A stretch of 64,000 nucleotides of DNA from Gammaproteobacteria bacterium. GTDB taxonomy: Bacteria; Pseudomonadota; Gammaproteobacteria; Pseudomonadales; IMCC2047. Below are positions 1 to 64,000 of the stretch, piece after piece (the first letter of the stretch is position 1; each line of letters opens with the position of its first letter). A model generated the notes under the pieces. The model was not told the DNA's origin. It ran no database searches and saw only the letters and a list, made by a program, of their open reading frames with translations. Location: contig JAJFKB010000002.1 in NCBI GenBank assembly GCA_021773395.1, positions 660,582-724,581 on the forward strand, read 5' to 3'. Both the position numbers and the translations under genes were made by a program.

Positions 1-1168
1 GAAACCAAAGCACCTGGTCTGCTTCACGGCTGACACTGGCAAGTTGCCCTTTATGAATGCCCATTCGCATAGTATTGGAACGCGGCTCTATTACAGCGAA
101 AATCCGTGCGCTGCCCACCTGTTTTCTCAAGCCATCCAGAGTTGTAGCAATCGCTGTTGGATGATGGGCAAAATCGTCGTAGACGCTCACGCCGTCAATC
201 TGGCCAACCTTTTCCATACGACGTTTGACCCCTAGAAATTCAGATAACGCTGCAACGGCCTGATCTGGCAATACACCCACATGATGCGCCGCTGCGATCG
301 CCGACAGGGCATTACTCATGTTGTGGCGCCCCAAATGCTCCCAACGAACCTCGCCGATTTTACTGCCCTGAAAATGCACGCTAAATTGACTGCCATCCGG
401 GACGATTGGAAAAGCTTGCCAGAGCGAGTTTTTACCCTCTCCAATTCCACAAAATTGTACGGGTGTCCAACAGCCCATATCAAGCACGTCAGCAATATTG
501 CGATCTGCTTCGGGCGCTATCACCAGGCCCTCACCGGGAAGGGTTCTCACTAGATGGTGGAATTGGCGCTTAATGGCCGTCAAGTCATCAAATATATCCG
601 CATGGTCAAATTCAAGGTTATTTAGCACAGCAGTACGTGGGCGGTAGTGGATAAATTTTGAGCGTTTATCAAAAAACGCGGTATCGTACTCATCGGCTTC
701 TATCGCAAAAAAGGGAGTCTCTCCCAACCTTGCAGAAACCCCAAAATTCTTGGGTACTCCACCGATCAGAAACCCAGGCGACATGCCGGCATACTCTAAA
801 ATCCACGCCAGCATACTAGTGGTCGTCGTTTTACCGTGAGTTCCGGCAACCGCCAGAACCCACTTATCCTTAAGTACCTGCTCTGCCAGCCATTGTGGGC
901 CCGATATGTAGGGCAGCCCTTTATTTAACAGATATTCGACAGCCGGGTTTCCCCGTGACATGGCATTACCAACCACTACCTGATCGGCACCCAGCATATG
1001 TTCAGCATGATAACCTTGCATCAGCTCTATGCCCGCCATTTCCAACTGCGTACTCATCGGCGGATAGACATTCTGATCCGAACCACTCACTTCAAAACCC
1101 AGCTGCTTTGCTATAAGCGCCAGGCTACCCATAAAGGTGCCGCAAACACCTAGAATATGTATATGCAT
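1..1168 (-). CDS. mpl: UDP-N-acetylmuramate:L-alanyl-gamma-D-glutamyl-meso-DAP ligase, C-terminus outside window
   Basis: Cytoplasmic murein-recycling ligase that attaches recovered tripeptide to UDP-MurNAc. The minus strand reads from an ATG at 1168 to base 1 without a stop, giving about 389 of the roughly 450 residues usual for Mpl; the C-terminus is cut by the window edge. The N-terminus MHIHILGVCGTFMG is the Rossmann motif of Mpl. GTHGKTTTTSML at about residue 109 is the Mur-ligase ATP P-loop, and EADEYD near residue 157 is another family motif. MurC would be longer and differ at the N-terminus. The gene is divergent from the phosphofructokinase gene. Confidence 0.93.
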   Translation of the reverse strand, partial: MHIHILGVCGTFMGSLALIAKQLGFEVSGSDQNVYPPMSTQLEMAGIELMQGYHAEHMLGADQVVVGNAMSRGNPAVEYLLNKGLPYISGPQWLAEQVLKDKWVLAVAGTHGKTTTTSMLAWILEYAGMSPGFLIGGVPKNFGVSARLGETPFFAIEADEYDTAFFDKRSKFIHYRPRTAVLNNLEFDHADIFDDLTAIKRQFHHLVRTLPGEGLVIAPEADRNIADVLDMGCWTPVQFCGIGEGKNSLWQAFPIVPDGSQFSVHFQGSKIGEVRWEHLGRHNMSNALSAIAAAHHVGVLPDQAVAALSEFLGVKRRMEKVGQIDGVSVYDDFAHHPTAIATTLDGLRKQVGSARIFAVIEPRSNTMRMGIHKGQLASVSREADQVLWF

Positions 1169-1477
1169 CCCTATCCCACTCTCGTCTACCCTTTTCAGTA
1201 TTAGTTTGATAACTTAATTTGCTTGATAACTTACACAAACCAATCCGACTGGGTCATCAATCACCATTCGACAGCTATTATGCCGACGAATATTCATAAT
1301 TGACAGCGCCCGGCTTGCTATCGCCGCGCTCAGACCTATCGGCAAGTTAAATAGCACATCAAAACACCAGCAACTGTTAAATTTTGCATGAATCTGCCTG
1401 CCTATCGATCACAAAATAGAGTATTATCCGAACCAAATTTTCTTCACATAAACCGAACACGGAAAAACTATTGAGCC
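1169..1477. other. Divergent intergenic region with an 11-bp direct repeat
   Basis: This 309-base gap separates mpl (minus) from the phosphofructokinase gene (plus). It holds two copies of TTGATAACTTA at 1206-1216 and 1223-1233, 17 bases apart, which could be operator half-sites close to the mpl start. A TATTAT at 1422-1427 could be a -10 box for the plus-strand gene, but no good -35 box is placed for it. No ORF is credible here. Confidence 0.4.
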
Positions 1478-2740
1478 ATGGTTAAAAATGCCTTTTATGC
1501 ACAGTCGGGCGGTGTAACAGCGGTGATCAATGCCAGTGCTTGTGCTGTAATTGAAACAGCACGTAAACATCCCGATAAAATCGGCAAAGTGTACGCAGGC
1601 GCCAATGGTATTCTGGGCGCACTTTATGAAAATTTAATTGACACCTCACTGGAAAGCAAAGCATCAATCGCTGCGCTCCAGCATACACCAGGTGGAGCAT
1701 TTGGCTCCTGCCGCTATAAGCTCAAAGATATTGAATCTCATCGGGACGAGTACGAGCGACTTATTGAAGTATTTAAAGCTCATAATATCGGTTATTTTTT
1801 CTATAACGGTGGCGGTGATTCCTCCGACACCGCCTATAAGGTTTCCCAGCTCAGTGAAAAAATGGGCTACCCACTAAGCTGTATCGGCATTCCAAAAACC
1901 GTCGATAATGATCTTCCTTTTACCGACAATTGCCCTGGATTTGGTTCGGTCGCTAAATATGTAGCGGTATCAGTGAAAGAAGCCAGCCTGGACATCGAAT
2001 CGATGTGCGAGTCATCAACCAAGGTATTTATCATGGAGGTCATGGGCCGCCATGCAGGATGGATTGCAGCGGCCGGCGGATTGGCCTCCGCCGCAGAGGG
2101 TGAAGGGCCACCGCATGTTATTATTTTCCCGGAAACCCCCTTTGTAAAAGCAGCCTTCCTGGAAGCCGTGCAAAACGCCGTCGATAAAGATGGTTATTGC
2201 GTTATAGTGGTTTCGGAAGGCGCCCGATACGAAGATGGCACCTTCCTCGCCGATGCAGGCACACTGGACGCATTTGGGCATACACAGCTAGGCGGTGTTG
2301 CCACTACGCTTGCCCAATTCGTCAAAAACGAATTGGGCCACAAATATCATTATGCTGTTGCCGACTATCTGCAGCGGTCTGCGCGCCACATAGCATCCTC
2401 CGTGGATCTTGAGCAAGCCTATGCCGTAGGAAAAGCCGCAGTCGAATACGCCATTGCCGGCCGCAATGCGGTCATGCCCATCATTGTTCGCGATCAGACC
2501 AAATCCTATAGTTGGCATATTGATCAGGTTGATCTGTCCCGGGTCGCCAATGTTGAAAAGAAAATGCCCGCCGACTTTATTTCAGCTGATGGCTTCGGGA
2601 TCACACAAAAGGCACGAGATTACCTTTCTCCCCTCATCAAGGGTGAAGCTTACCCACCCTACGAGTCGGGATTACCTTGTTATGTTCGTCTGAAAAATAC
2701 ACAGATCCCCAAAAAACTGCCCCCATTTGTGGCCAGGTAA
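1478..2740 (+). CDS. pfp: Pyrophosphate-dependent 6-phosphofructokinase
   Basis: Phosphorylates fructose 6-phosphate, and reversibly dephosphorylates fructose 1,6-bisphosphate, using PPi rather than ATP. The 420 residues fit the longer PPi-PFK clade. NGGGDSSDTA (near residue 110) replaces the GGDGS loop of ATP enzymes and puts an Asp where ATP-PFK has Gly. PKTVDND (near residue 139) carries the Lys that marks PPi enzymes (ATP enzymes have PGTIDND). MGRHAGW is the sugar-phosphate binding motif. The pyrophosphatase gene follows 108 bases downstream on the same strand. Donor specificity is inferred from these two positions. Confidence 0.88.
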   Translation: MVKNAFYAQSGGVTAVINASACAVIETARKHPDKIGKVYAGANGILGALYENLIDTSLESKASIAALQHTPGGAFGSCRYKLKDIESHRDEYERLIEVFKAHNIGYFFYNGGGDSSDTAYKVSQLSEKMGYPLSCIGIPKTVDNDLPFTDNCPGFGSVAKYVAVSVKEASLDIESMCESSTKVFIMEVMGRHAGWIAAAGGLASAAEGEGPPHVIIFPETPFVKAAFLEAVQNAVDKDGYCVIVVSEGARYEDGTFLADAGTLDAFGHTQLGGVATTLAQFVKNELGHKYHYAVADYLQRSARHIASSVDLEQAYAVGKAAVEYAIAGRNAVMPIIVRDQTKSYSWHIDQVDLSRVANVEKKMPADFISADGFGITQKARDYLSPLIKGEAYPPYESGLPCYVRLKNTQIPKKLPPFVAR

Positions 2741-2748
2741 ACAGCAAA

Positions 2749-2778
2749 TTGGTATTCCGTGGCGCAACAATTTATAAT
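2749..2778 (+). promoter_or_regulatory. Candidate sigma-70 promoter for ppa
   Basis: TTGGTA at 2749-2754 and a perfect TATAAT at 2773-2778 are separated by 18 bases and followed by a GC-rich GCGCGC discriminator. It lies just after the phosphofructokinase stop, so ppa can probably be transcribed on its own, with a leader of about 65 bases. Confidence 0.55.
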
Positions 2779-2848
2779 GCGCGCTCGCTCCAGACCGCCT
2801 TTGCAGGCAGGTTCAACCCGTTTTATTACATAGATTAGGAAAATTGAA

Positions 2849-3385
2849 ATGAGTTTTAACAGCGTACCCGCGGGCAAAGAGATACCCAACGATATTTACG
2901 TAATCATCGAAATCCCCGCAAACAGCCCTCCGGTTAAGTATGAAATTGATAAAGATTCTGACACTCTGTTTGTCGACCGTTTCATGACGGCACCCATGTT
3001 TTATCCGGCAAACTATGGTTACATTAACAACACGCTGGCTGACGATGGTGATGCGCTGGATGTATTGGTGGTAACTCCCTATCCGGTGGAATCTGGTTCT
3101 GTTATCCGGTGCCGCCCTATCGGTATTCTGAATATGACCGACGAGGCTGGAGAGGATGCCAAACTGGTTGCCGTACCCCATGAAAAACTCAGCAAAGAAT
3201 ATCGTAACGTTCATGAGATTTCTGATCTTCCAGAATTACTGGTCAACCAGATCAAACACTTTTTTGAAAATTACAAAACTCTGGAAGAAGGCAAATGGGT
3301 TAAGGTTGAAGACTGGGCTGATAGCGCCGCTGCCAAAAAAGCGATTGAGGTTTCTGTCAAAGCCTATGAAGAAACAAAATCCTAG
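2849..3385 (+). CDS. ppa: Soluble inorganic pyrophosphatase (family I)
   Basis: Hydrolyses PPi to phosphate in the cytoplasm, pulling biosynthetic reactions forward. The 178-residue length is normal for the family I enzyme. [10 protein letters not shown] matches the family signature D-x-D-x-x-D that binds the metal ions, and [13 protein letters not shown] lies just before it. An AGGA ribosome site precedes the ATG. It sits next to a PPi-consuming phosphofructokinase, so the two neighbours compete for the same substrate. Confidence 0.95.
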
Positions 3386-3415
3386 CTCAGACAGGAGCTC
3401 AGTTGTTCGTCCTCT

Positions 3416-4123
3416 CTAGCTCTCTTCAGAAGAGGTCAAAAAGCTCCTTAGCTGCTCACCCAAACCTTTGCAGGCGTTGGCTTTTACCCTCGCCAGCAAA
3501 GGGATTGGCACCACAACAGCCGGCATATAGGATGTACCTTTAGCGTCCGCTTTGATTTTCCCAACCGTTGTCAGGTTTTTGAAATCCCAAATTGACGCCT
3601 CGTACAAAGATTCGTCATCCCAGGTACCAAATCCCAGACACCCTCCACCACCAGGCCCGATGGAACAGGCGATTGACCCCGCTGAGCTGGTTCGTTCTGT
3701 CGATCCATCAACCCAGACAATATAGCGAATACCCAATTCCGTTATACGCTCTGCTATCTGCTCTCTTTGCAACAGGTTGTTCAACCCCTCAAGATGTACC
3801 GGAGCTGTTCGAGGTTCAAACCAGGGGTAAAGGTTGTCCGCAAACTCCTGTTCCGGGATAACACTCACATTAGCTTTCTGTCCACTAATTTCACCGCCTA
3901 TACACTGAACAAAATCAAGCTCCGTTTCATAATCGCTTTTGTGCCGGCGCCCCAGAACCACAATTGACTCACTCTTCGTTATTCCGGTATAGCCCTGCCT
4001 CATTTCATTTATGGTTGTGGTAGTACAGCCTGCCAGAACTACTGCTGCCGCCATTGCTGTCAGTGCAACAAGGCTTAGCTTAAGCCACCTAATGCGCTTA
4101 TTCAGATACAGTTTTCTGTTCAT
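3416..4123 (-). CDS. Lipoprotein of unknown function, end of the envelope gene cluster
   Basis: The family is not recognised. The 235 residues begin with a basic stretch and a hydrophobic segment ending in the lipobox LAGC (Cys near residue 32), so the mature protein should be lipid-anchored. The mature part contains ERITELGIRYIVWVDGST and a Gly-rich stretch with paired Cys (SIACSIGPGGGGCLGFG). It is the last gene of the minus-strand cluster starting near 16932, and is convergent with ppa. Its layout resembles the next lipoprotein upstream only in being short and anchored. Confidence 0.75.
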   Translation of the reverse strand: MNRKLYLNKRIRWLKLSLVALTAMAAAVVLAGCTTTTINEMRQGYTGITKSESIVVLGRRHKSDYETELDFVQCIGGEISGQKANVSVIPEQEFADNLYPWFEPRTAPVHLEGLNNLLQREQIAERITELGIRYIVWVDGSTERTSSAGSIACSIGPGGGGCLGFGTWDDESLYEASIWDFKNLTTVGKIKADAKGTSYMPAVVVPIPLLARVKANACKGLGEQLRSFLTSSEES

Positions 4124-4221
4124 GCAACCTCCACTAATTGAATCAGGTTTCTAGCACATTCACAAAAGCACGCCAACTATGTTGATGTCCTGTTCACCGT
4201 TCACTCACTACCGGCGATATC

Positions 4222-4932
4222 TTATTCTCGCAACATTTTTTCAGTTTCGGCAATTGACTGATCAAGCATTGCAGCCGCCTTGTTGCTATGCGGATAAACG
4301 GCTTCCGTCGACATATCACCCGCACCCTTGTTTAATTCGTCGTTCAGCCACCTGCGCAGTTTTGGCACTCGGTTAAAACTGGTTGCGAAATTAGCGCCCG
4401 CATCTCGCAGCGCCACTATAGCCGCTTGCTCCAATGCCTCTTCACGCGATTTCATAAAAGCTTTAGGCGTCTTGCCATAGGCGGTAATCGGCCAGTTTAG
4501 CAAGGGTGCACCGGCCGCCGAATAAAGTCTCATTTTATATTTCACCCAAACCTCAAAGATCTGGCTTCGCGTTTCCCTGGGAATGGTAAATTGCAACTCC
4601 TCAACCTCGGGTGCCAACACTGCGTTTACCTTTATTGGAGCGCTATTGGATGGCAAAACTGAGAGTTGCCGGGTCTCTGAAAAAAACTGGGCAAACAGCG
4701 TATCAAACAACCGTACCTGAGACGAACCGGTACTGATACTATAATTCCCCTTCTTTTTGTCTTCTATTTCGTAGTTGTAATTGCGGAACTCTTCTGAATA
4801 ATAAACACCCATCTTGAGCGGCATCTGTTCCACCAACGGATCGGGGAAATGCCCATCAACGTGCACTACTGTACCCCCACAGCCAATCAATAGCGCAACC
4901 AAAATGAACAATATTGTGTGCATCATAAGCAA
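4222..4932 (-). CDS. Lipoprotein of unknown function
   Basis: This 236-residue protein has a short signal ending in the lipobox LLIGC (Cys near residue 18). The mature part alternates beta-like stretches and ends in a helical, acidic tail (AETEKMLRE). No family is recognised. It follows the second von Willebrand gene with a 66-base gap on the same strand, which suggests it belongs to the same envelope assembly. Confidence 0.75.
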   Translation of the reverse strand: MLMMHTILFILVALLIGCGGTVVHVDGHFPDPLVEQMPLKMGVYYSEEFRNYNYEIEDKKKGNYSISTGSSQVRLFDTLFAQFFSETRQLSVLPSNSAPIKVNAVLAPEVEELQFTIPRETRSQIFEVWVKYKMRLYSAAGAPLLNWPITAYGKTPKAFMKSREEALEQAAIVALRDAGANFATSFNRVPKLRRWLNDELNKGAGDMSTEAVYPHSNKAAAMLDQSIAETEKMLRE

Positions 4933-4998
4933 TTAGACTCAATTATCCTGAGTGATTCCCTAAACTCACTAATTTAATTAGCCCTCCTGGTATAACCA

Positions 4999-5997
4999 TT
5001 ATCGAAATTCACGCAATCCCACAAAAGTACCACCGTTTCTAAATGTTAGTTCCCGCATAAGCGTGGCAAAACGAATCCCGGTTTTTTGTAAATCCTCACG
5101 CTGGGAGAACTGCACCGGAAAACCGATCGCATGAATTCTTACCCTTTTTTCACCCGCAGCATTGGCTGTATTTATCCTATCGACCGTATCAACGACATCC
5201 TCAATTGATTTACCGGTAAATTCATCACCAAACACATAAATACTGATTTTTTTATCTGGCTCATGGAACGCCCGAATCGCTCTGGTTATACCTTCCACAG
5301 GGCTGCTATTACTAAAAGGATTCCAGGTTCGCATCCTCTGGATGATGGCCTTTCGCCGGCCCGGACTATCCGGAATCCATTGCCCGCGATAACGGGAGAA
5401 CATATAGTCTCCCATATCGTTTAAAACCTGAATCCCCTTGACTTTCGGGTAGATATTAAGAGTCGCAATCAGCTGCTCCTGCACCTTATCCCAACTATAA
5501 TTAAACATACTTCCGGAGGTATCAATCACAAAAATAATATACTCGCTATCCACGGGAATACCACCCACCAGATCATCCTTACGCCGATAGTCTTTACCAA
5601 GTAGACGCTGCATTTCAATCGTCATCGTTTGCTTTGCCAGTTGCAGCTGGCCGATTATTTTTGATTGGGTATCGGCGTCCAACCTTGACGCTTGGTACTG
5701 GGCTTCAATGCTCACCAGGTCCCCGCGCAAACGAGCCACCTTTTCGCGTAACACCGATAACTGTTCATTTTTAACTGTTAAATCTCGATTAAGAACCTTG
5801 GTTTCGCCGCGAATTTGAAATAGCTTTGCCTGTAAATCGGCTACCACTCCTTGCAAATCGACCCGTGTTTCCTCCAACACAACGGGTTCGACAATTTTTG
5901 TAATCATCAACAGCAGGATAATCGCCCCAAAGCCACAGCAAATAACATCCAGAAAAGAGATGCTAACGGTTTCTGCCTCTCGACGATTTATCCTCAT
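4999..5997 (-). CDS. Von Willebrand A protein with ExbD-like N-terminal anchor (B)
   Basis: Predicted inner-membrane protein of 332 residues. Residues 14-33 form one membrane segment opening with SFLDVICCGFGA. Its Asp17 sits where ExbD/TolR/MotB carry the ion-binding Asp. Residues about 45-135 look coiled-coil. A VWA domain follows, with the metal site D159-x-S161-x-S163, Ser at 231/232 in place of the usual Thr, and Asp258. Its start overlaps the stop of the preceding VWA gene in an ATGA, so the two are translationally coupled. A role as ion-driven plug or sensor is inferred from the neighbouring TolQ-type gene. Confidence 0.82.
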   Translation of the reverse strand: MRINRREAETVSISFLDVICCGFGAIILLLMITKIVEPVVLEETRVDLQGVVADLQAKLFQIRGETKVLNRDLTVKNEQLSVLREKVARLRGDLVSIEAQYQASRLDADTQSKIIGQLQLAKQTMTIEMQRLLGKDYRRKDDLVGGIPVDSEYIIFVIDTSGSMFNYSWDKVQEQLIATLNIYPKVKGIQVLNDMGDYMFSRYRGQWIPDSPGRRKAIIQRMRTWNPFSNSSPVEGITRAIRAFHEPDKKISIYVFGDEFTGKSIEDVVDTVDRINTANAAGEKRVRIHAIGFPVQFSQREDLQKTGIRFATLMRELTFRNGGTFVGLREFR

Positions 5998-7082
5998 GGC
6001 CAGTCCTTTGATGGACTAAGAAATGCTCCTCCGGTTGCCAACGCCAGCTTCCAATAACTCGATGCGGCCATTGGGTCCCCTTCCAGTGGCAGCAAGATAA
6101 CATTGACCGGGATACCTTTAGGTAACTCATCAATGGCCTGTTTGAACAGTTTGAGACGTTGCTTCCCTGACACCGTCGTAGCTTGTGGTTTGCGATCACC
6201 CTGCGTGGGCAACCCATCGGTAATCAAAATAATGTTGTCTGGCAGGGGCGCAAGGCGACGCACCGAGCGAAATAGATTTTCCAGACTGGTGCCATTTTCA
6301 GGAACCAGCGTTCTCAGACCATCCAGTGCTGTACCAAGCTGTTTGGTATTTTTGATTTCCAGCCAATCACCGTCCGAAGCCGGAACAAGTGGTTTAACCT
6401 GAGTATTGAAGGTATAGATTTGATACCAGCTATTCACCGGAAACTGGGCCATTAACCACTCAACTGCCCCCGTGGCTTGCTTCCACTTGGCAGAATTCAG
6501 CTTAACCTCATCTGACATATTGCGGCGTCGAAGAATATTGACGATGCTATGATCCAGCATACTGGCCGACATATCGAGCAATACCAGAATACGATTTCCG
6601 CCCAGCTTTAACCCGGTCAGATACTGCCGATCCCCTTCGCCCTGGACACGTCTTACCTTCGTACCTGTATTTTTCTTACTCTCGGCTTCCAGCCGTTTGT
6701 TTTCTGCCTCAAGCGACTTCAGATCAGATTTCAGCTTTTTAATCGTGTCACTTTGTATGGGCGTGTCTTTTAGGAACAGACTCAACTCCAGCCGTGACTT
6801 CTCAACGTCCGTTAGAATCCGACGCGATAAGCCCTGAGCTTCTACCACCTGTTGATCCACACGAGCGATGGTATTTCGTACCCGCACCAGACCCTCTTCA
6901 CCAACGCGGATATCTTCATCAAGCATATCCACCTCTGCCAGTAACGTTCTATTTACCTCTTCTGAGTGAACATTGGCGGCATGGTCGATCATGAGAAAAA
7001 TCAACACCACGGCGCCAAAACCACAGGACATAATATCCAGAAAAGAGAGGTTAAAAGTGGAAAAGCGCCGCTTGCGATGCAT
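5994..7082 (-). CDS. Von Willebrand A protein with ExbD-like N-terminal anchor (A)
   Basis: Has the same architecture as its downstream partner: a membrane segment at residues 12-32 beginning SFLDIMSCGFGA with Asp16, coiled coil at about 42-138, then a VWA domain. The metal-ion site is complete: D170-x-S172-x-S174, T265 and D289 (ITDG). The length is 362 residues. It lies nine bases after the FHA-like gene and overlaps the next VWA gene by four bases. The two proteins share the N-terminal motif but their VWA parts differ, which fits a heteromeric pair. Confidence 0.83.
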   Translation of the reverse strand: MHRKRRFSTFNLSFLDIMSCGFGAVVLIFLMIDHAANVHSEEVNRTLLAEVDMLDEDIRVGEEGLVRVRNTIARVDQQVVEAQGLSRRILTDVEKSRLELSLFLKDTPIQSDTIKKLKSDLKSLEAENKRLEAESKKNTGTKVRRVQGEGDRQYLTGLKLGGNRILVLLDMSASMLDHSIVNILRRRNMSDEVKLNSAKWKQATGAVEWLMAQFPVNSWYQIYTFNTQVKPLVPASDGDWLEIKNTKQLGTALDGLRTLVPENGTSLENLFRSVRRLAPLPDNIILITDGLPTQGDRKPQATTVSGKQRLKLFKQAIDELPKGIPVNVILLPLEGDPMAASSYWKLALATGGAFLSPSKDWP

Positions 7083-7091
7083 CAGGCCAGC

Positions 7092-8426
7092 CTAGGATTC
7101 GCGGACAACCAACAATCGCTGATGCCCATCCCCTACGATCAGCTCGTCTCCAGGTTTTAACACAGCATTTGAGCTGAGTGTCGCACCATTAACCCGAATA
7201 GATACGTCACTCTGGCGCTTAAGCAGCAGCTGGCTCTGCTCCAAAACAAACTCACAATAGATAGCATATAATTCGGCGTTATCGGTATTCAGTATTAACG
7301 ACCCGTCAGGACCAGAAGCGCCCACATATAGCTTGTCGCTCAGTTTAAAGGCCTTATCTCCATAAACAATATGGGTTGCCCGTTGCGTATCGGCTGTGAG
7401 CTGATCTGCAACTGGCTCTGGCTGATACAACTGACCATCAGGCAAGGGTAACGCAGTGACAAAACTTAAGGCTGCCTGATCTCGACAGATAAATGACAGG
7501 TTATTTTCACATCCCTGGTAGCAGGCCATATCCGACACCACCTGATAGCTGTTCAGCAAACCACAAAATCCTGGTAGCTGCGCCAATCTTGGGCTGACCA
7601 GAAGGCTTAAGCTATCGGTAACGCCACCCACTTCATGGAGCGCCTGCAACAGTTTCCGATATAAAGGCTGAACCTTTTCTACCACCTGTGATTTCAAAAG
7701 ACGCGCCTGAAAGCGATTCGCGGATCCGGTCATTTCCAAGAGCACCTCTTCCGTCTCAGCAAATGCTGCTAGCCACTGTGGCAGCTGACAATAAAGTGCC
7801 TGCTCGGATTGTGCATTATGTAAGGGGTCAAAACGACACTGCTCAATAAAGGTATCGGCGATCAACTGCACCCAGTAATCATTGAATTTTACCAAACCCA
7901 CATCGGAAGTGGTGACTACTGTGCCCCGCTGAACTTGCTCGGCGACTCTTAACTCGGTAATGACCAGCTGGTGCAGGTGTATGTCCAGATGATAGATCAG
8001 CGGCTGCAAGGTACTAACTGCAGCCGCTGCCACAGCGATATCCACTAACCCAACCACTTTAATCGAGCACTCCTTGGCAATACCCAGAAGTAACGAAAGC
8101 TGTTCATTGCTATAACTACCTGGCACCGCAAATATTACCTGGGGTGATTCTCCCAACTGCTCGGTGATCGCCTTAAGGTGTGCATAAACCAGATCGGCAT
8201 GATGCCTGTAATGGCTATTAGCTTGCGTTAATGGATCCAGACTTAATCTGTACCAGAACTGATTGTGAGATCTACGCGGGTGGATTCTGGCTTGGTTGAA
8301 AGCGACTTCGCCCACCGCTACTTTAGCATCATCGATCACAGCATAGCCTGGACCATGTGAAATGAGTTCTCCCGCACTGACCACCCGCAGGTCAGCATCT
8401 GTTATTTCGATAACATGCACGCTCAT
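7092..8426 (-). CDS. Degenerate actin/Hsp70-fold protein with C-terminal FHA-like domain
   Basis: This is a 444-residue protein with no signal peptide, so probably cytoplasmic. Residues about 95-140 (FAVPGSYSNEQ followed by VVGLVDIAVAAAA) resemble the Hsp70/actin stretch that ends in the NEPTAAA motif. SLLVSPRLAQLPG near residue 280 resembles the adenosine motif. The phosphate-binding Gly-rich loops are poor, so ATPase activity is doubtful. Residues about 350-444 read like an FHA fold, ending VNGATLSSNAVLKPGDELIVG, the typical S-x-x-NG and GD-x-I-x-x-G pattern. It sits six bases after the TolQ-type gene. Both domain calls are inferences from motif shape. Confidence 0.6.
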   Translation of the reverse strand: MSVHVIEITDADLRVVSAGELISHGPGYAVIDDAKVAVGEVAFNQARIHPRRSHNQFWYRLSLDPLTQANSHYRHHADLVYAHLKAITEQLGESPQVIFAVPGSYSNEQLSLLLGIAKECSIKVVGLVDIAVAAAAVSTLQPLIYHLDIHLHQLVITELRVAEQVQRGTVVTTSDVGLVKFNDYWVQLIADTFIEQCRFDPLHNAQSEQALYCQLPQWLAAFAETEEVLLEMTGSANRFQARLLKSQVVEKVQPLYRKLLQALHEVGGVTDSLSLLVSPRLAQLPGFCGLLNSYQVVSDMACYQGCENNLSFICRDQAALSFVTALPLPDGQLYQPEPVADQLTADTQRATHIVYGDKAFKLSDKLYVGASGPDGSLILNTDNAELYAIYCEFVLEQSQLLLKRQSDVSIRVNGATLSSNAVLKPGDELIVGDGHQRLLVVRES

Positions 8427-8432
8427 TTCATC

Positions 8433-9236
8433 TTAGCCCTCGCGCAATTTCAAGAATCGCATAAGGTTGTTATCACAGTATCTTTGATTATCGAGCACCA
8501 ACCGCTCCTGTAACAGCTGAACCTGATGTAACAGAAACATAATAATGATGCTTATAACCAATGCGATAAAGGTGGAGTTAAAGGCCACACCCAGGCTTGC
8601 GGTTACGCCAGCGATATCGCCTTCAACTGCGAGATGCGCCTGACCCAGTGCTTCACCAATTCCCCGCACCGTGCCAATAAAACCGATCGAAGGAATAGCC
8701 CAGGCAATATATCGAATCATCGATAACTCTGAATCGAGTCGATCCGACTCATTCTCACAGGTTTCGCGTATTGAGGATGAAACATCCTGGATATTGCGGG
8801 TCGACCCGAATCGCTGCAGTGCGGTATAAAGAATACGCGCCAGCAAAAACTCCTGTTCCTGCTCTGGCAGCGCTTGAATGGGCCGCAAATATTCTCGGGC
8901 ATCCTCCGGCAGAATATTCATACCTTCCGAAACCTCTACCAATCGCCTGTCCAGCAATACACGCTCGCGAAAAGCATTACGCGCCTTATAGCCCATGATT
9001 GCCATCGCCCAGAGCATCAATATAAAGCAGGACTCCTGCTCAAAATCCTTAAGAATTACATACAGAGACCGGGAAGGAATAAAGTTTTCTCCGGCGGCTT
9101 GCAGTGCCAATTGCTGTTCTAGAATCGCGTCGGCGTTTGGTCGAATGACCCCAACATAGATGGCATGCACCAATATCACCGCAACAAACAGGGCGAACAC
9201 CTGAAACATGAACTCGGATGACAGTTTACTCTTCAT
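8433..9236 (-). CDS. MotA/TolQ/ExbB-type proton channel family protein
   Basis: Predicted inner-membrane protein of 267 residues with membrane segments at about 10-31, 70-84, 174-196 and 212-238. The C-terminal pair carries the family signature: IPSIGFIGTVRGIGEAL (G188-T189-V190), then TASLGVAFNSTFIALVISI, with Thr222 in the pore-lining helix. TolQ and ExbB have three membrane segments; an extra N-terminal one is seen here. Such channels work with an ExbD/TolR/MotB partner that carries a membrane Asp, and the two VWA proteins downstream are the obvious candidates. Confidence 0.85.
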   Translation of the reverse strand: MKSKLSSEFMFQVFALFVAVILVHAIYVGVIRPNADAILEQQLALQAAGENFIPSRSLYVILKDFEQESCFILMLWAMAIMGYKARNAFRERVLLDRRLVEVSEGMNILPEDAREYLRPIQALPEQEQEFLLARILYTALQRFGSTRNIQDVSSSIRETCENESDRLDSELSMIRYIAWAIPSIGFIGTVRGIGEALGQAHLAVEGDIAGVTASLGVAFNSTFIALVISIIIMFLLHQVQLLQERLVLDNQRYCDNNLMRFLKLREG

Positions 9237-9244
9237 TGGCTATC

Positions 9245-9481
9245 CTAAATGTCGACGGGGTAGGAGACTGAACGATCTTCGGAAATATCTTCACTCGGAG
9301 TGAACGTATCGGGCGTTTTAACTCCCGCGCTCTTCTCAATCTCAGTTTCACTTTGAATAGTTTTCTCCGCTGGCTCTTGCTCTTCCAGGCTTGGGTCACC
9401 GGTATTTTTCTGAGGGTCAGCATAACCTGACAATGCTAGCGCGAACAGACCAAAATAGCATACCCTCTTTAAACAGTTCAT
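9245..9481 (-). CDS. Small exported acidic protein
   Basis: This 78-residue protein has a basic start, a hydrophobic core (YFGLFALALSGYA) and probable cleavage after GYA. There is no lipobox Cys. The mature part is about 55 acidic, disordered-looking residues with no recognised motif. It lies between the PEGA gene (four bases) and the channel gene (nine bases), so it is almost certainly co-translated with them. The close packing and signal peptide support it as real despite its size. Confidence 0.65.
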   Translation of the reverse strand: MNCLKRVCYFGLFALALSGYADPQKNTGDPSLEEQEPAEKTIQSETEIEKSAGVKTPDTFTPSEDISEDRSVSYPVDI

Positions 9482-9484
9482 GAG

Positions 9485-11551
9485 CTACTCCAAAAACCGT
9501 GCCAATCGAAAACCCAGGTCATTGCGCCCATCATTTCCATAGTCCCGATAAGACAACCGCAACTCAGCAATACTCCCATGTGCCCAGCTTGATCCTCTAA
9601 TGACGTGGTACTTGCCGCTATCCGGACCCAGCGGGTCCTCAACCACTCTATTCGACATACTCCCACCGGTGCTGTAATAGTCATGCGCCCACTCCGACAC
9701 ATTGCCACCCAAGTCATAGAGCCCATTTTGATTAGGTAAAAAACTTCCAACAGGAGCCGTAACTGCATACTTGTCATCATACTGGGTCACTATGCGGCCT
9801 ATAATAAAAGCCGCTGAGCGATCCGCATAGTTCCCGGATTTTTCAGTCGGTGGCAACTGCGCCCCCCAGGGATACTTATAGAGACCATCCTTGCTGTTTC
9901 GCGCCACCCAGGCCCACTCGGCTTCCGTCGGCAGCCGATACCCGGTTGCAGCCTCATTAAAGCCTACCACTTCCCCCTCCTCGACCCTGTAAGCTAGCGG
10001 CAAGCCTTCCCGTTCGCTCAACCAGTTACAGTACAGCGCAGCCTGCTGCCAACTCACCTTGACCACCGGCTGGCTATCACCGTCAAGACTATACCCTTCC
10101 ACATTGCCCGAGGAGTGTAGCTTTTCAAAAAGCCGGAAGTGTTGATTTGTAACTTCCTTTGTCCCTATGTAAAAGGCTCGATTTAAACTGACCTGTTTTA
10201 AAGACTCATTTGCCCGTCTGCCCGCTTCGCGGCGTGACGCTCCCATGGTCAAGGAGCCGGGTCTGAACAATTTCAACTGCTGTCCATCGCTCAGGGTTAT
10301 TATCGGCTTAACAGCCTCCCACTTTGCCTGCTCCAGAGTCTTAAGCCTGACCTTGACTTGTTGCTCTAATCCCTGCCTCGGGGTGATATAGGTTTGGTAG
10401 CTCACATATCCCTCTTTACGTATTTCCAGCATTTGCTTTTCCGTCGGCAACGAGAATACCTGATTCGCTGTACCCACATACTGATTATCAATGAAGACCT
10501 TAGCATCCGCGGGATATCCAACAACTCGTATATCAGCCACTATTGGTTCCAGCTTAATAATATACGACTGTTGTGATCCGGAGATAATCCTAAAATCTTT
10601 CTTAGCCGCGAGATAACCCGGTTTGAATAAGTTTAGCTGGTAGCGCTGCTTCGGTTTTAGTGAAAGACTTAAGGGTGTTTGGCCGCGAAAAACATCGTCC
10701 ACCATGACGTTCGCCTGACTCGGCTCACTTTGTATCCTGACTACGCCGTCAAGCGGCTCCAGCCGCACCATCGGTAAAGTTAAGGATTGATTCGCTTCGA
10801 CGGACAGCTTCTGTTGCCAATTTTTATAACCTTCAAAAGATAAAATTAAAAGCCGTTCACCTTGCATCACCTCTACACTTTTTGGGGTGTAACCTTGCGG
10901 CTCATTATCAACCAAAATAGTCGCACCTGGCGGCTCCGAACTCATACTGATATCACTCCAGGCTGGCTTCAACTCAACCGACATTTGGTGGGCTAAATCC
11001 TTACCTTCTATCTCGATATCGGTTGATTGGCTTATATAACGTCCAGCTTCCAGTCCAACGCTATACCGGCCCGCCTCTATCAAATAATCCGTTACCGGTG
11101 TTTTTCCAATAGCTTCTCCATCAACCAAGACCGCCGCACCTTCGGGCACAGATCTCACAAACAGTCTTCCAGGCAGTTTTAACATCTGGAAATCAAATTT
11201 CTGATTTGGCTCTTGCGATACTTCTATCGGTTGTTCAAGCGTCCGATAACCCTTCTGTTTCGCCTGGATTAAATATTCACCCGGGCGCATCAAATAACGC
11301 TCTCCCAGAGTGATGACAATGCCACCTTTAATCTCTACATGCTCTGCCACCGGCTCAAAGGAAAGATAAACTGAACGAGCGGTGAACACGTACCACATGG
11401 CTATCAGGAGCAATAGAAATACACACCCAAGTATGGCCGTGACAGGTTTAATCCACGGCTTTTCGGTAATACGGCCCGCATCTACCGGCTTAAAATTCAG
11501 CGGCTTGATGACATTTTCCTGATCGGCATTCGGTTCTAGATTATCTGGCAT
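9485..11551 (-). CDS. Four-PEGA membrane protein with C-terminal formylglycine-enzyme-like domain
   Basis: This is a 688-residue protein with a single membrane segment at about 37-57, so the rest should be periplasmic. About four PEGA-type repeats follow (for example VPEGAAVLVDGEAIGKTP, EPPGATILVDNEPQGYTP). Residues about 440-688 match the FGE-sulfatase/SUMF1 fold: GYRLPTEAEWAWVAR, NGLYDLGGNVSEWAHDYY, VIRGSSWAHG and GFRLAR. The catalytic Cys pair expected in and after the RGGSW segment is missing (WAHGSIAELR), so it is probably a binding rather than oxidising domain. TagR of type VI secretion also has an FGE-like domain. Confidence 0.85.
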   Translation of the reverse strand: MPDNLEPNADQENVIKPLNFKPVDAGRITEKPWIKPVTAILGCVFLLLLIAMWYVFTARSVYLSFEPVAEHVEIKGGIVITLGERYLMRPGEYLIQAKQKGYRTLEQPIEVSQEPNQKFDFQMLKLPGRLFVRSVPEGAAVLVDGEAIGKTPVTDYLIEAGRYSVGLEAGRYISQSTDIEIEGKDLAHQMSVELKPAWSDISMSSEPPGATILVDNEPQGYTPKSVEVMQGERLLILSFEGYKNWQQKLSVEANQSLTLPMVRLEPLDGVVRIQSEPSQANVMVDDVFRGQTPLSLSLKPKQRYQLNLFKPGYLAAKKDFRIISGSQQSYIIKLEPIVADIRVVGYPADAKVFIDNQYVGTANQVFSLPTEKQMLEIRKEGYVSYQTYITPRQGLEQQVKVRLKTLEQAKWEAVKPIITLSDGQQLKLFRPGSLTMGASRREAGRRANESLKQVSLNRAFYIGTKEVTNQHFRLFEKLHSSGNVEGYSLDGDSQPVVKVSWQQAALYCNWLSEREGLPLAYRVEEGEVVGFNEAATGYRLPTEAEWAWVARNSKDGLYKYPWGAQLPPTEKSGNYADRSAAFIIGRIVTQYDDKYAVTAPVGSFLPNQNGLYDLGGNVSEWAHDYYSTGGSMSNRVVEDPLGPDSGKYHVIRGSSWAHGSIAELRLSYRDYGNDGRNDLGFRLARFLE

Positions 11552-11651
11552 TCCCTATATCCGCAAACTAAACTATCTCGCTATCTACCAATGCTTTCGG
11601 CTCTGATCCGGCAAACCTTTCGTAAAGGCGAAATGTTGCTTTGTGACCTGA

Positions 11652-13169
11652 TTAAATCTTTTCCTCGCACTGGATTTTTATCGGCCCGACCAGCGTTTTT
11701 TTGGATACCACAAACTCTTTTCGCACGTCGCGATACCCCACACGCTTACCTATTAAAACATAGCCCCCTGGTTTTAAAGACAGCTCACGCTGAGTAAAAT
11801 TTCCTAAGTGTCCAACTTTATAAAGGGTTACATCGGTCTCGTTATCCGACTCTATACGCACCAGCGAAGGCTCTATGGCCTGTTTGAGAAGAGTCATTAA
11901 ACTGTCAATTTGACCCATCAATCTCGGCCCGGGGTTCGCCACAGTTCCAGCAACACCCAACAGCTGTTCGGCTTCTCGATAAACTGCATCGCTGGTTAAT
12001 CGGCTCGGATCTGCAAGCTGCTCCTGCAGCAGGTCGTCAAGCCGCGCTCGATCGCCGGTACGTTTTAAACCCTGTTGCGCAAATATTAAATTTGGATCGA
12101 GTGCCAGTACCGCTTGATATTGTTTTTGTGCTGCATGCCATTGCTCGCTCTCTACCAGCTTCTTTGCCTCTGCGCGCAAATGGGCAATCTTGTTTTGCAC
12201 CAGCAAATTGGTCACTTCTGCACGTCCGGTATTTGCTTCAGCTGACCGTGGTTTTAACTGACCTGCTCTAGTGAAATGTTTTTCTGCCTGGATCAGACGG
12301 TTTTGCTGTAATGCTCGATAACCCTCAGACATGGCCAGTGAAAAATCCCGCTCCAGTATCTTTGCTTTAATGGCATTTATCGCTGTTTTCGCCTGCAGTG
12401 ATTCATCATCAAGCGCCAGCGCCTCTTGCAAACTATTTTGCGCACTATCAAAATCTGCCTGCTGCTCCATCTGCTTTGCCTTTTGCACAAGCAGATTCAC
12501 TCTATCCAGGGTAGCAACACGCTTGAGACCGTTATGCGCTGCTTCATTATCCGGATCAATTATTCGTACTAGCTCAAATGCTGCACGAGCCTGCTCGGCC
12601 AATCCATCATGAATAGATTGGAAACCGACTTGCAGCTGCTGCTCGATCACAGCATTTACGCTGTCAGCGATGCTGCGCATCAGTTCGAGACTCTCACTGT
12701 AGAGCTTTGCTGCGTTCTGAAACTGCCGCTCACGATATTTCTCATCCCCCTGGGTTGCCAGTGCTGCGGCCTCTGAAAACTGCTGTTGCGCCCATAACCT
12801 GACACTTTTCTCTTCCAGTTCAAATTGCAGATCGAGCAACGGCTCCAAAATCTGCTGTGCCTGCTGCCTTTCTCTAGCCAACTGCGCTTCCTGCCAAGGG
12901 GAAATCTCTGGCGGGATCTGCACTGCCCTGGTATTTTCTTGCGTAACTACATCTGGCTGTGTAATAAAGCGCGGCAGCATGACAAATACTGCAATTGCCA
13001 GGGCTACAGACAGTGAGAAGCTTGCTATCAACCATTTCTTGTGAATATTCTTATCTGAATCAGCACGAGAAGTTTGACTGTCGCTTGGCCCTTGAGGAGA
13101 TATCTCAATTTTTGCAGGAGTGATTTTTTCAAATTCGGGCAAGTTCGGATCAGTCGAATCGTTTTGCAT
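11652..13169 (-). CDS. Membrane-anchored TPR protein with PEGA-like C-terminus
   Basis: This 505-residue protein has a hydrophilic cytoplasmic head of about 45 residues, a membrane segment at 46-66 and a long helical periplasmic region. Several tetratricopeptide-like units are visible, for example YRERQFQNAAKLYSESLEL and EQWHAAQKQYQAVLALDPN. The last 70 residues turn beta-rich (LSLKPGGYVLIGKRVGYRDV), resembling one PEGA-type unit like those of the next protein. It probably scaffolds the complex. The gene is 100 bases upstream of the PEGA/FGE-like gene on the same strand. Confidence 0.78.
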   Translation of the reverse strand: MQNDSTDPNLPEFEKITPAKIEISPQGPSDSQTSRADSDKNIHKKWLIASFSLSVALAIAVFVMLPRFITQPDVVTQENTRAVQIPPEISPWQEAQLARERQQAQQILEPLLDLQFELEEKSVRLWAQQQFSEAAALATQGDEKYRERQFQNAAKLYSESLELMRSIADSVNAVIEQQLQVGFQSIHDGLAEQARAAFELVRIIDPDNEAAHNGLKRVATLDRVNLLVQKAKQMEQQADFDSAQNSLQEALALDDESLQAKTAINAIKAKILERDFSLAMSEGYRALQQNRLIQAEKHFTRAGQLKPRSAEANTGRAEVTNLLVQNKIAHLRAEAKKLVESEQWHAAQKQYQAVLALDPNLIFAQQGLKRTGDRARLDDLLQEQLADPSRLTSDAVYREAEQLLGVAGTVANPGPRLMGQIDSLMTLLKQAIEPSLVRIESDNETDVTLYKVGHLGNFTQRELSLKPGGYVLIGKRVGYRDVRKEFVVSKKTLVGPIKIQCEEKI

Positions 13170-13380
13170 AGAGGGTTAATTTCTTTATTCTTCGGCACTC
13201 AGAAGGCGGCACCATTTTGGTGATTAGGGAACCTATGATTAATTTCTCAGCCTTAGGGAATATTACATAACTGCTGTGCTCGGCAATACCGAGTTAAAAA
13301 CCGGCTAAAAAGTTTATTTATGATTATAAACTCCTTTTTTCTTCTCTTTCTTCCACTATAGACCTGATGCAAGGTTTCCT
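13170..13380. other. Largest spacer inside the envelope cluster
   Basis: This 211-base gap separates the TPR gene from the upstream lipoprotein gene. It contains short palindromes (CACCATTTTGGTG near 13210 and CTCGGCAATACCGAG near 13279) and a stretch at 13224-13250 similar to the end of the MITEs found later in the window. No confident promoter or ORF is seen. If the cluster has an internal promoter, this is where it would fit. Confidence 0.3.
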
Positions 13381-14571
13381 TTAATTTTTACCTTCAACTG
13401 ACTCAGTTTCAGTAACATAAATATCATACAGAATTTCACGCCACTTACTATATTGATCATCCACTGTTCCCGTCAGGGTGACGGTTCGATCCTGCAACTC
13501 CACCACCTGAGGCTCGACCTCCAACTCTAACGAGTTACCCAGCTCCTGCAACGCCTCCTGGTGCAGCTGTGATTCTGCGCGTTTATCCAGCCCGCTTTTA
13601 AAAAGGTACGCGCCACCAATAATACCAACCTGTCCTGCAGCTTCAACCGACCCATCTCCCGATCCTGCTGCTGCCACACCTGCGATAATAGCAGCCGTAC
13701 CTGCGATCATTCGATTCCTCGCAGCACGACGCAGTTCACGCAAGGCAACCACTTCATCATAGGTCATCTTACGCCATTCCAGATAGGGTTTGCCCATTTC
13801 CATCGCAAAAGAGGAATAATAATCCTGCAACGTATCTATATATAGATAATCACGTTCTCTTATCTGCCGTACACGAATTAAAAGCGGCTCATTAACAGGT
13901 GGTAATCTCACGATCTCATAGATTCCAGCTTTATTGGCCTGCATATACTCTGAAAAGGCATCGGGAGAAAAGCTGCGCGCAAACTTAAGTTCGGAAAGAG
14001 TTCGAATCCGTTTTAGTTGTGCGGGTGATAACTGCTCTCGAAAAGTCAGCATGTCATTGGCAATACGATTATAGAGCCCCTGAAATGGGTCTAATTGCGC
14101 ATGCATTTTATCGTCATAATTATACTTACTGGTGATTTCTTCGTATTCCCGGACAAACCATGTCTTACCTGAGCTGTCGCTCACACTAATCTCCAGCTGC
14201 AACATTTCACCATCGGAATGTAGGATTTTCCCCTCAACATACAGATCGACAATACTCTCTTTACTCGGCACAATTCTAACCGCACCCCAGCTTGCGTTCT
14301 TTTGCAATGTCTCAGTCAGGGTAAAAGGAATGTATCTGGACTCGGCTTTACGGATTTCCGGCAGAGTGATGGCTTTCTTGTCCTCCAATAATTCATCAAT
14401 GCCCGGATTAAATATCAGCACCCCCACATCAAGCAATTGACTTTCCAAAATCTCAGTCGTTTCATACTTTAGCGGTGTAATACTGGTCGTTTTAACGGTG
14501 GTGCTGGCGCAACCGGCCAATACCAGTATCGTTAACCAAAAACAGGTAAATTTTTGCACCCCGTTCACCAT
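13381..14571 (-). CDS. Lipoprotein with Gly-rich hydrophobic segment and BON-like tail
   Basis: The 396-residue protein starts with a signal peptide ending in the lipobox LAGC (Cys near residue 21). The middle is mixed alpha/beta with no known family. Residues about 288-330 form a Gly/Ala-rich hydrophobic stretch (GTAAIIAGVAAAG, VGIIGGAYLF) that could insert in a membrane. The tail (VVELQDRTVTLTGTVDD) has the look of a BON domain, a guess. Its ATG overlaps the stop of the gene before it (TAATG), which implies coupled translation. Confidence 0.75.
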   Translation of the reverse strand: MVNGVQKFTCFWLTILVLAGCASTTVKTTSITPLKYETTEILESQLLDVGVLIFNPGIDELLEDKKAITLPEIRKAESRYIPFTLTETLQKNASWGAVRIVPSKESIVDLYVEGKILHSDGEMLQLEISVSDSSGKTWFVREYEEITSKYNYDDKMHAQLDPFQGLYNRIANDMLTFREQLSPAQLKRIRTLSELKFARSFSPDAFSEYMQANKAGIYEIVRLPPVNEPLLIRVRQIRERDYLYIDTLQDYYSSFAMEMGKPYLEWRKMTYDEVVALRELRRAARNRMIAGTAAIIAGVAAAGSGDGSVEAAGQVGIIGGAYLFKSGLDKRAESQLHQEALQELGNSLELEVEPQVVELQDRTVTLTGTVDDQYSKWREILYDIYVTETESVEGKN

Positions 14572-15563
14572 TATTTACTCTTACCCTGATTCTTGTACTT
14601 GCGATATTCATCCCATAATTTCTCCCGCAACTCGGGATCAGGTTCCTGTATCGCCGCTTCCCGCAGTTGTCGCGCCACCACGTCATCGTCCGTTCCGTCA
14701 GGAATGTCCGGAGGAGGCGCGTGAGACACTGCCGCATGCTCGAACTCTCCCGCTCGCTGATCACCACCCTCAGGCCTGCTTCCTGAGCCAGCACCTGTTA
14801 TCTCTCCTCTTGGTTCACCCTGCTGCTCACCGGGAGCCTGCTTTTCTTCCAAATCACTATCAACATCTTCACCACTGCCGCGGGCGTTTTCCTTACCCCG
14901 GACATATTCTCGCTCTCTCAGAATGACGCCTTCAAAATCCCCATAGGATTCTTCCAATTTCCGATCAAGTATTGCAATCTTTTCCTCGCCAGTTTGCGCA
15001 CTGTTTGGTGCGCCTTGGCTACCCCCGGGATTATCATCGGCCGCTCCCTCAAACCCCTCCATTTTTTCTATTGCATCTCCCACCACCTCATTTTCTGACT
15101 CCAGGATTATGGGAAAATCTGTTTGTTCTTCCGCCGCCCCTTTACCCTGCTCACTCTTTCGTGCCCGCTCAAACTCTTCCAATGCTTCCGAGAGAGTTCT
15201 TTCCTCAGTATCGTCGGTGCCTGCTACCGATCCTTTCGACCCATTATTATCCTTGCTGATACTCGCATCACTAGCCCCTGCACGCGACACTTTCTCCGCA
15301 CCACCCTGTTTGTCATAACTTTTGTTTTTGCCTGTTTTCTCCTGCCCTCCCGACTGTGGGCTTGGCAGCGACGGCGATGGATTACGCCCTCCGCCACTTG
15401 GCAGGCTGGAACTAGAACCAGAACTGCCCGAAGAAGTCTCTGTTGATGGGCTACCCGGTGAACCACTTCCTCCGGATGTTTGAGGGATCGTTTTACAGCC
15501 GTAGCACATCGCACAGATTACCACGAGCGAAATCAACTTGAGGGGTGCACCTGGATTTAGCAT
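14571..15563 (-). CDS. Low-complexity Ser/Gly/Glu-rich lipoprotein
   Basis: The 330-residue product is chosen from the ATG at 15563, because the longer frame would need a TTG at 15608. A short basic start and a hydrophobic core run to Cys22 (MCYGC), a loose lipobox. The rest is almost all Ser, Gly, Pro, Glu, Lys and Gln with no Trp until near the end (LWDEYRKYKNQGKSK), so it is expected to be disordered and extended, perhaps a periplasm-spanning or surface linker. No family is recognised. It is translationally coupled to the next gene. Confidence 0.68.
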   Translation of the reverse strand: MLNPGAPLKLISLVVICAMCYGCKTIPQTSGGSGSPGSPSTETSSGSSGSSSSLPSGGGRNPSPSLPSPQSGGQEKTGKNKSYDKQGGAEKVSRAGASDASISKDNNGSKGSVAGTDDTEERTLSEALEEFERARKSEQGKGAAEEQTDFPIILESENEVVGDAIEKMEGFEGAADDNPGGSQGAPNSAQTGEEKIAILDRKLEESYGDFEGVILREREYVRGKENARGSGEDVDSDLEEKQAPGEQQGEPRGEITGAGSGSRPEGGDQRAGEFEHAAVSHAPPPDIPDGTDDDVVARQLREAAIQEPDPELREKLWDEYRKYKNQGKSK

Positions 15564-15618
15564 TTTAGTGTTTCTCAATACTGTTAATGTGTCTAACCTT
15601 AAAATCAATGTGTCTAGC

Positions 15619-16932
15619 CTAAAAATCGAAAATGTGTTTTTCCATCACGCCTTTTGCCAACACTGGTTTACCCTCGACAATGCGAGGGCGGTAACGAGTG
15701 CTTTTCACCGACTTATATACCTGAGAATCTTTTACGTTCGGAGGGCTTGATTCGACGATTTCAATATTTTGGGTGCGGCCTCCGGGTGTTACCGTAAACT
15801 TGACGCGCACAAAACCTTTTTGTTTCTTTTTATCCAGTTTAGCGCCTATATCATCGAAAGGCATAGCAAAATTAAGTGCTCGCGGTCTATCAAATATTTG
15901 TTTTGCCAGGTGCTCTTGATCTTTGCCCGATAGCAGCTCAATCGCCCCTGTATAGACATCCATTGCAGACTCTTTTTTGTCAAACAAAAAATACCAGTCA
16001 CCCAGCTGTACTAAAGCTTCCACATGATCACTAACAGGTAGCTGAGGGTTACTCTGAAACAGATTTACACGCCTCAGCAACGCTTTTTTACCGTCACGGT
16101 AAGGACTCCCATAGGTAGGCAGATTATCCGAAGGAGAGATAGGCAGCGTTCTGCCTTGCGCTGGAGACATCCCCATGGGCTGGGAAATACTGTTTGGTTG
16201 ACTAAATTGTTGACTATGATTTTGGTGTTCCGATAGATAATAGCTCGCGAGAGCCTGCCTGTATAAGGTTTCATTCAAACGTGGGTCATGGACGCCATAG
16301 TGCTTCTCGATAATCGCTATTGCTTTCTTATTCAAATCCATCGCACGCAGCAGATGAAGGATGCTAGAACCTCGGTGAAAAGCAATTAAGTGCCATTTAA
16401 CCATATTATTAATGGGTGCTAACAGCTTGGGGTTTCCCTCACCATAGCTATGCTGCTGTATGTTATAGAGCAACGATTGTTTATCATTCGCGCTCCGCCA
16501 ATCCTCAATGGCAACATAGCTTTCAATCAAATGTGACAATATCGAAACTTGATCCAGACTATATAACCCGCTATTTACACGCCTGATATGGAACGCGCGT
16601 TTGAATGCGCCGATCGCAGAAACTTCTTCACCTTGCGATTTTTCAGCCAATCCCAAACCAACCAATTGCTCTACCAGGCGGTTATCATAGACGCCATAGT
16701 TATTCTCCAACTCTGTAATGGTCTGCCTGTAGAGTTCCTTGGAACCATGATATTCATGCATGTCGCTATGCGTTTTCGTTGCGAGGGTTGCAGATTCATC
16801 TTTGGCAAGTTCCTGGCTGTTCGGGATATTTGGCGACTCGCCAGATGAAATCAACGGATCAGAGGCCCCAAGCGGGCCGGCAAAAAAGACCAATGACAAA
16901 AAAACCGGAATGAACTTAATTCTCTTATTCAC
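15619..16932 (-). CDS. Exported TPR-like protein with TonB C-terminal domain
   Basis: The 437-residue product is read from a GTG at 16932, which puts a clean signal peptide (NKRIKFIPVFLSLVFFAGPLGA) at the start; an ATG at 17031 would add 33 residues that look unlike a signal. The middle is helical with TPR-like repeats. The last 80 residues fit TonB_C: GFVRVKFTVTPGGRTQNIEIVESSP, then YRPRIVEGKPV. Unlike classical TonB there is no retained membrane anchor or Pro-rich spanner. It is the first gene of the cluster as read, 55 bases before the low-complexity lipoprotein gene. Confidence 0.78.
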   Translation of the reverse strand: MNKRIKFIPVFLSLVFFAGPLGASDPLISSGESPNIPNSQELAKDESATLATKTHSDMHEYHGSKELYRQTITELENNYGVYDNRLVEQLVGLGLAEKSQGEEVSAIGAFKRAFHIRRVNSGLYSLDQVSILSHLIESYVAIEDWRSANDKQSLLYNIQQHSYGEGNPKLLAPINNMVKWHLIAFHRGSSILHLLRAMDLNKKAIAIIEKHYGVHDPRLNETLYRQALASYYLSEHQNHSQQFSQPNSISQPMGMSPAQGRTLPISPSDNLPTYGSPYRDGKKALLRRVNLFQSNPQLPVSDHVEALVQLGDWYFLFDKKESAMDVYTGAIELLSGKDQEHLAKQIFDRPRALNFAMPFDDIGAKLDKKKQKGFVRVKFTVTPGGRTQNIEIVESSPPNVKDSQVYKSVKSTRYRPRIVEGKPVLAKGVMEKHIFDF

Positions 16933-17145
16933 ACTATGGCCATAACTCTTTCTAGAGCATGAAGGGAAACTTATTGCGCAGCGCGTAAGCACTAAGGAGC
17001 CAAAACTCAAGTGACACTGCAGTCCCTGCATTTACGGCCAGCAATTTCAGAGACCCAATTGGGTTATTCTGTGCACCAACAGATGCCAGTTACTTTATAA
17101 CCAGTTACTTCAGAAAACTTTACAACAAGCTCTACCAGAGTCTGA

Positions 17146-17174
17146 CCCCAATGGAAATGCAATGTTCCTTGGGG
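17146..17174. repeat. REP-like stem-loop
   Basis: CCCCAA at 17146-17151 pairs with TTGGGG at 17169-17174, and GGAA (17153-17156) with TTCC (17165-17168), giving a 10-bp stem with one bulged T and an 8-base loop. The flanking GTCTGACCCC resembles the GGGGTCAGAC core common in REP-type palindromes. No T-tract follows on either strand, so it is not a terminator. It lies in the 277-base gap between the envelope cluster and the DUF2333 gene. Confidence 0.4.
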
Positions 17175-17209
17175 CCGTTATATTAATAGCCCCATCGACT
17201 ATCCGGTTC

Positions 17210-18196
17210 TCAACCTTGAGAAAGGAGTTCTCTTAAATCGATAATGGCGGCATTAGCTCTGGCAATGTAGGATGCCATCACTAGAGAGTGATTTGCAAAC
17301 AGCCCAAAACCACTTCCATTTAAGATGATTGGACTAAGCATCGGTTCCTGGGTTGATTCCAGCTCTCGTATAATTTGCTGTAGGCTGATCAGTGCATTCT
17401 TCTTCTTAAGGGTTTCAGCAAAATCGATCTCGATCGCCTTTAGTAAATGTACCAGCGCCCACGCCGTACCTCGGGTTTCATAAAAGACATCATCCACCTG
17501 ATACCAGGGTGTTTTAATTTCCAACTCCTTCGGCAACTCGGTAGACTGACTCGCCTCGGCTTCACCGGCCAGATCGGTGTTGATGCGACGCTGTCCGACA
17601 CTAGCACTGAGCCTTTGCGACAAACTTCCCAGTCTTGTCTCTATATCAGCCAACCAGTTACGCAGATTATCCGCTCTTGCATAAAACTGAGCGCTATTCG
17701 GATCCGCACTGGACAGACCGCCCAAGTAGCGTTTCAGCGATTCGATGCCGGTTTTGTATTCTGATTCGCTGGCAGGAAACATCCAACTGCTGTTATCAAA
17801 ATTAAATTGTGGCTCTGCGACAGCCAGATTAACATCTTCAACAGACTGAGATTGAGATCGACTAAAATCCTTGCGTAAAGCCCTCGACATGTCACGTACC
17901 TGAACCAGGACCCCGAACTCCCAATTAGGTATGTTATCCAGCCACACGCCCGGCACGCCTATGTCGTTTGACAAAAAACCACCCGGCTTCTCCATTAACA
18001 TTGAAGCCACTTCAATCAGTGTATTAGTAGTAACATAACCAACTACGGGTACAGCTGTTGTTCCCACTGATCCCTCTTTTTCTACCTGTACATCAAACAA
18101 ATCAGGTTCACTACTCCAATAAAAACCCAACAATAGCAGCAGTACAAGCAACGTCAGGAGCGTTATCCCAGCCACTTTTTTCATATTATTCATCAA
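17210..18196 (-). CDS. DUF2333 family membrane-anchored protein
   Basis: The 328-residue protein has one N-terminal membrane segment (ITLLTLLVLLLLLGFYW, about residues 10-27) and a soluble helical rest. VGYVTTNTLIEVASMLMEKPGGFLSND and the DNIPNWEFGVLVQVRDMSRALR stretch are characteristic of the DUF2333 family of gammaproteobacteria, recognised by look. The function is unknown. It is on the same strand as the envelope cluster but separated by a REP-like hairpin, so it is probably a separate unit. Confidence 0.75.
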   Translation of the reverse strand: MMNNMKKVAGITLLTLLVLLLLLGFYWSSEPDLFDVQVEKEGSVGTTAVPVVGYVTTNTLIEVASMLMEKPGGFLSNDIGVPGVWLDNIPNWEFGVLVQVRDMSRALRKDFSRSQSQSVEDVNLAVAEPQFNFDNSSWMFPASESEYKTGIESLKRYLGGLSSADPNSAQFYARADNLRNWLADIETRLGSLSQRLSASVGQRRINTDLAGEAEASQSTELPKELEIKTPWYQVDDVFYETRGTAWALVHLLKAIEIDFAETLKKKNALISLQQIIRELESTQEPMLSPIILNGSGFGLFANHSLVMASYIARANAAIIDLRELLSQG

Positions 18197-18224
18197 ATGG
18201 ACACTCTCTGAGCGTTATCCAACA

Positions 18225-18674
18225 TTATTGAAACTCCGCTGAGATGGATTGAACAGGTGCTTTTACAGAGAACGCTGATGCTTTCTTGAACTTTAACTGA
18301 AAATCAATCATCTGCCCGGCTTCTAATGCCTGTTGCAATCCCATCAGCATCAAGTGATGTCCACCTGGTTTGAATTGAAAAGAGCCTTGCGCCGGGATGA
18401 CGACCTCCTTTACTGGGCGCATTCCCATTACACCATTTTCGTGCAGATGTGCGTGTATGTTAACCTTGGGTATCTGATCACTGACGACTTCAATCAGAAC
18501 AAGTTCAGAGTTAGACCGGTTGTGAATTTGCATATACGCGACTGAATTGCTCGCCCCCGGAATACTTTCTCGAACGTAGGCCCCTTGTACCTCTATATCC
18601 ATGGCAGCTAACTGCACCGATAAAAAAATGCTCAACAGCATTGTTAATAATGTAGAATATTGTCTAATCAACAT
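18225..18674 (-). CDS. Periplasmic copper chaperone PCu(A)C family
   Basis: This 149-residue protein begins with a cleavable signal (LLSIFLSVQLAAM) and then a small cupredoxin-like domain. The copper-binding pattern of His and Met residues is clear: NIHAHLHENGVMGM, then about 20 residues later GGHHLMLMG. Relatives deliver Cu(I) to cytochrome c oxidase. It is divergent from dsbD, which also serves cytochrome and oxidase maturation, a sensible pairing. Confidence 0.88.
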   Translation of the reverse strand: MLIRQYSTLLTMLLSIFLSVQLAAMDIEVQGAYVRESIPGASNSVAYMQIHNRSNSELVLIEVVSDQIPKVNIHAHLHENGVMGMRPVKEVVIPAQGSFQFKPGGHHLMLMGLQQALEAGQMIDFQLKFKKASAFSVKAPVQSISAEFQ

Positions 18675-18803
18675 ATTTCATAAAACCTTGCAAACAATTG
18701 GAATGATGGTATTTCTAAGCAACAGCACCTTTATATCGGCCAAACACTGCAGTCTGAATTCGCCGGAAAACCCCCTAACAATTTCACCGTATCACAATTA
18801 ACT

Positions 18804-20675
18804 ATGAATAAGTCCTTTTTGTCAGTTTCCAAGTACTGGCTGATGATTATACTGCCTTTCGCTCTGTTTGCGACGCCCTCTTTGTTCGCCAGTACCGAGC
18901 AACCTCTTTTGGGAGGTGAGTCCGCAAACCCTCTTTTTTCGCAGCAACCAGAATTTTTGCCGGTAGATCAAGCATTCCAGGTATCCGCCGTAAAGCAGGC
19001 CAACGGAACGCTTGAAGTAAATTGGATCATCGCAAAAGATTACTATCTTTATCGGCACCGCTTTCAATTTGAATCAATCAATCCAGCATCAACAATCGTA
19101 ACGCCAGTTATCCCTGCCGGCATAGCCAAACAGGATGCATATTTTGGCGATGTTGAGGTTTATTACAATAGTATAACGGTTAAATTGATAGATGCTGAGC
19201 CAATCAAGCAGTTGCGCATTGGTTATCAGGGCTGTGCAGAAGCGGGCTTGTGTTACCCACCTCAGGATCGTTTCATTAGCGTTCAAGAAACTGATATCAG
19301 CCTGACAAACTCGGCAGTGGGCGCCTCAGCCAATCCAATTCCAGTGACCCAGGAACAAAAATTTGTAAAACTTTTATCGGATGCCTCATTACTAAAAATA
19401 GTGGGCTTATTTTTAATAGCCGGATTGGCACTGACCTTTACCCCTTGCGTTCTGCCAATGGTGCCGATTATCTCAGGCCTGGTTGTAGGACAGGATCCAA
19501 AACCCACCAAAGGTCGAGCGTTTGCATTATCGCTAACCTACGTTCTCGCCATGGCTCTGACCTACGCAGCAGCAGGCACCATCACCGGTTACTTTGGAGC
19601 AGAGCTTAATCTGCAGATGAAACTTCAGTCTCCAGGGGTATTAATCTCAATCGCACTGTTATTCGTCTTTTTTTCCCTGTCGATGTTTGGTGTATACGAA
19701 CTCAGCCTTCCAAGCTCGATACAAACCAAACTGCATCAGATCAGTTCTCAGCAAAAAAGCGGGACGTATCTTGGCGTTGCCGTCATAGGCGTTCTATCAA
19801 GCCTTATTGTCTCGCCTTGCGTATCGGCTCCGCTTGCCGGTGCACTGGTCTACATCAGTAGTACCGCAGATCCGTTACTAGGTGGTATCGCCCTGTTATC
19901 ACTGGGCTTGGGCATGGGAATTCCACTACTTTTGATTGGAACCTTTGGATCACAGCTTTTACCAAAAACCGGAAATTGGATGAACCAGGTCAAGGTCTTC
20001 TTTGGCGTTCTGTTGTTGGCGGTTGCACTCTGGATGATCGAAAGAATTGTTCCCGCCGCAGTCGTCTTAGGGCTAATGATCGCACTAATGCTTGGCTATG
20101 CGCTGTATCTATTCAAACCATTCCGATTCAGTATGGCCAGTTTCAGAAGCGTTCGCTTTATGCTTGCCTTGGCTTTACTTACCTATAGCGCATTATTAAC
20201 TGTGGGCAGTATCAATGGGCAATACAATCCCCTCACTCCGATAGACAACCTCAATCAGGAAAAGAGGCTGGCCAGCAATGCTATTCTCGAAAGATTTGAG
20301 CCGGTCGACACTCTTGAGCAACTGGATCAACAACTGCAGCGGGCAAGTCGTTTAAATACACCGGTCATGCTGGACATCTATGCAGACTGGTGCGTGTCCT
20401 GCAAAGTACTGGAAAGTGAGATTTTCCCTGCCCCAAACGTTAGCCAACGCCTGGCAAACTTCGTACTGTTGCGTGCCGACATCACCAAAAACTCAAGGGA
20501 ACAACAGACTTTTCTCAAGCGTTTTGGATTATTTGGGCCGCCAGGGCTATTGTTCTTTGGCGCCGACAGGACTGAATTGAGAGAATTCCGTATTCAGGGT
20601 GAAATTTCAGCAGCACAACTCGGTACTCACCTTGATGCCATTTCAAGTCGGTTACAATATCAGTTACAACAATAG
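18804..20675 (+). CDS. dsbD: Thiol:disulfide interchange protein DsbD
   Basis: Carries electrons from cytoplasmic thioredoxin across the inner membrane to periplasmic DsbC and cytochrome c maturation proteins. The 623-residue protein shows all three parts: signal peptide and N-terminal alpha domain with Cys in QGCAEAGLCYPP; a membrane domain of about eight segments with TPCVLPMVPI and SPCVSAPLAG; and a C-terminal thioredoxin domain with active site ADWCVSCK. It is divergent from the copper chaperone gene. Confidence 0.95.
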   Translation: MNKSFLSVSKYWLMIILPFALFATPSLFASTEQPLLGGESANPLFSQQPEFLPVDQAFQVSAVKQANGTLEVNWIIAKDYYLYRHRFQFESINPASTIVTPVIPAGIAKQDAYFGDVEVYYNSITVKLIDAEPIKQLRIGYQGCAEAGLCYPPQDRFISVQETDISLTNSAVGASANPIPVTQEQKFVKLLSDASLLKIVGLFLIAGLALTFTPCVLPMVPIISGLVVGQDPKPTKGRAFALSLTYVLAMALTYAAAGTITGYFGAELNLQMKLQSPGVLISIALLFVFFSLSMFGVYELSLPSSIQTKLHQISSQQKSGTYLGVAVIGVLSSLIVSPCVSAPLAGALVYISSTADPLLGGIALLSLGLGMGIPLLLIGTFGSQLLPKTGNWMNQVKVFFGVLLLAVALWMIERIVPAAVVLGLMIALMLGYALYLFKPFRFSMASFRSVRFMLALALLTYSALLTVGSINGQYNPLTPIDNLNQEKRLASNAILERFEPVDTLEQLDQQLQRASRLNTPVMLDIYADWCVSCKVLESEIFPAPNVSQRLANFVLLRADITKNSREQQTFLKRFGLFGPPGLLFFGADRTELREFRIQGEISAAQLGTHLDAISSRLQYQLQQ

Positions 20676-20813
20676 GCAGCGACTGGCACCACACCATCTT
20701 CTTCTAAAAATGCAGCAAAATGCTTTTAAAAAACGCAAAATGAAGGCAAAATAGCCTTTTAGCAACCTTTTAATAAACTCCTTTTTAGATCTCTTTGAGG
20801 AATAGCTGCTGCG

Positions 20814-21251
20814 ATGGCAACCATATTAGTACTAAATGGACCTAATCTAAACCTATTGGGCACTCGCGAGCCTGAACTCTATGGTGCCGATACCCTGGAA
20901 AGCATTAATCAAAGGCTTTCTCAGCAAGCATCAGCAGCGGGACACCATTTACTCATGCTGCAGAGTAATGCCGAATACGAAATAATAGACCGTATTCATG
21001 ACGCCAAAAAGGAAGGAGTCAACTACATACTCTTTAATCCAGCCGCATTCACCCATACCAGTATCGCTATCAGGGATGCTCTGTTAGGCGTCGCCATTCC
21101 CTTTATCGAAATTCATATTTCAAACGTGTATCGGCGCGAAGGCTTCAGACAAAAATCCTATTTTTCAGATATTGCTGAAGGTGTGATCTGCGGATTAGGC
21201 CCTCAGGGTTATGAGCTGGCATTAAAAGCGGCACTCAACCACATTTCCTAA
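20814..21251 (+). CDS. aroQ: 3-dehydroquinate dehydratase, type II
   Basis: Third step of the shikimate pathway. The 145 residues match the type II enzyme: [18 protein letters not shown] at the N-terminus with the catalytic Tyr, [17 protein letters not shown], and [15 protein letters not shown] near the active-site His and Arg. A GAGGAAT ribosome site precedes the ATG. The gene leads directly into accB-accC, a common gammaproteobacterial order. Confidence 0.96.
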
Positions 21252-21285
21252 ACATTAATTAAGCAAAAGATAGAGAATAAAACAG

Positions 21286-21738
21286 ATGGATATACGCAAA
21301 ATAAAAAAGCTGATTGAGCTGATCGAAGAATCGGACGTCGAGGAAATTGAAATTAGTGAGGGCGAAGAGTCCGTCCGCATTAGCCGACGCTCTAAGAATG
21401 CCATGTTCCCTCATCCAATGCAGATGGCCCCTGCGACTGCTTATGCACCGCCACCTCCGGCAGCGGAAGTCGCACCTGCTATTGAGCAGGAACAAACTCC
21501 GAGCGGACACGCTGTTAAATCACCCATGGTAGGCACCTTTTATCGCTCGCCGTCGCCCGGCGCCTCAGCATTTGTCGAAATCGGACAAAGCATTACAGCT
21601 GGAGATACCGTTTGTATCGTTGAAGCGATGAAAATGATGAATCAGATAGAGGCTGACAAATCAGGTATCGTGGAGTCCATACTGGTTGAAGACGGTGAAC
21701 CCGTGGAATTCGACCAACCACTTATTATTATTGTCTAA
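21286..21738 (+). CDS. accB: Acetyl-CoA carboxylase biotin carboxyl carrier protein
   Basis: Carries the biotin of acetyl-CoA carboxylase for fatty acid synthesis. The 150 residues begin [16 protein letters not shown], have a Pro/Ala linker (about 47-70), and end in the biotinyl domain with [12 protein letters not shown], where the second Lys receives biotin. The gene is 34 bases after aroQ and 50 before accC, so this is one operon. Confidence 0.97.
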
Positions 21739-21788
21739 ACCACTCTGAGTAAGACCTCTAGGTGCTTACCCGCAAGGATTCTGATTTC

Positions 21789-23129
21789 ATGTTAGATAAA
21801 GTTGTAATCGCTAATCGAGGCGAAATTGCTCTTCGTATCATGCGCGCCTGCAAAGAACTCGGCATTAAAACCGTGGCAGTCCACTCTCAGGTTGATGCGG
21901 AACTGATGCACGCACGACTGGCCGACGAAACAGTCTGTATCGGCCCCAACCCGTCCAAGGACAGCTACCTTAATATACCGGCAATAATCAGCGCCGCCGA
22001 AGTCACCGATGCAACCGCTATTCATCCAGGATACGGCTTTCTCGCTGAAAATGCTGATTTTGCAGAGCGCGTCGAGCAGAGCGGCTTTACCTTTGTAGGG
22101 CCCACGGCCAGCGTTATTAGGCTCATGGGCGACAAGGTTTCCGCCATCAACGCCATGAAAAAAGCCGGGGTTCCCACAGTACCCGGATCAGATGGCCCGC
22201 TAACCAATGATGATAGCCGTACTTTGAAAATCGCAAAACATATTGGCTATCCGGTGATCATTAAGGCCTCTGCGGGCGGCGGTGGCCGAGGAATGAGAGT
22301 CGTACATACCGAAGCCAGCTTGCTTAAGTCAAAACATATCACACAAACCGAATCTAAAGCAGCGTTCGGAGACGATACGGTTTATCTGGAAAAATTCCTG
22401 GAAAATCCTCGTCATATTGAAGTGCAGGTGTTGGCGGATGGCAAAGGCAATGCTATCCATTTAGGTGATCGCGACTGCTCCATGCAGAGACGCCATCAAA
22501 AGGTAGTAGAAGAGGCACCGGCTCCTGACGTCGACGAATCTGCACGCAAAAAGGTATTCGACAGCTGCATCAAGGCGTGCATTGACATTGGTTACCGAGG
22601 TGCTGGAACCTTTGAGTTTCTTTACGAAGACGGCTGTTTTTACTTTATTGAAATGAATACCCGGGTACAGGTAGAGCACCCCGTCTCGGAAATGATTTCA
22701 GGTATCGATATCGTCAAGCAGCAATTGCGCATCGCAGCGGGCGAAAAGTTGACCATTAAACAATCTGATATCGAACTGAGAGGGCACTCGATCGAATGCC
22801 GGATTAACGCTGAAGACCCGAAAACGTTTTTACCTTCACCAGGGCAGGTTACCCTGCTGCACACACCCGGAGGACCCGGAATCAGAGTCGATTCACATCT
22901 CTACAGCGGCTATACTATTCCGCCCTATTACGACTCACTGATTGGCAAGCTCATTTCCCATGGAGAGACCCGCGACATAGCAATCCGACGCATGCGCAAT
23001 GCTCTTGAGGAAATGGTGATTGAAGGCATCAAAACCAACATTCCCCTGCAACGGGACATCATGGCGGATACCAATTTCGCCAAGGGTGGCTTCAACATCC
23101 ACTATCTTGAGAAAAAACTCGGCATATAA
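21789..23129 (+). CDS. accC: Acetyl-CoA carboxylase biotin carboxylase subunit
   Basis: ATP-dependent carboxylation of the biotin on AccB. The ATG at 21789 gives [16 protein letters not shown], the standard start, in preference to an upstream ATG at 21762; the length is then 446 residues. ATP-grasp motifs are present ([27 protein letters not shown]). It is the distal gene of the aroQ-accB-accC operon. Confidence 0.97.
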
Positions 23130-23219
23130 TCGAAGCTACCAGCGGGCGCTATTGCTCATTACATTAGGGTTACGCAGCACTACTTTGTTAGTCTGCGTAA
23201 CCTGCCATCAGGTTAGAGC

Positions 23220-24101
23220 ATGCATTGGATACAGATCCTTCTAGAAACCACTTCCCAGGAAAGCGAGCAGCTAGAGACACTAATGCTGGACCTGGGTGCG
23301 CTGTCGGTCACGCTCACAGATGCAGCCGATCAGCCGCTCTTTGAACCTGACCCTGGTGAAACGCCACTCTGGAATAACATTCGTTTAACCGGCCTGTTTA
23401 ACGCTTCGATGCCGGTAGCCCAAATTGAAGCCGCCATTAACGTTGAGTTTGCTACTTCAAAGCCCCGGTATAAAATTGAGATTTTAGAGGACAAAGACTG
23501 GATCAAGGAATGGATGGATCAGTTTGAACCCATAAAATTCAACGACAATCTTTGGATCTGTCCAACCTGGCATGACCCGCGTGACCCGAGCGCAACTAAC
23601 ATTATTCTTGATCCTGGACTTGCCTTTGGAACGGGAACTCATGCAACCACAGCGCTTTGCCTTGAATGGCTGAGCAGGGAAGCACTTTCTGCAAACTCTA
23701 TTACTGATTACGGTTGCGGCTCTGGAGTACTTGCTATCGCAGCACTGCTAATGGGTTGCGATCAGGCTTGGGCCGTCGACATTGACCCCCAGGCATTACA
23801 GGCAACCGCCGCCAATGCGCAGGTTAACGACGTTGAAAGTGGTCGCATACATATCAACTTACCCCAGCAACACCCATCATTAGCTACCGACGTTGTTATC
23901 GCTAATATTCTCGCCGGACCACTGGCCAAGCTTGCTCCAACACTCACCAGCCTAGTTAAAGAGGGAGGAAAAATCGCTTTATCTGGTATTTTGGTTGATC
24001 AAGCCGATCAAGTATTAGCGGCTTATCAGGACGAGTTCGACTTCGACCCGGTGGTGGAAAAGGATGGTTGGGTATTGTTAAGCGCCACAAAGAAGAAATA
24101 A
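23220..24101 (+). CDS. prmA: Ribosomal protein L11 methyltransferase
   Basis: Trimethylates L11 using SAM. The 293 residues include the family motif LAFGTGTHATTALCLEWL, the SAM loop DYGCGSGVLAIAALLMG and IANILAGPLAKLAP. It starts 90 bases after accC and is followed by a zinc-ribbon protein and dusB-fis, a familiar gammaproteobacterial neighbourhood. Confidence 0.96.
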   Translation: MHWIQILLETTSQESEQLETLMLDLGALSVTLTDAADQPLFEPDPGETPLWNNIRLTGLFNASMPVAQIEAAINVEFATSKPRYKIEILEDKDWIKEWMDQFEPIKFNDNLWICPTWHDPRDPSATNIILDPGLAFGTGTHATTALCLEWLSREALSANSITDYGCGSGVLAIAALLMGCDQAWAVDIDPQALQATAANAQVNDVESGRIHINLPQQHPSLATDVVIANILAGPLAKLAPTLTSLVKEGGKIALSGILVDQADQVLAAYQDEFDFDPVVEKDGWVLLSATKKK

Positions 24102-24158
24102 CCTGTTAAAATTTGCTTGCCCCCAATTAATAGGGTACTGAATCAGGCAAAGCAGGAC

Positions 24159-24977
24159 ATGGAAAACACCCTCTTAACTAAATGCCCACATTGCAAAACT
24201 GTATTTCGAATACAGAGTGAACATTTGGCAATCGCCGAAGGAGAAGTGCGCTGCGGCGTTTGCTTCAAGGTCTTTAACGCAACAAAAGAAGGACTGACCT
24301 GCAGCGAGGGTGACAGCCCCGAGCAACCCATAAAAACGAGCAAGTCGGTGGCTTCCGATAAGGTCAAAGAACTAAATCTAACTGATGCAAAACCAGCATC
24401 AACTGCAACGCAACTACCCGATCAGTCGGCGATAAAAAAACTAACCATCGAAGAAGAATCCGTAGAGGATTTGCTTGCACATCGACCCAGTTCACGGAAG
24501 ATGCAACAGCCGTTCCTTTGGGGATCACTCAGCCTGACCGCTGTCACAATACTATTTATGCAATGGCTTTGGTTTAATCAGGACGTCTATGCAAACCACC
24601 CAAAGTGGCACTCATGGTACCAACAGGCTTGCCAGTATCTGCACTGCTCAGCGAATGAATATCAGGCATTGCACTTAATAGAAACAGAGCGTCTATCCAT
24701 ACAAAGTCACCCTGATTTCAGCAATGTGTTAAAAATAGATTTAATCATCCGTAATCAGGCACTTTTCCCTCAGGTGCTACCTGCGATTGACGTTACTTTT
24801 TATGACATCAACGAAGCAATTGTAGCCGCGCGGACATTTCACCCCAATGAATATGTGGGAGGTCAACGCAGCCCTCAGAGCATGCCAGTGGGCATTCCAT
24901 TCCACCTTTCTTTCTCTATTTTTGATCCCGGCACTGATGCAGTCAATTACGGCTTAAAATTCAGCCCCTCATTTTAA
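24159..24977 (+). CDS. Zinc-ribbon membrane protein, DUF3426 family
   Basis: Starting at the ATG at 24159 (an upstream ATG at 24117 lacks support) the product has 272 residues. The N-terminal zinc ribbon reads KCPHCKTVFRI with a second pair RCGVCFKVF, as in the MJ0042-type finger. A disordered linker leads to one membrane segment (about 120-140), then a DUF3426-like domain with HPDFSNVLKIDLIIRNQA. The function is unknown. It usually sits between prmA and dusB, as here. Confidence 0.82.
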   Translation: MENTLLTKCPHCKTVFRIQSEHLAIAEGEVRCGVCFKVFNATKEGLTCSEGDSPEQPIKTSKSVASDKVKELNLTDAKPASTATQLPDQSAIKKLTIEEESVEDLLAHRPSSRKMQQPFLWGSLSLTAVTILFMQWLWFNQDVYANHPKWHSWYQQACQYLHCSANEYQALHLIETERLSIQSHPDFSNVLKIDLIIRNQALFPQVLPAIDVTFYDINEAIVAARTFHPNEYVGGQRSPQSMPVGIPFHLSFSIFDPGTDAVNYGLKFSPSF

Positions 24978-25074
24978 GTAGTTGCTGGCCCTAAAAACCG
25001 CAAATAACTTTATCTCACTGGCACTCCGATGTATCATTAGCCCTTGGCAACAGGCACGGTATTGTGATGACAAA

Positions 25075-25090
25075 GCCCGTAAAAACGGGC
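25075..25090. other. Short hairpin in the dusB-fis leader
   Basis: GCCCGT (25075-25080) and ACGGGC (25085-25090) form a 6-bp stem with an AAAA loop, 100 bases upstream of dusB. There is no T-tract after it, so it is unlikely to be a terminator. It may be part of the untranslated leader of the dusB-fis transcript. Confidence 0.35.
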
Positions 25091-25190
25091 AGAAGATTAT
25101 CCTTGCAGCCTACAACTTGCCCATAACAATGATACCCTTACCCATCGCCTCAGTGGGTATAAACCTTGACAAGGCCGGCTCTGCCAAGGC

Positions 25191-26186
25191 ATGTGCGTGC
25201 TAACTATTGGTCCATATAAATTAGAAAACCGTTTGATACTCGCTCCGATGGCTGGTATTACCGATTTGCCGTTCCGCAAACTTTGTCGGCATATGGGTGC
25301 GGATCTCACCATAGCCGAGATGATTACCTCAGACCAGCGGCTTTGGCATACCCGAAAATCAAGACAAAGGCTGCGCAGCGAGGACGAGCGCGGCCCACGC
25401 ACCATACAAATAGCAGGGTCAGATCCACTCATGATGGCTGAGGCAGCTCGATCTGGCGAAGCACTGGGCGCCCATATTATTGACATTAACATGGGCTGTC
25501 CGGCAAAGAAGGTTTGTAATAAAGCCGCTGGATCAGCTTTGCTAAGGAACGAGCGTTTAGTCGCTGAGATATTGCAAGCGGTTACCAACGCGGTTAACCT
25601 GCCTGTCACACTTAAAATCCGCACCGGATGGTGTAAGAATACGCGTAATGCCCTACAGATTGCGCATATCGCAGAGCAGACAGGGGTTAGCGCGTTAACT
25701 GTTCACGGCCGCACACGCGCCTGCAGATTTGATGGAGAAGCCGAATATGAAACCATCGCAGAAGTTAAACAGAAAGTCAGCTTGCCCGTAATTGCGAACG
25801 GTGACATAAACTCTGCGATTAAAGCACGTTTTGTATTAGACTATACGGGAGCAAATGCGCTCATGATTGGCCGTGCGGCTAAAGGGCACCCATGGATATT
25901 TGCTGAGATAGATCACTATATCAAGACGGGCAGCAAGAAAAAGCCGCTAAGCATAAAAGCCTTTAAGGAACTGGTTTCCAGTCACTTAAATGAACTTCAC
26001 CTTTTTTATGGAGAGTTCCTGGGAGTGCGCATAGCTCGTAAACACCTGGGCTGGTATTTCTCACATTTAGAGAGCGGCGTTCAGTACCGCAGTGAGTTTA
26101 ATAAGCTCGGCACAGTGCAAGAACAGACTGACTACTTAAATAGACTATTTCAGAAATTTAACAATGACGAGCGGCTTGCCGCCTAG
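25191..26186 (+). CDS. dusB: tRNA-dihydrouridine synthase B
   Basis: FMN-dependent reduction of uridine in tRNA (D17 in E. coli). The 331 residues include APMAGITDLPFRKLC, the catalytic Cys in NMGCPAKKVCNK, and HGRTRACRFDGEA. It is followed by fis in the classical dusB-fis order, which by itself supports the B subfamily. Confidence 0.95.
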   Translation: MCVLTIGPYKLENRLILAPMAGITDLPFRKLCRHMGADLTIAEMITSDQRLWHTRKSRQRLRSEDERGPRTIQIAGSDPLMMAEAARSGEALGAHIIDINMGCPAKKVCNKAAGSALLRNERLVAEILQAVTNAVNLPVTLKIRTGWCKNTRNALQIAHIAEQTGVSALTVHGRTRACRFDGEAEYETIAEVKQKVSLPVIANGDINSAIKARFVLDYTGANALMIGRAAKGHPWIFAEIDHYIKTGSKKKPLSIKAFKELVSSHLNELHLFYGEFLGVRIARKHLGWYFSHLESGVQYRSEFNKLGTVQEQTDYLNRLFQKFNNDERLAA

Positions 26187-26284
26187 CATTCTATCGGAGA
26201 ATCAGATTGAGCTACATCACCTGCTCCTGACGACTACAGTTTTTCGGCAGCCTGCTTGGAGTTACCAAAAACGAGAATTATTAG

Positions 26285-26548
26285 ATGGCAAAACAAAGCA
26301 TCCCAAAAATCAATGGTCACTCGAGAACTTTGAAGCAAAGTGTTCAAACCTCAATGGATGAGTTTTTTGCTCACCTGGATGGTCAACCGGTCTCTAATCT
26401 TTACGAGATGGTACTATCTGAAGTAGAGGCACCTTTGCTGGACGTAGTGATGAAATACGCCAAAGACAATCAAACCAAGGCATCTGAAATTCTTGGGCTA
26501 AATCGTGGAACCTTGAGAAAGAAATTAAAGCAATACGACCTCTTGTAA
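26285..26548 (+). CDS. fis: DNA-binding protein Fis
   Basis: Nucleoid-associated regulator of growth-phase genes and DNA topology. The 87 residues are slightly short of the E. coli 98. The C-terminal helix-turn-helix is clear: NQTKASEILGLNRGTLRKKLKQY. It lies 98 bases after dusB and is probably co-transcribed with it. A 7-bp hairpin (TCTCTGG/CCAGAGA) lies between it and purH. Confidence 0.95.
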   Translation: MAKQSIPKINGHSRTLKQSVQTSMDEFFAHLDGQPVSNLYEMVLSEVEAPLLDVVMKYAKDNQTKASEILGLNRGTLRKKLKQYDLL

Positions 26549-26648
26549 TTCCGCTACCCAACCCCATAAATAGTCCTTTCTCTGGCGGCCCCAGAGACCA
26601 TGCTTGACGCCCCACTCTCACCTGACCAAGAGGTTATTCGAAAGCTAC

Positions 26649-28223
26649 ATGACTGACACAACCACCCCCATCAAACGTGCGCTGATAAGCGTTTCCGACA
26701 AAACCGGTATTATCGAGCTCGCAAAAGGTCTAGCTGGCCACCAGGTTGAATTACTTTCTACTGGAGGTACCTTTCGCCTTATTCAAGAAGCCGGTATTCC
26801 TGTTATCGAAGTTTCGGATTATACCGGTTTTCCAGAAATGATGGATGGGCGGGTAAAAACGCTGCACCCAAAAATCCACGGTGGTATTCTGGCGCGACGC
26901 GGCATTGATGACGGCGTTATGAATGAGCATCAAATACAGGCTATCGATATGGTCGTTGTCAATCTATATCCCTTTCAGAAAACTATTGCCAGCGCAGATT
27001 GTGACCTCGCTACGGCAATCGAAAATATCGATATTGGCGGACCAACAATGGTTAGAGCTGCGGCTAAAAACCATAAGGATGTGGCGGTGGTCGTCGCCAG
27101 CAACGATTATCAACGCATACTTGACGAAATGGCCGAACTTAATGGATCGCTGAGCCAGTTTACACGGTTTGACCTGGCAACAAAGGCATTTGAGCACACC
27201 GCACAATATGATGGCGCAATTGCCAATTACCTGGGAACTTTGGTCGAAGACCAACCCACCCCTTTTCCCCGTACCTTTAACAGGCAATACATCAAATCCG
27301 AGGATATGCGCTACGGAGAAAACCCCCACCAACGAGCCGCTTTTTATGTCGATCCCAGCGCAACTGACGCGAGCGTTTCGAGCGCCAAACAGACCCAGGG
27401 GAAAGCACTTTCCTACAATAATGTTGCTGATACAGACGCCGCGCTGGAATGCGTTAAGCCTTTTGCAGAACCAGCCTGCGTTATCGTCAAACATGCTAAC
27501 CCTTGTGGTGTTGCATTGGGCTCCGACATACTAGACGCCTATAATCAGGCTTTTGCAACAGACCCAACATCTGCCTTTGGCGGTATCATTGCCTTTAATC
27601 GTGAACTGGATGAAAACACCGCTCAGGCCATCATTGACAGACAATTTGTGGAGGTTATTATCGCGCCGACGATCACTCCAGCTGCTTCTAAGATTCTCAG
27701 CAATAAACCCAACGTAAGGGTTTTAATTAGCGGCCAGTGGGATGCTATGCGCACCCCAAGCCTGGATTTCAAGCGGGTCAATGGTGGCTTGCTGGTTCAG
27801 GATACCGACCTGGGCATGGTCAATGAAGACGAACTCAAAATGGTCACCGAAAGGGCGCCCACCGAGCAGGAGTTATCAGACCTGCTATTTTGCTGGGAAG
27901 TCGCCAAATTTGTTAAGTCCAACGCCATTGTCTATGCGCGCAATGGCCGCACCATTGGCGTCGGCGCTGGTCAGATGAGTCGGGTATATAGTGCCAAGAT
28001 AGCCGGGATCAAAGCGCATGATGAAGGTCTTGAGGTTAAAGGATCGGTCATGGCTTCTGACGCTTTCTTCCCCTTTCGAGATGGTATAGATGCCGCTGCT
28101 GAGGCAGGTATTACGGCCGTAATCCAGCCAGGTGGCTCAATTCGTGACGAAGAGGTTATTGCCGCAGCGAACGAACATAATATTGCCATGGTATTCACCG
28201 GTATGCGCCATTTCCGCCATTAA
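26649..28223 (+). CDS. purH: Bifunctional AICAR transformylase / IMP cyclohydrolase
   Basis: Last two steps of IMP synthesis. The ATG at 26649 gives the usual start [20 protein letters not shown]; the frame open from 26604 adds an unlikely 15 residues. The 524-residue length is normal. N-terminal cyclohydrolase motifs ([24 protein letters not shown]) and the C-terminal transformylase with [10 protein letters not shown] are present. purD follows 15 bases downstream. Confidence 0.97.
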
Positions 28224-28238
28224 ATTGAGAGCAACAGA

Positions 28239-29531
28239 ATGAACGTATTAATTATTGGGGCGGGCGGACGCGAGCATGCACTCGCCTGGAAAGCATCCCA
28301 ATCACCAAAAGTCGAAAAAGTCTACGTAGCGCCAGGAAACGCTGGAACGGCGCTGGAACCAGGCATTGAAAACCTTGATATTGATGTGCTGGATTTCTCT
28401 AGTCTCGCGGACTTCGCACAGGATAACGATTGTGGCCTAACTATAATTGGCCCTGAGGCCCCCTTGGTAGAAGGGATAGTCGATTACTTCGAACAGCGCA
28501 GCCTACCCTGTTTTGGCCCCAGCCAGGGCGCCGCGCAACTGGAAGGATCAAAAGCCTTTACCAAGGATTTTTTAGCTCGCCACAAGATACCCACTGCCGA
28601 CTATCAAAACTTTACCGAAATTGAACCCGCTGTTGCCTATATCCGCAAACAAGGTGCCCCGATTGTCGTTAAAGCCGATGGCTTGGCGGCCGGCAAAGGG
28701 GTGATACTCGCGCAAACGGAGCAGGAGGCCATTGCCGCGGTGCAAGACATGCTGGCCGGCAATGCGTTCGGTGATGCAGGACATCGCGTAGTGATCGAAG
28801 AGTACCTGGTCGGCGAAGAAGCCAGCTTTATTGTCATGGTCGACGGTGAAAATGTTTTACCGTTGGCGACCTCGCAGGACCACAAAGCCAGAGATAATGG
28901 TGACCTCGGCCCTAACACCGGGGGGATGGGTGCTTATTCTCCGGCACCCGTAGTCACAGATGAAATCAGCCAACGCGTCATGGACCAAGTCATTCGGCCA
29001 ACCGTCGATGGCATGGCCGCAGAAGGGAACTCTTATACAGGTTTCCTTTATGCCGGGCTTATGATCGCTCCCGATGGCAACATCAAAGTATTGGAATATA
29101 ACTGTCGATTTGGCGACCCTGAAACCCAACCAATCATGATGCGCTTGAAATCTGACCTGGTAGAACTCTGCCTGACTGCGCTGTCCGGATCCCTGGATCA
29201 GATAACGGCAGAGTATGATCCACGAGCCGCTCTCGGGGTGGTTTTGGCGGCTGGCGGCTATCCGGAGCCCTATCAAAAAGGCGATGAAATTTCAGGGATT
29301 GAAAACGCTGACACCAATGAGCAAAAAGTTTTCCATGCCGGCACCCGGTTAGAGGGTAATAAAGTGCTGACCAATGGAGGACGTGTCCTATGTGTCACCG
29401 CGCTGGGTGACAGCGTGACTCAGGCGCAGCAAAAAGCCTATGCCTGTGTACAACAGATTAGTTGGGACAAAGTCTATTTCCGCACTGACATCGGTTATCG
29501 CGCAGTGGCCCGGGAATCGGAGTCTACCTGA
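28239..29531 (+). CDS. purD: Phosphoribosylamine-glycine ligase
   Basis: ATP-grasp ligase making GAR in purine synthesis. The 430 residues start MNVLIIGAGGREHALAWK and include VVKADGLAAGKGV and EYNCRFGDPETQ. It is paired with purH in one operon and ends in a strong terminator at 29551. Confidence 0.97.
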   Translation: MNVLIIGAGGREHALAWKASQSPKVEKVYVAPGNAGTALEPGIENLDIDVLDFSSLADFAQDNDCGLTIIGPEAPLVEGIVDYFEQRSLPCFGPSQGAAQLEGSKAFTKDFLARHKIPTADYQNFTEIEPAVAYIRKQGAPIVVKADGLAAGKGVILAQTEQEAIAAVQDMLAGNAFGDAGHRVVIEEYLVGEEASFIVMVDGENVLPLATSQDHKARDNGDLGPNTGGMGAYSPAPVVTDEISQRVMDQVIRPTVDGMAAEGNSYTGFLYAGLMIAPDGNIKVLEYNCRFGDPETQPIMMRLKSDLVELCLTALSGSLDQITAEYDPRAALGVVLAAGGYPEPYQKGDEISGIENADTNEQKVFHAGTRLEGNKVLTNGGRVLCVTALGDSVTQAQQKAYACVQQISWDKVYFRTDIGYRAVARESEST

Positions 29532-29550
29532 TTCGATAGACAGCCCCCAT

Positions 29551-29585
29551 ATGCCCTTTGAGCCATCTCAAGGGGCATTTGACTC
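29551..29585 (+). terminator. Terminator after purD
   Basis: ATGCCCTTTGAG (29551-29562) pairs with CTCAAGGGGCAT (29567-29578) over 12 positions with one G-U wobble and a CCAT loop, then TTTGACTCTTT. It lies just after the purD stop. Confidence 0.7.
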
Positions 29586-29629
29586 TTTAATAACGAAACG
29601 ACAACTAATAGCGAAACCACAATGGTTCG

Positions 29630-30190
29630 CTAACTTTCAACCAGCTCTATAAAACCCGTATATAAACCATCTAATAAGCCATGCGCAGACAGCATCGCCT
29701 CCTGCAACCCTTCACCACTCAGTATTTCAATATTGAGCCGACCATCGCCATCATCACTGAGCACTCTAAAAGTGGTAGCTTTGTTAAGTACGAAAGTATT
29801 ACCAACGAACCGAATACTTTGTACGTCCTGCTCCTGCTTCGCCTTCTCAACCCGTACCTTAATCAGAGCCAGGAAATCCTTTATCATTTGATCTCTATCC
29901 TTTGGCTCCAGCAGCTCGCCCTGCTCGCCCAACTGGATCTGCTGTCCAGGTCCGATCTGCCGCAAAAACTGATAGGTGTCAGCCCCCTGTTCCTGTAGTT
30001 TAAATCTAACGCTATAGTCTTTTGCTTCACCGTCAGACCCAGACCGGCTGTTCACCAGAATATCGCTCACCGCCTTATTGTGATTAAAGTTCAGGTTCTT
30101 GTTCACTTCGATTGATTGAATATCATAACTTTCCATGAATTTAGTCAGCATCGACTGGACAGGATTATTCAACATATTTTCGTTACTCAT
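29630..30190 (-). CDS. Conserved-looking hypothetical protein
   Basis: This 186-residue protein has no signal peptide or membrane segment. It is acidic and soluble, with a helical C-terminus (GLQEAMLSAHGLLDGLYTGFIELVES). The N-terminal MLTKFMESYDIQSIEVNKNLNFN resembles nothing known to me. It lies alone, convergent with purD and before a DUF711 gene on the same strand. Codon pattern and clean length support it as real. Confidence 0.6.
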   Translation of the reverse strand: MSNENMLNNPVQSMLTKFMESYDIQSIEVNKNLNFNHNKAVSDILVNSRSGSDGEAKDYSVRFKLQEQGADTYQFLRQIGPGQQIQLGEQGELLEPKDRDQMIKDFLALIKVRVEKAKQEQDVQSIRFVGNTFVLNKATTFRVLSDDGDGRLNIEILSGEGLQEAMLSAHGLLDGLYTGFIELVES

Positions 30191-30270
30191 AACTACCGCT
30201 CTCTTCTCTAAAATTTTTCCAACGCTCTAGTTGATTGACCATGATCTAAGCGCCAAAGTTTAAATTTTCA

Positions 30271-31524
30271 TTAAATATTCATTACCACCGAGTCAACCAG
30301 ATAGGGATTATTAAACTTAACCCTTTCCCCCTGTGCGCGGCCCGGTATAGGCAGCAATCTGGCTGACAGTGGTTTGCGATATTTATTGGCCAGCGATGCC
30401 ATATCCAATACTACCGCGGTTAATGACTCCACCGACACATCACCCGGCAGGGGGACCACATCCAGACCGGTACCACACACACTTGAATAGAGCAGTAGTT
30501 CCGACACACCATATCGTCCCTCTTCCGCGCGCTGCGCCAGTACTCTGTCTTCCAGTACCGGAAGCATTAATCCCGAATAGCCGCATTGTTTAAGGTCAAG
30601 CGATTTCAAGACATCCGTAATCAGCGCACAGGCGGCTAGTGTCGAAGCACCACCAAAGGGCACACCGGTTAGGTTTTCAATTGCCTGACCAATACTGGAA
30701 TCTGGCGCGGGCGCGGGTGACACATCGATACCCAGGTAACGCCGCGAGAATCGCTCAGCAATTTCTACCGCCTGTTTCTGGATCGGCAAAAAAGCCTGTT
30801 CCATTTCAAGTTTGAGCTTTTTCCTGCCCATAGCTCTGTCAGAGCCCGCTTGTGCAAACACCCTTTGCAGCAAACGCGGTGATTCAAATCCGATACTAAA
30901 GGCCGCAGGGCCCTGATGATAGGCTGCTGGAAAGAATGGTGTACCGGGTGGGCAAAACGCCGTTGCCGCAAAACGAAAATTACCCTCCCCCAAAGGAGAA
31001 GCTCCCGCAATCGCTTTAATTGCAAGGGCGGCCGACTTAGCTAATGACGGCTCAACGCCGGATCTAAAGGACGCAACAGCTATCGAAAAATTAATATTCC
31101 TGGTGTTTGCTATCAGCTCGCTGGCCCAGTCAGCAAACCGATCGCCTTCCTGGTTTTGAATGGCTATCGGGCCAATACTAACATTCAGATTATTTGCCAC
31201 CGCTAATCTGTCCAGCTTAGCCAGACCCGCAATGGTTTTTGATGTATGCCAATCCTGCGCATAATCTGTGAGTGGTTGCGTCGCAATCCTGATCGTCTGA
31301 ACTTCATAACCTGACGATTGATAAATGTCTCGTGCCTGTTGTAAAAACTCAATGGCAGTATCTACCGGTGCGACATCATTGATATCTGCCATTGATAATC
31401 CAGCAGTAATAGTTCTGATTCTGAAGTCATGGGGCTTGGCGACCGCTGGCCCCAAATCTGCTGCAGCCGCTAATCCTGCAGCACACAAGGTAACAAATTC
31501 ACGTCTGGATAAAGAGACAACCAT
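30271..31524 (-). CDS. DUF711 family protein with twin-arginine signal
   Basis: The ATG at 31524 gives 417 residues; a GTG at 31545 would overlap hinT. The start reads SLSRREFVTLCAAGLAAAADLGPAVA, a twin-arginine (Tat) leader with an Ala-rich hydrophobic core. The rest, with ITAGLSMADIN, FRFAATAFCPPGTPFFPAAYH and YSGLMLPVLEDRVLA, matches the DUF711/UPF0210 fold, which is normally cytoplasmic. The function is unknown. It follows the hinT stop by five bases, so the pair is an operon. Confidence 0.78.
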   Translation of the reverse strand: MVVSLSRREFVTLCAAGLAAAADLGPAVAKPHDFRIRTITAGLSMADINDVAPVDTAIEFLQQARDIYQSSGYEVQTIRIATQPLTDYAQDWHTSKTIAGLAKLDRLAVANNLNVSIGPIAIQNQEGDRFADWASELIANTRNINFSIAVASFRSGVEPSLAKSAALAIKAIAGASPLGEGNFRFAATAFCPPGTPFFPAAYHQGPAAFSIGFESPRLLQRVFAQAGSDRAMGRKKLKLEMEQAFLPIQKQAVEIAERFSRRYLGIDVSPAPAPDSSIGQAIENLTGVPFGGASTLAACALITDVLKSLDLKQCGYSGLMLPVLEDRVLAQRAEEGRYGVSELLLYSSVCGTGLDVVPLPGDVSVESLTAVVLDMASLANKYRKPLSARLLPIPGRAQGERVKFNNPYLVDSVVMNI

Positions 31525-31529
31525 TGAAT

Positions 31530-31871
31530 CTAACCGGGCGGCCACATAAAATCACGCCCACCCAGGATATGCAGGTGCAGATGAAATACACTCTGACCAA
31601 CTGCCGCCCCATTATTGACTACCAAACGAAAAGCATCCGAATAGCCTTGATCACTGGCCACTTGTGCAGCAACTATCATTAAATGCCCCAGCAAGGCATC
31701 GTCCTCGGGCACTGCGTCAACCAATTTAGGTATCACTTTTTTTGGTATAACCAATATATGCATGGGCGCCTTCGGATTGATATCGCGAAACGCCAAACAC
31801 TGCTCGTCTTCATAGACTATATCTGCGGGGATCTCTCGTTCTATTATTTTGGTAAACAGGGTTTCTGACAT
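31530..31871 (-). CDS. hinT: HIT family nucleotide hydrolase HinT
   Basis: Histidine-triad purine-nucleoside phosphoramidase. The 113 residues start MSETLFTKIIEREIPADIVYEDEQCLAFRD and end with the triad QSVFHLHLHILGGR. The length is normal for the small cytoplasmic enzyme. It leads into the DUF711 gene. Confidence 0.95.
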   Translation of the reverse strand: MSETLFTKIIEREIPADIVYEDEQCLAFRDINPKAPMHILVIPKKVIPKLVDAVPEDDALLGHLMIVAAQVASDQGYSDAFRLVVNNGAAVGQSVFHLHLHILGGRDFMWPPG

Positions 31872-31993
31872 GGCACAGGATCCTTATGTTCATTCATTAG
31901 GGTTGGTAAACCGCCAAATTCGACCATGACAGCTTTAAACCCACATTATCAATACTTGACGCATCAGCGTCCAGTACCCAGCCTTCTCTGCTA

Positions 31994-33223
31994 CTACCCG
32001 AAGAACCAGTAAGACGCGAAAATCGCAGCCACGATACCAACTAGATCTGCTAATAGTCCACAGACTACTGCGTGACGTACTTTACGAATACCCACACTAC
32101 CAAAATAAACCGCAAGCACATAAAAGGTCGTTTCAGTACTACCCTGTATGGTCGCCGCTGTTAGCGCCGGAAATGAGTCAACACCAAATGTGGACATGGT
32201 TTCAAGCATCAGCGCTCGCGAACCACTACCGCTTAGTGGCTTCATCAGGGCTGTAGGGAGCGCCTGTACAAACTGGGTATCCATTCCTAACAGAGTGACC
32301 AGCCACTCAATCAGCCAAATCAAGCCATCCAATACCCCACTGGCCCGAAACACACCAATCGCCACCAGCATACCAATTAGATAAGGAATGATTCGCACGG
32401 CAACCCCAAATCCTTGTTTTGCACCACCAATGAAGGCGTCATATAGGTTAATACCGCGCCAATAACCATGAACCAGGAACAGCATCATCACCGAGAACAG
32501 AATAAGATTTCCCAGTTGCGATGAAAAAGGCGCCAACTCCGCCTCCGGCAGCTGAGACAGGGCAAAGATAAGGATGGCGAGCAGCAGAGAAAATCCAGAG
32601 GCGTAGGCCATCACAACCCTGTCCCAAATAGGCAATTTCTGAATCATACTGGTAAGCAGTAAGCCAGCGATTGTCGACGCGGTTGTTGCCAGCAAAATTG
32701 GAATAAACACCAATGCCGGCTCTGCGGCTCCCTGTTGTGCACGAAACAAAAACACCGTGACCGGCAACAACGTTACTGAGGATGTATTTAATACCAGAAA
32801 TAGTATTTGTGCGTTCGAAGCAACCTGCTTATTTAAGTTTACCGACTGCAGATCCCGCATCGCTTTTAAGCCCAAGGGAGTGGCCGCATTGTCCAGCCCA
32901 AGCATATTGGCACCGAGATTCATGGTCACCGAGCCAATTGCCGGGTGACCCTCTGGTACTTCCGGCATTAACCTGCGAAATAGAGGGGCGAGCAATTTGG
33001 CCATTCGCTTAATCAATCCGGACTGCTCGGCAATTTTAAAAAAACCGAGCCAAAGACATAGCACCCCTACCAAACCGATCGCTATTTCCGCGCCCAGCTT
33101 GGCCATTGAAAAAGTCGCGTTAATTACATCAGAAAAAATATCGACCTGACCAAGAATAAGCCACTGCCCTAAACTTGCCATAAATGCGAGCAGGAAAAAA
33201 GCGAACCAGATATGGCTCAGCAC
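31994..33223 (-). CDS. Fused SpmA-SpmB-type membrane protein (Gate domains)
   Basis: This 409-residue protein has about ten membrane segments and two nucleoside-recognition (Gate) domains in tandem, so it looks like Bacillus SpmA and SpmB fused. Motifs include VTMNLGANMLGLDNAATPLGLKAM in the first half and KPLSGSGSRALMLETM and TIQGSTETTFYVLAVYFG in the second. The organism shows no sign of sporulation; the family is widespread in non-sporulators and probably transports a small molecule. The gene stands alone on the minus strand. Confidence 0.85.
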   Translation of the reverse strand: MLSHIWFAFFLLAFMASLGQWLILGQVDIFSDVINATFSMAKLGAEIAIGLVGVLCLWLGFFKIAEQSGLIKRMAKLLAPLFRRLMPEVPEGHPAIGSVTMNLGANMLGLDNAATPLGLKAMRDLQSVNLNKQVASNAQILFLVLNTSSVTLLPVTVFLFRAQQGAAEPALVFIPILLATTASTIAGLLLTSMIQKLPIWDRVVMAYASGFSLLLAILIFALSQLPEAELAPFSSQLGNLILFSVMMLFLVHGYWRGINLYDAFIGGAKQGFGVAVRIIPYLIGMLVAIGVFRASGVLDGLIWLIEWLVTLLGMDTQFVQALPTALMKPLSGSGSRALMLETMSTFGVDSFPALTAATIQGSTETTFYVLAVYFGSVGIRKVRHAVVCGLLADLVGIVAAIFASYWFFG

Positions 33224-33315
33224 GCCAGCCTCCGTTGAATAATGAGATTTCTAAGCTGAATTACCAAAAAACAACTGCAATACAGATTCAGTTGAAATGC
33301 GTAACTCAAGACGCA

Positions 33316-33651
33316 TCAGTGACAGGATGCATCCAGCAGTTTTTCCGCATCAGCAGAAATTGCTGTGATTTTGAAACCAGTACCATAGAAAGATGGACTA
33401 GACTGCTCGCACCAAACACTCTCAGCCTGAATAGATGCTCTGTCCGTGGTATCAGAATGATTGGGAGATTGTGAAAGCAGCATGTATCGAAAAACGGCGC
33501 CCACTCTAATAGGATTGACACTACTGGTGATTAACAATCCATCTTTTGACCAGTCCGCCACCAACCCGATGTACTCATTGGTTTTGCTATCAAAAACACT
33601 CACTGTGCTGCTTAAACTCTTACGAATATAATTCCTTCTCTCATCCAACAT
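33316..33651 (-). CDS. PilZ domain protein
   Basis: Start chosen at the ATG at 33651, which has a good AAGAAGGG ribosome site; the longer frame from 33807 lacks one. The product has 111 residues. ERRNYIRK (R-x3-R type) and DWSKDGLLI (D-x-S-x-x-G) are the two cyclic-di-GMP binding motifs of PilZ. It is a single-domain protein, so it probably acts by binding a partner. It is divergent from coq7, with about 140 bases between the starts. Confidence 0.72.
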   Translation of the reverse strand: MLDERRNYIRKSLSSTVSVFDSKTNEYIGLVADWSKDGLLITSSVNPIRVGAVFRYMLLSQSPNHSDTTDRASIQAESVWCEQSSPSFYGTGFKITAISADAEKLLDASCH

Positions 33652-33794
33652 AGCGCCCTTCTTGTTGTTGTAACGACCTGCCTTTATAATGACCAGATAC
33701 TCAATTTGTACCCTACCGAGCACCTGCATAGCAAGAAAAGATTTTGCAGTTTTAACATAAGTACACCGTATTTGTCTTGATAGTTTGGAATTTG

Positions 33795-34445
33795 ATGATG
33801 CCAGCAAAACGTTCGCTAACGAATATCGATCGGCTAATAGGGCAGCTTGACCGCAGCTTGAGCTCCCTCACCGGCAATACCAGACCAGCAAAACGCCCCT
33901 CCCCTGCTGACTCAATACCCAGTACAGATATGGACTTGCCTGCCGCAAAACACGTTGCAGGGCTAATGCGTGTCAACCATACCGGAGAGGTCTGCGCACA
34001 GGCGCTCTATCAAGGGCAAGCGGCCACAGCAAAACTGCCGGTCATAAAAAACCAAATGCGTGAGGCCGCACTTGAGGAAGAAGACCATCTGGCATGGTGC
34101 CAGCAACGATTGACTGAACTTAACAGCCACACAAGTCGCTTAAACCCTCTGTTTTATGCTGGATCCTTTGGCATTGGCGCCCTGGCAGGCTTGGTCGGCG
34201 ATAAGTGGAGCCTTGGCTTTGTCGCGGAGACAGAAAAGCAAGTCTGTTCACACCTGCAGAATCATCTGGATCAGCTGCCGGAAAATGACACCAAAACAAG
34301 AGCCATTCTGCAGAAAATGAGCGATGACGAAGCACAGCACGCGACTCAAGCAATAGAAGCTGGAGCGGCAGATCTTCCTCGACCGATAAAAACCGGAATG
34401 AAACTGATATCAAAAATCATGACAACAACAAGCTATCGGATATAA
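33795..34445 (+). CDS. coq7: 2-polyprenyl-3-methyl-6-methoxy-1,4-benzoquinone monooxygenase
   Basis: Di-iron hydroxylase of ubiquinone synthesis. The start is placed at tandem ATGs (33795/33798) after a GGA site, giving 216 residues. The iron ligands are visible in [27 protein letters not shown] and [11 protein letters not shown]. It is convergent with pdxH, 19 bases apart. Confidence 0.95.
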
Positions 34446-34464
34446 AAAAACAGTCTTTTCCCAT

Positions 34465-35103
34465 TCAGGGAGCCAATCGTTCAATCACCCAACTACTGTC
34501 CTTTTGCAGCTGATACCGAAATCGATCATGCAAGCGATTTGGTCCTCCCTGCCAAAACTCAATTTCATGTGGCTTAATCCGGTACCCGCCCCAAAAAGAG
34601 GGCAGGGGTACTTCACCTTTTGAGAATTTTTGCTTAATTTCAGCAAATTTTTGTTCTAACAACTGCCTGGACGACAGGGGCTGGCTCTGATTTGACGCCC
34701 AGGCTGCTATCTGGCTATCCTTGGGTCTGGACAGAAAATATTTTAGGACTTCAGTGGTCGACAACTTGTTTGCAATACCGCAAATTTTGACCTGACGCTC
34801 CAACGGCAACCAGGCAAAATGAAGCGCCACCTTGCTACAATTCTGTATCTCTTTCGCCTTGCGGCTGCCCAGGTTGGTATAAAACACAAAGCCGTTATCG
34901 TCACATTGCTTTACCAGCACTGTGCGCTGCGAAGGCTGTCCGTCCTTACCCACCGTAGCAACGGTCATTGCTGTAGGGTCGACCATCTCCGCCTCTACTG
35001 CCTGGTGAAGCCACTTCTGAAATTGGGTAATCGGGTTTTTATCCAGGTTTTCCGCCTGCAAACCATCACGCAGATATTCTCTGCGAATTTGATCAATATT
35101 CAT
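34465..35103 (-). CDS. pdxH: Pyridoxamine 5'-phosphate oxidase
   Basis: FMN enzyme that makes pyridoxal phosphate. The 212 residues start [15 protein letters not shown] and include [27 protein letters not shown] and the C-terminal [14 protein letters not shown]. It follows the OsmC-family gene by three bases on the same strand. Confidence 0.96.
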
Positions 35104-35106
35104 CGA

Positions 35107-35541
35107 CTAAACACCCTTAGCCTTAAGTTCTACGATTTCAAAACTATGGGATATGTCAACACCGGCCTGTTCCAGCATGATGGAAGCCGAACAAAACTTT
35201 TCCGCCGAAAGTGCCACCGCTCGCTCCACCGCTGAGTGCTTTAAATTATATCCGGTCACCAGGAAATGAATGCTGATTTTAGTAAACACAGCAGGTACCG
35301 AATCGGCCCGCTCTGCGGATAAATTACCGACGCAATCTGTTACATCCTGTCTGGACTTTTTAAGTATATTCATCACATCAAAGGAGGTGCAACCCCCAAG
35401 CCCGGCTAACATTAACTCCATTGGCCGCATTCCGGTGTTTCTTCCCCCATGCGATTCCGGTCCCTCAAGGGTGATCGAGTGCCCACTGCCAGATTCAGCT
35501 AAAAACCTAACACCATCTACCCATTTAATCGTCGCTTTCAT
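35107..35541 (-). CDS. OsmC family protein (YhfA-like)
   Basis: This 144-residue OsmC-fold protein has conserved Cys51 (GLGGCTSFDVM) and Cys117 (AEKFCSASIML), the redox pair of the peroxiredoxin-like family. The lack of longer insertions suggests the YhfA branch rather than Ohr. It is followed immediately by pdxH. The upstream region carries a 9-bp tandem repeat. Confidence 0.85.
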   Translation of the reverse strand: MKATIKWVDGVRFLAESGSGHSITLEGPESHGGRNTGMRPMELMLAGLGGCTSFDVMNILKKSRQDVTDCVGNLSAERADSVPAVFTKISIHFLVTGYNLKHSAVERAVALSAEKFCSASIMLEQAGVDISHSFEIVELKAKGV

Positions 35542-35550
35542 AAACTATCC

Positions 35551-35586
35551 GTTAATCCTGTTAATCCTGTTAATCCTGTTAATCAG
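35551..35586. repeat. 9-bp tandem repeat (GTTAATCCT) in a divergent promoter
   Basis: Three perfect copies of GTTAATCCT run head to tail at 35551-35577, and a fourth copy (35578-35586) differs in its last two bases. It fills most of the 80-base gap between the OsmC gene and the fructosamine-kinase gene, so copy-number change could alter promoter spacing. Confidence 0.9.
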
Positions 35587-35621
35587 GGGCGCTATTATAT
35601 GTCTCATCCGGAGATTGAGAA

Positions 35622-36476
35622 ATGAATCTTTTTACAGATATAGAATTTTGGCTAACCCAGCAAGGTAGGAAAAAGCCCTTTTCCCGACTATCCATCAGTG
35701 GAGGTAGTATTTGTGAAAGCTGGTTAATACAGAGTGCCGACAATCATTCCTATTTTGTAAAAACCCTGGCAAATGCGCCTACCGGACTATTTCAGGCAGA
35801 AAAAGCGGGGCTGCTGGCTATCAAGGCCAGCAACAGCCTTACCACACCCGATGTTTACTTCCACACCCATAAATTCTTAATATTAGAATATTTACCAAAC
35901 ACTAAACCATCCGCTAACTACTGGGAATTATTTGCAGAGCAGCTCGCAAAAATGCATAGCCAATCTGCACCGGCGTTCGGCTTTGTCAGCGATAATTTTT
36001 GTGGAACAACCCCTCAGCCCAACTCCGTTGAATCCGACGCTTATGTTTTTTTCTCACAGAAGCGCCTTATGTACCAGGCTGATATCGCTCATACCGCCGG
36101 GTATCTAAGTGCCAACCAGGTACAAAGCGTAGAAAAGCTTTGCGAACGGTTACCGCACCTCATACCAAACCAACCCCCCTGCCTGCTGCACGGGGATTTA
36201 TGGTCTGGAAACCTTCAGGTAGGCCGTTACGGTAAACCCGTGGTGATAGACCCGGCTTGCTACTGGGGTTGGGCAGAGGCAGACGTAGCCATGACTCTCC
36301 TTTTTGGCGGTTTTCCCCAAAAATTCTATAATGCCTATACCGACCATCATCCATTAACTCCGGGCTGGGAAGACCGTATTGACCTCTATAACCTGTACCA
36401 TCTTCTCAACCACCTCAACCTATTCGGACATAGCTACTACCCACAAGTCATCAACACCATCAAACGTTACCAATAA
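35622..36476 (+). CDS. Fructosamine kinase family protein
   Basis: Kinase-fold protein of 284 residues thought to phosphorylate glycated amines so that proteins can be repaired. The catalytic loop LLHGDLWSGNLQ and the metal-binding stretch VVIDPACYWGWAEAD are clear, as is the C-terminal LYHLLNHLNLFGHSY. The family commonly appears in gammaproteobacteria. It is divergent from the OsmC gene. Confidence 0.9.
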   Translation: MNLFTDIEFWLTQQGRKKPFSRLSISGGSICESWLIQSADNHSYFVKTLANAPTGLFQAEKAGLLAIKASNSLTTPDVYFHTHKFLILEYLPNTKPSANYWELFAEQLAKMHSQSAPAFGFVSDNFCGTTPQPNSVESDAYVFFSQKRLMYQADIAHTAGYLSANQVQSVEKLCERLPHLIPNQPPCLLHGDLWSGNLQVGRYGKPVVIDPACYWGWAEADVAMTLLFGGFPQKFYNAYTDHHPLTPGWEDRIDLYNLYHLLNHLNLFGHSYYPQVINTIKRYQ

Positions 36477-36564
36477 TCACAACCCAATTAACCGTGAAAA
36501 TTATGTCAACAAACAAAAAATCTGCTTAAACGTCTATTTTTACTAAATTAATTCATATACAAAC

Positions 36565-36593
36565 TTGACAACACTTGGATACACAACTATTCT
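36565..36593 (+). promoter_or_regulatory. Sigma-70 promoter of the candidate small RNA
   Basis: A perfect TTGACA at 36565-36570, a 17-base spacer and TATTCT at 36588-36593, placing the start near 36600. No ORF follows before the terminator, so the product should be RNA. Confidence 0.65.
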
Positions 36594-36599
36594 TCATCT

Positions 36600-36710
36600 T
36601 AATTGATTTGTTACCTTTATTCACACTAAGGAAACACAAGTAACGATTTTCCTCCCACACATACCCCTATGTGTGTTCTTACGGATGGCCCTCCAGCCAT
36701 CCGTTTTTTT
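36600..36710 (+). ncRNA. Candidate Hfq-type small RNA with two CCUCC motifs
   Basis: About 110 bases lie between a good promoter and a strong terminator. An unpaired CCTCC at 36651-36655 precedes a perfect 8-bp hairpin (CACACATA/TATGTGTG with CCCC loop, 36656-36675). The terminator hairpin has a CCTCCA loop (36690-36695). Exposed CCUCC can pair with Shine-Dalgarno sites, and a run of seven Us after the stem suits Hfq binding. No known sRNA family was recognised, and no ORF with a ribosome site is seen. Confidence 0.6.
36681..36710 (+). terminator. Rho-independent terminator of the small RNA
   Basis: ACGGATGGC (36681-36689) pairs perfectly with GCCATCCGT (36696-36704) around a six-base loop, followed by seven Ts. 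This is the strongest plus-strand terminator in the area, with no gene just upstream. Confidence 0.9.
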
Positions 36711-36879
36711 ATGCCTGCAATTCACCCGTCACTTGGCAGCAGCACAGTCAATTTGGAAAAGCCTACTGTTAGTTTTTCTGATAAGATCTATCTAGGTGGT
36801 AGACGGCGCCCTTTGTCAGCCCCATGAGAATGACTCGCTATCAGATGTGCCTGCGGTTAAGTTTGGTTAAGTTTGACTC

Positions 36880-37824
36880 ATGATTTTTATTCCGGTGCCG
36901 ATAACTGATAAGCGAAGCAAATCAAATTTTGAGCCCAACATGAGCCCTCTGCAAAAATCATCACCCACTGAATCTGACAACCAGCCTATTCAACAGCTAG
37001 ACGATATTCTTTCCTATTTTCCTATCGGAGATCGTATTCATTACTATCCCGAATACCAGACCAATCTGACAATGCAATCACTGGTGCTAGGATACCAAAT
37101 TAATGGCCACACAGTTTATTCCCAGAACGATCTCAAAATTCAAATCGGCTCATCAGGCAAATCCGTGATCAAGCTTCACCAAGGAAACAAAGATATAGAA
37201 CTAAAGGAGATTGGAACTCTTTGCATTCTTGTACCGGGAAAGGCAGGCGAGGAATACAAGCTCAACTTTCTGAGCAAAGCCTCACTCGGAAGCCGGGGTC
37301 AATTTCGCAATGGCAACGCGATCACACTGGTTGCCCGTGACCAAGAGAGGGGCGTCATCGAACTGGAAAGCAGCGTTCGCGAATCCTTTATACCAAAGGA
37401 CGGGTATTATCGAAGTCACCGCCTGGTATTATTGGATGTCATCGCAAACAGCCTAAAAGTCAGCGAACAAAGAACACACCACAGGCTACAAACTAATATA
37501 AGCGCAAAAATGCTGCATGCACCAAGTCAAACCAACTATAGCTGCATTTTGAGCAACTACTCTGAGGTCAGCGCACAACTAAAACTGAACCAACCGGACC
37601 CTGAAGCCAAAGCTTTTAGAAACGGGGACCGCATCACTCTCACATTAAAGGTAGACCAGTTACATCGTACCTTTGTGATCAACGGTCTAATTATGCGTGT
37701 CAACCCTCAATCGCTCATTATCACTTTGCAGGAACTGATGATTGGTGGAGAGTTTAAGCCGTTTGAACTAATAGACGCTCTGGATATAAAAGCCTGCTTA
37801 TTACAACACCCGGATTCGCATTAG
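36880..37824 (+). CDS. Hypothetical protein with degenerate PilZ-like C-terminal domain
   Basis: This 314-residue protein has no membrane segment. The N-terminal half (about 40-170) is beta-rich and could be a YcgR-like N-domain. In the C-terminal half R198-x3-R202 and N226-Y-S228-E-V-S231 look like the two PilZ motifs, but the last Gly is Ser, so c-di-GMP binding may be lost. A start at the ATG at 36940 is also possible. It lies between the small RNA and fabA on the plus strand. Confidence 0.55.
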   Translation: MIFIPVPITDKRSKSNFEPNMSPLQKSSPTESDNQPIQQLDDILSYFPIGDRIHYYPEYQTNLTMQSLVLGYQINGHTVYSQNDLKIQIGSSGKSVIKLHQGNKDIELKEIGTLCILVPGKAGEEYKLNFLSKASLGSRGQFRNGNAITLVARDQERGVIELESSVRESFIPKDGYYRSHRLVLLDVIANSLKVSEQRTHHRLQTNISAKMLHAPSQTNYSCILSNYSEVSAQLKLNQPDPEAKAFRNGDRITLTLKVDQLHRTFVINGLIMRVNPQSLIITLQELMIGGEFKPFELIDALDIKACLLQHPDSH

Positions 37825-37879
37825 ATTGGCGCACCGACAGCACCGAATGTTTGCCAGCCGAGCTGAAACCAAAAATTCT

Positions 37880-37909
37880 GTGACAGGACGCTAGGTTGTT
37901 GCGTACAAT
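37880..37909 (+). promoter_or_regulatory. Candidate fabA promoter
   Basis: GTGACA at 37880-37885 and TACAAT at 37904-37909 with an 18-base spacer, about 35 bases upstream of the fabA ATG. Each box matches consensus at five of six positions. No clear FabR-type palindrome was found. Confidence 0.55.
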
Positions 37910-37944
37910 ACCGCAATTAATAAAGACCCATTTGGAAATACTGG

Positions 37945-38463
37945 ATGACACAAAGACAACAATCCTTCACTAAAGAAGAACTCCTAAGTTGTGGCCGTGG
38001 AGAAATGTTCGGCCCGGGTAACGCCCAACTTCCTATCCCGAACATGCTCATGATAGACCGAATCACCAGCATTTCCACAGATAGTGGCATATACAACAAA
38101 GGAAGCATTGTTGCAGAGTTGGACATCACACCAGATCTTTGGTTTTTTGATTGCCACTTTCCAGGGGACCCAGTAATGCCTGGATGTCTTGGCCTGGATG
38201 CCATGTGGCAGCTGGTCGGGTTTTACCTCGGATGGATGGGGTATCCGGGAAAAGGACGAGCACTGGGTTGTGGTGAAGTAAAGTTTACCGGGCAAATCTT
38301 ACCGACCGCCTCAAAAGTCACTTATAAAATCGATTTAAAGCGCGTCATCACCCGCAAACTCATTTTGGGGATTGGTGACGGAAGTCTTGCCGTTGATGGC
38401 AAAGAGATCTACACCGCTAAAGATTTAAGAGTTGGCCTGTTTAAATCTACGGATAGTTTCTAA
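37945..38463 (+). CDS. fabA: 3-hydroxydecanoyl-ACP dehydratase/isomerase
   Basis: Introduces the cis double bond in anaerobic unsaturated fatty acid synthesis. The 172-residue protein has the active-site segment [23 protein letters not shown] with the catalytic His and Asp. It pairs with fabB downstream, as is typical for the pathway. Confidence 0.97.
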
Positions 38464-38620
38464 CAGACAATTCGTGTCACGATATATGGGTAGCGTAAAA
38501 GGAATGCTTGCAGAATTTTCCGATAATACATAATCCATATGTAATATAATGAACAATCTAAGACCGATTCAAACACAGTCAACGCAAGCAGTCTATTGAA
38601 CGGTCTGAGAAGGAATATTT

Positions 38621-39838
38621 ATGAAACGTGTCGTAGTAACAGGTATGGGTATAGTTTCCTGCCTAGGCAACGATAAAGCATCCGTATTAAACTCTCTGCG
38701 CGAGGGGAAATCAGGTATCCGCCTGAAACAAGAATACGTAGACCTTGGGCTGCGCAGCCATATTGCCGGCAGTATCAACATTGATATTGAGGGTGCTATT
38801 GACAGGCGTGACCGACGATTTATGAGCGATGCTGCAGCCTACGCCTATATTGCAATGCAGCAGGCGATCGATGATGCCGAGCTACCTGCTCAACTGGTAT
38901 CAAACGAACGCTGCGGTCTGATAGCAGGCTCAGGCGGTCCATCGCTCTCAAATGTTGTTGAAGTAGCCGATGTGCTTAGAGCAAAGGGCGTCAAACGCCT
39001 TGGCCCCTACCGGGTACCTAAAAGCATGAGCAGTACCGTGTCTGCGTGCCTTGCAACTCCTTTCAAAATCAAAGGGGTCAACTACTCTATCACCTCGGCC
39101 TGCTCTACCAGCGCACACTGCATTGGCAATGCGATGGAGCTCATTCAAATGGGCAAACAGGACATTGTTTTTGCCGGGGGCGGGGAAGAAGAACACTGGA
39201 CCTTTACCGCACAGTTCGATGCTATGGGCGCACTCTCAACCAAGTATAACGACACCCCGGAGAAGGCTTCCAGAGCCTATGATATAGACCGTGACGGTTT
39301 TGTCATCGCCGGTGGTGGTGCGATGCTAGTCGTTGAGGAACGCGAACATGCAATCAAGCGTGGCGCCAAAATTTACGCAGAAATTACTGGCTACGGTGCG
39401 ACATCAGACGGTTTTGATATGGTTTCTCCTTCCGGTGAAGGTGCAGTTCGCTGTATGCGTCAGGCAATGTCAACAAGCACGCAACCCGTTGAATACATCA
39501 ATGCACATGGAACCAGCACTCCGGTTGGTGATATCAAAGAACTGAACGCGGTGAAAGAGGTTTTTGCAGATAATATACCTCTCATTTCCTCCACCAAGTC
39601 ACTATCCGGACACTCACTTGGAGCCGCAGGTGCACATGAAGCAATTTATAGCCTGCTCATGATGGAGCACAATTTTATTGCCGCATCTGCCAACGTGGAG
39701 AACATTGACCCTGAAGCCGAAGGCGTCCCTATTGTTACCCAAATGCTGGATCAGACCAGAATAAATACGATGATGTCAAATAGCTTTGGATTTGGCGGCA
39801 CAAATGCTTCACTGCTGTTTGAACGCCATGATAACTAG
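38621..39838 (+). CDS. fabB: 3-oxoacyl-ACP synthase I
   Basis: Elongates the unsaturated intermediates made by FabA. The 405 residues include the catalytic Cys in [13 protein letters not shown], and the His motifs [11 protein letters not shown] and [12 protein letters not shown]. An AAGGAA ribosome site precedes the ATG. The 157-base gap from fabA contains an AT-rich TATAAT-like box that could be a separate promoter. Confidence 0.97.
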
Positions 39839-39884
39839 CCTGGATAAGCATCTCAAATAAGCGGCAGACACCCTGACATTAAAA

Positions 39885-40613
39885 TCAAGGTGTTGAGAGC
39901 ATATCCCTGTGTCGCTCTATCCACTGGCTCGATTCCTGGTGTAACTCTTCAACATCACGCCCCTCTGGCAGGATGGGCTTACCAATCACCAGTTTAAGCT
40001 CTCCTGAGTGTTTCACGAAGCCCTTGGCCGGCCAAATTTCACCAGCATTGTGCGCCACTGGAATGATTGGCGCACCTGTTTCTACCGCCAACAAAGCACC
40101 CGTCTTGGAAAATTTTACACGCCTTCCAGGCGGAACCCGGGTGCCCTCAGGGAAAATCAGCACCCAAAAATTCTGAGCCAGCTTTTCAGATCCCTGCTGA
40201 ACAATTTGTTTTAACGCCCCTGATTTCACCTTTCGATCAATAGCGATTGGTTTTATCAGCGCTAGCGCCCAACCGAAAAAGGGTAATTGCAGCAACTCCT
40301 TTTTTAACACTGTACAAAGCGGTGAGACGATAGTTTGCAAATAAAAAGTTTCCCACTCACTTTGATGATTGCTAACAATAATGCCAGCCTTAATTCCCTC
40401 CAGATTTTCCAGTCCTTCGATACGATATCTTACACCGCAAGCCAAACTAAACCAGCGAACCACAAAATGATTCAATAGGATCGCGAACTTAAAGCGTCGA
40501 CGCAGAGGAAGTAATGGAAGTACCAAAAGGCAAGTAGCGGAATGGATTAACGTAGCAAGACCAAATACCAGCAAAAAACTCGCAGACCTCAGATAAAGTA
40601 TTATTTTTTTCAT
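39885..40613 (-). CDS. 1-acyl-sn-glycerol-3-phosphate acyltransferase-like protein
   Basis: PlsC-type membrane acyltransferase of 242 residues with a hydrophobic N-terminal region. VSNHQSEWETFYLQ has the catalytic His, with Glu at the usual Asp position of the H-x4-D motif, as in many PlsC paralogues. FPEGTRVPPG is the glycerol-phosphate binding block. The exact acceptor is uncertain. It is convergent with fabB. Confidence 0.88.
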   Translation of the reverse strand: MKKIILYLRSASFLLVFGLATLIHSATCLLVLPLLPLRRRFKFAILLNHFVVRWFSLACGVRYRIEGLENLEGIKAGIIVSNHQSEWETFYLQTIVSPLCTVLKKELLQLPFFGWALALIKPIAIDRKVKSGALKQIVQQGSEKLAQNFWVLIFPEGTRVPPGRRVKFSKTGALLAVETGAPIIPVAHNAGEIWPAKGFVKHSGELKLVIGKPILPEGRDVEELHQESSQWIERHRDMLSTP

Positions 40614-40795
40614 TTTCCCTTTTTATATGCTCTATTACCCACACACCAACCAAGCTCTCACCGCGCCATTAATAATCCTAACATTCAAACCTTGCCCGCA
40701 CTCATATCTGGCAATACTAACCAGCGCTCTTCACCCTCAAGCCTTAGCTTAACCAACAACTTGAGTCATACCGATGAAAGCTTCCGACCCGCTAA

Positions 40796-41692
40796 CTAAA
40801 GCCGACTGATCACGCCCTTTGGTGCGCATTCCTTGACCACTCTGGCCATTTCAGGCTTCCATGACCGTTGTTTGATGCCAAATACCTCGAGAATTTTCTG
40901 GCAATTCAGTTGGGAGTTCAAAGGCCGGGCCGCTATATACCCATACTCCTTCGTTTTCTGTGTTTCTATCTGTTTAACGGTGACCTCTCTGTAAAGGCGA
41001 GCCTGCTCAACAACCTGACAGGCTAATTCGTACCAGTTGCTCACTTCACGTCCTGAGTAATGATAACAACCCCACGCATCGGCACCACATTCCAGTTGCC
41101 GGATCATTGCAATTATTACTCGTGCGATATCGTTCGCCGGTGTCGGCGCGCCTATTTGATCATCAACCACCTTGAGCATCTCCTTCTCTCCAGCAAGTCG
41201 AGTCATGGTCTTCACGAAGTTACTTCCCCATTCACTAAAGACCCAGCTCACACGCAAAATCACATACTTTTCAAGAACAGAAGTGAGCAATCGCTCACCC
41301 TCTAGCTTGCTTTCTCCATAAACACTGATCGGATGTGGCTCGTCATCTTCAGCATAGGCAGCCCGTTTCTGGCCATCAAAAATATAGTCCGTGGATAGAT
41401 GCATTAGAGGTATACTCAGCCGCTTACAAGCGATTGCCAGGTTGTGCACGCCCACGGCATTTACCGCAAAACAACTATCTCTTTCCTGCTCAGCCTGGTC
41501 CACGGCAGTATAGGCCGCAGCATTAATAACGAAAGACGGCTTAGCCTTACGAATAGTTCGCAATACCTTGCTTTCTTTTCTAATATCCAGCTCTTCGGAT
41601 GAAAATGCCTGATAGTCGATGTCCTGTTCCAATGCAAAACTGCATAAGGCCCTCCCCACCTGTCCTTGCGATCCCGTAATGAGCAATTTCAC
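40796..41692 (-). CDS. rmlD: dTDP-4-dehydrorhamnose reductase
   Basis: Last step of dTDP-L-rhamnose synthesis. The 298 residues have the Rossmann start LLITGSQGQVGRAL, INAAAYTAVDQAE, LSTDYIFDG and the catalytic Tyr/Lys in YGESKLEGE. No rmlA, B or C is nearby, which is unusual because they often form an operon; they may be elsewhere. Confidence 0.9.
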   Translation of the reverse strand: MKLLITGSQGQVGRALCSFALEQDIDYQAFSSEELDIRKESKVLRTIRKAKPSFVINAAAYTAVDQAEQERDSCFAVNAVGVHNLAIACKRLSIPLMHLSTDYIFDGQKRAAYAEDDEPHPISVYGESKLEGERLLTSVLEKYVILRVSWVFSEWGSNFVKTMTRLAGEKEMLKVVDDQIGAPTPANDIARVIIAMIRQLECGADAWGCYHYSGREVSNWYELACQVVEQARLYREVTVKQIETQKTKEYGYIAARPLNSQLNCQKILEVFGIKQRSWKPEMARVVKECAPKGVISRL

Positions 41693-41707
41693 TGCGCTTG
41701 ATTGCTC

Positions 41708-42184
41708 CTAAAAAGGGATATCATCATCAAAATCATCAAAGCCGGACGGCGCACTTTGCGAACCCTGACTAGCATTATTCGTATCTTTTGATGGTGTACT
41801 TTTAGGAGCTTGGCCTTGATTGGAACCGGAACCAGCGAAATCTCCGCTACCACGACTGTCCAGCATTTGCATATCCGAACCGACGATCTCGGTCGTGTAG
41901 CGTTTCACCCCATCCTTTTCCCACTGCCGCGTTCGCAAGGAACCCTCGACATAGACTTTCGAGCCCTTATGCAGGTATTCTCCGGCGATCTCAGCTAGTT
42001 TGTTAAAAAACACCACACGATGCCACTCGGTTCGCTCCTGCTGCTGGCCACTCTGCTTATCTTTCCAGCTCTCACTGGTCGCAACGGTAATATTTGTTAC
42101 CGCGCCGCCAGAGGGCAAATACCGCGTTTCCGGATCACCGCCACAATTTCCTACCAGTATTACTTTATTGATGCCACGCGCCAT
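41708..42184 (-). CDS. ssb: Single-stranded DNA-binding protein
   Basis: The 158-residue protein has the OB-fold start [21 protein letters not shown] and ends with the acidic protein-interaction tail DFDDDIPF. The linker is Ser/Gly/Gln-rich. It is divergent from uvrA, the common gammaproteobacterial arrangement, but here a MITE has inserted between them. Confidence 0.96.
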
Positions 42185-42339
42185 GATTCTCTCCCTTAAA
42201 ATAGTGATTTATTCCGCTATACCATTCGCCCAACCATTGGCCCTGCGGATCCACATTAGCTGCAAGATGGTAGCAGATAATGAGCCCCTCACAAAACTCT
42301 TCGCTCGTTAATCTCAACATTTCGGCGACTACTGACTAA

Positions 42340-42601
42340 GGGACCTCTGAATAACTCCTTAATGTCTCTGCGAGACCTGAAAGCATTAGCTGCAAGGCAG
42401 GAACTGCCGCTAATGCTTATTGCCTTAGCAAAGTTTCTAACGCCGCAGATGAAGCTTTCAGACCTCGCCCTACGGGGCTTACAGAGCATTTGTAGCTCTG
42501 CGTTGGCGTTGTTTACAAGGTCTGGACATTCCTGCACAAAGCCGCCTTAATCTACTAACGCTCTGTGAGCCAGAGATATCAAGAAGTTATTCAGGGGTTC
42601 C
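42340..42601. mobile_element. IS5-type MITE, long copy (A)
   Basis: Terminal inverted repeats of 17 bases match at 15 positions: GGGACCTCTGAATAACT at the left and GGAACCCCTGAATAACT as read inward from the right. Perfect 4-base target duplications CTAA flank the element (42336-42339 and 42602-42605), matching the YTAR targets of the IS5 group, whose ends also begin GGAA and contain GAATAA. The 262 bases have no transposase gene. Its interior is nearly the same as the inverted copy B at 61939 apart from a 68-base extra piece. Confidence 0.85.
42382..42417. repeat. Nested palindrome in the extra module of MITE copy A
   Basis: AGCATTAGC (42382-42390) pairs with GCTAATGCT (42409-42417) and GGCAG (42396-42400) with CTGCC (42404-42408), leaving a bulge TGCAA. 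Together they form a hairpin of 14 paired bases. GTCTC/GAGAC just before (42364-42376) form another. Copy B lacks this module. Confidence 0.75.
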
Positions 42602-42667
42602 CTAATACAATCTTAAGCCAAATTCAGGAAACGCACAGAGCAAAACACAAAACAAATATATATGCCT

Positions 42668-42697
42668 TTGTCATATACCAAATTTACCCTATATAAT
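42668..42697 (+). promoter_or_regulatory. uvrA promoter
   Basis: TTGTCA at 42668-42673 and a perfect TATAAT at 42692-42697 are 18 bases apart. The start should be near 42704, 21 bases before the uvrA ATG. An in-frame ATG at 42662 would lie upstream of this transcript, so the 42725 start is preferred. The MITE ends 66 bases before the -35 box. Confidence 0.7.
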
Positions 42698-42724
42698 GGT
42701 TGGTTTTCCTTTGACAGCGGTTTT

Positions 42725-45607
42725 ATGAGTAAAATTATACTGCGTGGTGTTCGCACACATAACTTAAAAAACATCAATCTTGACATACCCAGGGATCAGT
42801 TAGTCGTTATCACTGGCCTATCCGGCTCGGGAAAATCATCACTAGCGTTTGATACGCTTTATGCAGAAGGGCAAAGGCGCTACGTAGAGTCACTATCTAC
42901 CTATGCTCGCCAATTCCTTTCCATGATGGAAAAACCGGATCTCGACCATATTGAAGGTCTGTCGCCAGCCATTTCGATCGAGCAAAAGGCAACCTCCCAC
43001 AATCCCAGATCCACCGTAGGCACCATCACCGAAATCTACGATTATTTACGTCTGCTTTTTGCCCGCGCAGGCGAACCGCGATGCCCCGAGCATGGCAAAC
43101 CTTTGCAAGCACAGGCCATTAGCCAAATGGTAGATCAAGTTATGGCGCTACCTGAGCAAAGTCGATGGATGATGATTGCTCCGATGGTACAGAACCGCAA
43201 AGGCGAGCATCTGCATTTATTCGAAGAGCTAAGATCCCAAGGATTTATAAGGGTACGAGTTAACGGTATTGTCACAGAATTAGACCAAGTGCCCGCTTTG
43301 GACAAAAACAAAAAACACTCAATTGAAGTAGTAGTCGATCGATTCAAAGTACGCGAGGACCTGCAGATTCGTTTAGCGGAGTCTTTCGAAACCTGTGTCC
43401 AGTTAAGCCAGGGAATCGCTAAAATCATTCCGATGGATGACGACGAAGATTCGGAAGCTCGTGAAGAGCTGATTTTTTCATCACTGTTCGCCTGCCCCGT
43501 CTGTGGACATAGCATATCTGAACTAGAACCCAGAATTTTCTCCTTCAATAACCCAGCGGGTGCTTGCGCGACCTGTGATGGGCTTGGTGTACATCAATTT
43601 TTTGACCAAGAACGCATTGTCTGTAAACCTGAGCTCAAAATAGCTGAAGGCGCTATCAAAGGCTGGGACAGAAGAAATGCCTATTACTTTCAAATGCTAA
43701 CCTGTGTAGCTGAGCATTATGGCTTCGACCTGGACCAACCTTTTTCAGAAATGGATGACGCCTCACGGCAGGTGATCCTAGAGGGCAGCGGTCAAGATTC
43801 GGTTGCTTTTAAGTACCTCACTGAGCGAGGCGACATTATCAGCAAACAACATCCGTTTGAAGGAGTACTACCGAATATCGCCCGTCGCTACAAATCAACC
43901 GAGTCACAAATGGTTCGAGATGATCTGGCTAAATACCTGAGCGAGCAACCTTGCCCATCCTGTAACGGATCTCGACTAAAAAGAGAGGCCCGGCACGTGT
44001 TTATCGAAGAGCTCAACTTGCCTGAAATCACCGACTGGCCAGTCGGTAAAGCGTTATCCTATTTCGAGCAACTAAGCCTGCCTGGGAGACGTGGGGAAGT
44101 TGCTGAGAAGATAGTAAAAGAAATTCGCCTCCGCTTATCTTTCCTGGTAAATGTTGGACTCGATTACCTGTCCCTGAATAGAAGCGCTGAGACCCTCTCA
44201 GGGGGAGAGGCGCAGCGCATCCGATTAGCAAGCCAAATTGGGGCTGGGCTAATGGGCGTCATGTATATTCTTGATGAGCCTTCAATTGGACTTCATCAAA
44301 GAGATAATGAACGCCTGTTAAATACCCTTTTCCACCTAAGGGATTTGGGCAATAGCGTTATAGTTGTAGAGCATGACGAAGAAGCTGTGCGCAGTGCAGA
44401 TTATGTCATTGATATAGGCCCCGGTGCGGGTGTGCATGGGGGAAGAGTTGTGGCGCAGGGAACTCCTGCTGCTATTGAGGCAAATCCTGAATCAATAACC
44501 GGCCAGTATTTGTCAGGAGAAAAAAAGATCAAAGTACCCTGCCAACGAAATCCATTTGATAAGCAAAAAGTTCTGCGCCTGGAAGGCGCCACGGCGAACA
44601 ACCTGAAAAACGTCACTGTTGAAATGCCTCTGGGTTTAATGACCTGTATCACAGGTGTTTCAGGCTCCGGAAAATCGACCCTGATTAACAATACACTCTA
44701 TCCAATTGCTGCGACTGAGTTAAATAAAGCGACTACACTTAAACCAGCCCCCTACTATAGCATTCAAGGCTTGGAGCAATTGGATAAAGTGGTCGACATT
44801 GATCAAAGTCCTATAGGGCGCACTCCACGTTCCAATCCCGCAACTTATACAGGACTCTTTACGCCAATCCGAGAGCTTTTTGCTGCAACCCAAGAAGCAC
44901 GCTCTCGTGGTTACAAACCCGGACGCTTTAGCTTCAACGTTAAGGGGGGGCGCTGCGAAACCTGTCAAGGTGACGGTCTAATTAAGGTCGAAATGCATTT
45001 TCTACCTGATATTTATGTCCCCTGCGATGTATGTAAAGGAAAACGCTACAATCGCGAAACACTCGAGATTAAATATAAGGGAAAAAATATTCACGAAGTA
45101 CTGGATATGACTGTCGAAGAAGCCAGTGAGTTTTTTAACCCTGTGCCAATGTTGGCAAGAAAACTGCAAACCCTTGTGGACGTTGGACTTTCCTACATTC
45201 GTCTCGGGCAAGCCGCTACGACTCTTTCCGGGGGTGAAGCGCAGCGCGTCAAACTTGCTAAAGAACTATCAAAAAGAGATACCGGCCAAACACTTTATAT
45301 ACTTGACGAACCGACGACGGGTTTGCATTTTCACGATATAGAGCAGCTGCTCAATGTACTACATCGGCTAAGAAATCACGGGAATACGATACTCGTCATC
45401 GAGCATAATCTGGATGTGATTAAAACGGCTGATTGGATTATTGATCTTGGACCAGAGGGTGGTAACGGCGGCGGTTATATAGTCGCAGAAGGGACTCCGG
45501 AGCATATCGTCACAGTTACTGAATCTCACACAGGCCGATATTTACGGCCACTTTTAGAATCTTGCAAGAAGCCTGATTTAGAGCAGGCGGAGTCATTTGC
45601 CCTGTAA
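42725..45607 (+). CDS. uvrA: Excinuclease ABC subunit A
   Basis: Damage-recognition ATPase of nucleotide excision repair. The ATG at 42725 gives [20 protein letters not shown], the usual start, and 960 residues. It has two ABC modules: Walker A at GLSGSGKSS and GVSGSGKST, signatures [12 protein letters not shown] and [12 protein letters not shown], and zinc fingers with CPVCGHS and CETCQGDG. The gene stands alone on the plus strand. It ends in a terminator shared with rplQ. Confidence 0.97.
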
Positions 45608-45648
45608 TTAACTTTTCACCGCACTCTGCAATACGCTCTTACAGACGC

Positions 45649-45676
45649 AAAAAGCCAGGACAGGTCCTGGCTTTTT
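45649..45676. terminator. Bidirectional terminator between uvrA and rplQ
   Basis: GCCAGGA (45654-45660) pairs with TCCTGGC (45665-45671), with a run of As before and five Ts after. It serves uvrA on the plus strand and the alpha operon on the minus strand. Confidence 0.88.
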
Positions 45677-45700
45677 GGGAATAACTGATCGTCAATATGA

Positions 45701-46102
45701 CTAATCTTCAGAGTCTTCCTCAATATCCTCTTCAAACTCTGCCATAGGCCGGCCAACTAACTCAATGTATGCCATCGGTGCATTATCGCCTGCACGGAAA
45801 CCGCACTTCATAATCCGGGTATAACCTCCAGGGCGCTCTGAATACCTGGGGCCAAGCTCACTAAAGAGCTTTCCAACCGTCTCTTTATTGCGCAAACGAT
45901 CAAATGCAAGCCGCCGATTAGCGACCGAGTCTTCCTTCGCCAGAGTAATAAACGGCTCGGCGATTTTGCGAAGCTCTTTAGCCTTAGGCAAAGTAGTTTT
46001 GATAATTTCGTGTTCGACCAGTGAAGCAGTCATGTTTTTAAACATTGCTTGACGGTGCGAACTGTTTCGATTCAGCTGGCGACCACTTTTACGATGACGC
46101 AT
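45701..46102 (-). CDS. rplQ: 50S ribosomal protein L17
   Basis: The 133 residues start [20 protein letters not shown], the standard L17 N-terminus, and end in an acidic tail ([12 protein letters not shown]) slightly longer than in E. coli. It is the last gene of the alpha operon, 46 bases after rpoA, and ends at the shared terminator. Confidence 0.98.
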
Positions 46103-46148
46103 GTTGCAATTCCCTACAAATTTAACTCTAAAATATTAAAGGTTAATA

Positions 46149-47156
46149 CTAGTCACGCCTGGCCAGCACTCGATCATCGTTCTTCAGGCTTGAGGGAGGC
46201 CAGTTTTCCAGGCGCATCCCCAAAGACAATCCTTTAGATGCAAGTACGTCTTTAATTTCAGTCAGTGACTTTTTACCCAAATTAGGCGTTTTCAGCAGAT
46301 CCACTTCAGTTCGCTGAATCAAATCGCCAATGTAGTACAAATTTTCTGCTTTCAAGCAGTTAGCCGAGCGAACAGTTAGTTCCAAATCATCCACAGGGCG
46401 CAGCAAGATGGGATCTACCTCATCTTCCTCTTCTTCAAACTCAGGTTCCTTATCAGCTTCCAGATCAACAAAAGCTATCAACTGCTGCTGCAGAATAGTT
46501 GCTGCACGACGGATGCACTCCTCTGGATCGATTGTACCATTGGATTCAATATCCAAAATCAATTTATCCAGGTCGGTACGCTGTTCAACTCGAGCACTTT
46601 CAACGATATAAGCAACACGTCTTACCGGGCTATAGCTGGCGTCCAACTGTAACGTTCCTATTGGCTTGGCCTCTCCTTCAGCAAAACGGGTATCAGCCGC
46701 CTCGTAACCACGCCCTTTAGCGACCTTAATGCTCATATTAAGCTCGCCTTTAGCATTAAGATTGGCAATCACATGCTCCGGGTTCGCTATCTCTACATCA
46801 TGATCCAATTCGATATCACCAGCTACTACCGGGCCCGCTCCCTTTTTATTGAGCGTCAATGTCGCTTCATCACTATTATGCATAGTGACTGCCACACCTT
46901 TGAGGTTTAGCAGGATATCGATAACGTCTTCCTGAACACCTTCAATCGTACTGTACTCATGCTGCACGCCTTCGATCGTCACCTCCACTATTGCCGCTCC
47001 GGGCATAGAGGACAATAAGATACGGCGCAGTGAATTACCTAAAGTGTGGCCAAAACCACGCTCAAAGGGTTCCAGCACAACCTTGGCATGATTCGCACTG
47101 ATTTCTTCAACTTGAATATGCTTGGGTGTTAAAAACTCTGTAACTTGTCGTTGCAT
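46149..47156 (-). CDS. rpoA: RNA polymerase alpha subunit
   Basis: The 335-residue protein has the N-terminal assembly domain ([23 protein letters not shown]) and the C-terminal UP-element and activator domain ([21 protein letters not shown]). The linker contains an unusually acidic patch ([12 protein letters not shown]) compared with E. coli. It lies between rpsD and rplQ as usual. Confidence 0.98.
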
Positions 47157-47180
47157 GCTTAAGCCTATTGTTAAGAGGTA

Positions 47181-47801
47181 TTACTTGGAATACAGCTCGA
47201 CGATGAGGTTCTCATTAATCTCCGCTGGCAAGTCAGCTCGATCAGGCACCGCCTTGAACTCACCTTCCATTTTTCCGGCACTGACCTCTACCCATTCGGG
47301 AGTTCCACGCTGCACTGCCAGTTCTAGCGCCGATTTTATACGCAGTTGATTCTTGGCCTTTTCGCGAACAGACACAACATCACCGGCTTTCACCTGATAC
47401 GAAGGAATGTTTACGGTAACGCCATTTACCTGAATGCTTTTGTGCGATACCAGTTGTCTAGACTCCGCGCGAGTTGCGCCAAAGCCAAGTCGATACACCA
47501 CATTATCCAGACGACATTCCAGTAATTTCAACAGGTTTTCGCCCGTTGCACCTTTTTTACTGGCTGCAGTTTTGTAATAGTTACGGAACTGCTTTTCCAG
47601 GACGCCATAAATACGGCGAACCTTTTGCTTTTCCCTAAGTTGTAAACCGTAATCGGACAAACGGCTTCGTCTTGCGCCATGCACTCCTGGTACGGTATCA
47701 GCCTTACATTTTGAGTCCAGTGGTCTTACACCACTTTTTAAATATAAATCCGTCCCTTCACGACGAGACAGTTTACAGGTAGGTCCAATATAGCGAGCCA
47801 T
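47181..47801 (-). CDS. rpsD: 30S ribosomal protein S4
   Basis: The 206-residue protein starts [21 protein letters not shown] and has the S4 RNA-binding segment [27 protein letters not shown]. In E. coli S4 represses the alpha operon by binding the rpsM leader. The zinc-type N-terminal Cys cluster is absent. Confidence 0.98.
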
Positions 47802-47816
47802 TATGCTGTCTCCTGA

Positions 47817-48203
47817 TTAAACACGACGTTTTTTGGGTGGACGACAACCATTATGTGGTATTGGCGTCACATCCGTTATACTGTTTATTTTAAATCCAAC
47901 GGCATTGAGAGCACGAACCGCAGACTCACGCCCAGGCCCAGGGCCTTTAACGCAAACATCCAGGTTTTTAACTCCATATTCTGTTGCCGCATTTCCCGCT
48001 CTTTCAGCAGCCACCTGCGCTGCAAAAGGTGTACTTTTGCGTGAACCTCTAAAACCGGATCCACCAGAAGTAGCCCAACTTAAAGCGTTACCCTGACGAT
48101 CCGTTATAGTAATAATGGTATTGTTAAAGGATGCGTGAACATGCGCCACACCATCCACAACGGTCTTTTTGACCTTTTTCGTTTTACGCGCTGGCTTTGC
48201 CAT
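47817..48203 (-). CDS. rpsK: 30S ribosomal protein S11
   Basis: The 128 residues include [27 protein letters not shown] and the basic C-terminus [11 protein letters not shown]. It lies between rpsM and rpsD, with 15-45 base spacers. Confidence 0.98.
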
Positions 48204-48248
48204 ACTTTTCTATCCTGTCTCTCTACTTCAACTCGTTAGCAGCGGTTG

Positions 48249-48605
48249 TTATTTGCGAATGGGCTTACGCGGACCTTTACGAGTCCTCGCATTAGTTTTG
48301 CTACGCTGTCCACGCACGGGTAAATTACGTCTGTGCCTCAAACCTCGATACGCACCAAGATCCATCAACCGTTTAATGTTCATGGAAACTTCACGACGCA
48401 AGTCACCTTCAACGGTAATATTGGTAATTTCACCACGAATGGCGTCTAGTTGCTCTTCTGATAAAGTTGCAACTTTAGTAACGGGATTTATCCCAACCTT
48501 TTCACATATGCTTTGAGCGGTGGTCCGCCCAACGCCATAGATATAGGTCAGTGAAATCACTGCGTGTTTATTGTCAGGTATGTTAACGCCTGCTATACGG
48601 GCCAT
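48249..48605 (-). CDS. rpsM: 30S ribosomal protein S13
   Basis: The 118 residues start [24 protein letters not shown] and end [12 protein letters not shown]. It is the first gene of the alpha operon proper, preceded by a 182-base leader region that contains a candidate promoter. Confidence 0.98.
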
Positions 48606-48787
48606 TCAGTTAACTCCAATTCTCACGTAGTCCTACGTGGTTATTCATTAAAACCGGTTTCTGATTAAAGCAAAAAAGCTGCCATCCGCGAAGGGCGCAA
48701 AAGGATACCGCTTGCATAGTAATAAATCAAGCCGAATCCTAAGGCTAGTGCCTTCCATCTGCAACTTATTCAATGTTGCAATCCAAT
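48606..48787 (-). promoter_or_regulatory. Alpha-operon leader with candidate promoter
   Basis: The only long spacer inside the cluster. On the minus strand, TTGATT (48730-48725) and TATCCT (48707-48702) are 17 bases apart, which would start a transcript near 48695. A 6-bp stem CACGTA/TACGTG with GGAC loop lies just before rpsM. In E. coli S4 binds a pseudoknot at this place; whether one forms here cannot be told by eye. Confidence 0.45.
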
Positions 48788-48904
48788 TTACCCTTGGCGT
48801 TGTTTATGCCGGGGTTCAGCGCTGCAAATTACGCGCACTACGCCTTTACGTTTAACCACTTTACAGTTACGGCAAATCTTTTTGACAGATGCTCGTACTT
48901 TCAT
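48788..48904 (-). CDS. rpmJ: 50S ribosomal protein L36
   Basis: A 38-residue product starting at an ATG at 48904: [15 protein letters not shown], then a tail ending [10 protein letters not shown]. The zinc ligands (C-x2-C, then C and H) are intact, so this is the zinc-binding (C+) form. It lies 19 bases after secY, the standard place. Confidence 0.97.
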
Positions 48905-48923
48905 AATCGACTCCAAAAAACTA

Positions 48924-50255
48924 TTAACGCAGCATGCCGCCGCTGCCATATCCCTTAAGATTAGATTTCTTCAGTAACGAATCATATTGGTGAGACATTA
49001 AATGAGACTGCACCTGAGACATGAAATCCATTACCACCACAACTACAATCAACACCGAAGTACCACCAAAATAGAAGGGAACATTAGCGGTGTTAATCAA
49101 CAACAATGGCAACAAAGATACTAAAGTTATATAAATTCCACCGAACAGGGTTAGACGTGTCATCACCCCATCGACATAATTCGCTGATTGTTCTCCTGGT
49201 CGAATCCCGGGTATAAAGGCACCGGAACGCTTCAGGTTGTCGGCCACATCTCTCGGGTTAAACATCAACGCCGTATAGAAATAGCAGAAGAAAATAATCA
49301 ACGCTGCAAACAAAATAATATAAAGTGGCTGTCCAGGCGCAATTAACAGGGAAATATCCTGTAACCAGCCCATACCTTCGCCCTGCCCGAACCACTGTCC
49401 AATCGATGCTGGAAAGAGCAATATACTGGACGCAAAAATCGGAGGTATTACCCCGGCCATATTAACCTTTAGAGGCAGGTGGCTAGTCTGAGCTGCATAC
49501 ATCTTTTTACCTTGCTGCCGCTTCGCGTAGTTGATCGTAATGCGCCTTTGGCCTCGCTCAACAAACACCACAAACCCAACGGTTGCAATAGCCAATACTG
49601 CAACGGACAGCAGCAGTAGTATATTCAAATCTCCCTGTCGAGCGGACTCAAAAGACTGCCCAATAGCAGAAGGCAATCCCGCAACTATACTTGCAAAAAT
49701 CAATAGCGAAATTCCGTTACCGATTCCCCGCTCCGTAATCTGCTCACCCAGCCACATAAGGAAAACTGCGCCAGATACCAGTGTGACAACCGCTACAAAA
49801 TAAAAGCTGTAAGTGGCCGCAAAGGCAATACCCTGATTAGCCAGCCCCATTGACATCCCGAGCGACTGCACCGTCGCCAACACCACCGTGCCATATCGTG
49901 TGTACTGACTAATCTTACGACGACCGGCTTCACCTTCCTTCTTTAACTGCTCCAGGTGAGGACTCACTGCGGTCATCAGCTGCATAATAATAGATGCAGA
50001 AATATAAGGCATAATACCCAGCGCAAAAATACTCATACGCTCTAACGCTCCACCCGAAAACATATTAAAAAGACTTAATATAGTTCCCTGATTTTGCTCG
50101 AAAAGCTGAGCCAATCGATCCGGGTTAATGCCCGGTACCGGTATATGCGCACCTATGCGGTAGACAATTATGGCTAACAGTACAAACCTCAGGCGGCGCC
50201 ATAGTTCTGACAATCCCGATTGTGCACTCGCTAGCGAAGCATCAGCTTTAGCCAT
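48924..50255 (-). CDS. secY: Preprotein translocase subunit SecY
   Basis: Inner-membrane channel of the Sec translocon. The 443 residues contain ten predicted membrane segments, starting [38 protein letters not shown] and [13 protein letters not shown] are family landmarks. It starts one base after the rplO stop. Confidence 0.98.
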
Positions 50256-50690
50256 CTATTCCTCGATTTTCCCGCCAGCGGCTTCTATCGCGGCTTTGGC
50301 GCCCTTAGTTACTTTCAATCCACGCAGAGTAACCGCTTTGTCTATCTCACCAGACAAGATCACTTTCACGCTTTTAATACTTTCAGTCACCAGATCTGCC
50401 GCTTTAAGTGCCTCCAGATCGATCACTTCCGCAGCAACATTTGCCAGCTCATGCAATCTGACTTCTGCCACATAACGTCCGGACCTTGAGGTGAATCCAA
50501 ATTTCGGCAAACGCCTTTGCAAAGGCATTTGGCCGCCCTCAAATCCAGGCTTCACACCACCACCGGAGCGAGATTTCTGCCCCTTGTGTCCGCGGCCGCT
50601 GGTTTTTCCCTGGCCACAACCAATACCTCTACCGACTCGTTTGGCGGAGGGCTTCGACCCCGTTGCCGGGCTAATTGAATTAAGCCGCAT
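50256..50690 (-). CDS. rplO: 50S ribosomal protein L15
   Basis: The 144 residues start [22 protein letters not shown], with the Gly/Lys-rich N-terminal tail ([16 protein letters not shown]) that threads into 23S rRNA. It is directly adjacent to secY. Confidence 0.98.
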
Positions 50691-50693
50691 AAC

Positions 50694-50882
50694 CTATTCT
50701 CCTACCACACTAACCATATAATTAACTTGATTGATCATGCCCCGAACCGCTGGCGTATCTTCAAGCTCAACCGTATGCCCGATACGGCGCAAACCTAAAC
50801 CACGAACAGTTTCTTTGTGCTTTGGCAAGCGGCCAATGATGCTGCGCGTCAAGGTAACCTGTAATCGTTTCGCTTTAGCCAT
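50694..50882 (-). CDS. rpmD: 50S ribosomal protein L30
   Basis: The 62 residues start [21 protein letters not shown] and contain [17 protein letters not shown]. Spacers to its neighbours are three and four bases. Confidence 0.97.
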
Positions 50883-50886
50883 TGCT

Positions 50887-51387
50887 CTACCCTACTATCT
50901 CTTCGACTGTCTTTCCGCGCTTGGCTGCAATATCTTCAGGCGCTTTCATGTCCTGCAAACCTCTAAAGGTTGCTCGTACAACATTCACTGGGTTTGTCGA
51001 ACCATAGCACTTTGCTAATACGTTCTGTACCCCAGCTAATTCCAGAACTGCCCGCATTGCCCCACCGGCAATAATACCAGTACCTTCAGACGCCGGCTGC
51101 ATATAGACTTTGGATGCGCCGTGACGCGCCTTAACCGGATATTGAAGCGTATGCCCGTCAAGACTCACGTTGATCATATTGCGGCGTGCAGACTCCATGG
51201 CTTTCTGAATGGCGACCGGCACTTCACGAGCCTTACCTCGACCAAAACCTACACGGCCGTTTCCATCTCCAACTACAGTCAGAGCGGTAAAACCGAAAAT
51301 CCGGCCCCCCTTGACTACCTTAGCTACGCGGTTGACCTGAACCAGCTTTTCCTGTAAATCGACACCAGTCTGTTCGTTATCTGCCAT
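50887..51387 (-). CDS. rpsE: 30S ribosomal protein S5
   Basis: The 166 residues include [21 protein letters not shown] and the decoding-fidelity region [14 protein letters not shown]. It lies between rplR and rpmD in the spc operon order. Confidence 0.98.
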
Positions 51388-51397
51388 GTTTTAACCC

Positions 51398-51748
51398 TTA
51401 AAATTCAAGACCGCCTTCGCGGGCTGCATCTGCAAGCGCCTTAACTCGCCCATGATATTTAAACCCTGAGCGGTCAAAAGCGACCTCTTTTATTCCGGCT
51501 TCTTTGGCCCGCTCTGCCAGTAAAGCGCCAACTTTGCCAGCAGCTTCGGCATTACCTGTTTTCCCTTCACGGAGGCTTTTCTCCAACGTCGATGCACTGA
51601 CCAAAACGTCACTACCTTCAGGACCAATAATCTGCGCATAAATATGACGCGGAGTCCGATTCACGCAAAGTCTATTGACTTTCAATTCTCGGATTTTGAA
51701 TCTTGTTTTCCGGCCACGGCGTAAACGGGCAACTTTCTTTTCACTCAT
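51398..51748 (-). CDS. rplR: 50S ribosomal protein L18
   Basis: The 116 residues start [22 protein letters not shown] and contain [20 protein letters not shown], typical for this 5S rRNA-binding protein. It lies eight bases after rplF. Confidence 0.98.
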
Positions 51749-51756
51749 AATGTTAC

Positions 51757-52290
51757 CTATTTCTTCTTAGCTTCTTTACGGCGCACATATTCATCTGCAT
51801 ATCGAACACCTTTACCCTTGTAGGGTTCCGGCGGTCGGAAAGCACGAATTTCTGCTGCCACCTGCCCAATGAGTTGCTTATCGACACCTTTCAGAACCAC
51901 TTCAGTCTGGCTTGGTGTTTCAGCTGTCACTCCTTCAGGCAATTGATAATCTATAGGATGCGAGAAGCCCAGCGTCAGGTTGACAACATTGCCGTTAACT
52001 TTGGCACGATAACCCACGCCTTGCAGTTCCAGTTTCCGTTCGAAACCCTCACTGACGCCTGTCACCATGTTATTAACTAAAGATCTTATTGTTCCAGACA
52101 TAGCTCGAGAATGCTTTGCGCTACTGCGCGCAGCAAATACCAGCTGACTCTCTTCTTGCTTCATCTCGACCGATGAATCTATTTCCAGATTCAAAGTGCC
52201 TTTCGACCCCTTAACCACCAGCGCCTGGCCATTAAGTTTGATTTCTACACCAGCAGGCAATGCAACTGGATTATTAGCTACCCTAGACAT
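51757..52290 (-). CDS. rplF: 50S ribosomal protein L6
   Basis: The 177 residues start [21 protein letters not shown] and end with [17 protein letters not shown]. Two similar L6 folds are visible as in other bacteria. Confidence 0.98.
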
Positions 52291-52299
52291 AACCCTATC

Positions 52300-52695
52300 C
52301 TAGAAAACGGTACAAATTACTTCGCCACCGACACCGGCTGCCAACGCGGCCTTGTCAGTCATGACGCCCTTGGAGGTGGAAATGATTGAGATACCCAATC
52401 CACCACGCACCTTTGGCAACTCATCTTTACCCTTAAACAAACGCAAACCGGGTCGACTTGCCCTTTTGATTTTCTCAATAACCGGCTTCCCTTCAAAGTA
52501 TTTAAGCGCGATATTCAGCTCAGGCTTAACTGCGTCGTCACTTACAGAAAACTCAGCAACAAACCCTTCTTCTTTCAATACTTTTGCAATGGCCACCTTC
52601 ATTTTAGATGAGGGCATCGTTACGTCGGTCTTAGCCGCCATTTGCGCGTTGCGAATACGGGTAAACATATCCGCCAGTGTATCTTGCATGCTCAT
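52300..52695 (-). CDS. rpsH: 30S ribosomal protein S8
   Basis: The 131 residues start [20 protein letters not shown] and end [10 protein letters not shown]. In E. coli S8 represses the spc operon by binding the rplE start region, so similar control may apply here. Confidence 0.98.
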
Positions 52696-52727
52696 ATTAA
52701 ATCGCGCTCCTAAATTCTGATTTCAAC

Positions 52728-53033
52728 TTACCAACTGGACTTTTTCAGGCCCGCAATATCGCCACGCATTGCTGCTTCACGCAGCTTATTGCGACCCAGA
52801 CGAAACTTACGATAAACCCCATGAGGTCGCCCTGTTATCTGACAACGATTCCGCAAACGAGATGGGCTAGAATCACGCGGCAAGCTCTGCAATTTCGCTT
52901 GAGCGTCCCAGCGCTCCTCTTCACTCAAACTTTGATCTTTAATGATCGCTTTGAGTTCAGCTCGTTTTTTTGCATATTTTGCGACAGTACTTTGGCGCTT
53001 TTTTTCGCGCTCAACCATGGAAACCTTTGCCAT
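52728..53033 (-). CDS. rpsN: 30S ribosomal protein S14
   Basis: The 101 residues start [23 protein letters not shown] and contain [21 protein letters not shown]. The CxxC zinc pair of the short form is absent, so this is the long zinc-free form. Confidence 0.98.
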
Positions 53034-53044
53034 CGTATCTTTTC

Positions 53045-53584
53045 CTATTCCTTAAAGGGGAAGTTCAACGCCTTTAACAGCGCCCGGCCTTCATCGTTAC
53101 TATTTGCCGTAGTGGTAACAGTAATATCCAAGCCACGGATTTTATCTATATTGTCGTAGTCAATTTCCGGGAAAATGATCTGTTCACGAACACCCATGCT
53201 GTAATTGCCACGCCCGTCAAATGACTTGGGATTCAACCCTCGAAAATCGCGTATCCGTGGGATCGCAATATCGATCAGACGATCCAGGAATTCCCACATA
53301 CGCTCTTTACGCAAAGTTACTTTGCAGCCTATTGGATAACCTTCGCGTACTTTAAAGGCAGCGATTGATTTGCGAGCATTATTCACAACTGGCTTTTGCC
53401 CTACAATCAATTCAAGTTCAGACACGGCTTTCTCGATCAGCTTCTTATCACCAATCGCTTCACCAACACCCATATTCAGAGTGACTTTCGTCACCTTGGG
53501 TACTGCCATCACGTTATCGTAGCCAAATTCCTTTGTCAGGGAATCTATGACTTCGCTTTTATAAAGCTCTCTTAATCTCGACAT
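53045..53584 (-). CDS. rplE: 50S ribosomal protein L5
   Basis: Two ATGs are adjacent; the second at 53584 gives the usual [14 protein letters not shown] start and 179 residues. [16 protein letters not shown] and [18 protein letters not shown] are family blocks. The region around its start would be the S8 operator in E. coli. Confidence 0.97.
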
Positions 53585-53603
53585 CATTTTTTCCAGTCAA
53601 CTA

Positions 53604-53921
53604 TTACGCGTCGATAGCTTCTTGATTCGATTTAAAAATTCGAATTTTGGAGCCATCCTCCAATATTTTAATACCTACACGGTCAGCTCTATTTGTTGCA
53701 TCATTAAAAATCGCCACATTAGAAATGTGTATCGATGCTTCCTTTTCAACAATACCGCCAGCCGCTCCAGCCATAGGGTTGGGTTTGGTATGGCGCTTCA
53801 CCATATTAACCCCAGAAACTACTAGACGATCGTTATGTAACACTCGCGACACCTTACCACGCTTGCCTTTATCGCGACCGGCAATAACAATTACTTCGTC
53901 ATCTCGTCTTATTTTATTCAT
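53604..53921 (-). CDS. rplX: 50S ribosomal protein L24
   Basis: The 105 residues start [24 protein letters not shown], the KOW motif of L24. It lies between rplN and rplE. Confidence 0.98.
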
Positions 53922-53948
53922 CGCTGATCTCTCAAATTTCCAATCTGC

Positions 53949-54317
53949 CTACAGCACTTCCGGAGCCAAAGAAATAATCTTCATAAATTTCTCGTTACGC
54001 AATTCACGCGTAACCGGCCCAAAAATTCGGGTACCTACCGGAGCATTCTGCTGATTTAACAACACTGCTGCATTACCGTCAAAACGAATGATAGAGCCAT
54101 CTGGACGACGTACGCCCTTTCTGGTTCTTACCACCACCGCGTTCATGACCTGCCCTTTCTTTACCCTGCCTCGCGGAATGGCCTCTTTGACAGTCACTTT
54201 GATGATGTCTCCAATACGTGCGTAACGACGATGAGAACCACCCAACACCTTGATACACATTACTCTTCGAGCACCGCTATTGTCTGCTACATCTAGCATT
54301 GATTCCGTTTGAATCAT
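53949..54317 (-). CDS. rplN: 50S ribosomal protein L14
   Basis: The 122 residues start [21 protein letters not shown] and contain [16 protein letters not shown]. It is the first gene of the spc operon; a 68-base spacer separates it from rpsQ, the likely S10/spc boundary. Confidence 0.98.
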
Positions 54318-54385
54318 TGGTCACTCCAAACCCTATAATTTGCATTCATCTTCAGTAGAAGAAGTTTGCTTATTAAAATATTTTT

Positions 54386-54649
54386 TTAAAGCTCGCGTGC
54401 GCGCTCGTCGATACTCTGTAATACCCAGGACTTGGTCTTGGACATCGGGCGCGCTTCCTTAATAGTCACAACATCACCCATACGGCAATCATTCGCTTCG
54501 TCGTGAGCTCGCATTTTGGTCGATCGCTTTACATACTTCCCATAAAGTGGGTGTTTCATGCGACGCTCAACCAAGACCACAATTGATTTATTCATTTTGT
54601 CACTGACCACTTTGCCAGTAACAGTGCGAACACCTGTCTGCTCACCCAT
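54386..54649 (-). CDS. rpsQ: 30S ribosomal protein S17
   Basis: The start at 54649 ([20 protein letters not shown]) gives 87 residues, the family length. A frame open further upstream overlaps rpmC and is not used. It is the last gene of the S10 operon by the E. coli plan, one base after rpmC. Confidence 0.97.
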
Positions 54650-54650
54650 A

Positions 54651-54842
54651 TCAGCCACCTGCCTTTTCTGACAACAGGGTATTAACCCGTGCAATATCTC
54701 TACGAACCTTCTTCAAAAGGTGCGATTGATTTAGCTGTCCGCTTGCTTTTTGCATGCGCAGATTGAACTGTTCACGCAGCAGAGACAGCAATTCTTTACT
54801 CAAATCCTCTTCGGACTTCTTTCGTAATTCGTTTGCCTTCAT
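54651..54842 (-). CDS. rpmC: 50S ribosomal protein L29
   Basis: The 63 residues start [21 protein letters not shown]. The ATG at 54842 overlaps the rplP stop by one base (TGATG), so translation is coupled; a GTG at 54845 is less likely. The C-terminal coiled pair [16 protein letters not shown] is normal. Confidence 0.97.
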
Positions 54843-55255
54843 CACATTACCGTCCGCGTTACGAATGTCGTTGCCACTGGCAATTTAACTGCTGCAAGTG
54901 CAAATGCCTCTCGCGCCATCTCCTCCGACACTCCTTCCATTTCATAGAGCACTCTACCTGGTTGAATTTGGCACACCCAATATTCAACACTGCCTTTACC
55001 CTTACCCTGCCTAACCTCAAGAGGTTTCTTAGTGATCGGCTTATCTGGAAAAATACGAATCCATATTTTCCCACCCCTCTTCACATGACGCGTCATTGCA
55101 CGACGAGCCGCCTCAATTTGGCGAGATGTAATACGTCCACGACCAGTTGCTTTGAGACCAAACTCACCAAAGCTCACTTTACTGCCACGAATCGCCAGAC
55201 CGCGATTACGGCCTTTCATCATCTTACGATATTTTGTACGTTTCGGTTGTAGCAT
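54842..55255 (-). CDS. rplP: 50S ribosomal protein L16
   Basis: The 137 residues start [21 protein letters not shown] and include [24 protein letters not shown]. It is followed at once by rpmC. Confidence 0.98.
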
Positions 55256-55274
55256 CGATCTAATTCCTTACCTA

Positions 55275-55970
55275 TTACCGAGAGCCTTTTTTAGCTTGCT
55301 GCTTCTGCTTACTGGCCCGCTCAGCTCTGACCTGTTCGATTCCACCCAGAACCTCACCTTTGAAAACCCAAACTTTAACACCGATAATGCCGTATGTAGT
55401 CAAGGCTTCACTGGTTGCGTAATCAATATCTGCCCGCAGCGTATGCAGGGGAACCCTACCTTCGCGATACCACTCGGTACGAGCAATTTCAGCGCCACCA
55501 AGCCGACCGCTAACCTGAATCTTGATACCCTGCGCACCAATACGCATTGCATTTTGCACCGCTCTTTTCATTGCCCGCCGGAACATCACGCGACGCTCAA
55601 GCTGGCTGGCGACACTATCAGCCACTAACTGAGCATCCAGCTCTGGCTTGCGCACCTCTTCGATATTAATCTGGACAGGTACACTCATCATTTCGCCTAG
55701 CTTATTTCTAAGCTTTTCGACATCTTCGCCTTTTTTACCAATCACGATTCCCGGTCTTGCGGTGTAAATGGTAATACGTGCGTTTTGCGCAGGACGCTCT
55801 ATCAGCACCCGGCTAACTGAGGCCTGCTTTAACTGCCCCAGTATGTATTCGCGCACTTGCAAATCATTAAGCAAGTTCTTCGCATAACTCTGCCCGCTGG
55901 CATACCAAATTGAATTATGGTCCTTAACTATGCCAAGGCGTATGCCGGTTGGATGTACTTTCTGACCCAT
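55275..55970 (-). CDS. rpsC: 30S ribosomal protein S3
   Basis: The start at 55970 ([20 protein letters not shown]) gives 231 residues; the frame from 56003 adds 11 unlikely residues overlapping rplV. The KH domain ([20 protein letters not shown]) is clear and the tail is rich in Lys and Gln. Confidence 0.98.
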
Positions 55971-55989
55971 CTGAGCTCCCAGTATCTGC

Positions 55990-56322
55990 TTAGCTATCAG
56001 CAACTTTAACGGTTATATGACAAGAGCGCTTAAATACTCTATCAGCACGGCCTTTAGCCCGCGGCTTAATACGCTTCATCGTCATGCCTTCATCGACAAA
56101 CACTGTCGACACCTTCAATTCATCTACATCAGCCCCTTCATTATGCTCCGCATTAGCGATTGCAGAATCCAGAACTTTCTTTAAAATGGCCGCACCTTTT
56201 TTGGGGCTGTAGGCGAGAATATTCAACGCATCCTCTACCGGCTTCCCTCGAATCTGATCAGCAACCAAGCGCGCCTTTTGAGCCGACAGCCTAGCGCCTT
56301 TTAACTTCGCCATAGTTTCCAT
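55990..56322 (-). CDS. rplV: 50S ribosomal protein L22
   Basis: The second ATG (56322) gives [20 protein letters not shown] and 110 residues. The tunnel-lining loop is in the [17 protein letters not shown] region, where macrolide-resistance changes are known in other bacteria; nothing unusual is seen here. Confidence 0.97.
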
Positions 56323-56343
56323 CACAATATCCTCTTACCCGTC

Positions 56344-56619
56344 TTAACGCTTAGCTTTTTTATCAGCCGCATGGCCACGATAAGTACGAGTTGCAGCAAA
56401 CTCACCCAGCTTATGACCCACCATATCTTCAGTGATAAACACCGGCACATGCTGACGTCCGTTATGAACAGCGATTGTCAAACCCACAAACTCTGGAAAA
56501 ACAGTGGATCGACGCGACCAAGTTTTAATCGGACGCTTGTCATTTTTTTCCAGCGCAACCTCAACCTTCTTCATCAAGTGAGTATCTGCAAAGGGGCCTT
56601 TCTTTAATGAACGTGGCAC
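56344..56619 (-). CDS. rpsS: 30S ribosomal protein S19
   Basis: The 91 residues start [20 protein letters not shown] and contain [23 protein letters not shown]. It lies between rplB and rplV. Confidence 0.98.
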
Positions 56620-56642
56620 AATCTTATCCTCTTAACTTGCTA

Positions 56643-57473
56643 TTACTTGGCTGTACGCTTACGCACGATCAGTTTGTCGGTACGCTTATTACTGCGTGTT
56701 TTGTACCCCTTGGTGGGCGTTCCCCAAGGGGACACCGGATGTCTACCGCCGGATGTTTTTCCTTCACCACCACCATGCGGGTGATCCACCGGGTTCATCG
56801 CAACACCACGCACAGTGGGACGTACTCCACGCCAGCGAGACGCGCCCGCCTTACCCAACTGCCTGAGGTTATGTTCGCTATTACTAACTTCTCCGATAGT
56901 CGCACGACACTCGGTTAAAACCCTTCTCATTTCGCCAGAACGCAAACGCAAACTGCAGTACGCACCATCTCGCGCCACAATCTGAACCGAAGTCCCGGCA
57001 CTACGCGCCAACTGCGCTCCCTTACCCGGCTTGAGCTCTACACAGTGTACAACCGTACCCAATGGAATATTTCTCATAGGCAAACAGCTACCAACCTTGA
57101 TCGGCGCATCCACGCCAGCCCGCATTTCATCTCCAGCCGCGATACCTTTTGGTGCGATCACATAGCGTCGCTCTCCATCAGCATAAAGCAGCAACGCAAT
57201 ATTAGCGGAGCGATTGGGATCATACTCTAAGCGCTCGACTTTTGCCGGAATTCCATCTTTATCATTACGACGGAAATCAACCATTCTGTAGTGCTGCCTG
57301 TGACCACCACCAATATGACGCGTAGTAATGCGTCCATTATTGTTGCGCCCACCTGACTTAGATTTCTTTTCCAGCAACGGAGCATGGGGCTGACCCTTAT
57401 GTAAATCAGCGTGCACCACTTTAACTACATGGCGACGACCTGGCGATGTCGGTTTACATTTTACAATTGCCAT
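56643..57473 (-). CDS. rplB: 50S ribosomal protein L2
   Basis: The 276 residues start [21 protein letters not shown]. The peptidyl-transferase-proximal segment [18 protein letters not shown] is intact, including the conserved His. Confidence 0.98.
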
Positions 57474-57476
57474 TAC

Positions 57477-57779
57477 CTACCCCTTATCCGCGCTCATAAA
57501 GTCGATATCCTGACCTTCCTGCAGCTTTACATAGGCCTTTCGCAAATCGCTGCGCTTTCCTATTCCAAAACGAGTACGCTTTCGCTTACCCTTAATGTTC
57601 GCCACTTGAACGCCTTCGACTTTTACATCAAATAAATGCTCAACCGCTGCCTTGATTTCAGGCTTAGTTGCATCAGGAGAAACCTTGAATACAACCTGAT
57701 TGTACCGCTCTCCAATTATTGTAGCCTTTTCCGAAATATGCGGCCCCAATAGAACCTTGAATATGCGCTCTTGCTTCAT
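57477..57779 (-). CDS. rplW: 50S ribosomal protein L23
   Basis: The 100 residues start [20 protein letters not shown] and contain the extended loop ([15 protein letters not shown]) near the exit tunnel where SecA/SRP and trigger factor dock. Its ATG overlaps the rplD stop by four bases. Confidence 0.98.
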
Positions 57780-58387
57780 CCTAATAACTCCTCAAACTTT
57801 TTGAGGGCCGGAACGGTTATCAGCACTTTATCATGAGCTATCAGACTGACAGGATCCGCACCTGCAACATCACAGACATTGACTCTAGGCAGATTTCTCG
57901 CAGCCAGATACAAATTCTCGCCGACCTCTTCCGAAACGACCAACACATCAGCCGTCAAATTATATTCTTTCAACTTGCCAATCATCGACTTAGTCTTAGG
58001 CTGATCTACATCTATACTTTCAACCACAACCAGACGATCTTGACGCAACAACTCGGACAGGATTGAACGCATAGCTGCGCGAAACATTTTCCTGTTAACC
58101 TTTTGCGCATGATCTTGAGGCTTCGCCGCAAAAGTAACACCACCACTACGCCAGATAGGGCTTCTTATAGTACCCGCTCTCGCTCGACCTGTACCCTTTT
58201 GACGCCAAGGCTTACAACCACCACCGTTGACTTCTGAACGCGTTTTCTGAGCGCGCGTGCCCTGCCGGCCACCAGCCATATAGGCCGTAACCACCTGATG
58301 CACGAGCGCCTCATTAAACTCTCTACCAAAGGCCACCTCAGACAACTCAACCTTTGACTTATCTGCTCCCACGATTGCTAAACTCAT
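57776..58387 (-). CDS. rplD: 50S ribosomal protein L4
   Basis: The 203 residues include the tunnel loop [23 protein letters not shown]. In E. coli L4 represses the S10 operon through its leader; the leader here looks too short for that (see findings). Confidence 0.98.
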
Positions 58388-58400
58388 TCTCTATATCCCC

Positions 58401-59045
58401 TTAGCTACGTGATTTCACAGCAAGCTTGACAAAAACGTCACCACCTGGAGCCCCGGGTACCGGACCTTTCACCAACAGCAGGTTACGCTCTGCGTCTACT
58501 CGCACAACTTCCAGATTCTGAACGGTTACACGCTCAGCACCCATATGGCCAGCCATCTTCTTACCCTTAAACACTCGACCGGGCGTTTGACACTGCCCAA
58601 TTGAGCCGGGCGCCCTGTGCGAAAGCGAGTTACCATGCGTCGCGTCCTGCATTTTAAAATTCCAACGCTTGACACCGCCCGCAAACCCTTTTCCTTTCGA
58701 CTGACCAGTAACATCTACAGCCTGCCCCGCCTCAAACACAGAAACAGTAACCTCATCACCGATACTCACTTGCTCCAGGTCAGCTTCGGGGATTCGATTT
58801 TCCCACAGCAAACGACCGGCAGCCACGCTAGCCTTAGCATAATGTCCAATCAGCGGTTTAGATACACGAGAAGCTTTGCGCTCGCCGACAGCGAGCTGAA
58901 TTGCAGAGTAACCATCGCTGGCCACAGTCTTGATTTGCGTTATACGGTTAGGCTCAACCTCGATAACGGTGACAGGTATGGAAGCACCCTCATCAGTGAA
59001 AACGCGGGTCATACCGCTTTTCCGTCCGACTACTCCAATAGTCAT
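58401..59045 (-). CDS. rplC: 50S ribosomal protein L3
   Basis: The 214 residues start [22 protein letters not shown] and contain [21 protein letters not shown]; the Gln in the [10 protein letters not shown] block is the position methylated by PrmB in E. coli. Confidence 0.98.
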
Positions 59046-59137
59046 ATTAACCTCGATACCAGCGTGTACGGGACTCTAACCCTCTACGGTCGCGCTTTTC
59101 AGCGCATTCCACTGATTAGTTTTAAATTAAATAAATA

Positions 59138-59449
<312 letters not shown>

Positions 59450-59517
59450 CTAACAAAATCCCAACAAATTACTAATTTTTTTAGCTTTTTAGGCCACAGC
59501 CCTGAAAAGGGAAGCGC

Positions 59518-59546
59518 ATTGTAGTTATCTGCCCACCCACTGTCAA
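59518..59546 (-). promoter_or_regulatory. S10 operon promoter
   Basis: On the minus strand a perfect TTGACA (59546-59541), exactly 17 bases, and TACAAT (59523-59518), followed by a GCGC discriminator typical of growth-rate-controlled promoters. The start should be near 59511. Confidence 0.85.
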
Positions 59547-59733
59547 GCGTGAAATTCAAAAAGGATTGAGATTTTCGACGGCGACCAATAGGCAAACAAT
59601 AGACGTGCTCAAAACCCCGTTTCAAGCCCCAAGGAATGTCTTTTTGAACCAGACCTTCAGACAAAAGACAGATATTTCTCTTCTATTAACAATAAATACC
59701 ATTCTCATGTTCAATAATTGGGTAGATATCCTG

Positions 59734-59739
59734 TATAAT
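59734..59739 (+). promoter_or_regulatory. Candidate -10 box for EF-G2 gene
   Basis: A perfect TATAAT followed by CGCGCGC, about 37 bases before the ATG. The -35 region is weak (TTCAAT 18 bases upstream). Confidence 0.5.
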
Positions 59740-59775
59740 CGCGCGCATTTTACTCTATAGCAGTTGAGCGCAATC

Positions 59776-61860
59776 ATGACAGATCTAACTAAGTACAGAA
59801 ATATTGGAATCTTCGCCCACGTTGATGCGGGCAAAACAACAACCACGGAAAGGATCCTAAAGCTAACCGGGAAAATCCACAAAACAGGTGAGGTTCACGA
59901 TGGCGCCGCCACCACCGATTTCATGGAACAGGAACAGGAGCGAGGCATTACCATTCAATCCGCTGCGACGACCTGTTTCTGGAAAGAGCACCGCTTGAAT
60001 ATAATCGACACCCCAGGGCACGTTGATTTCACCGTAGAAGTGTATCGATCACTAAAAGTGTTAGACGGTGGCGTTGGTGTATTCTGCGGATCCGGTGGCG
60101 TGGAACCACAATCTGAAACTAACTGGCGTTACGCGAACGAGTCAGAAGTTGCTCGTATCATCTTCGTCAACAAACTAGATCGTCTTGGTGCCGACTTCCT
60201 GCGTGTGGTTGGCCAGGTTAAAAAGGTATTGGGTGCAAGACCGTTGGTGATGACACTACCCATTGGCCGCGAAGAGGACTTCGTCGGTGTTGTAGACGTC
60301 CTGACCAAAAAGGCCTATGTCTGGGATGATTCCGGGCAACCGGAGAATTTCGATATCGTTGATGTTCCTGCGGACATGGTTGAGCTGGTAGATGAATACC
60401 ACGAACAACTAATAGAAACAGCCGTTGAGCAAGACGACGACCTGATGATGGCCTACATGGAAGGCGAAGAGGTTTCAATTGAAGACCTCAAGCGCTGTAT
60501 CCGCAGGGGTACCATTAAGCTGGATTTCTTCCCTACTTTCTGTGGCTCCGCTTTTAAAAATAAAGGTGTGCAGTTAGTGCTTGACGCAGTCGTAGACTAC
60601 CTGCCGAGTCCAACGGAAGTCGAGCCACAACCTTTAACTGACGAAAAAGGCGAGGATACAGGCGAAGTCGCAACCGTATCAATAGAAGAACCACTGCGCG
60701 CGCTTGCGTTCAAAATTATGGAAGATCGATTCGGAGCATTAACCTTTATTCGTATTTACTCCGGCGTTATGGACAAAGGTATGACGATCCTTAACTCTTT
60801 CACGGGCAAGACGGAGCGTATCGGGCGCATGGTTGAGATGCATGCTGATGATCGCATTGAACTGGATCACGCGCAAGCTGGTGACATTATCGCTGTAGTG
60901 GGCATGAAGAATGTACAGACAGGCCATACCCTGTGCGATCCTAAATCACCCTGCACACTCGAGCCTATGGTATTCCCCGATCCGGTTATCTCCATTGCCG
61001 TATCGCCAAAGGACAAAGGTGGTTCCGAAAAAATGGGGATCGCCCTGGGCAAAATGATTGCCGAAGACCCCTCTTTCTGTGTTGAAACCGACGAGGATAG
61101 TGGCGAAACCATCCTCAAGGGCATGGGAGAGTTACACCTGGATATCAAAATCGATATTCTAAAGCGCACCTATGCTGTTGAACTGGAAGTTGGCCAACCT
61201 CAGGTGGCCTATCGTGAGACTATCACCCAGGAAATAGAAGATTCCTACACTCATAAGAAACAGTCTGGTGGTTCAGGTCAGTTCGGCAAGATCGATTACC
61301 GAATCAAACCGGGCGAAGTTGGTTCCGGATTTAAGTTTAGCTCCACAGTGGTAGGTGGCAACGTTCCCAAGGAATTTTTCCCAGCTATCGAGAAGGGCTT
61401 TGCCGGCATGATGGCAGAAGGTCCGCTGGCCAAATACCCCATGCTGGATGTTGAAATTGAACTGTATGACGGCGGCTTCCACGCAGTTGACTCCTCTGCT
61501 ATCGCGTTCGAGCTAGCAGCCAAGGGTGCCTATCGTCAATCCATGTCTAAGGCTGGCCCGCAACTGATTGAGCCTATCATGAAGGTTGACGTGTTTACAC
61601 CTGACGATCATGTCGGCGACGTTATTGGTGACCTCAACCGTCGTCGCGGCATGATCAAGGATCAGGAAGCAGGCGCTACTGGCGTGCGCGTTAAAGCCGA
61701 CGTACCGCTGTCTGAAATGTTTGGTTATATTGGCCACCTGCGCACTATGACTTCCGGTCGAGGCCAGTTCTCCATGGAATTTTCTCACTATTTGCCATGT
61801 CCTGCGCAGATATCTGAGAAGGTGATCGCAGAGGCCAAAGAGAGACGAGAAAAAGCGTAG
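59776..61860 (+). CDS. fusA2: Elongation factor G 2 (EF-G paralogue)
   Basis: Translational GTPase of 694 residues from the ATG at 59776; an in-frame TTG at 59764 is less likely. GTPase motifs: [20 protein letters not shown] and NKLD (main EF-G has NKMD). [29 protein letters not shown] and the [17 protein letters not shown] block are typical of the EF-G2 group of Vibrio and Saccharophagus rather than the str-operon EF-G. It is divergent from rpsJ and inverted relative to tuf. The canonical fusA probably lies upstream of tuf outside the window. Confidence 0.9.
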
Positions 61861-61886
61861 CTCTAAACTCAACCCGCAAGCGTTAA

Positions 61887-61926
61887 AAAACCCCGCGGCC
61901 AATACTGGCTAGCGGGGTTTTATTTT
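61887..61926 (+). terminator. Terminator after EF-G2 gene
   Basis: CCCCGC (61891-61896) pairs with GCGGGG (61912-61917), with an inner GCCA/TGGC stem, preceded by As and followed by TTTTATTTTG. Confidence 0.88.
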
Positions 61927-61938
61927 GTCTGGTGACCA

Positions 61939-62132
61939 GGAAACTTCTAAATAACTCCTTGATCCCTCTGGCGTACAGAGCGTTTGTAGATCAAGACGGC
62001 TTTTTGCAGTAATGTTTAGACCTTGCAAACAAAGCTACGAATGCTCTATAAGCCCCGTAGGGCGAGCTCTGAAAGCTTCATCTGCGGCGGTAGAAACCTT
62101 GCTAAGGCAATAAAGAGTTATTCAGAGGTTCC
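61939..62132. mobile_element. IS5-type MITE, short inverted copy (B)
   Basis: Read on the minus strand this 194-base element aligns almost completely with copy A (42340-42601): both share AGCTTTCAGA, CTCGCCCTACGGGGCTTA and an ACGCTCTGT block. The inner ends are AATAACTC at both sides; the right end is GGAACCTCTGAATAACTC and the left has decayed to GGAAACTTCTAAATAACTC. With ends shifted by one base, the flanks are CCAG/CTAG. No coding capacity. Confidence 0.83.
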
Positions 62133-62451
62133 TAGCATCAAGGCTAATCTTTTTCCCAAATTGATAGTTGGAATTTCGCCTCCTGGCGAATGCATTTGAC
62201 TCGTTGCACTCTGCATTCAGTCCTTTTTTGTAACTGATATTTTTGTATCGCCTACTGGCTTGTTCATTTTACTTGCTACGCGCGGCCTTCGGTCCGACCT
62301 AAAGGTCGCTCAACGCATAAAACGCTTTTGTCTTTATTTGCTTAAAGAAAACGAACCAAAAGAAATGGCGCCCCGGTTCGCGGCCAGCCTATGGCCGTGC
62401 GCCAAATCAGGGTAGCTTCAAACTGACCACACTTAATCGTGGAAACAAAAG
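62133..62451. repeat. Repeat-like non-coding stretch
   Basis: About 320 bases with several palindromes (CGACC-TAAA-GGTCG near 62298; CGGCCA-GCCTA-TGGCCG near 62381) and the run CGCTCAACGCATAAAACGC then GCTTAAAGAAAACGAACC. Such text resembles intergenic repeats common in gammaproteobacteria, judged from memory. No ORF or known RNA is seen. Confidence 0.35.
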
Positions 62452-62479
62452 AAATAAACCGGCTAACGCCGGTCTATTT
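62452..62479. terminator. Terminator after cspA
   Basis: GCCGGT/ACCGGC (62458-62473, TAAC loop) is extended by TATTTC/GAAATA outside one mismatch, giving about 12 paired bases; on the minus strand it is followed by TTTTGTTTCC. It lies 50 bases past the cspA stop. Confidence 0.75.
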
Positions 62480-62529
62480 CTTTTTGCCTATTCACGAGGG
62501 GCGGTCATATAGATGCTATGTATTGCAGA

Positions 62530-62736
62530 CTAAATTGGAACCACTTTATTCGCACATGGGCCTTTTTGACCTTGGCCAACTTCGAACTCAACAGCCTGAC
62601 CATCACTCAACGTTGCGTATCCTCCGCCCGCTTGAATTTCAGAATGATGTACAAAAAGATCTTTGCTTCCATCCTCTGGAGTAATAAAACCGAACCCTTT
62701 ATCTGCGTTGAACCACTTAACTGTACCTTTGCTCAT
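62530..62736 (-). CDS. Cold-shock domain protein (CspA family)
   Basis: A single cold-shock domain of 68 residues from the ATG at 62736 ([20 protein letters not shown]). RNP1 is KGFGFI and RNP2 DLFVHH; the C-terminus ends [10 protein letters not shown]. It is an RNA chaperone or antiterminator. It is downstream of a small Lys-rich gene, with its own extended -10 promoter inside the end of that gene and a hairpin in its leader. Confidence 0.95.
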
Positions 62737-62759
62737 GTTATCTTCTCTGTTGTTATGGT

Positions 62760-62795
62760 GAAAATCTATGAATACCACGATTCCAATTCACCGTT
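62760..62795 (-). promoter_or_regulatory. Hairpin in the cspA leader
   Basis: On the minus strand CACGATT-TCCAA and TTGGA-ATCGTG pair over 11 positions with one bulged base and an 8-base loop (ACGGTGAA). It lies 25-60 bases before the cspA ATG. Cold-shock leaders in other bacteria are temperature-sensitive structures; this is only a candidate. Confidence 0.5.
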
Positions 62796-62814
62796 TGGAA
62801 ATCGTGACGATGCT

Positions 62815-62823
62815 ATTATAACA
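62815..62823 (-). promoter_or_regulatory. Extended -10 promoter for cspA
   Basis: Minus strand TGTTATAAT (62823-62815): a TGn extension and perfect TATAAT. It overlaps the stop region of the 52-residue gene. The leader is about 70 bases long. Confidence 0.6.
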
Positions 62824-62982
62824 CTAGCCATCACTATCAATAACAGTATCTTTATTATCAGCTAATGGAACTTGATCTTCTTCAACACCTTTAGTCATTT
62901 TATTTAGCCTTTTTTCTTCTTTTTTCTTCTTTTTTGCAATTTCTTTCTGTCTTTTTTCAAATGAGTAATTAGGTTTTGCCAT
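62824..62982 (-). CDS. Small Lys/Glu-rich conserved protein, 52 residues
   Basis: Reads MAKPNYSFEKRQKEIAKKKK from an ATG at 62982 and ends IDSDG at a TAG (62824). The N-terminal 25 residues are almost all charged and predicted helical. The MAKP-Y-x-EKRQ-E start is one I recall from small uncharacterised proteins near cold-shock genes, but that memory is unchecked. A GGGG precedes the ATG. It lies directly upstream of cspA on the same strand. Confidence 0.7.
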   Translation of the reverse strand: MAKPNYSFEKRQKEIAKKKKKEEKRLNKMTKGVEEDQVPLADNKDTVIDSDG

Positions 62983-63033
62983 TAGGATCCCCATACGTTA
63001 GTTTGAATATAAATGATGTTTGTCTTAACGCTT

Positions 63034-63290
63034 TCAGCAGCGCTGAGCGATAGCGAGTCCAGCCCAGCGCTTCTTCGCCGGGCGATGCTGGCGAAACTTG
63101 TTATCTGTTTTCATTTGACTTTGGCCACCTGTTGCAACCAATCCCTGGATGTTTGATTGATATTCACGAATAAACTCAACCTCTTTGGCTGACAATTCGG
63201 ATTCTTCGCAGTCAGATGACTTCCTATACTATCTTTACCGATATAAATCTTACCTGTTGGATGATAAGTAATTTTATAGATTTGCTTCAC
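63034..63290 (-). pseudogene. Decayed GIY-YIG nuclease gene
   Basis: From a GTG at 63290 the minus strand reads KQIYKITYHPTGKIYIGKDSIG, the start of a small GIY-YIG protein with the YIG block intact. A few codons later the family resemblance jumps to another frame (SELSAKEVEFIREYQSN, ending at a stop at 63034), and about 30 expected codons between are missing. The first frame stops at 63111. A frameshift plus an internal deletion best explains it. Confidence 0.65.
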
Positions 63291-63780
63291 CTGAGCCTGA
63301 GTTCCATTTTACACATAAAAAACAATCAAAGAGACTCTGGCACTATATCACTTTGGCACGCTATTAGGGACTCGCAAGAAAGAAGTGCTTTATCTTTATT
63401 CGTAAAAACAATGTGTTGCGAAACGAGGGAGCTGTTCTTTGCAGACACATAGCGCCGCGCCTTAACATTTTCAGGCTCCCATCATAAACTAATTACCTTA
63501 AAAATCAAATAATTACACGTTCTATACAGCTGACATAGTGCCAATAGCCGCTAATTCTGGGTATGGCCACATAACCGTCGGGACCAATCTATCGCGAACT
63601 CCCCTATTCATTAGCTCGCCAGGAGTTGAAACCGAAAACCTCCGCATTTGAAGGAGTCGAATAGTCCTAATTGTTTTTTTTATGCTCCCTCCCGCTCAAG
63701 TGGGAATGGAGCCCGCGCTCCAGTCACGGAATGACGGGCTTAAGTAAGTACCATTCAAACCGTCATTACATTTCTACCAT

Positions 63781-63807
63781 AAAAAAAGGCGCTGCAAAAT
63801 CAGCGCC
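63781..63807 (-). terminator. Terminator after tuf
   Basis: GGCGCTG (63788-63794) pairs with CAGCGCC (63801-63807); on the minus strand seven Ts follow, and Ts also follow on the plus strand. It ends the tuf transcript before the interrupting segment. Confidence 0.92.
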
Positions 63808-63855
63808 TTTTTATTTCTTGGCAAAGTGGCCTAAACCACAATCAATTGCTTGATG

Positions 63856-64000
63856 CTATTCGATAATCTTACTTACAACGCCAGCACCTACCGTACGACC
63901 GCCTTCACGAATCGCAAAGCGCAAGCCTTCTTCCATCGCAATCGGGTTGATCAGTGATACTGTCATCTGAATATTATCTCCAGGCATCACCATCTCAACA
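63856..64000 (-). CDS. tuf: Elongation factor Tu, C-terminal end only
   Basis: The last 47 residues of EF-Tu are read from the window edge: [20 protein letters not shown], then [23 protein letters not shown] and a TAG at 63856. The N-terminus and the expected rpsL-rpsG-fusA genes lie beyond base 64000. Confidence 0.97.

What the first reader, a model, noticed from the sequence alone, without database searches (positions are those of the whole stretch)
3416..16932. Uncharacterised envelope machine: TolQ-type channel, paired VWA/ExbD-like proteins, FHA-like, PEGA/FGE-like, TPR, lipoproteins and TonB_C protein
Seen: twelve minus-strand genes, mostly with spacers under 100 bases and two stop/start overlaps (ATGA at 5994, TAATG at 14571). 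Known: MotA/TolQ/ExbB proteins power envelope machines with an ExbD/TolR/MotB partner. Inference: the VWA proteins replace that partner, the TPR and PEGA proteins span the periplasm and the lipoproteins reach the outer membrane. The combination does not match Tol-Pal, Ton, flagellar stators, gliding motors, Zorya or type VI secretion as I know them.
Basis: partly seen in the sequence, partly recalled or inferred. Interest (0 to 1): 0.82.

Follow-up and report, generated by a model that had tools for sequence, protein, structure and literature searches.

The report
Uncharacterised motor spanning cell envelope
A conserved set of bacterial genes seems to build a proton-driven motor acting across the cell envelope; its core was predicted in 2025, and almost every copy that could be judged here also carries an overlooked tiny exported protein with an almost unchanging tail, whose role is untested.

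Summary
The window carries a 12-gene minus-strand locus (3416-17031), counting a 78-aa gene (9245-9481) that the finding does not name. In 33 loci with enough flank (window included; found through the first VWA gene) seven partners keep company: lipoprotein D, TPR, PEGA-FGE and second VWA in 33 of 33, small gene and channel in 32, lipoprotein C in 31. The other four genes are additions.

The motor core, a TolQ-like channel with two different VWA proteins in place of ExbD/TolR, was proposed from structure predictions in 2025 (PMC12204202; section 8 read). The "FHA-like" protein is mainly an Hsp70-type fold with an FHA-like end. Lipoprotein C weakly resembles LptE, PelC and TolB.

New here as far as searched: the small gene encodes an apparently exported peptide ending in [F/Y/M]-P-x-D-I in 49 of 50 evaluable loci from two classes, with varied codons. 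Both VWA proteins keep MIDAS metal-site motifs. I propose that the tail is a docking ligand, most likely of a VWA MIDAS. Docking, stoichiometry and cellular role are untested.

The parts
15619..17031 (-). tonBC: TPR protein with TonB_C end; accessory (14 of 33 loci, a lower bound because some stretches end before it)
14571..15608 (-). lipoD: probable lipoprotein, long low-complexity linker, conserved C-terminal segment; core (33 of 33)
13381..14571 (-). lipoC: lipoprotein with LptE/PelC/TolB-N-like domain (weak) and long glycine-rich helices; core (31 of 33)
11652..13169 (-). tpr: membrane-anchored TPR protein, C-terminal part PEGA-like by eye; core (33 of 33)
9485..11551 (-). pegaFGE: membrane-anchored protein with four PEGA stretches and an FGE-like domain resembling GldK (below its cut-off); core (33 of 33)
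9245..9481 (-). small gene, 78 aa, hydrophobic N-terminus, C-terminus ...SYPVDI; core (32 of 33 by the tail pattern; the 33rd has a deviant tail)
8433..9236 (-). motA: MotA/TolQ/ExbB channel; core (32 of 33)
7092..8426 (-). actFHA: Hsp70 nucleotide-binding-domain fold plus FHA-like C-terminal domain; accessory (23 of 33)
5994..7082 (-). vwaA: ExbD-like helix with Asp, coiled coil, VWA head with MIDAS motif; core (the search query)
4999..5997 (-). vwaB: paralogue of vwaA with the same layout; core (33 of 33)
4222..4932 (-). lipoB: lipoprotein of no known Pfam family; accessory (18 of 33)
3416..4123 (-). lipoA: lipoprotein of no known Pfam family; accessory (16 of 33)

Best explanation
A proton-driven trans-envelope force machine. 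Five copies of the MotA-type protein would surround one vwaA plus one vwaB helix, each carrying a proton-binding Asp, as an obligate heterodimer. Ion flow would turn or move this pair, and the coiled coils would carry the motion to two VWA heads in the periplasm. The heads would engage partners through their MIDAS metal sites. The exported peptide, whose free C-terminus is -PxDI, is proposed as such a ligand: it would couple the heads to the pegaFGE/TPR scaffold or hold the motor in one state. The scaffold would pass force to outer-membrane lipoproteins lipoC (possibly a ring, by analogy with PelC) and lipoD (flexible linker with a conserved end). The Hsp70/FHA protein, lipoA, lipoB, the TonB_C protein and, elsewhere, an M48 peptidase are additions, the first plausibly cytoplasmic control. 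Shown by sequence: gene set, paralogue pair, conserved Asp and MIDAS motifs, invariant tail. Predicted: folds of actFHA and lipoC. Inferred: stoichiometry, proton drive, export and cleavage of the peptide, tail docking, topology, force on the outer membrane. Most likely job (weakest step): Tol-Pal- or T9SS-like mechanical work on an outer-membrane lipoprotein assembly.
For: Synteny: 33 loci with enough flank, core genes in 31-33. Motor: MotA_ExbB domain with Thr189, Thr212 and Thr222 invariant in 11 rows; vwaA Asp in 43 of 43 rows that reach the N-terminus (6 of 49 were cut by my start call), vwaB Asp in 48 of 48 rows. Two paralogues: 23 vwaA and 23 vwaB rows from 23 loci fall on two sides of one branch at 100/100. 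Same core published from AF3 models. MIDAS DxSxS in 48 of 49 vwaA and 48 of 48 vwaB rows. Tail in 49 of 50 evaluable loci with 4 Pro, 3 Ile and 2 Asp codons and all three stops. The one deviant tail (IPSDM, L064) is in the only locus whose vwaA MIDAS lost its first Asp. lipoC fold; pegaFGE resembles GldK.
Against: No complex was modelled and nothing was measured. The L064 coincidence is one case in a locus whose motA lies on another contig and whose lipoC was not detected in the 20 kb, so general drift explains it as well; its vwaB MIDAS is intact. L040 has Asn at the MIDAS Thr position with a normal tail. In the short forms at most 22-27 residues follow the hydrophobic core, so if that segment stays in the membrane the tail may not reach a VWA head behind a coiled coil. 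The tail could bind the FGE domain, the TPR or the channel instead. The lipoC matches are weak (only 1 match at E 0.001 or better; TM-score by target 0.34 for LptE, about 0.5 for PelC, about 0.2 for TolB). A weak relative, L075 (G145), has a channel-like and a vwaB-like gene but no such tail in the 450 bases before its channel gene; it is not in the 50. Many of the 52 loci are close relatives.
Confidence: 0.5

Rival explanations
1. Same motor, but the small protein's tail is held by the FGE-like domain of pegaFGE (or, less likely, by the TPR or the channel), so it is an assembly tether and not a MIDAS ligand.
For: True FGE enzymes bind an extended peptide in a cleft (recalled). The small gene directly follows pegaFGE in most loci, also in L062 and L065 where motA has moved behind vwaB. 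The FGE domain is well conserved.
Against: In L066 an insertion separates pegaFGE from the small gene, which stays with motA. Conservation of the FGE domain is also expected from its fold. TPR conservation is low.
Confidence: 0.25
2. A secretion or surface-motion machine of T9SS type: the motor drives a GldK-like FGE scaffold under the outer membrane to export or move surface proteins.
For: FGE-like domain with a GldK match of E 7.1e-34 beside a MotA-family channel; GldK is part of a moving track in Bacteroidota (PMC12635249, passages only).
Against: 117.8 bits against a GldK cut-off of 350, and no GldL, GldM or GldN match among ten proteins. pegaFGE is anchored by an inner-membrane-type helix (by eye), not a lipoprotein.
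Confidence: 0.2
3. The exported peptide is cargo or a signal that the machine exports or senses, not a subunit.
For: It is very small and apparently exported; in the short forms at most 22-27 residues follow the hydrophobic core.
Against: The motif lies at the extreme C-terminus and stays invariant while the rest varies in length and make-up, which fits a docking tail at least as well; no separate receptor or export gene was recognised in the locus.
Confidence: 0.12
4. An anti-phage motor of Zorya type.
For: MotA-family channel; weak ZorA match, E 0.005.
Against: No ZorB, ZorC, ZorD or ZorE match among ten proteins scanned. The locus is an ordered set of 8 to 12 envelope genes; vwaA not found on 72,556 plasmid records.
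Confidence: 0.03

Closest known systems
TPH-vWA pairs with TolQ-like motors (PMC12204202, 2025, computational)
   Same: TolQ-like gene, two different vWA proteins with an ExbD-like helix and Asp, no tolR/exbD nearby; reported there predominantly in Proteobacteria and Verrucomicrobia
   Different: The section and legend read name none of the rest of this locus (peptide, pegaFGE, TPR of this set, lipoC, lipoD, Hsp70/FHA). Figures and supplements were not available, so Fig. 4c may show some of these neighbours
Tol-Pal
   Same: Proton-driven motor and outer-membrane lipoproteins; lipoC has a weak match to the TolB fold
   Different: No TolR, TolA or Pal recognised in the locus; this genome has its own YbgC-TolQ-TolR-TolA set (by eye)
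Type 9 secretion / gliding motor (GldK, L, M, N)
   Same: MotA-family motor with an FGE-like protein
   Different: GldK match far below cut-off; no GldL, GldM, GldN match; VWA heads
MotAB, ExbBD, Zorya ZorAB
   Same: MotA_ExbB channel and single-helix Asp partner
   Different: Two paralogous partners with VWA heads in place of one partner of the MotB, ExbD or ZorB kind
PelC and LptE (outer-membrane lipoproteins)
   Same: Fold of the lipoC N-terminal domain, weakly
   Different: lipoC adds long glycine-rich helices; no Pel or Lpt gene recognised in the locus

Membership tests
TPH-vWA / TolQ-like motors (PMC12204202) | TolQ-like gene adjacent to vWA genes, no tolR/exbD | tested here: met
   locus read gene by gene. 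Between channel and vwaA lies actFHA in the window; directly adjacent in the short forms
TPH-vWA / TolQ-like motors (PMC12204202) | vWA genes in heterologous pairs | tested here: met
   two groups at 100/100, 23 + 23 rows; vwaB in 33 of 33 full loci
TPH-vWA / TolQ-like motors (PMC12204202) | Transpore helix with conserved Asp | tested here: met
   vwaA 43 of 43 evaluable rows, vwaB 48 of 48
TPH-vWA / TolQ-like motors (PMC12204202) | Helices sit in the pentamer pore ringed by Thr | not testable with these tools
   no multimer prediction here; Thr residues invariant in 11 rows
Tol-Pal | TolR, TolA and Pal with TolQ | tested here: not met
   no such match in scans of ten locus proteins with Pfam and NCBIfam and of tonBC with Pfam; tol set elsewhere
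Type 9 secretion / gliding | GldK/PorK equivalog | tested here: not met
   117.8 bits against cut-off 350
Type 9 secretion / gliding | GldL, GldM, GldN | tested here: not met
   no match among ten proteins scanned; tonBC and the small gene were not scanned with NCBIfam
Zorya | ZorA and ZorB | tested here: not met
   only weak ZorA, best E 0.005, no ZorB (lipoD and the small gene not scanned)
ExbBD-TonB | ExbD partner | tested here: not met
   no ExbD match in the locus
Hsp70 (for actFHA) | Hsp70 nucleotide-binding-domain fold | tested here: met
   Foldseek E about 3e-16 to NBD-only chains such as 6b1n, TM-score by target 0.68, rmsd 4.3 A, on a predicted model
Hsp70 (for actFHA) | Glycine-rich phosphate-binding loops | tested here: inconclusive
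   not seen in the alignment of 11 rows; read by eye against a recalled consensus
FHA (for actFHA) | FHA sequence family | tested here: inconclusive
   no Pfam match in 11 members; weak matches to two FHA structures, E 0.037 and 0.05

The most novel reading that the evidence does not exclude
A proton-driven motor whose heterodimeric VWA heads work only through a tiny exported peptide: the peptide's free C-terminal -PxDI sits on a MIDAS metal as a detachable coupling or clutch between motor and outer-membrane load, a way of gating a rotary motor that none of the papers seen here describes.
Probability: 0.27. Interest if true: 0.88.

Novelty: new variant of a known kind. Interest (0 to 1): 0.68.

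Why it matters
Few kinds of proton-driven 5:2 motor have a known task. This one recurs in two bacterial classes with an eight-gene core, which suggests an important job in the envelope, and none of the seven answered paper searches here showed an experimental study of it. The near-invariant tail gives a short handle, a synthetic peptide of about a dozen residues, with which the motor's partner could be found, and makes the role of VWA heads in bacterial motors directly testable.

Tried and rejected
Genome-wide sorting signal: patterns for F-P-x-D-I-stop and Y-P-x-D-I-stop in the own genome gave 1 and 5 hits over both strands (one of the five is the gene itself, and one ends in TGG, which the pattern admits), against 4 and 1 for the control patterns read backwards. 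So the tail is not a common ending there; I did not check whether the other hits end real genes. RNA element or overlap with motA instead of a protein tail: rejected because codons and stops vary while the residues do not. TPR carboxylate clamp for the tail: disfavoured by low conservation of the TPR. Zorya: weak ZorA only. Plasmid carriage: tblastn of vwaA against 72,556 plasmid records found nothing. Profile search of solved structures: nothing for the channel or lipoC, only a coiled-coil stretch for vwaA. The second structure job went to lipoC.

Weak or dropped rows: of 36 class genomes at E 0.001 I count 31 as strong (own included); G083, G115, G145, G192 and G315 have only weak or partial matches. 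Of 22 in the phylum search I count 15 as strong; G618, G432, G435, G460, G462, G471 and G617 are weak. Three strong phylum places (G623, G595, G635) were not fetched. L075 (from G145) and L076 (an upstream piece of the L040 genome) gave no vwaA by my models and are left out of the counts; L075 does hold a channel-like and a vwaB-like gene, without the tail in the 450 bases before the channel gene. L033 and L034 appear to be the same contig; only L034 is counted. L066/L067, L085/L090, L056/L058/L059 and others are close relatives.
Full report
What is there. The window has twelve minus-strand genes from 3416 to 17031: lipoA, lipoB, vwaB, vwaA, actFHA, motA, a 78-aa gene, pegaFGE, tpr, lipoC, lipoD and tonBC (names mine). 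Ten of eleven junctions are 100 bases or shorter, two of them overlaps. Beyond lipoA lie, on the other strand, genes that I read by eye as inorganic pyrophosphatase and phosphofructokinase; beyond tonBC a DUF2333 gene (Pfam E 1e-154). The one named relative is a 'Pseudomonadales bacterium' metagenome assembly.

Families. Channel: MotA_ExbB, E 6.9e-16; NCBIfam tolQ, E 1.9e-7, far below its cut-off. vwaA: VWA_2, 8.9e-8; vwaB: VWA_2 only 0.019, below cut-off, but its alignment shows the same layout of helix, coiled coil and VWA domain. pegaFGE: PEGA 3e-52 and FGE-sulfatase 1.9e-39, GldK 7.1e-34, below cut-off. tonBC: TonB_C 1.5e-9. lipoA, lipoB, lipoC, lipoD: no family over its cut-off.

Company. 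Relatives of vwaA were found in 12 of 57 close genomes (own included), 36 of 369 of the class (31 strong, own included) and 22 of 398 of the phylum (15 strong, 12 of them in one family of another class). I fetched all 11 close loci, the 30 other strong class places plus the weak G145 (one further entry is an upstream piece of a close locus), and 10 of the 13 new strong phylum places. With the window, 52 loci hold vwaA. Among the 33 (window included) with at least 7.4 kb upstream and 1.1 kb downstream of vwaA, the counts are: lipoD 33, tpr 33, pegaFGE 33, vwaB 33, small gene 32 (by its tail), motA 32, lipoC 31, actFHA 23, lipoB 18, lipoA 16, tonBC 14, M48 peptidase 12. tonBC and other outer genes are lower bounds because some stretches end before them. 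In the second class the locus is lipoD-lipoC-tpr-pegaFGE-small-motA-vwaA-vwaB (the loci long enough to show it). The order is the same in most loci; in L062 and L065 motA lies after vwaB, in L066 other ORFs separate pegaFGE from the small gene, and in L051 and L063 lipoA lies upstream.

The motor. The genome has six other MotA-type genes in five clusters. Each cluster has a gene with an ExbD/TolR/MotB-like start: a YbgC-TolQ-TolR-TolA set, an ExbB-ExbD pair, a Ton set with two channel genes, and two MotA-MotB sets (assigned by eye). The window's motA has only the VWA pair. Both VWA proteins start with an ExbD-like helix with Asp: vwaA 43 of 43 rows that reach the N-terminus (6 of 49 cut by my start call), vwaB 48 of 48. 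A tree of 23 of the loci puts all vwaA on one side of a branch and all vwaB on the other at 100/100. This favours one of each per motor, that is a heterodimer (inference).

What was known. PMC12204202 (Mol Biol Evol, June 2025; abstract start, section 8 with Fig. 4 legend whole; passages) describes vWA proteins with a 'transpore helix' that co-occur with tolQ homologues without tolR/exbD, predominantly as heterologous pairs, modelled in the pentamer by AF3, and ends by calling such systems still to be discovered. That is this core. PMC12505986 (passages only) has no 'VWA' in its main text. PMC12635249 (passages only) shows GldK as part of a moving track. The seven answered paper searches (listings only) showed no study of the wider locus; the library lacks most subscription papers and bioRxiv, one search listed only 10 of 706 and only 10 of 40, and I could not see figures or supplements.

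The small gene. The first sign was an unlisted ORF of about 100 aa between pegaFGE and motA in six relatives, and a 78-aa ORF at the same place in the window. A scan of all frames of the fetched loci for [FYWM]-P-x-D-[IVL]-stop gave this gene in 39 of 42 loci with vwaA and in 10 of 10 later ones, with one stray hit elsewhere in the window. So 49 of 52 loci have [F/Y/M]-P-x-D-I-stop. Of the other three, L045 ends before the place, L069 is fragmentary with broken frames, and L064 ends in IPSDM: 49 of 50 evaluable. At position -5 there are 45 F, 3 Y, 1 M; at -3 V, A, S, I or T. Positions -4, -2 and -1 are fixed by the pattern, but the wider scan found no V or L at -1 at that place. Codons vary: four for Pro, three for Ile, two for Asp, three stops. 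All 49 have a hydrophobic stretch before the tail (best 12-residue hydropathy 1.21 in L068, 2.02 or more in the rest); in 13 loci (L071-L074 and the nine of the second class) at most 22-27 residues follow it. No signal-peptide predictor was available, so export and cleavage are inferred.

What the tail may bind. Both VWA proteins keep the MIDAS signature DxSxS (vwaA 48 of 49 rows, vwaB 48 of 48), with the later Asp in all rows; the vwaA Thr position is Thr or Ser in 47 of 49, Asn in L040 and Ala in L064. MIDAS sites bind acidic side chains or, in complement, a C-terminal carboxylate (recalled; one search was only a listing). A tail ending in Asp-Ile-COOH suits that. L064, the one locus with a different tail, is the one whose vwaA MIDAS lost its first Asp, but its motA lies on another contig with no other core gene in the 20 kb fetched and its lipoC was not detected, so this is a hint only. 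The FGE domain is the chief rival; TPR and channel are possible.

Other parts. AF2 on the actFHA alignment (11 rows) gave pLDDT 88.5, pTM 0.71; the 50 Foldseek rows shown are nearly all Hsp70-type chains (E 5.6e-18 at best; NBD-only chains about 3e-16, TM-score by target about 0.68). The C-terminal all-beta part fits the weak FHA hits. lipoC (26 rows, pLDDT 80.3) matches LptE (E 7.8e-4), PelC (1.8e-3) and TolB (2.9e-3), with TM-scores by query of only about 0.2 because one domain is matched. lipoD has a long low-complexity linker and a conserved end; a P-x-D-[IVL] motif precedes that end in 21 of 26 rows (counted by eye).

Verdict. A real, conserved, experimentally uncharacterised envelope machine, as far as the searches named show, whose motor core has been predicted in print. 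New here, with the same limit: the conserved eight-gene core, the Hsp70 fold of the accessory protein, the lipoC fold hint, and above all the apparently exported peptide with its near-invariant C-terminus.

Noticed in passing
L047, L048, L073: Three genomes of one family (f164) carry either the long (L047, L048) or the short (L073) form; the short form groups with loci of another class in the vwaA and vwaB trees, which suggests horizontal transfer.
   Followed up: partly
L064 and L097: In G267 the channel gene lies on another contig, away from the rest; small-gene tail and vwaA MIDAS have both changed.
   Followed up: partly
L075: Genome G145 has a channel-like and a vwaB-like gene in another arrangement, perhaps a distant relative of the system.
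   Followed up: no
L036 6906-8339, L040 12748-14295: An M48 peptidase gene lies at the lipoA end of the locus in 12 of 33 full loci; not beside the window's locus.
   Followed up: partly
window 14571-15608: lipoD carries a P-x-D-I motif before its conserved C-terminal segment, like the small gene's tail (21 of 26 rows have P-x-D-[IVL], by eye); perhaps a ligand for the second VWA head.
   Followed up: no
window 5994-7082: vwaA ends in Trp-Pro at its own C-terminus, invariant in 29 rows.
   Followed up: no
window 17210-18196: DUF2333 gene directly upstream, also beside the locus in the closest relative L034.
   Followed up: no
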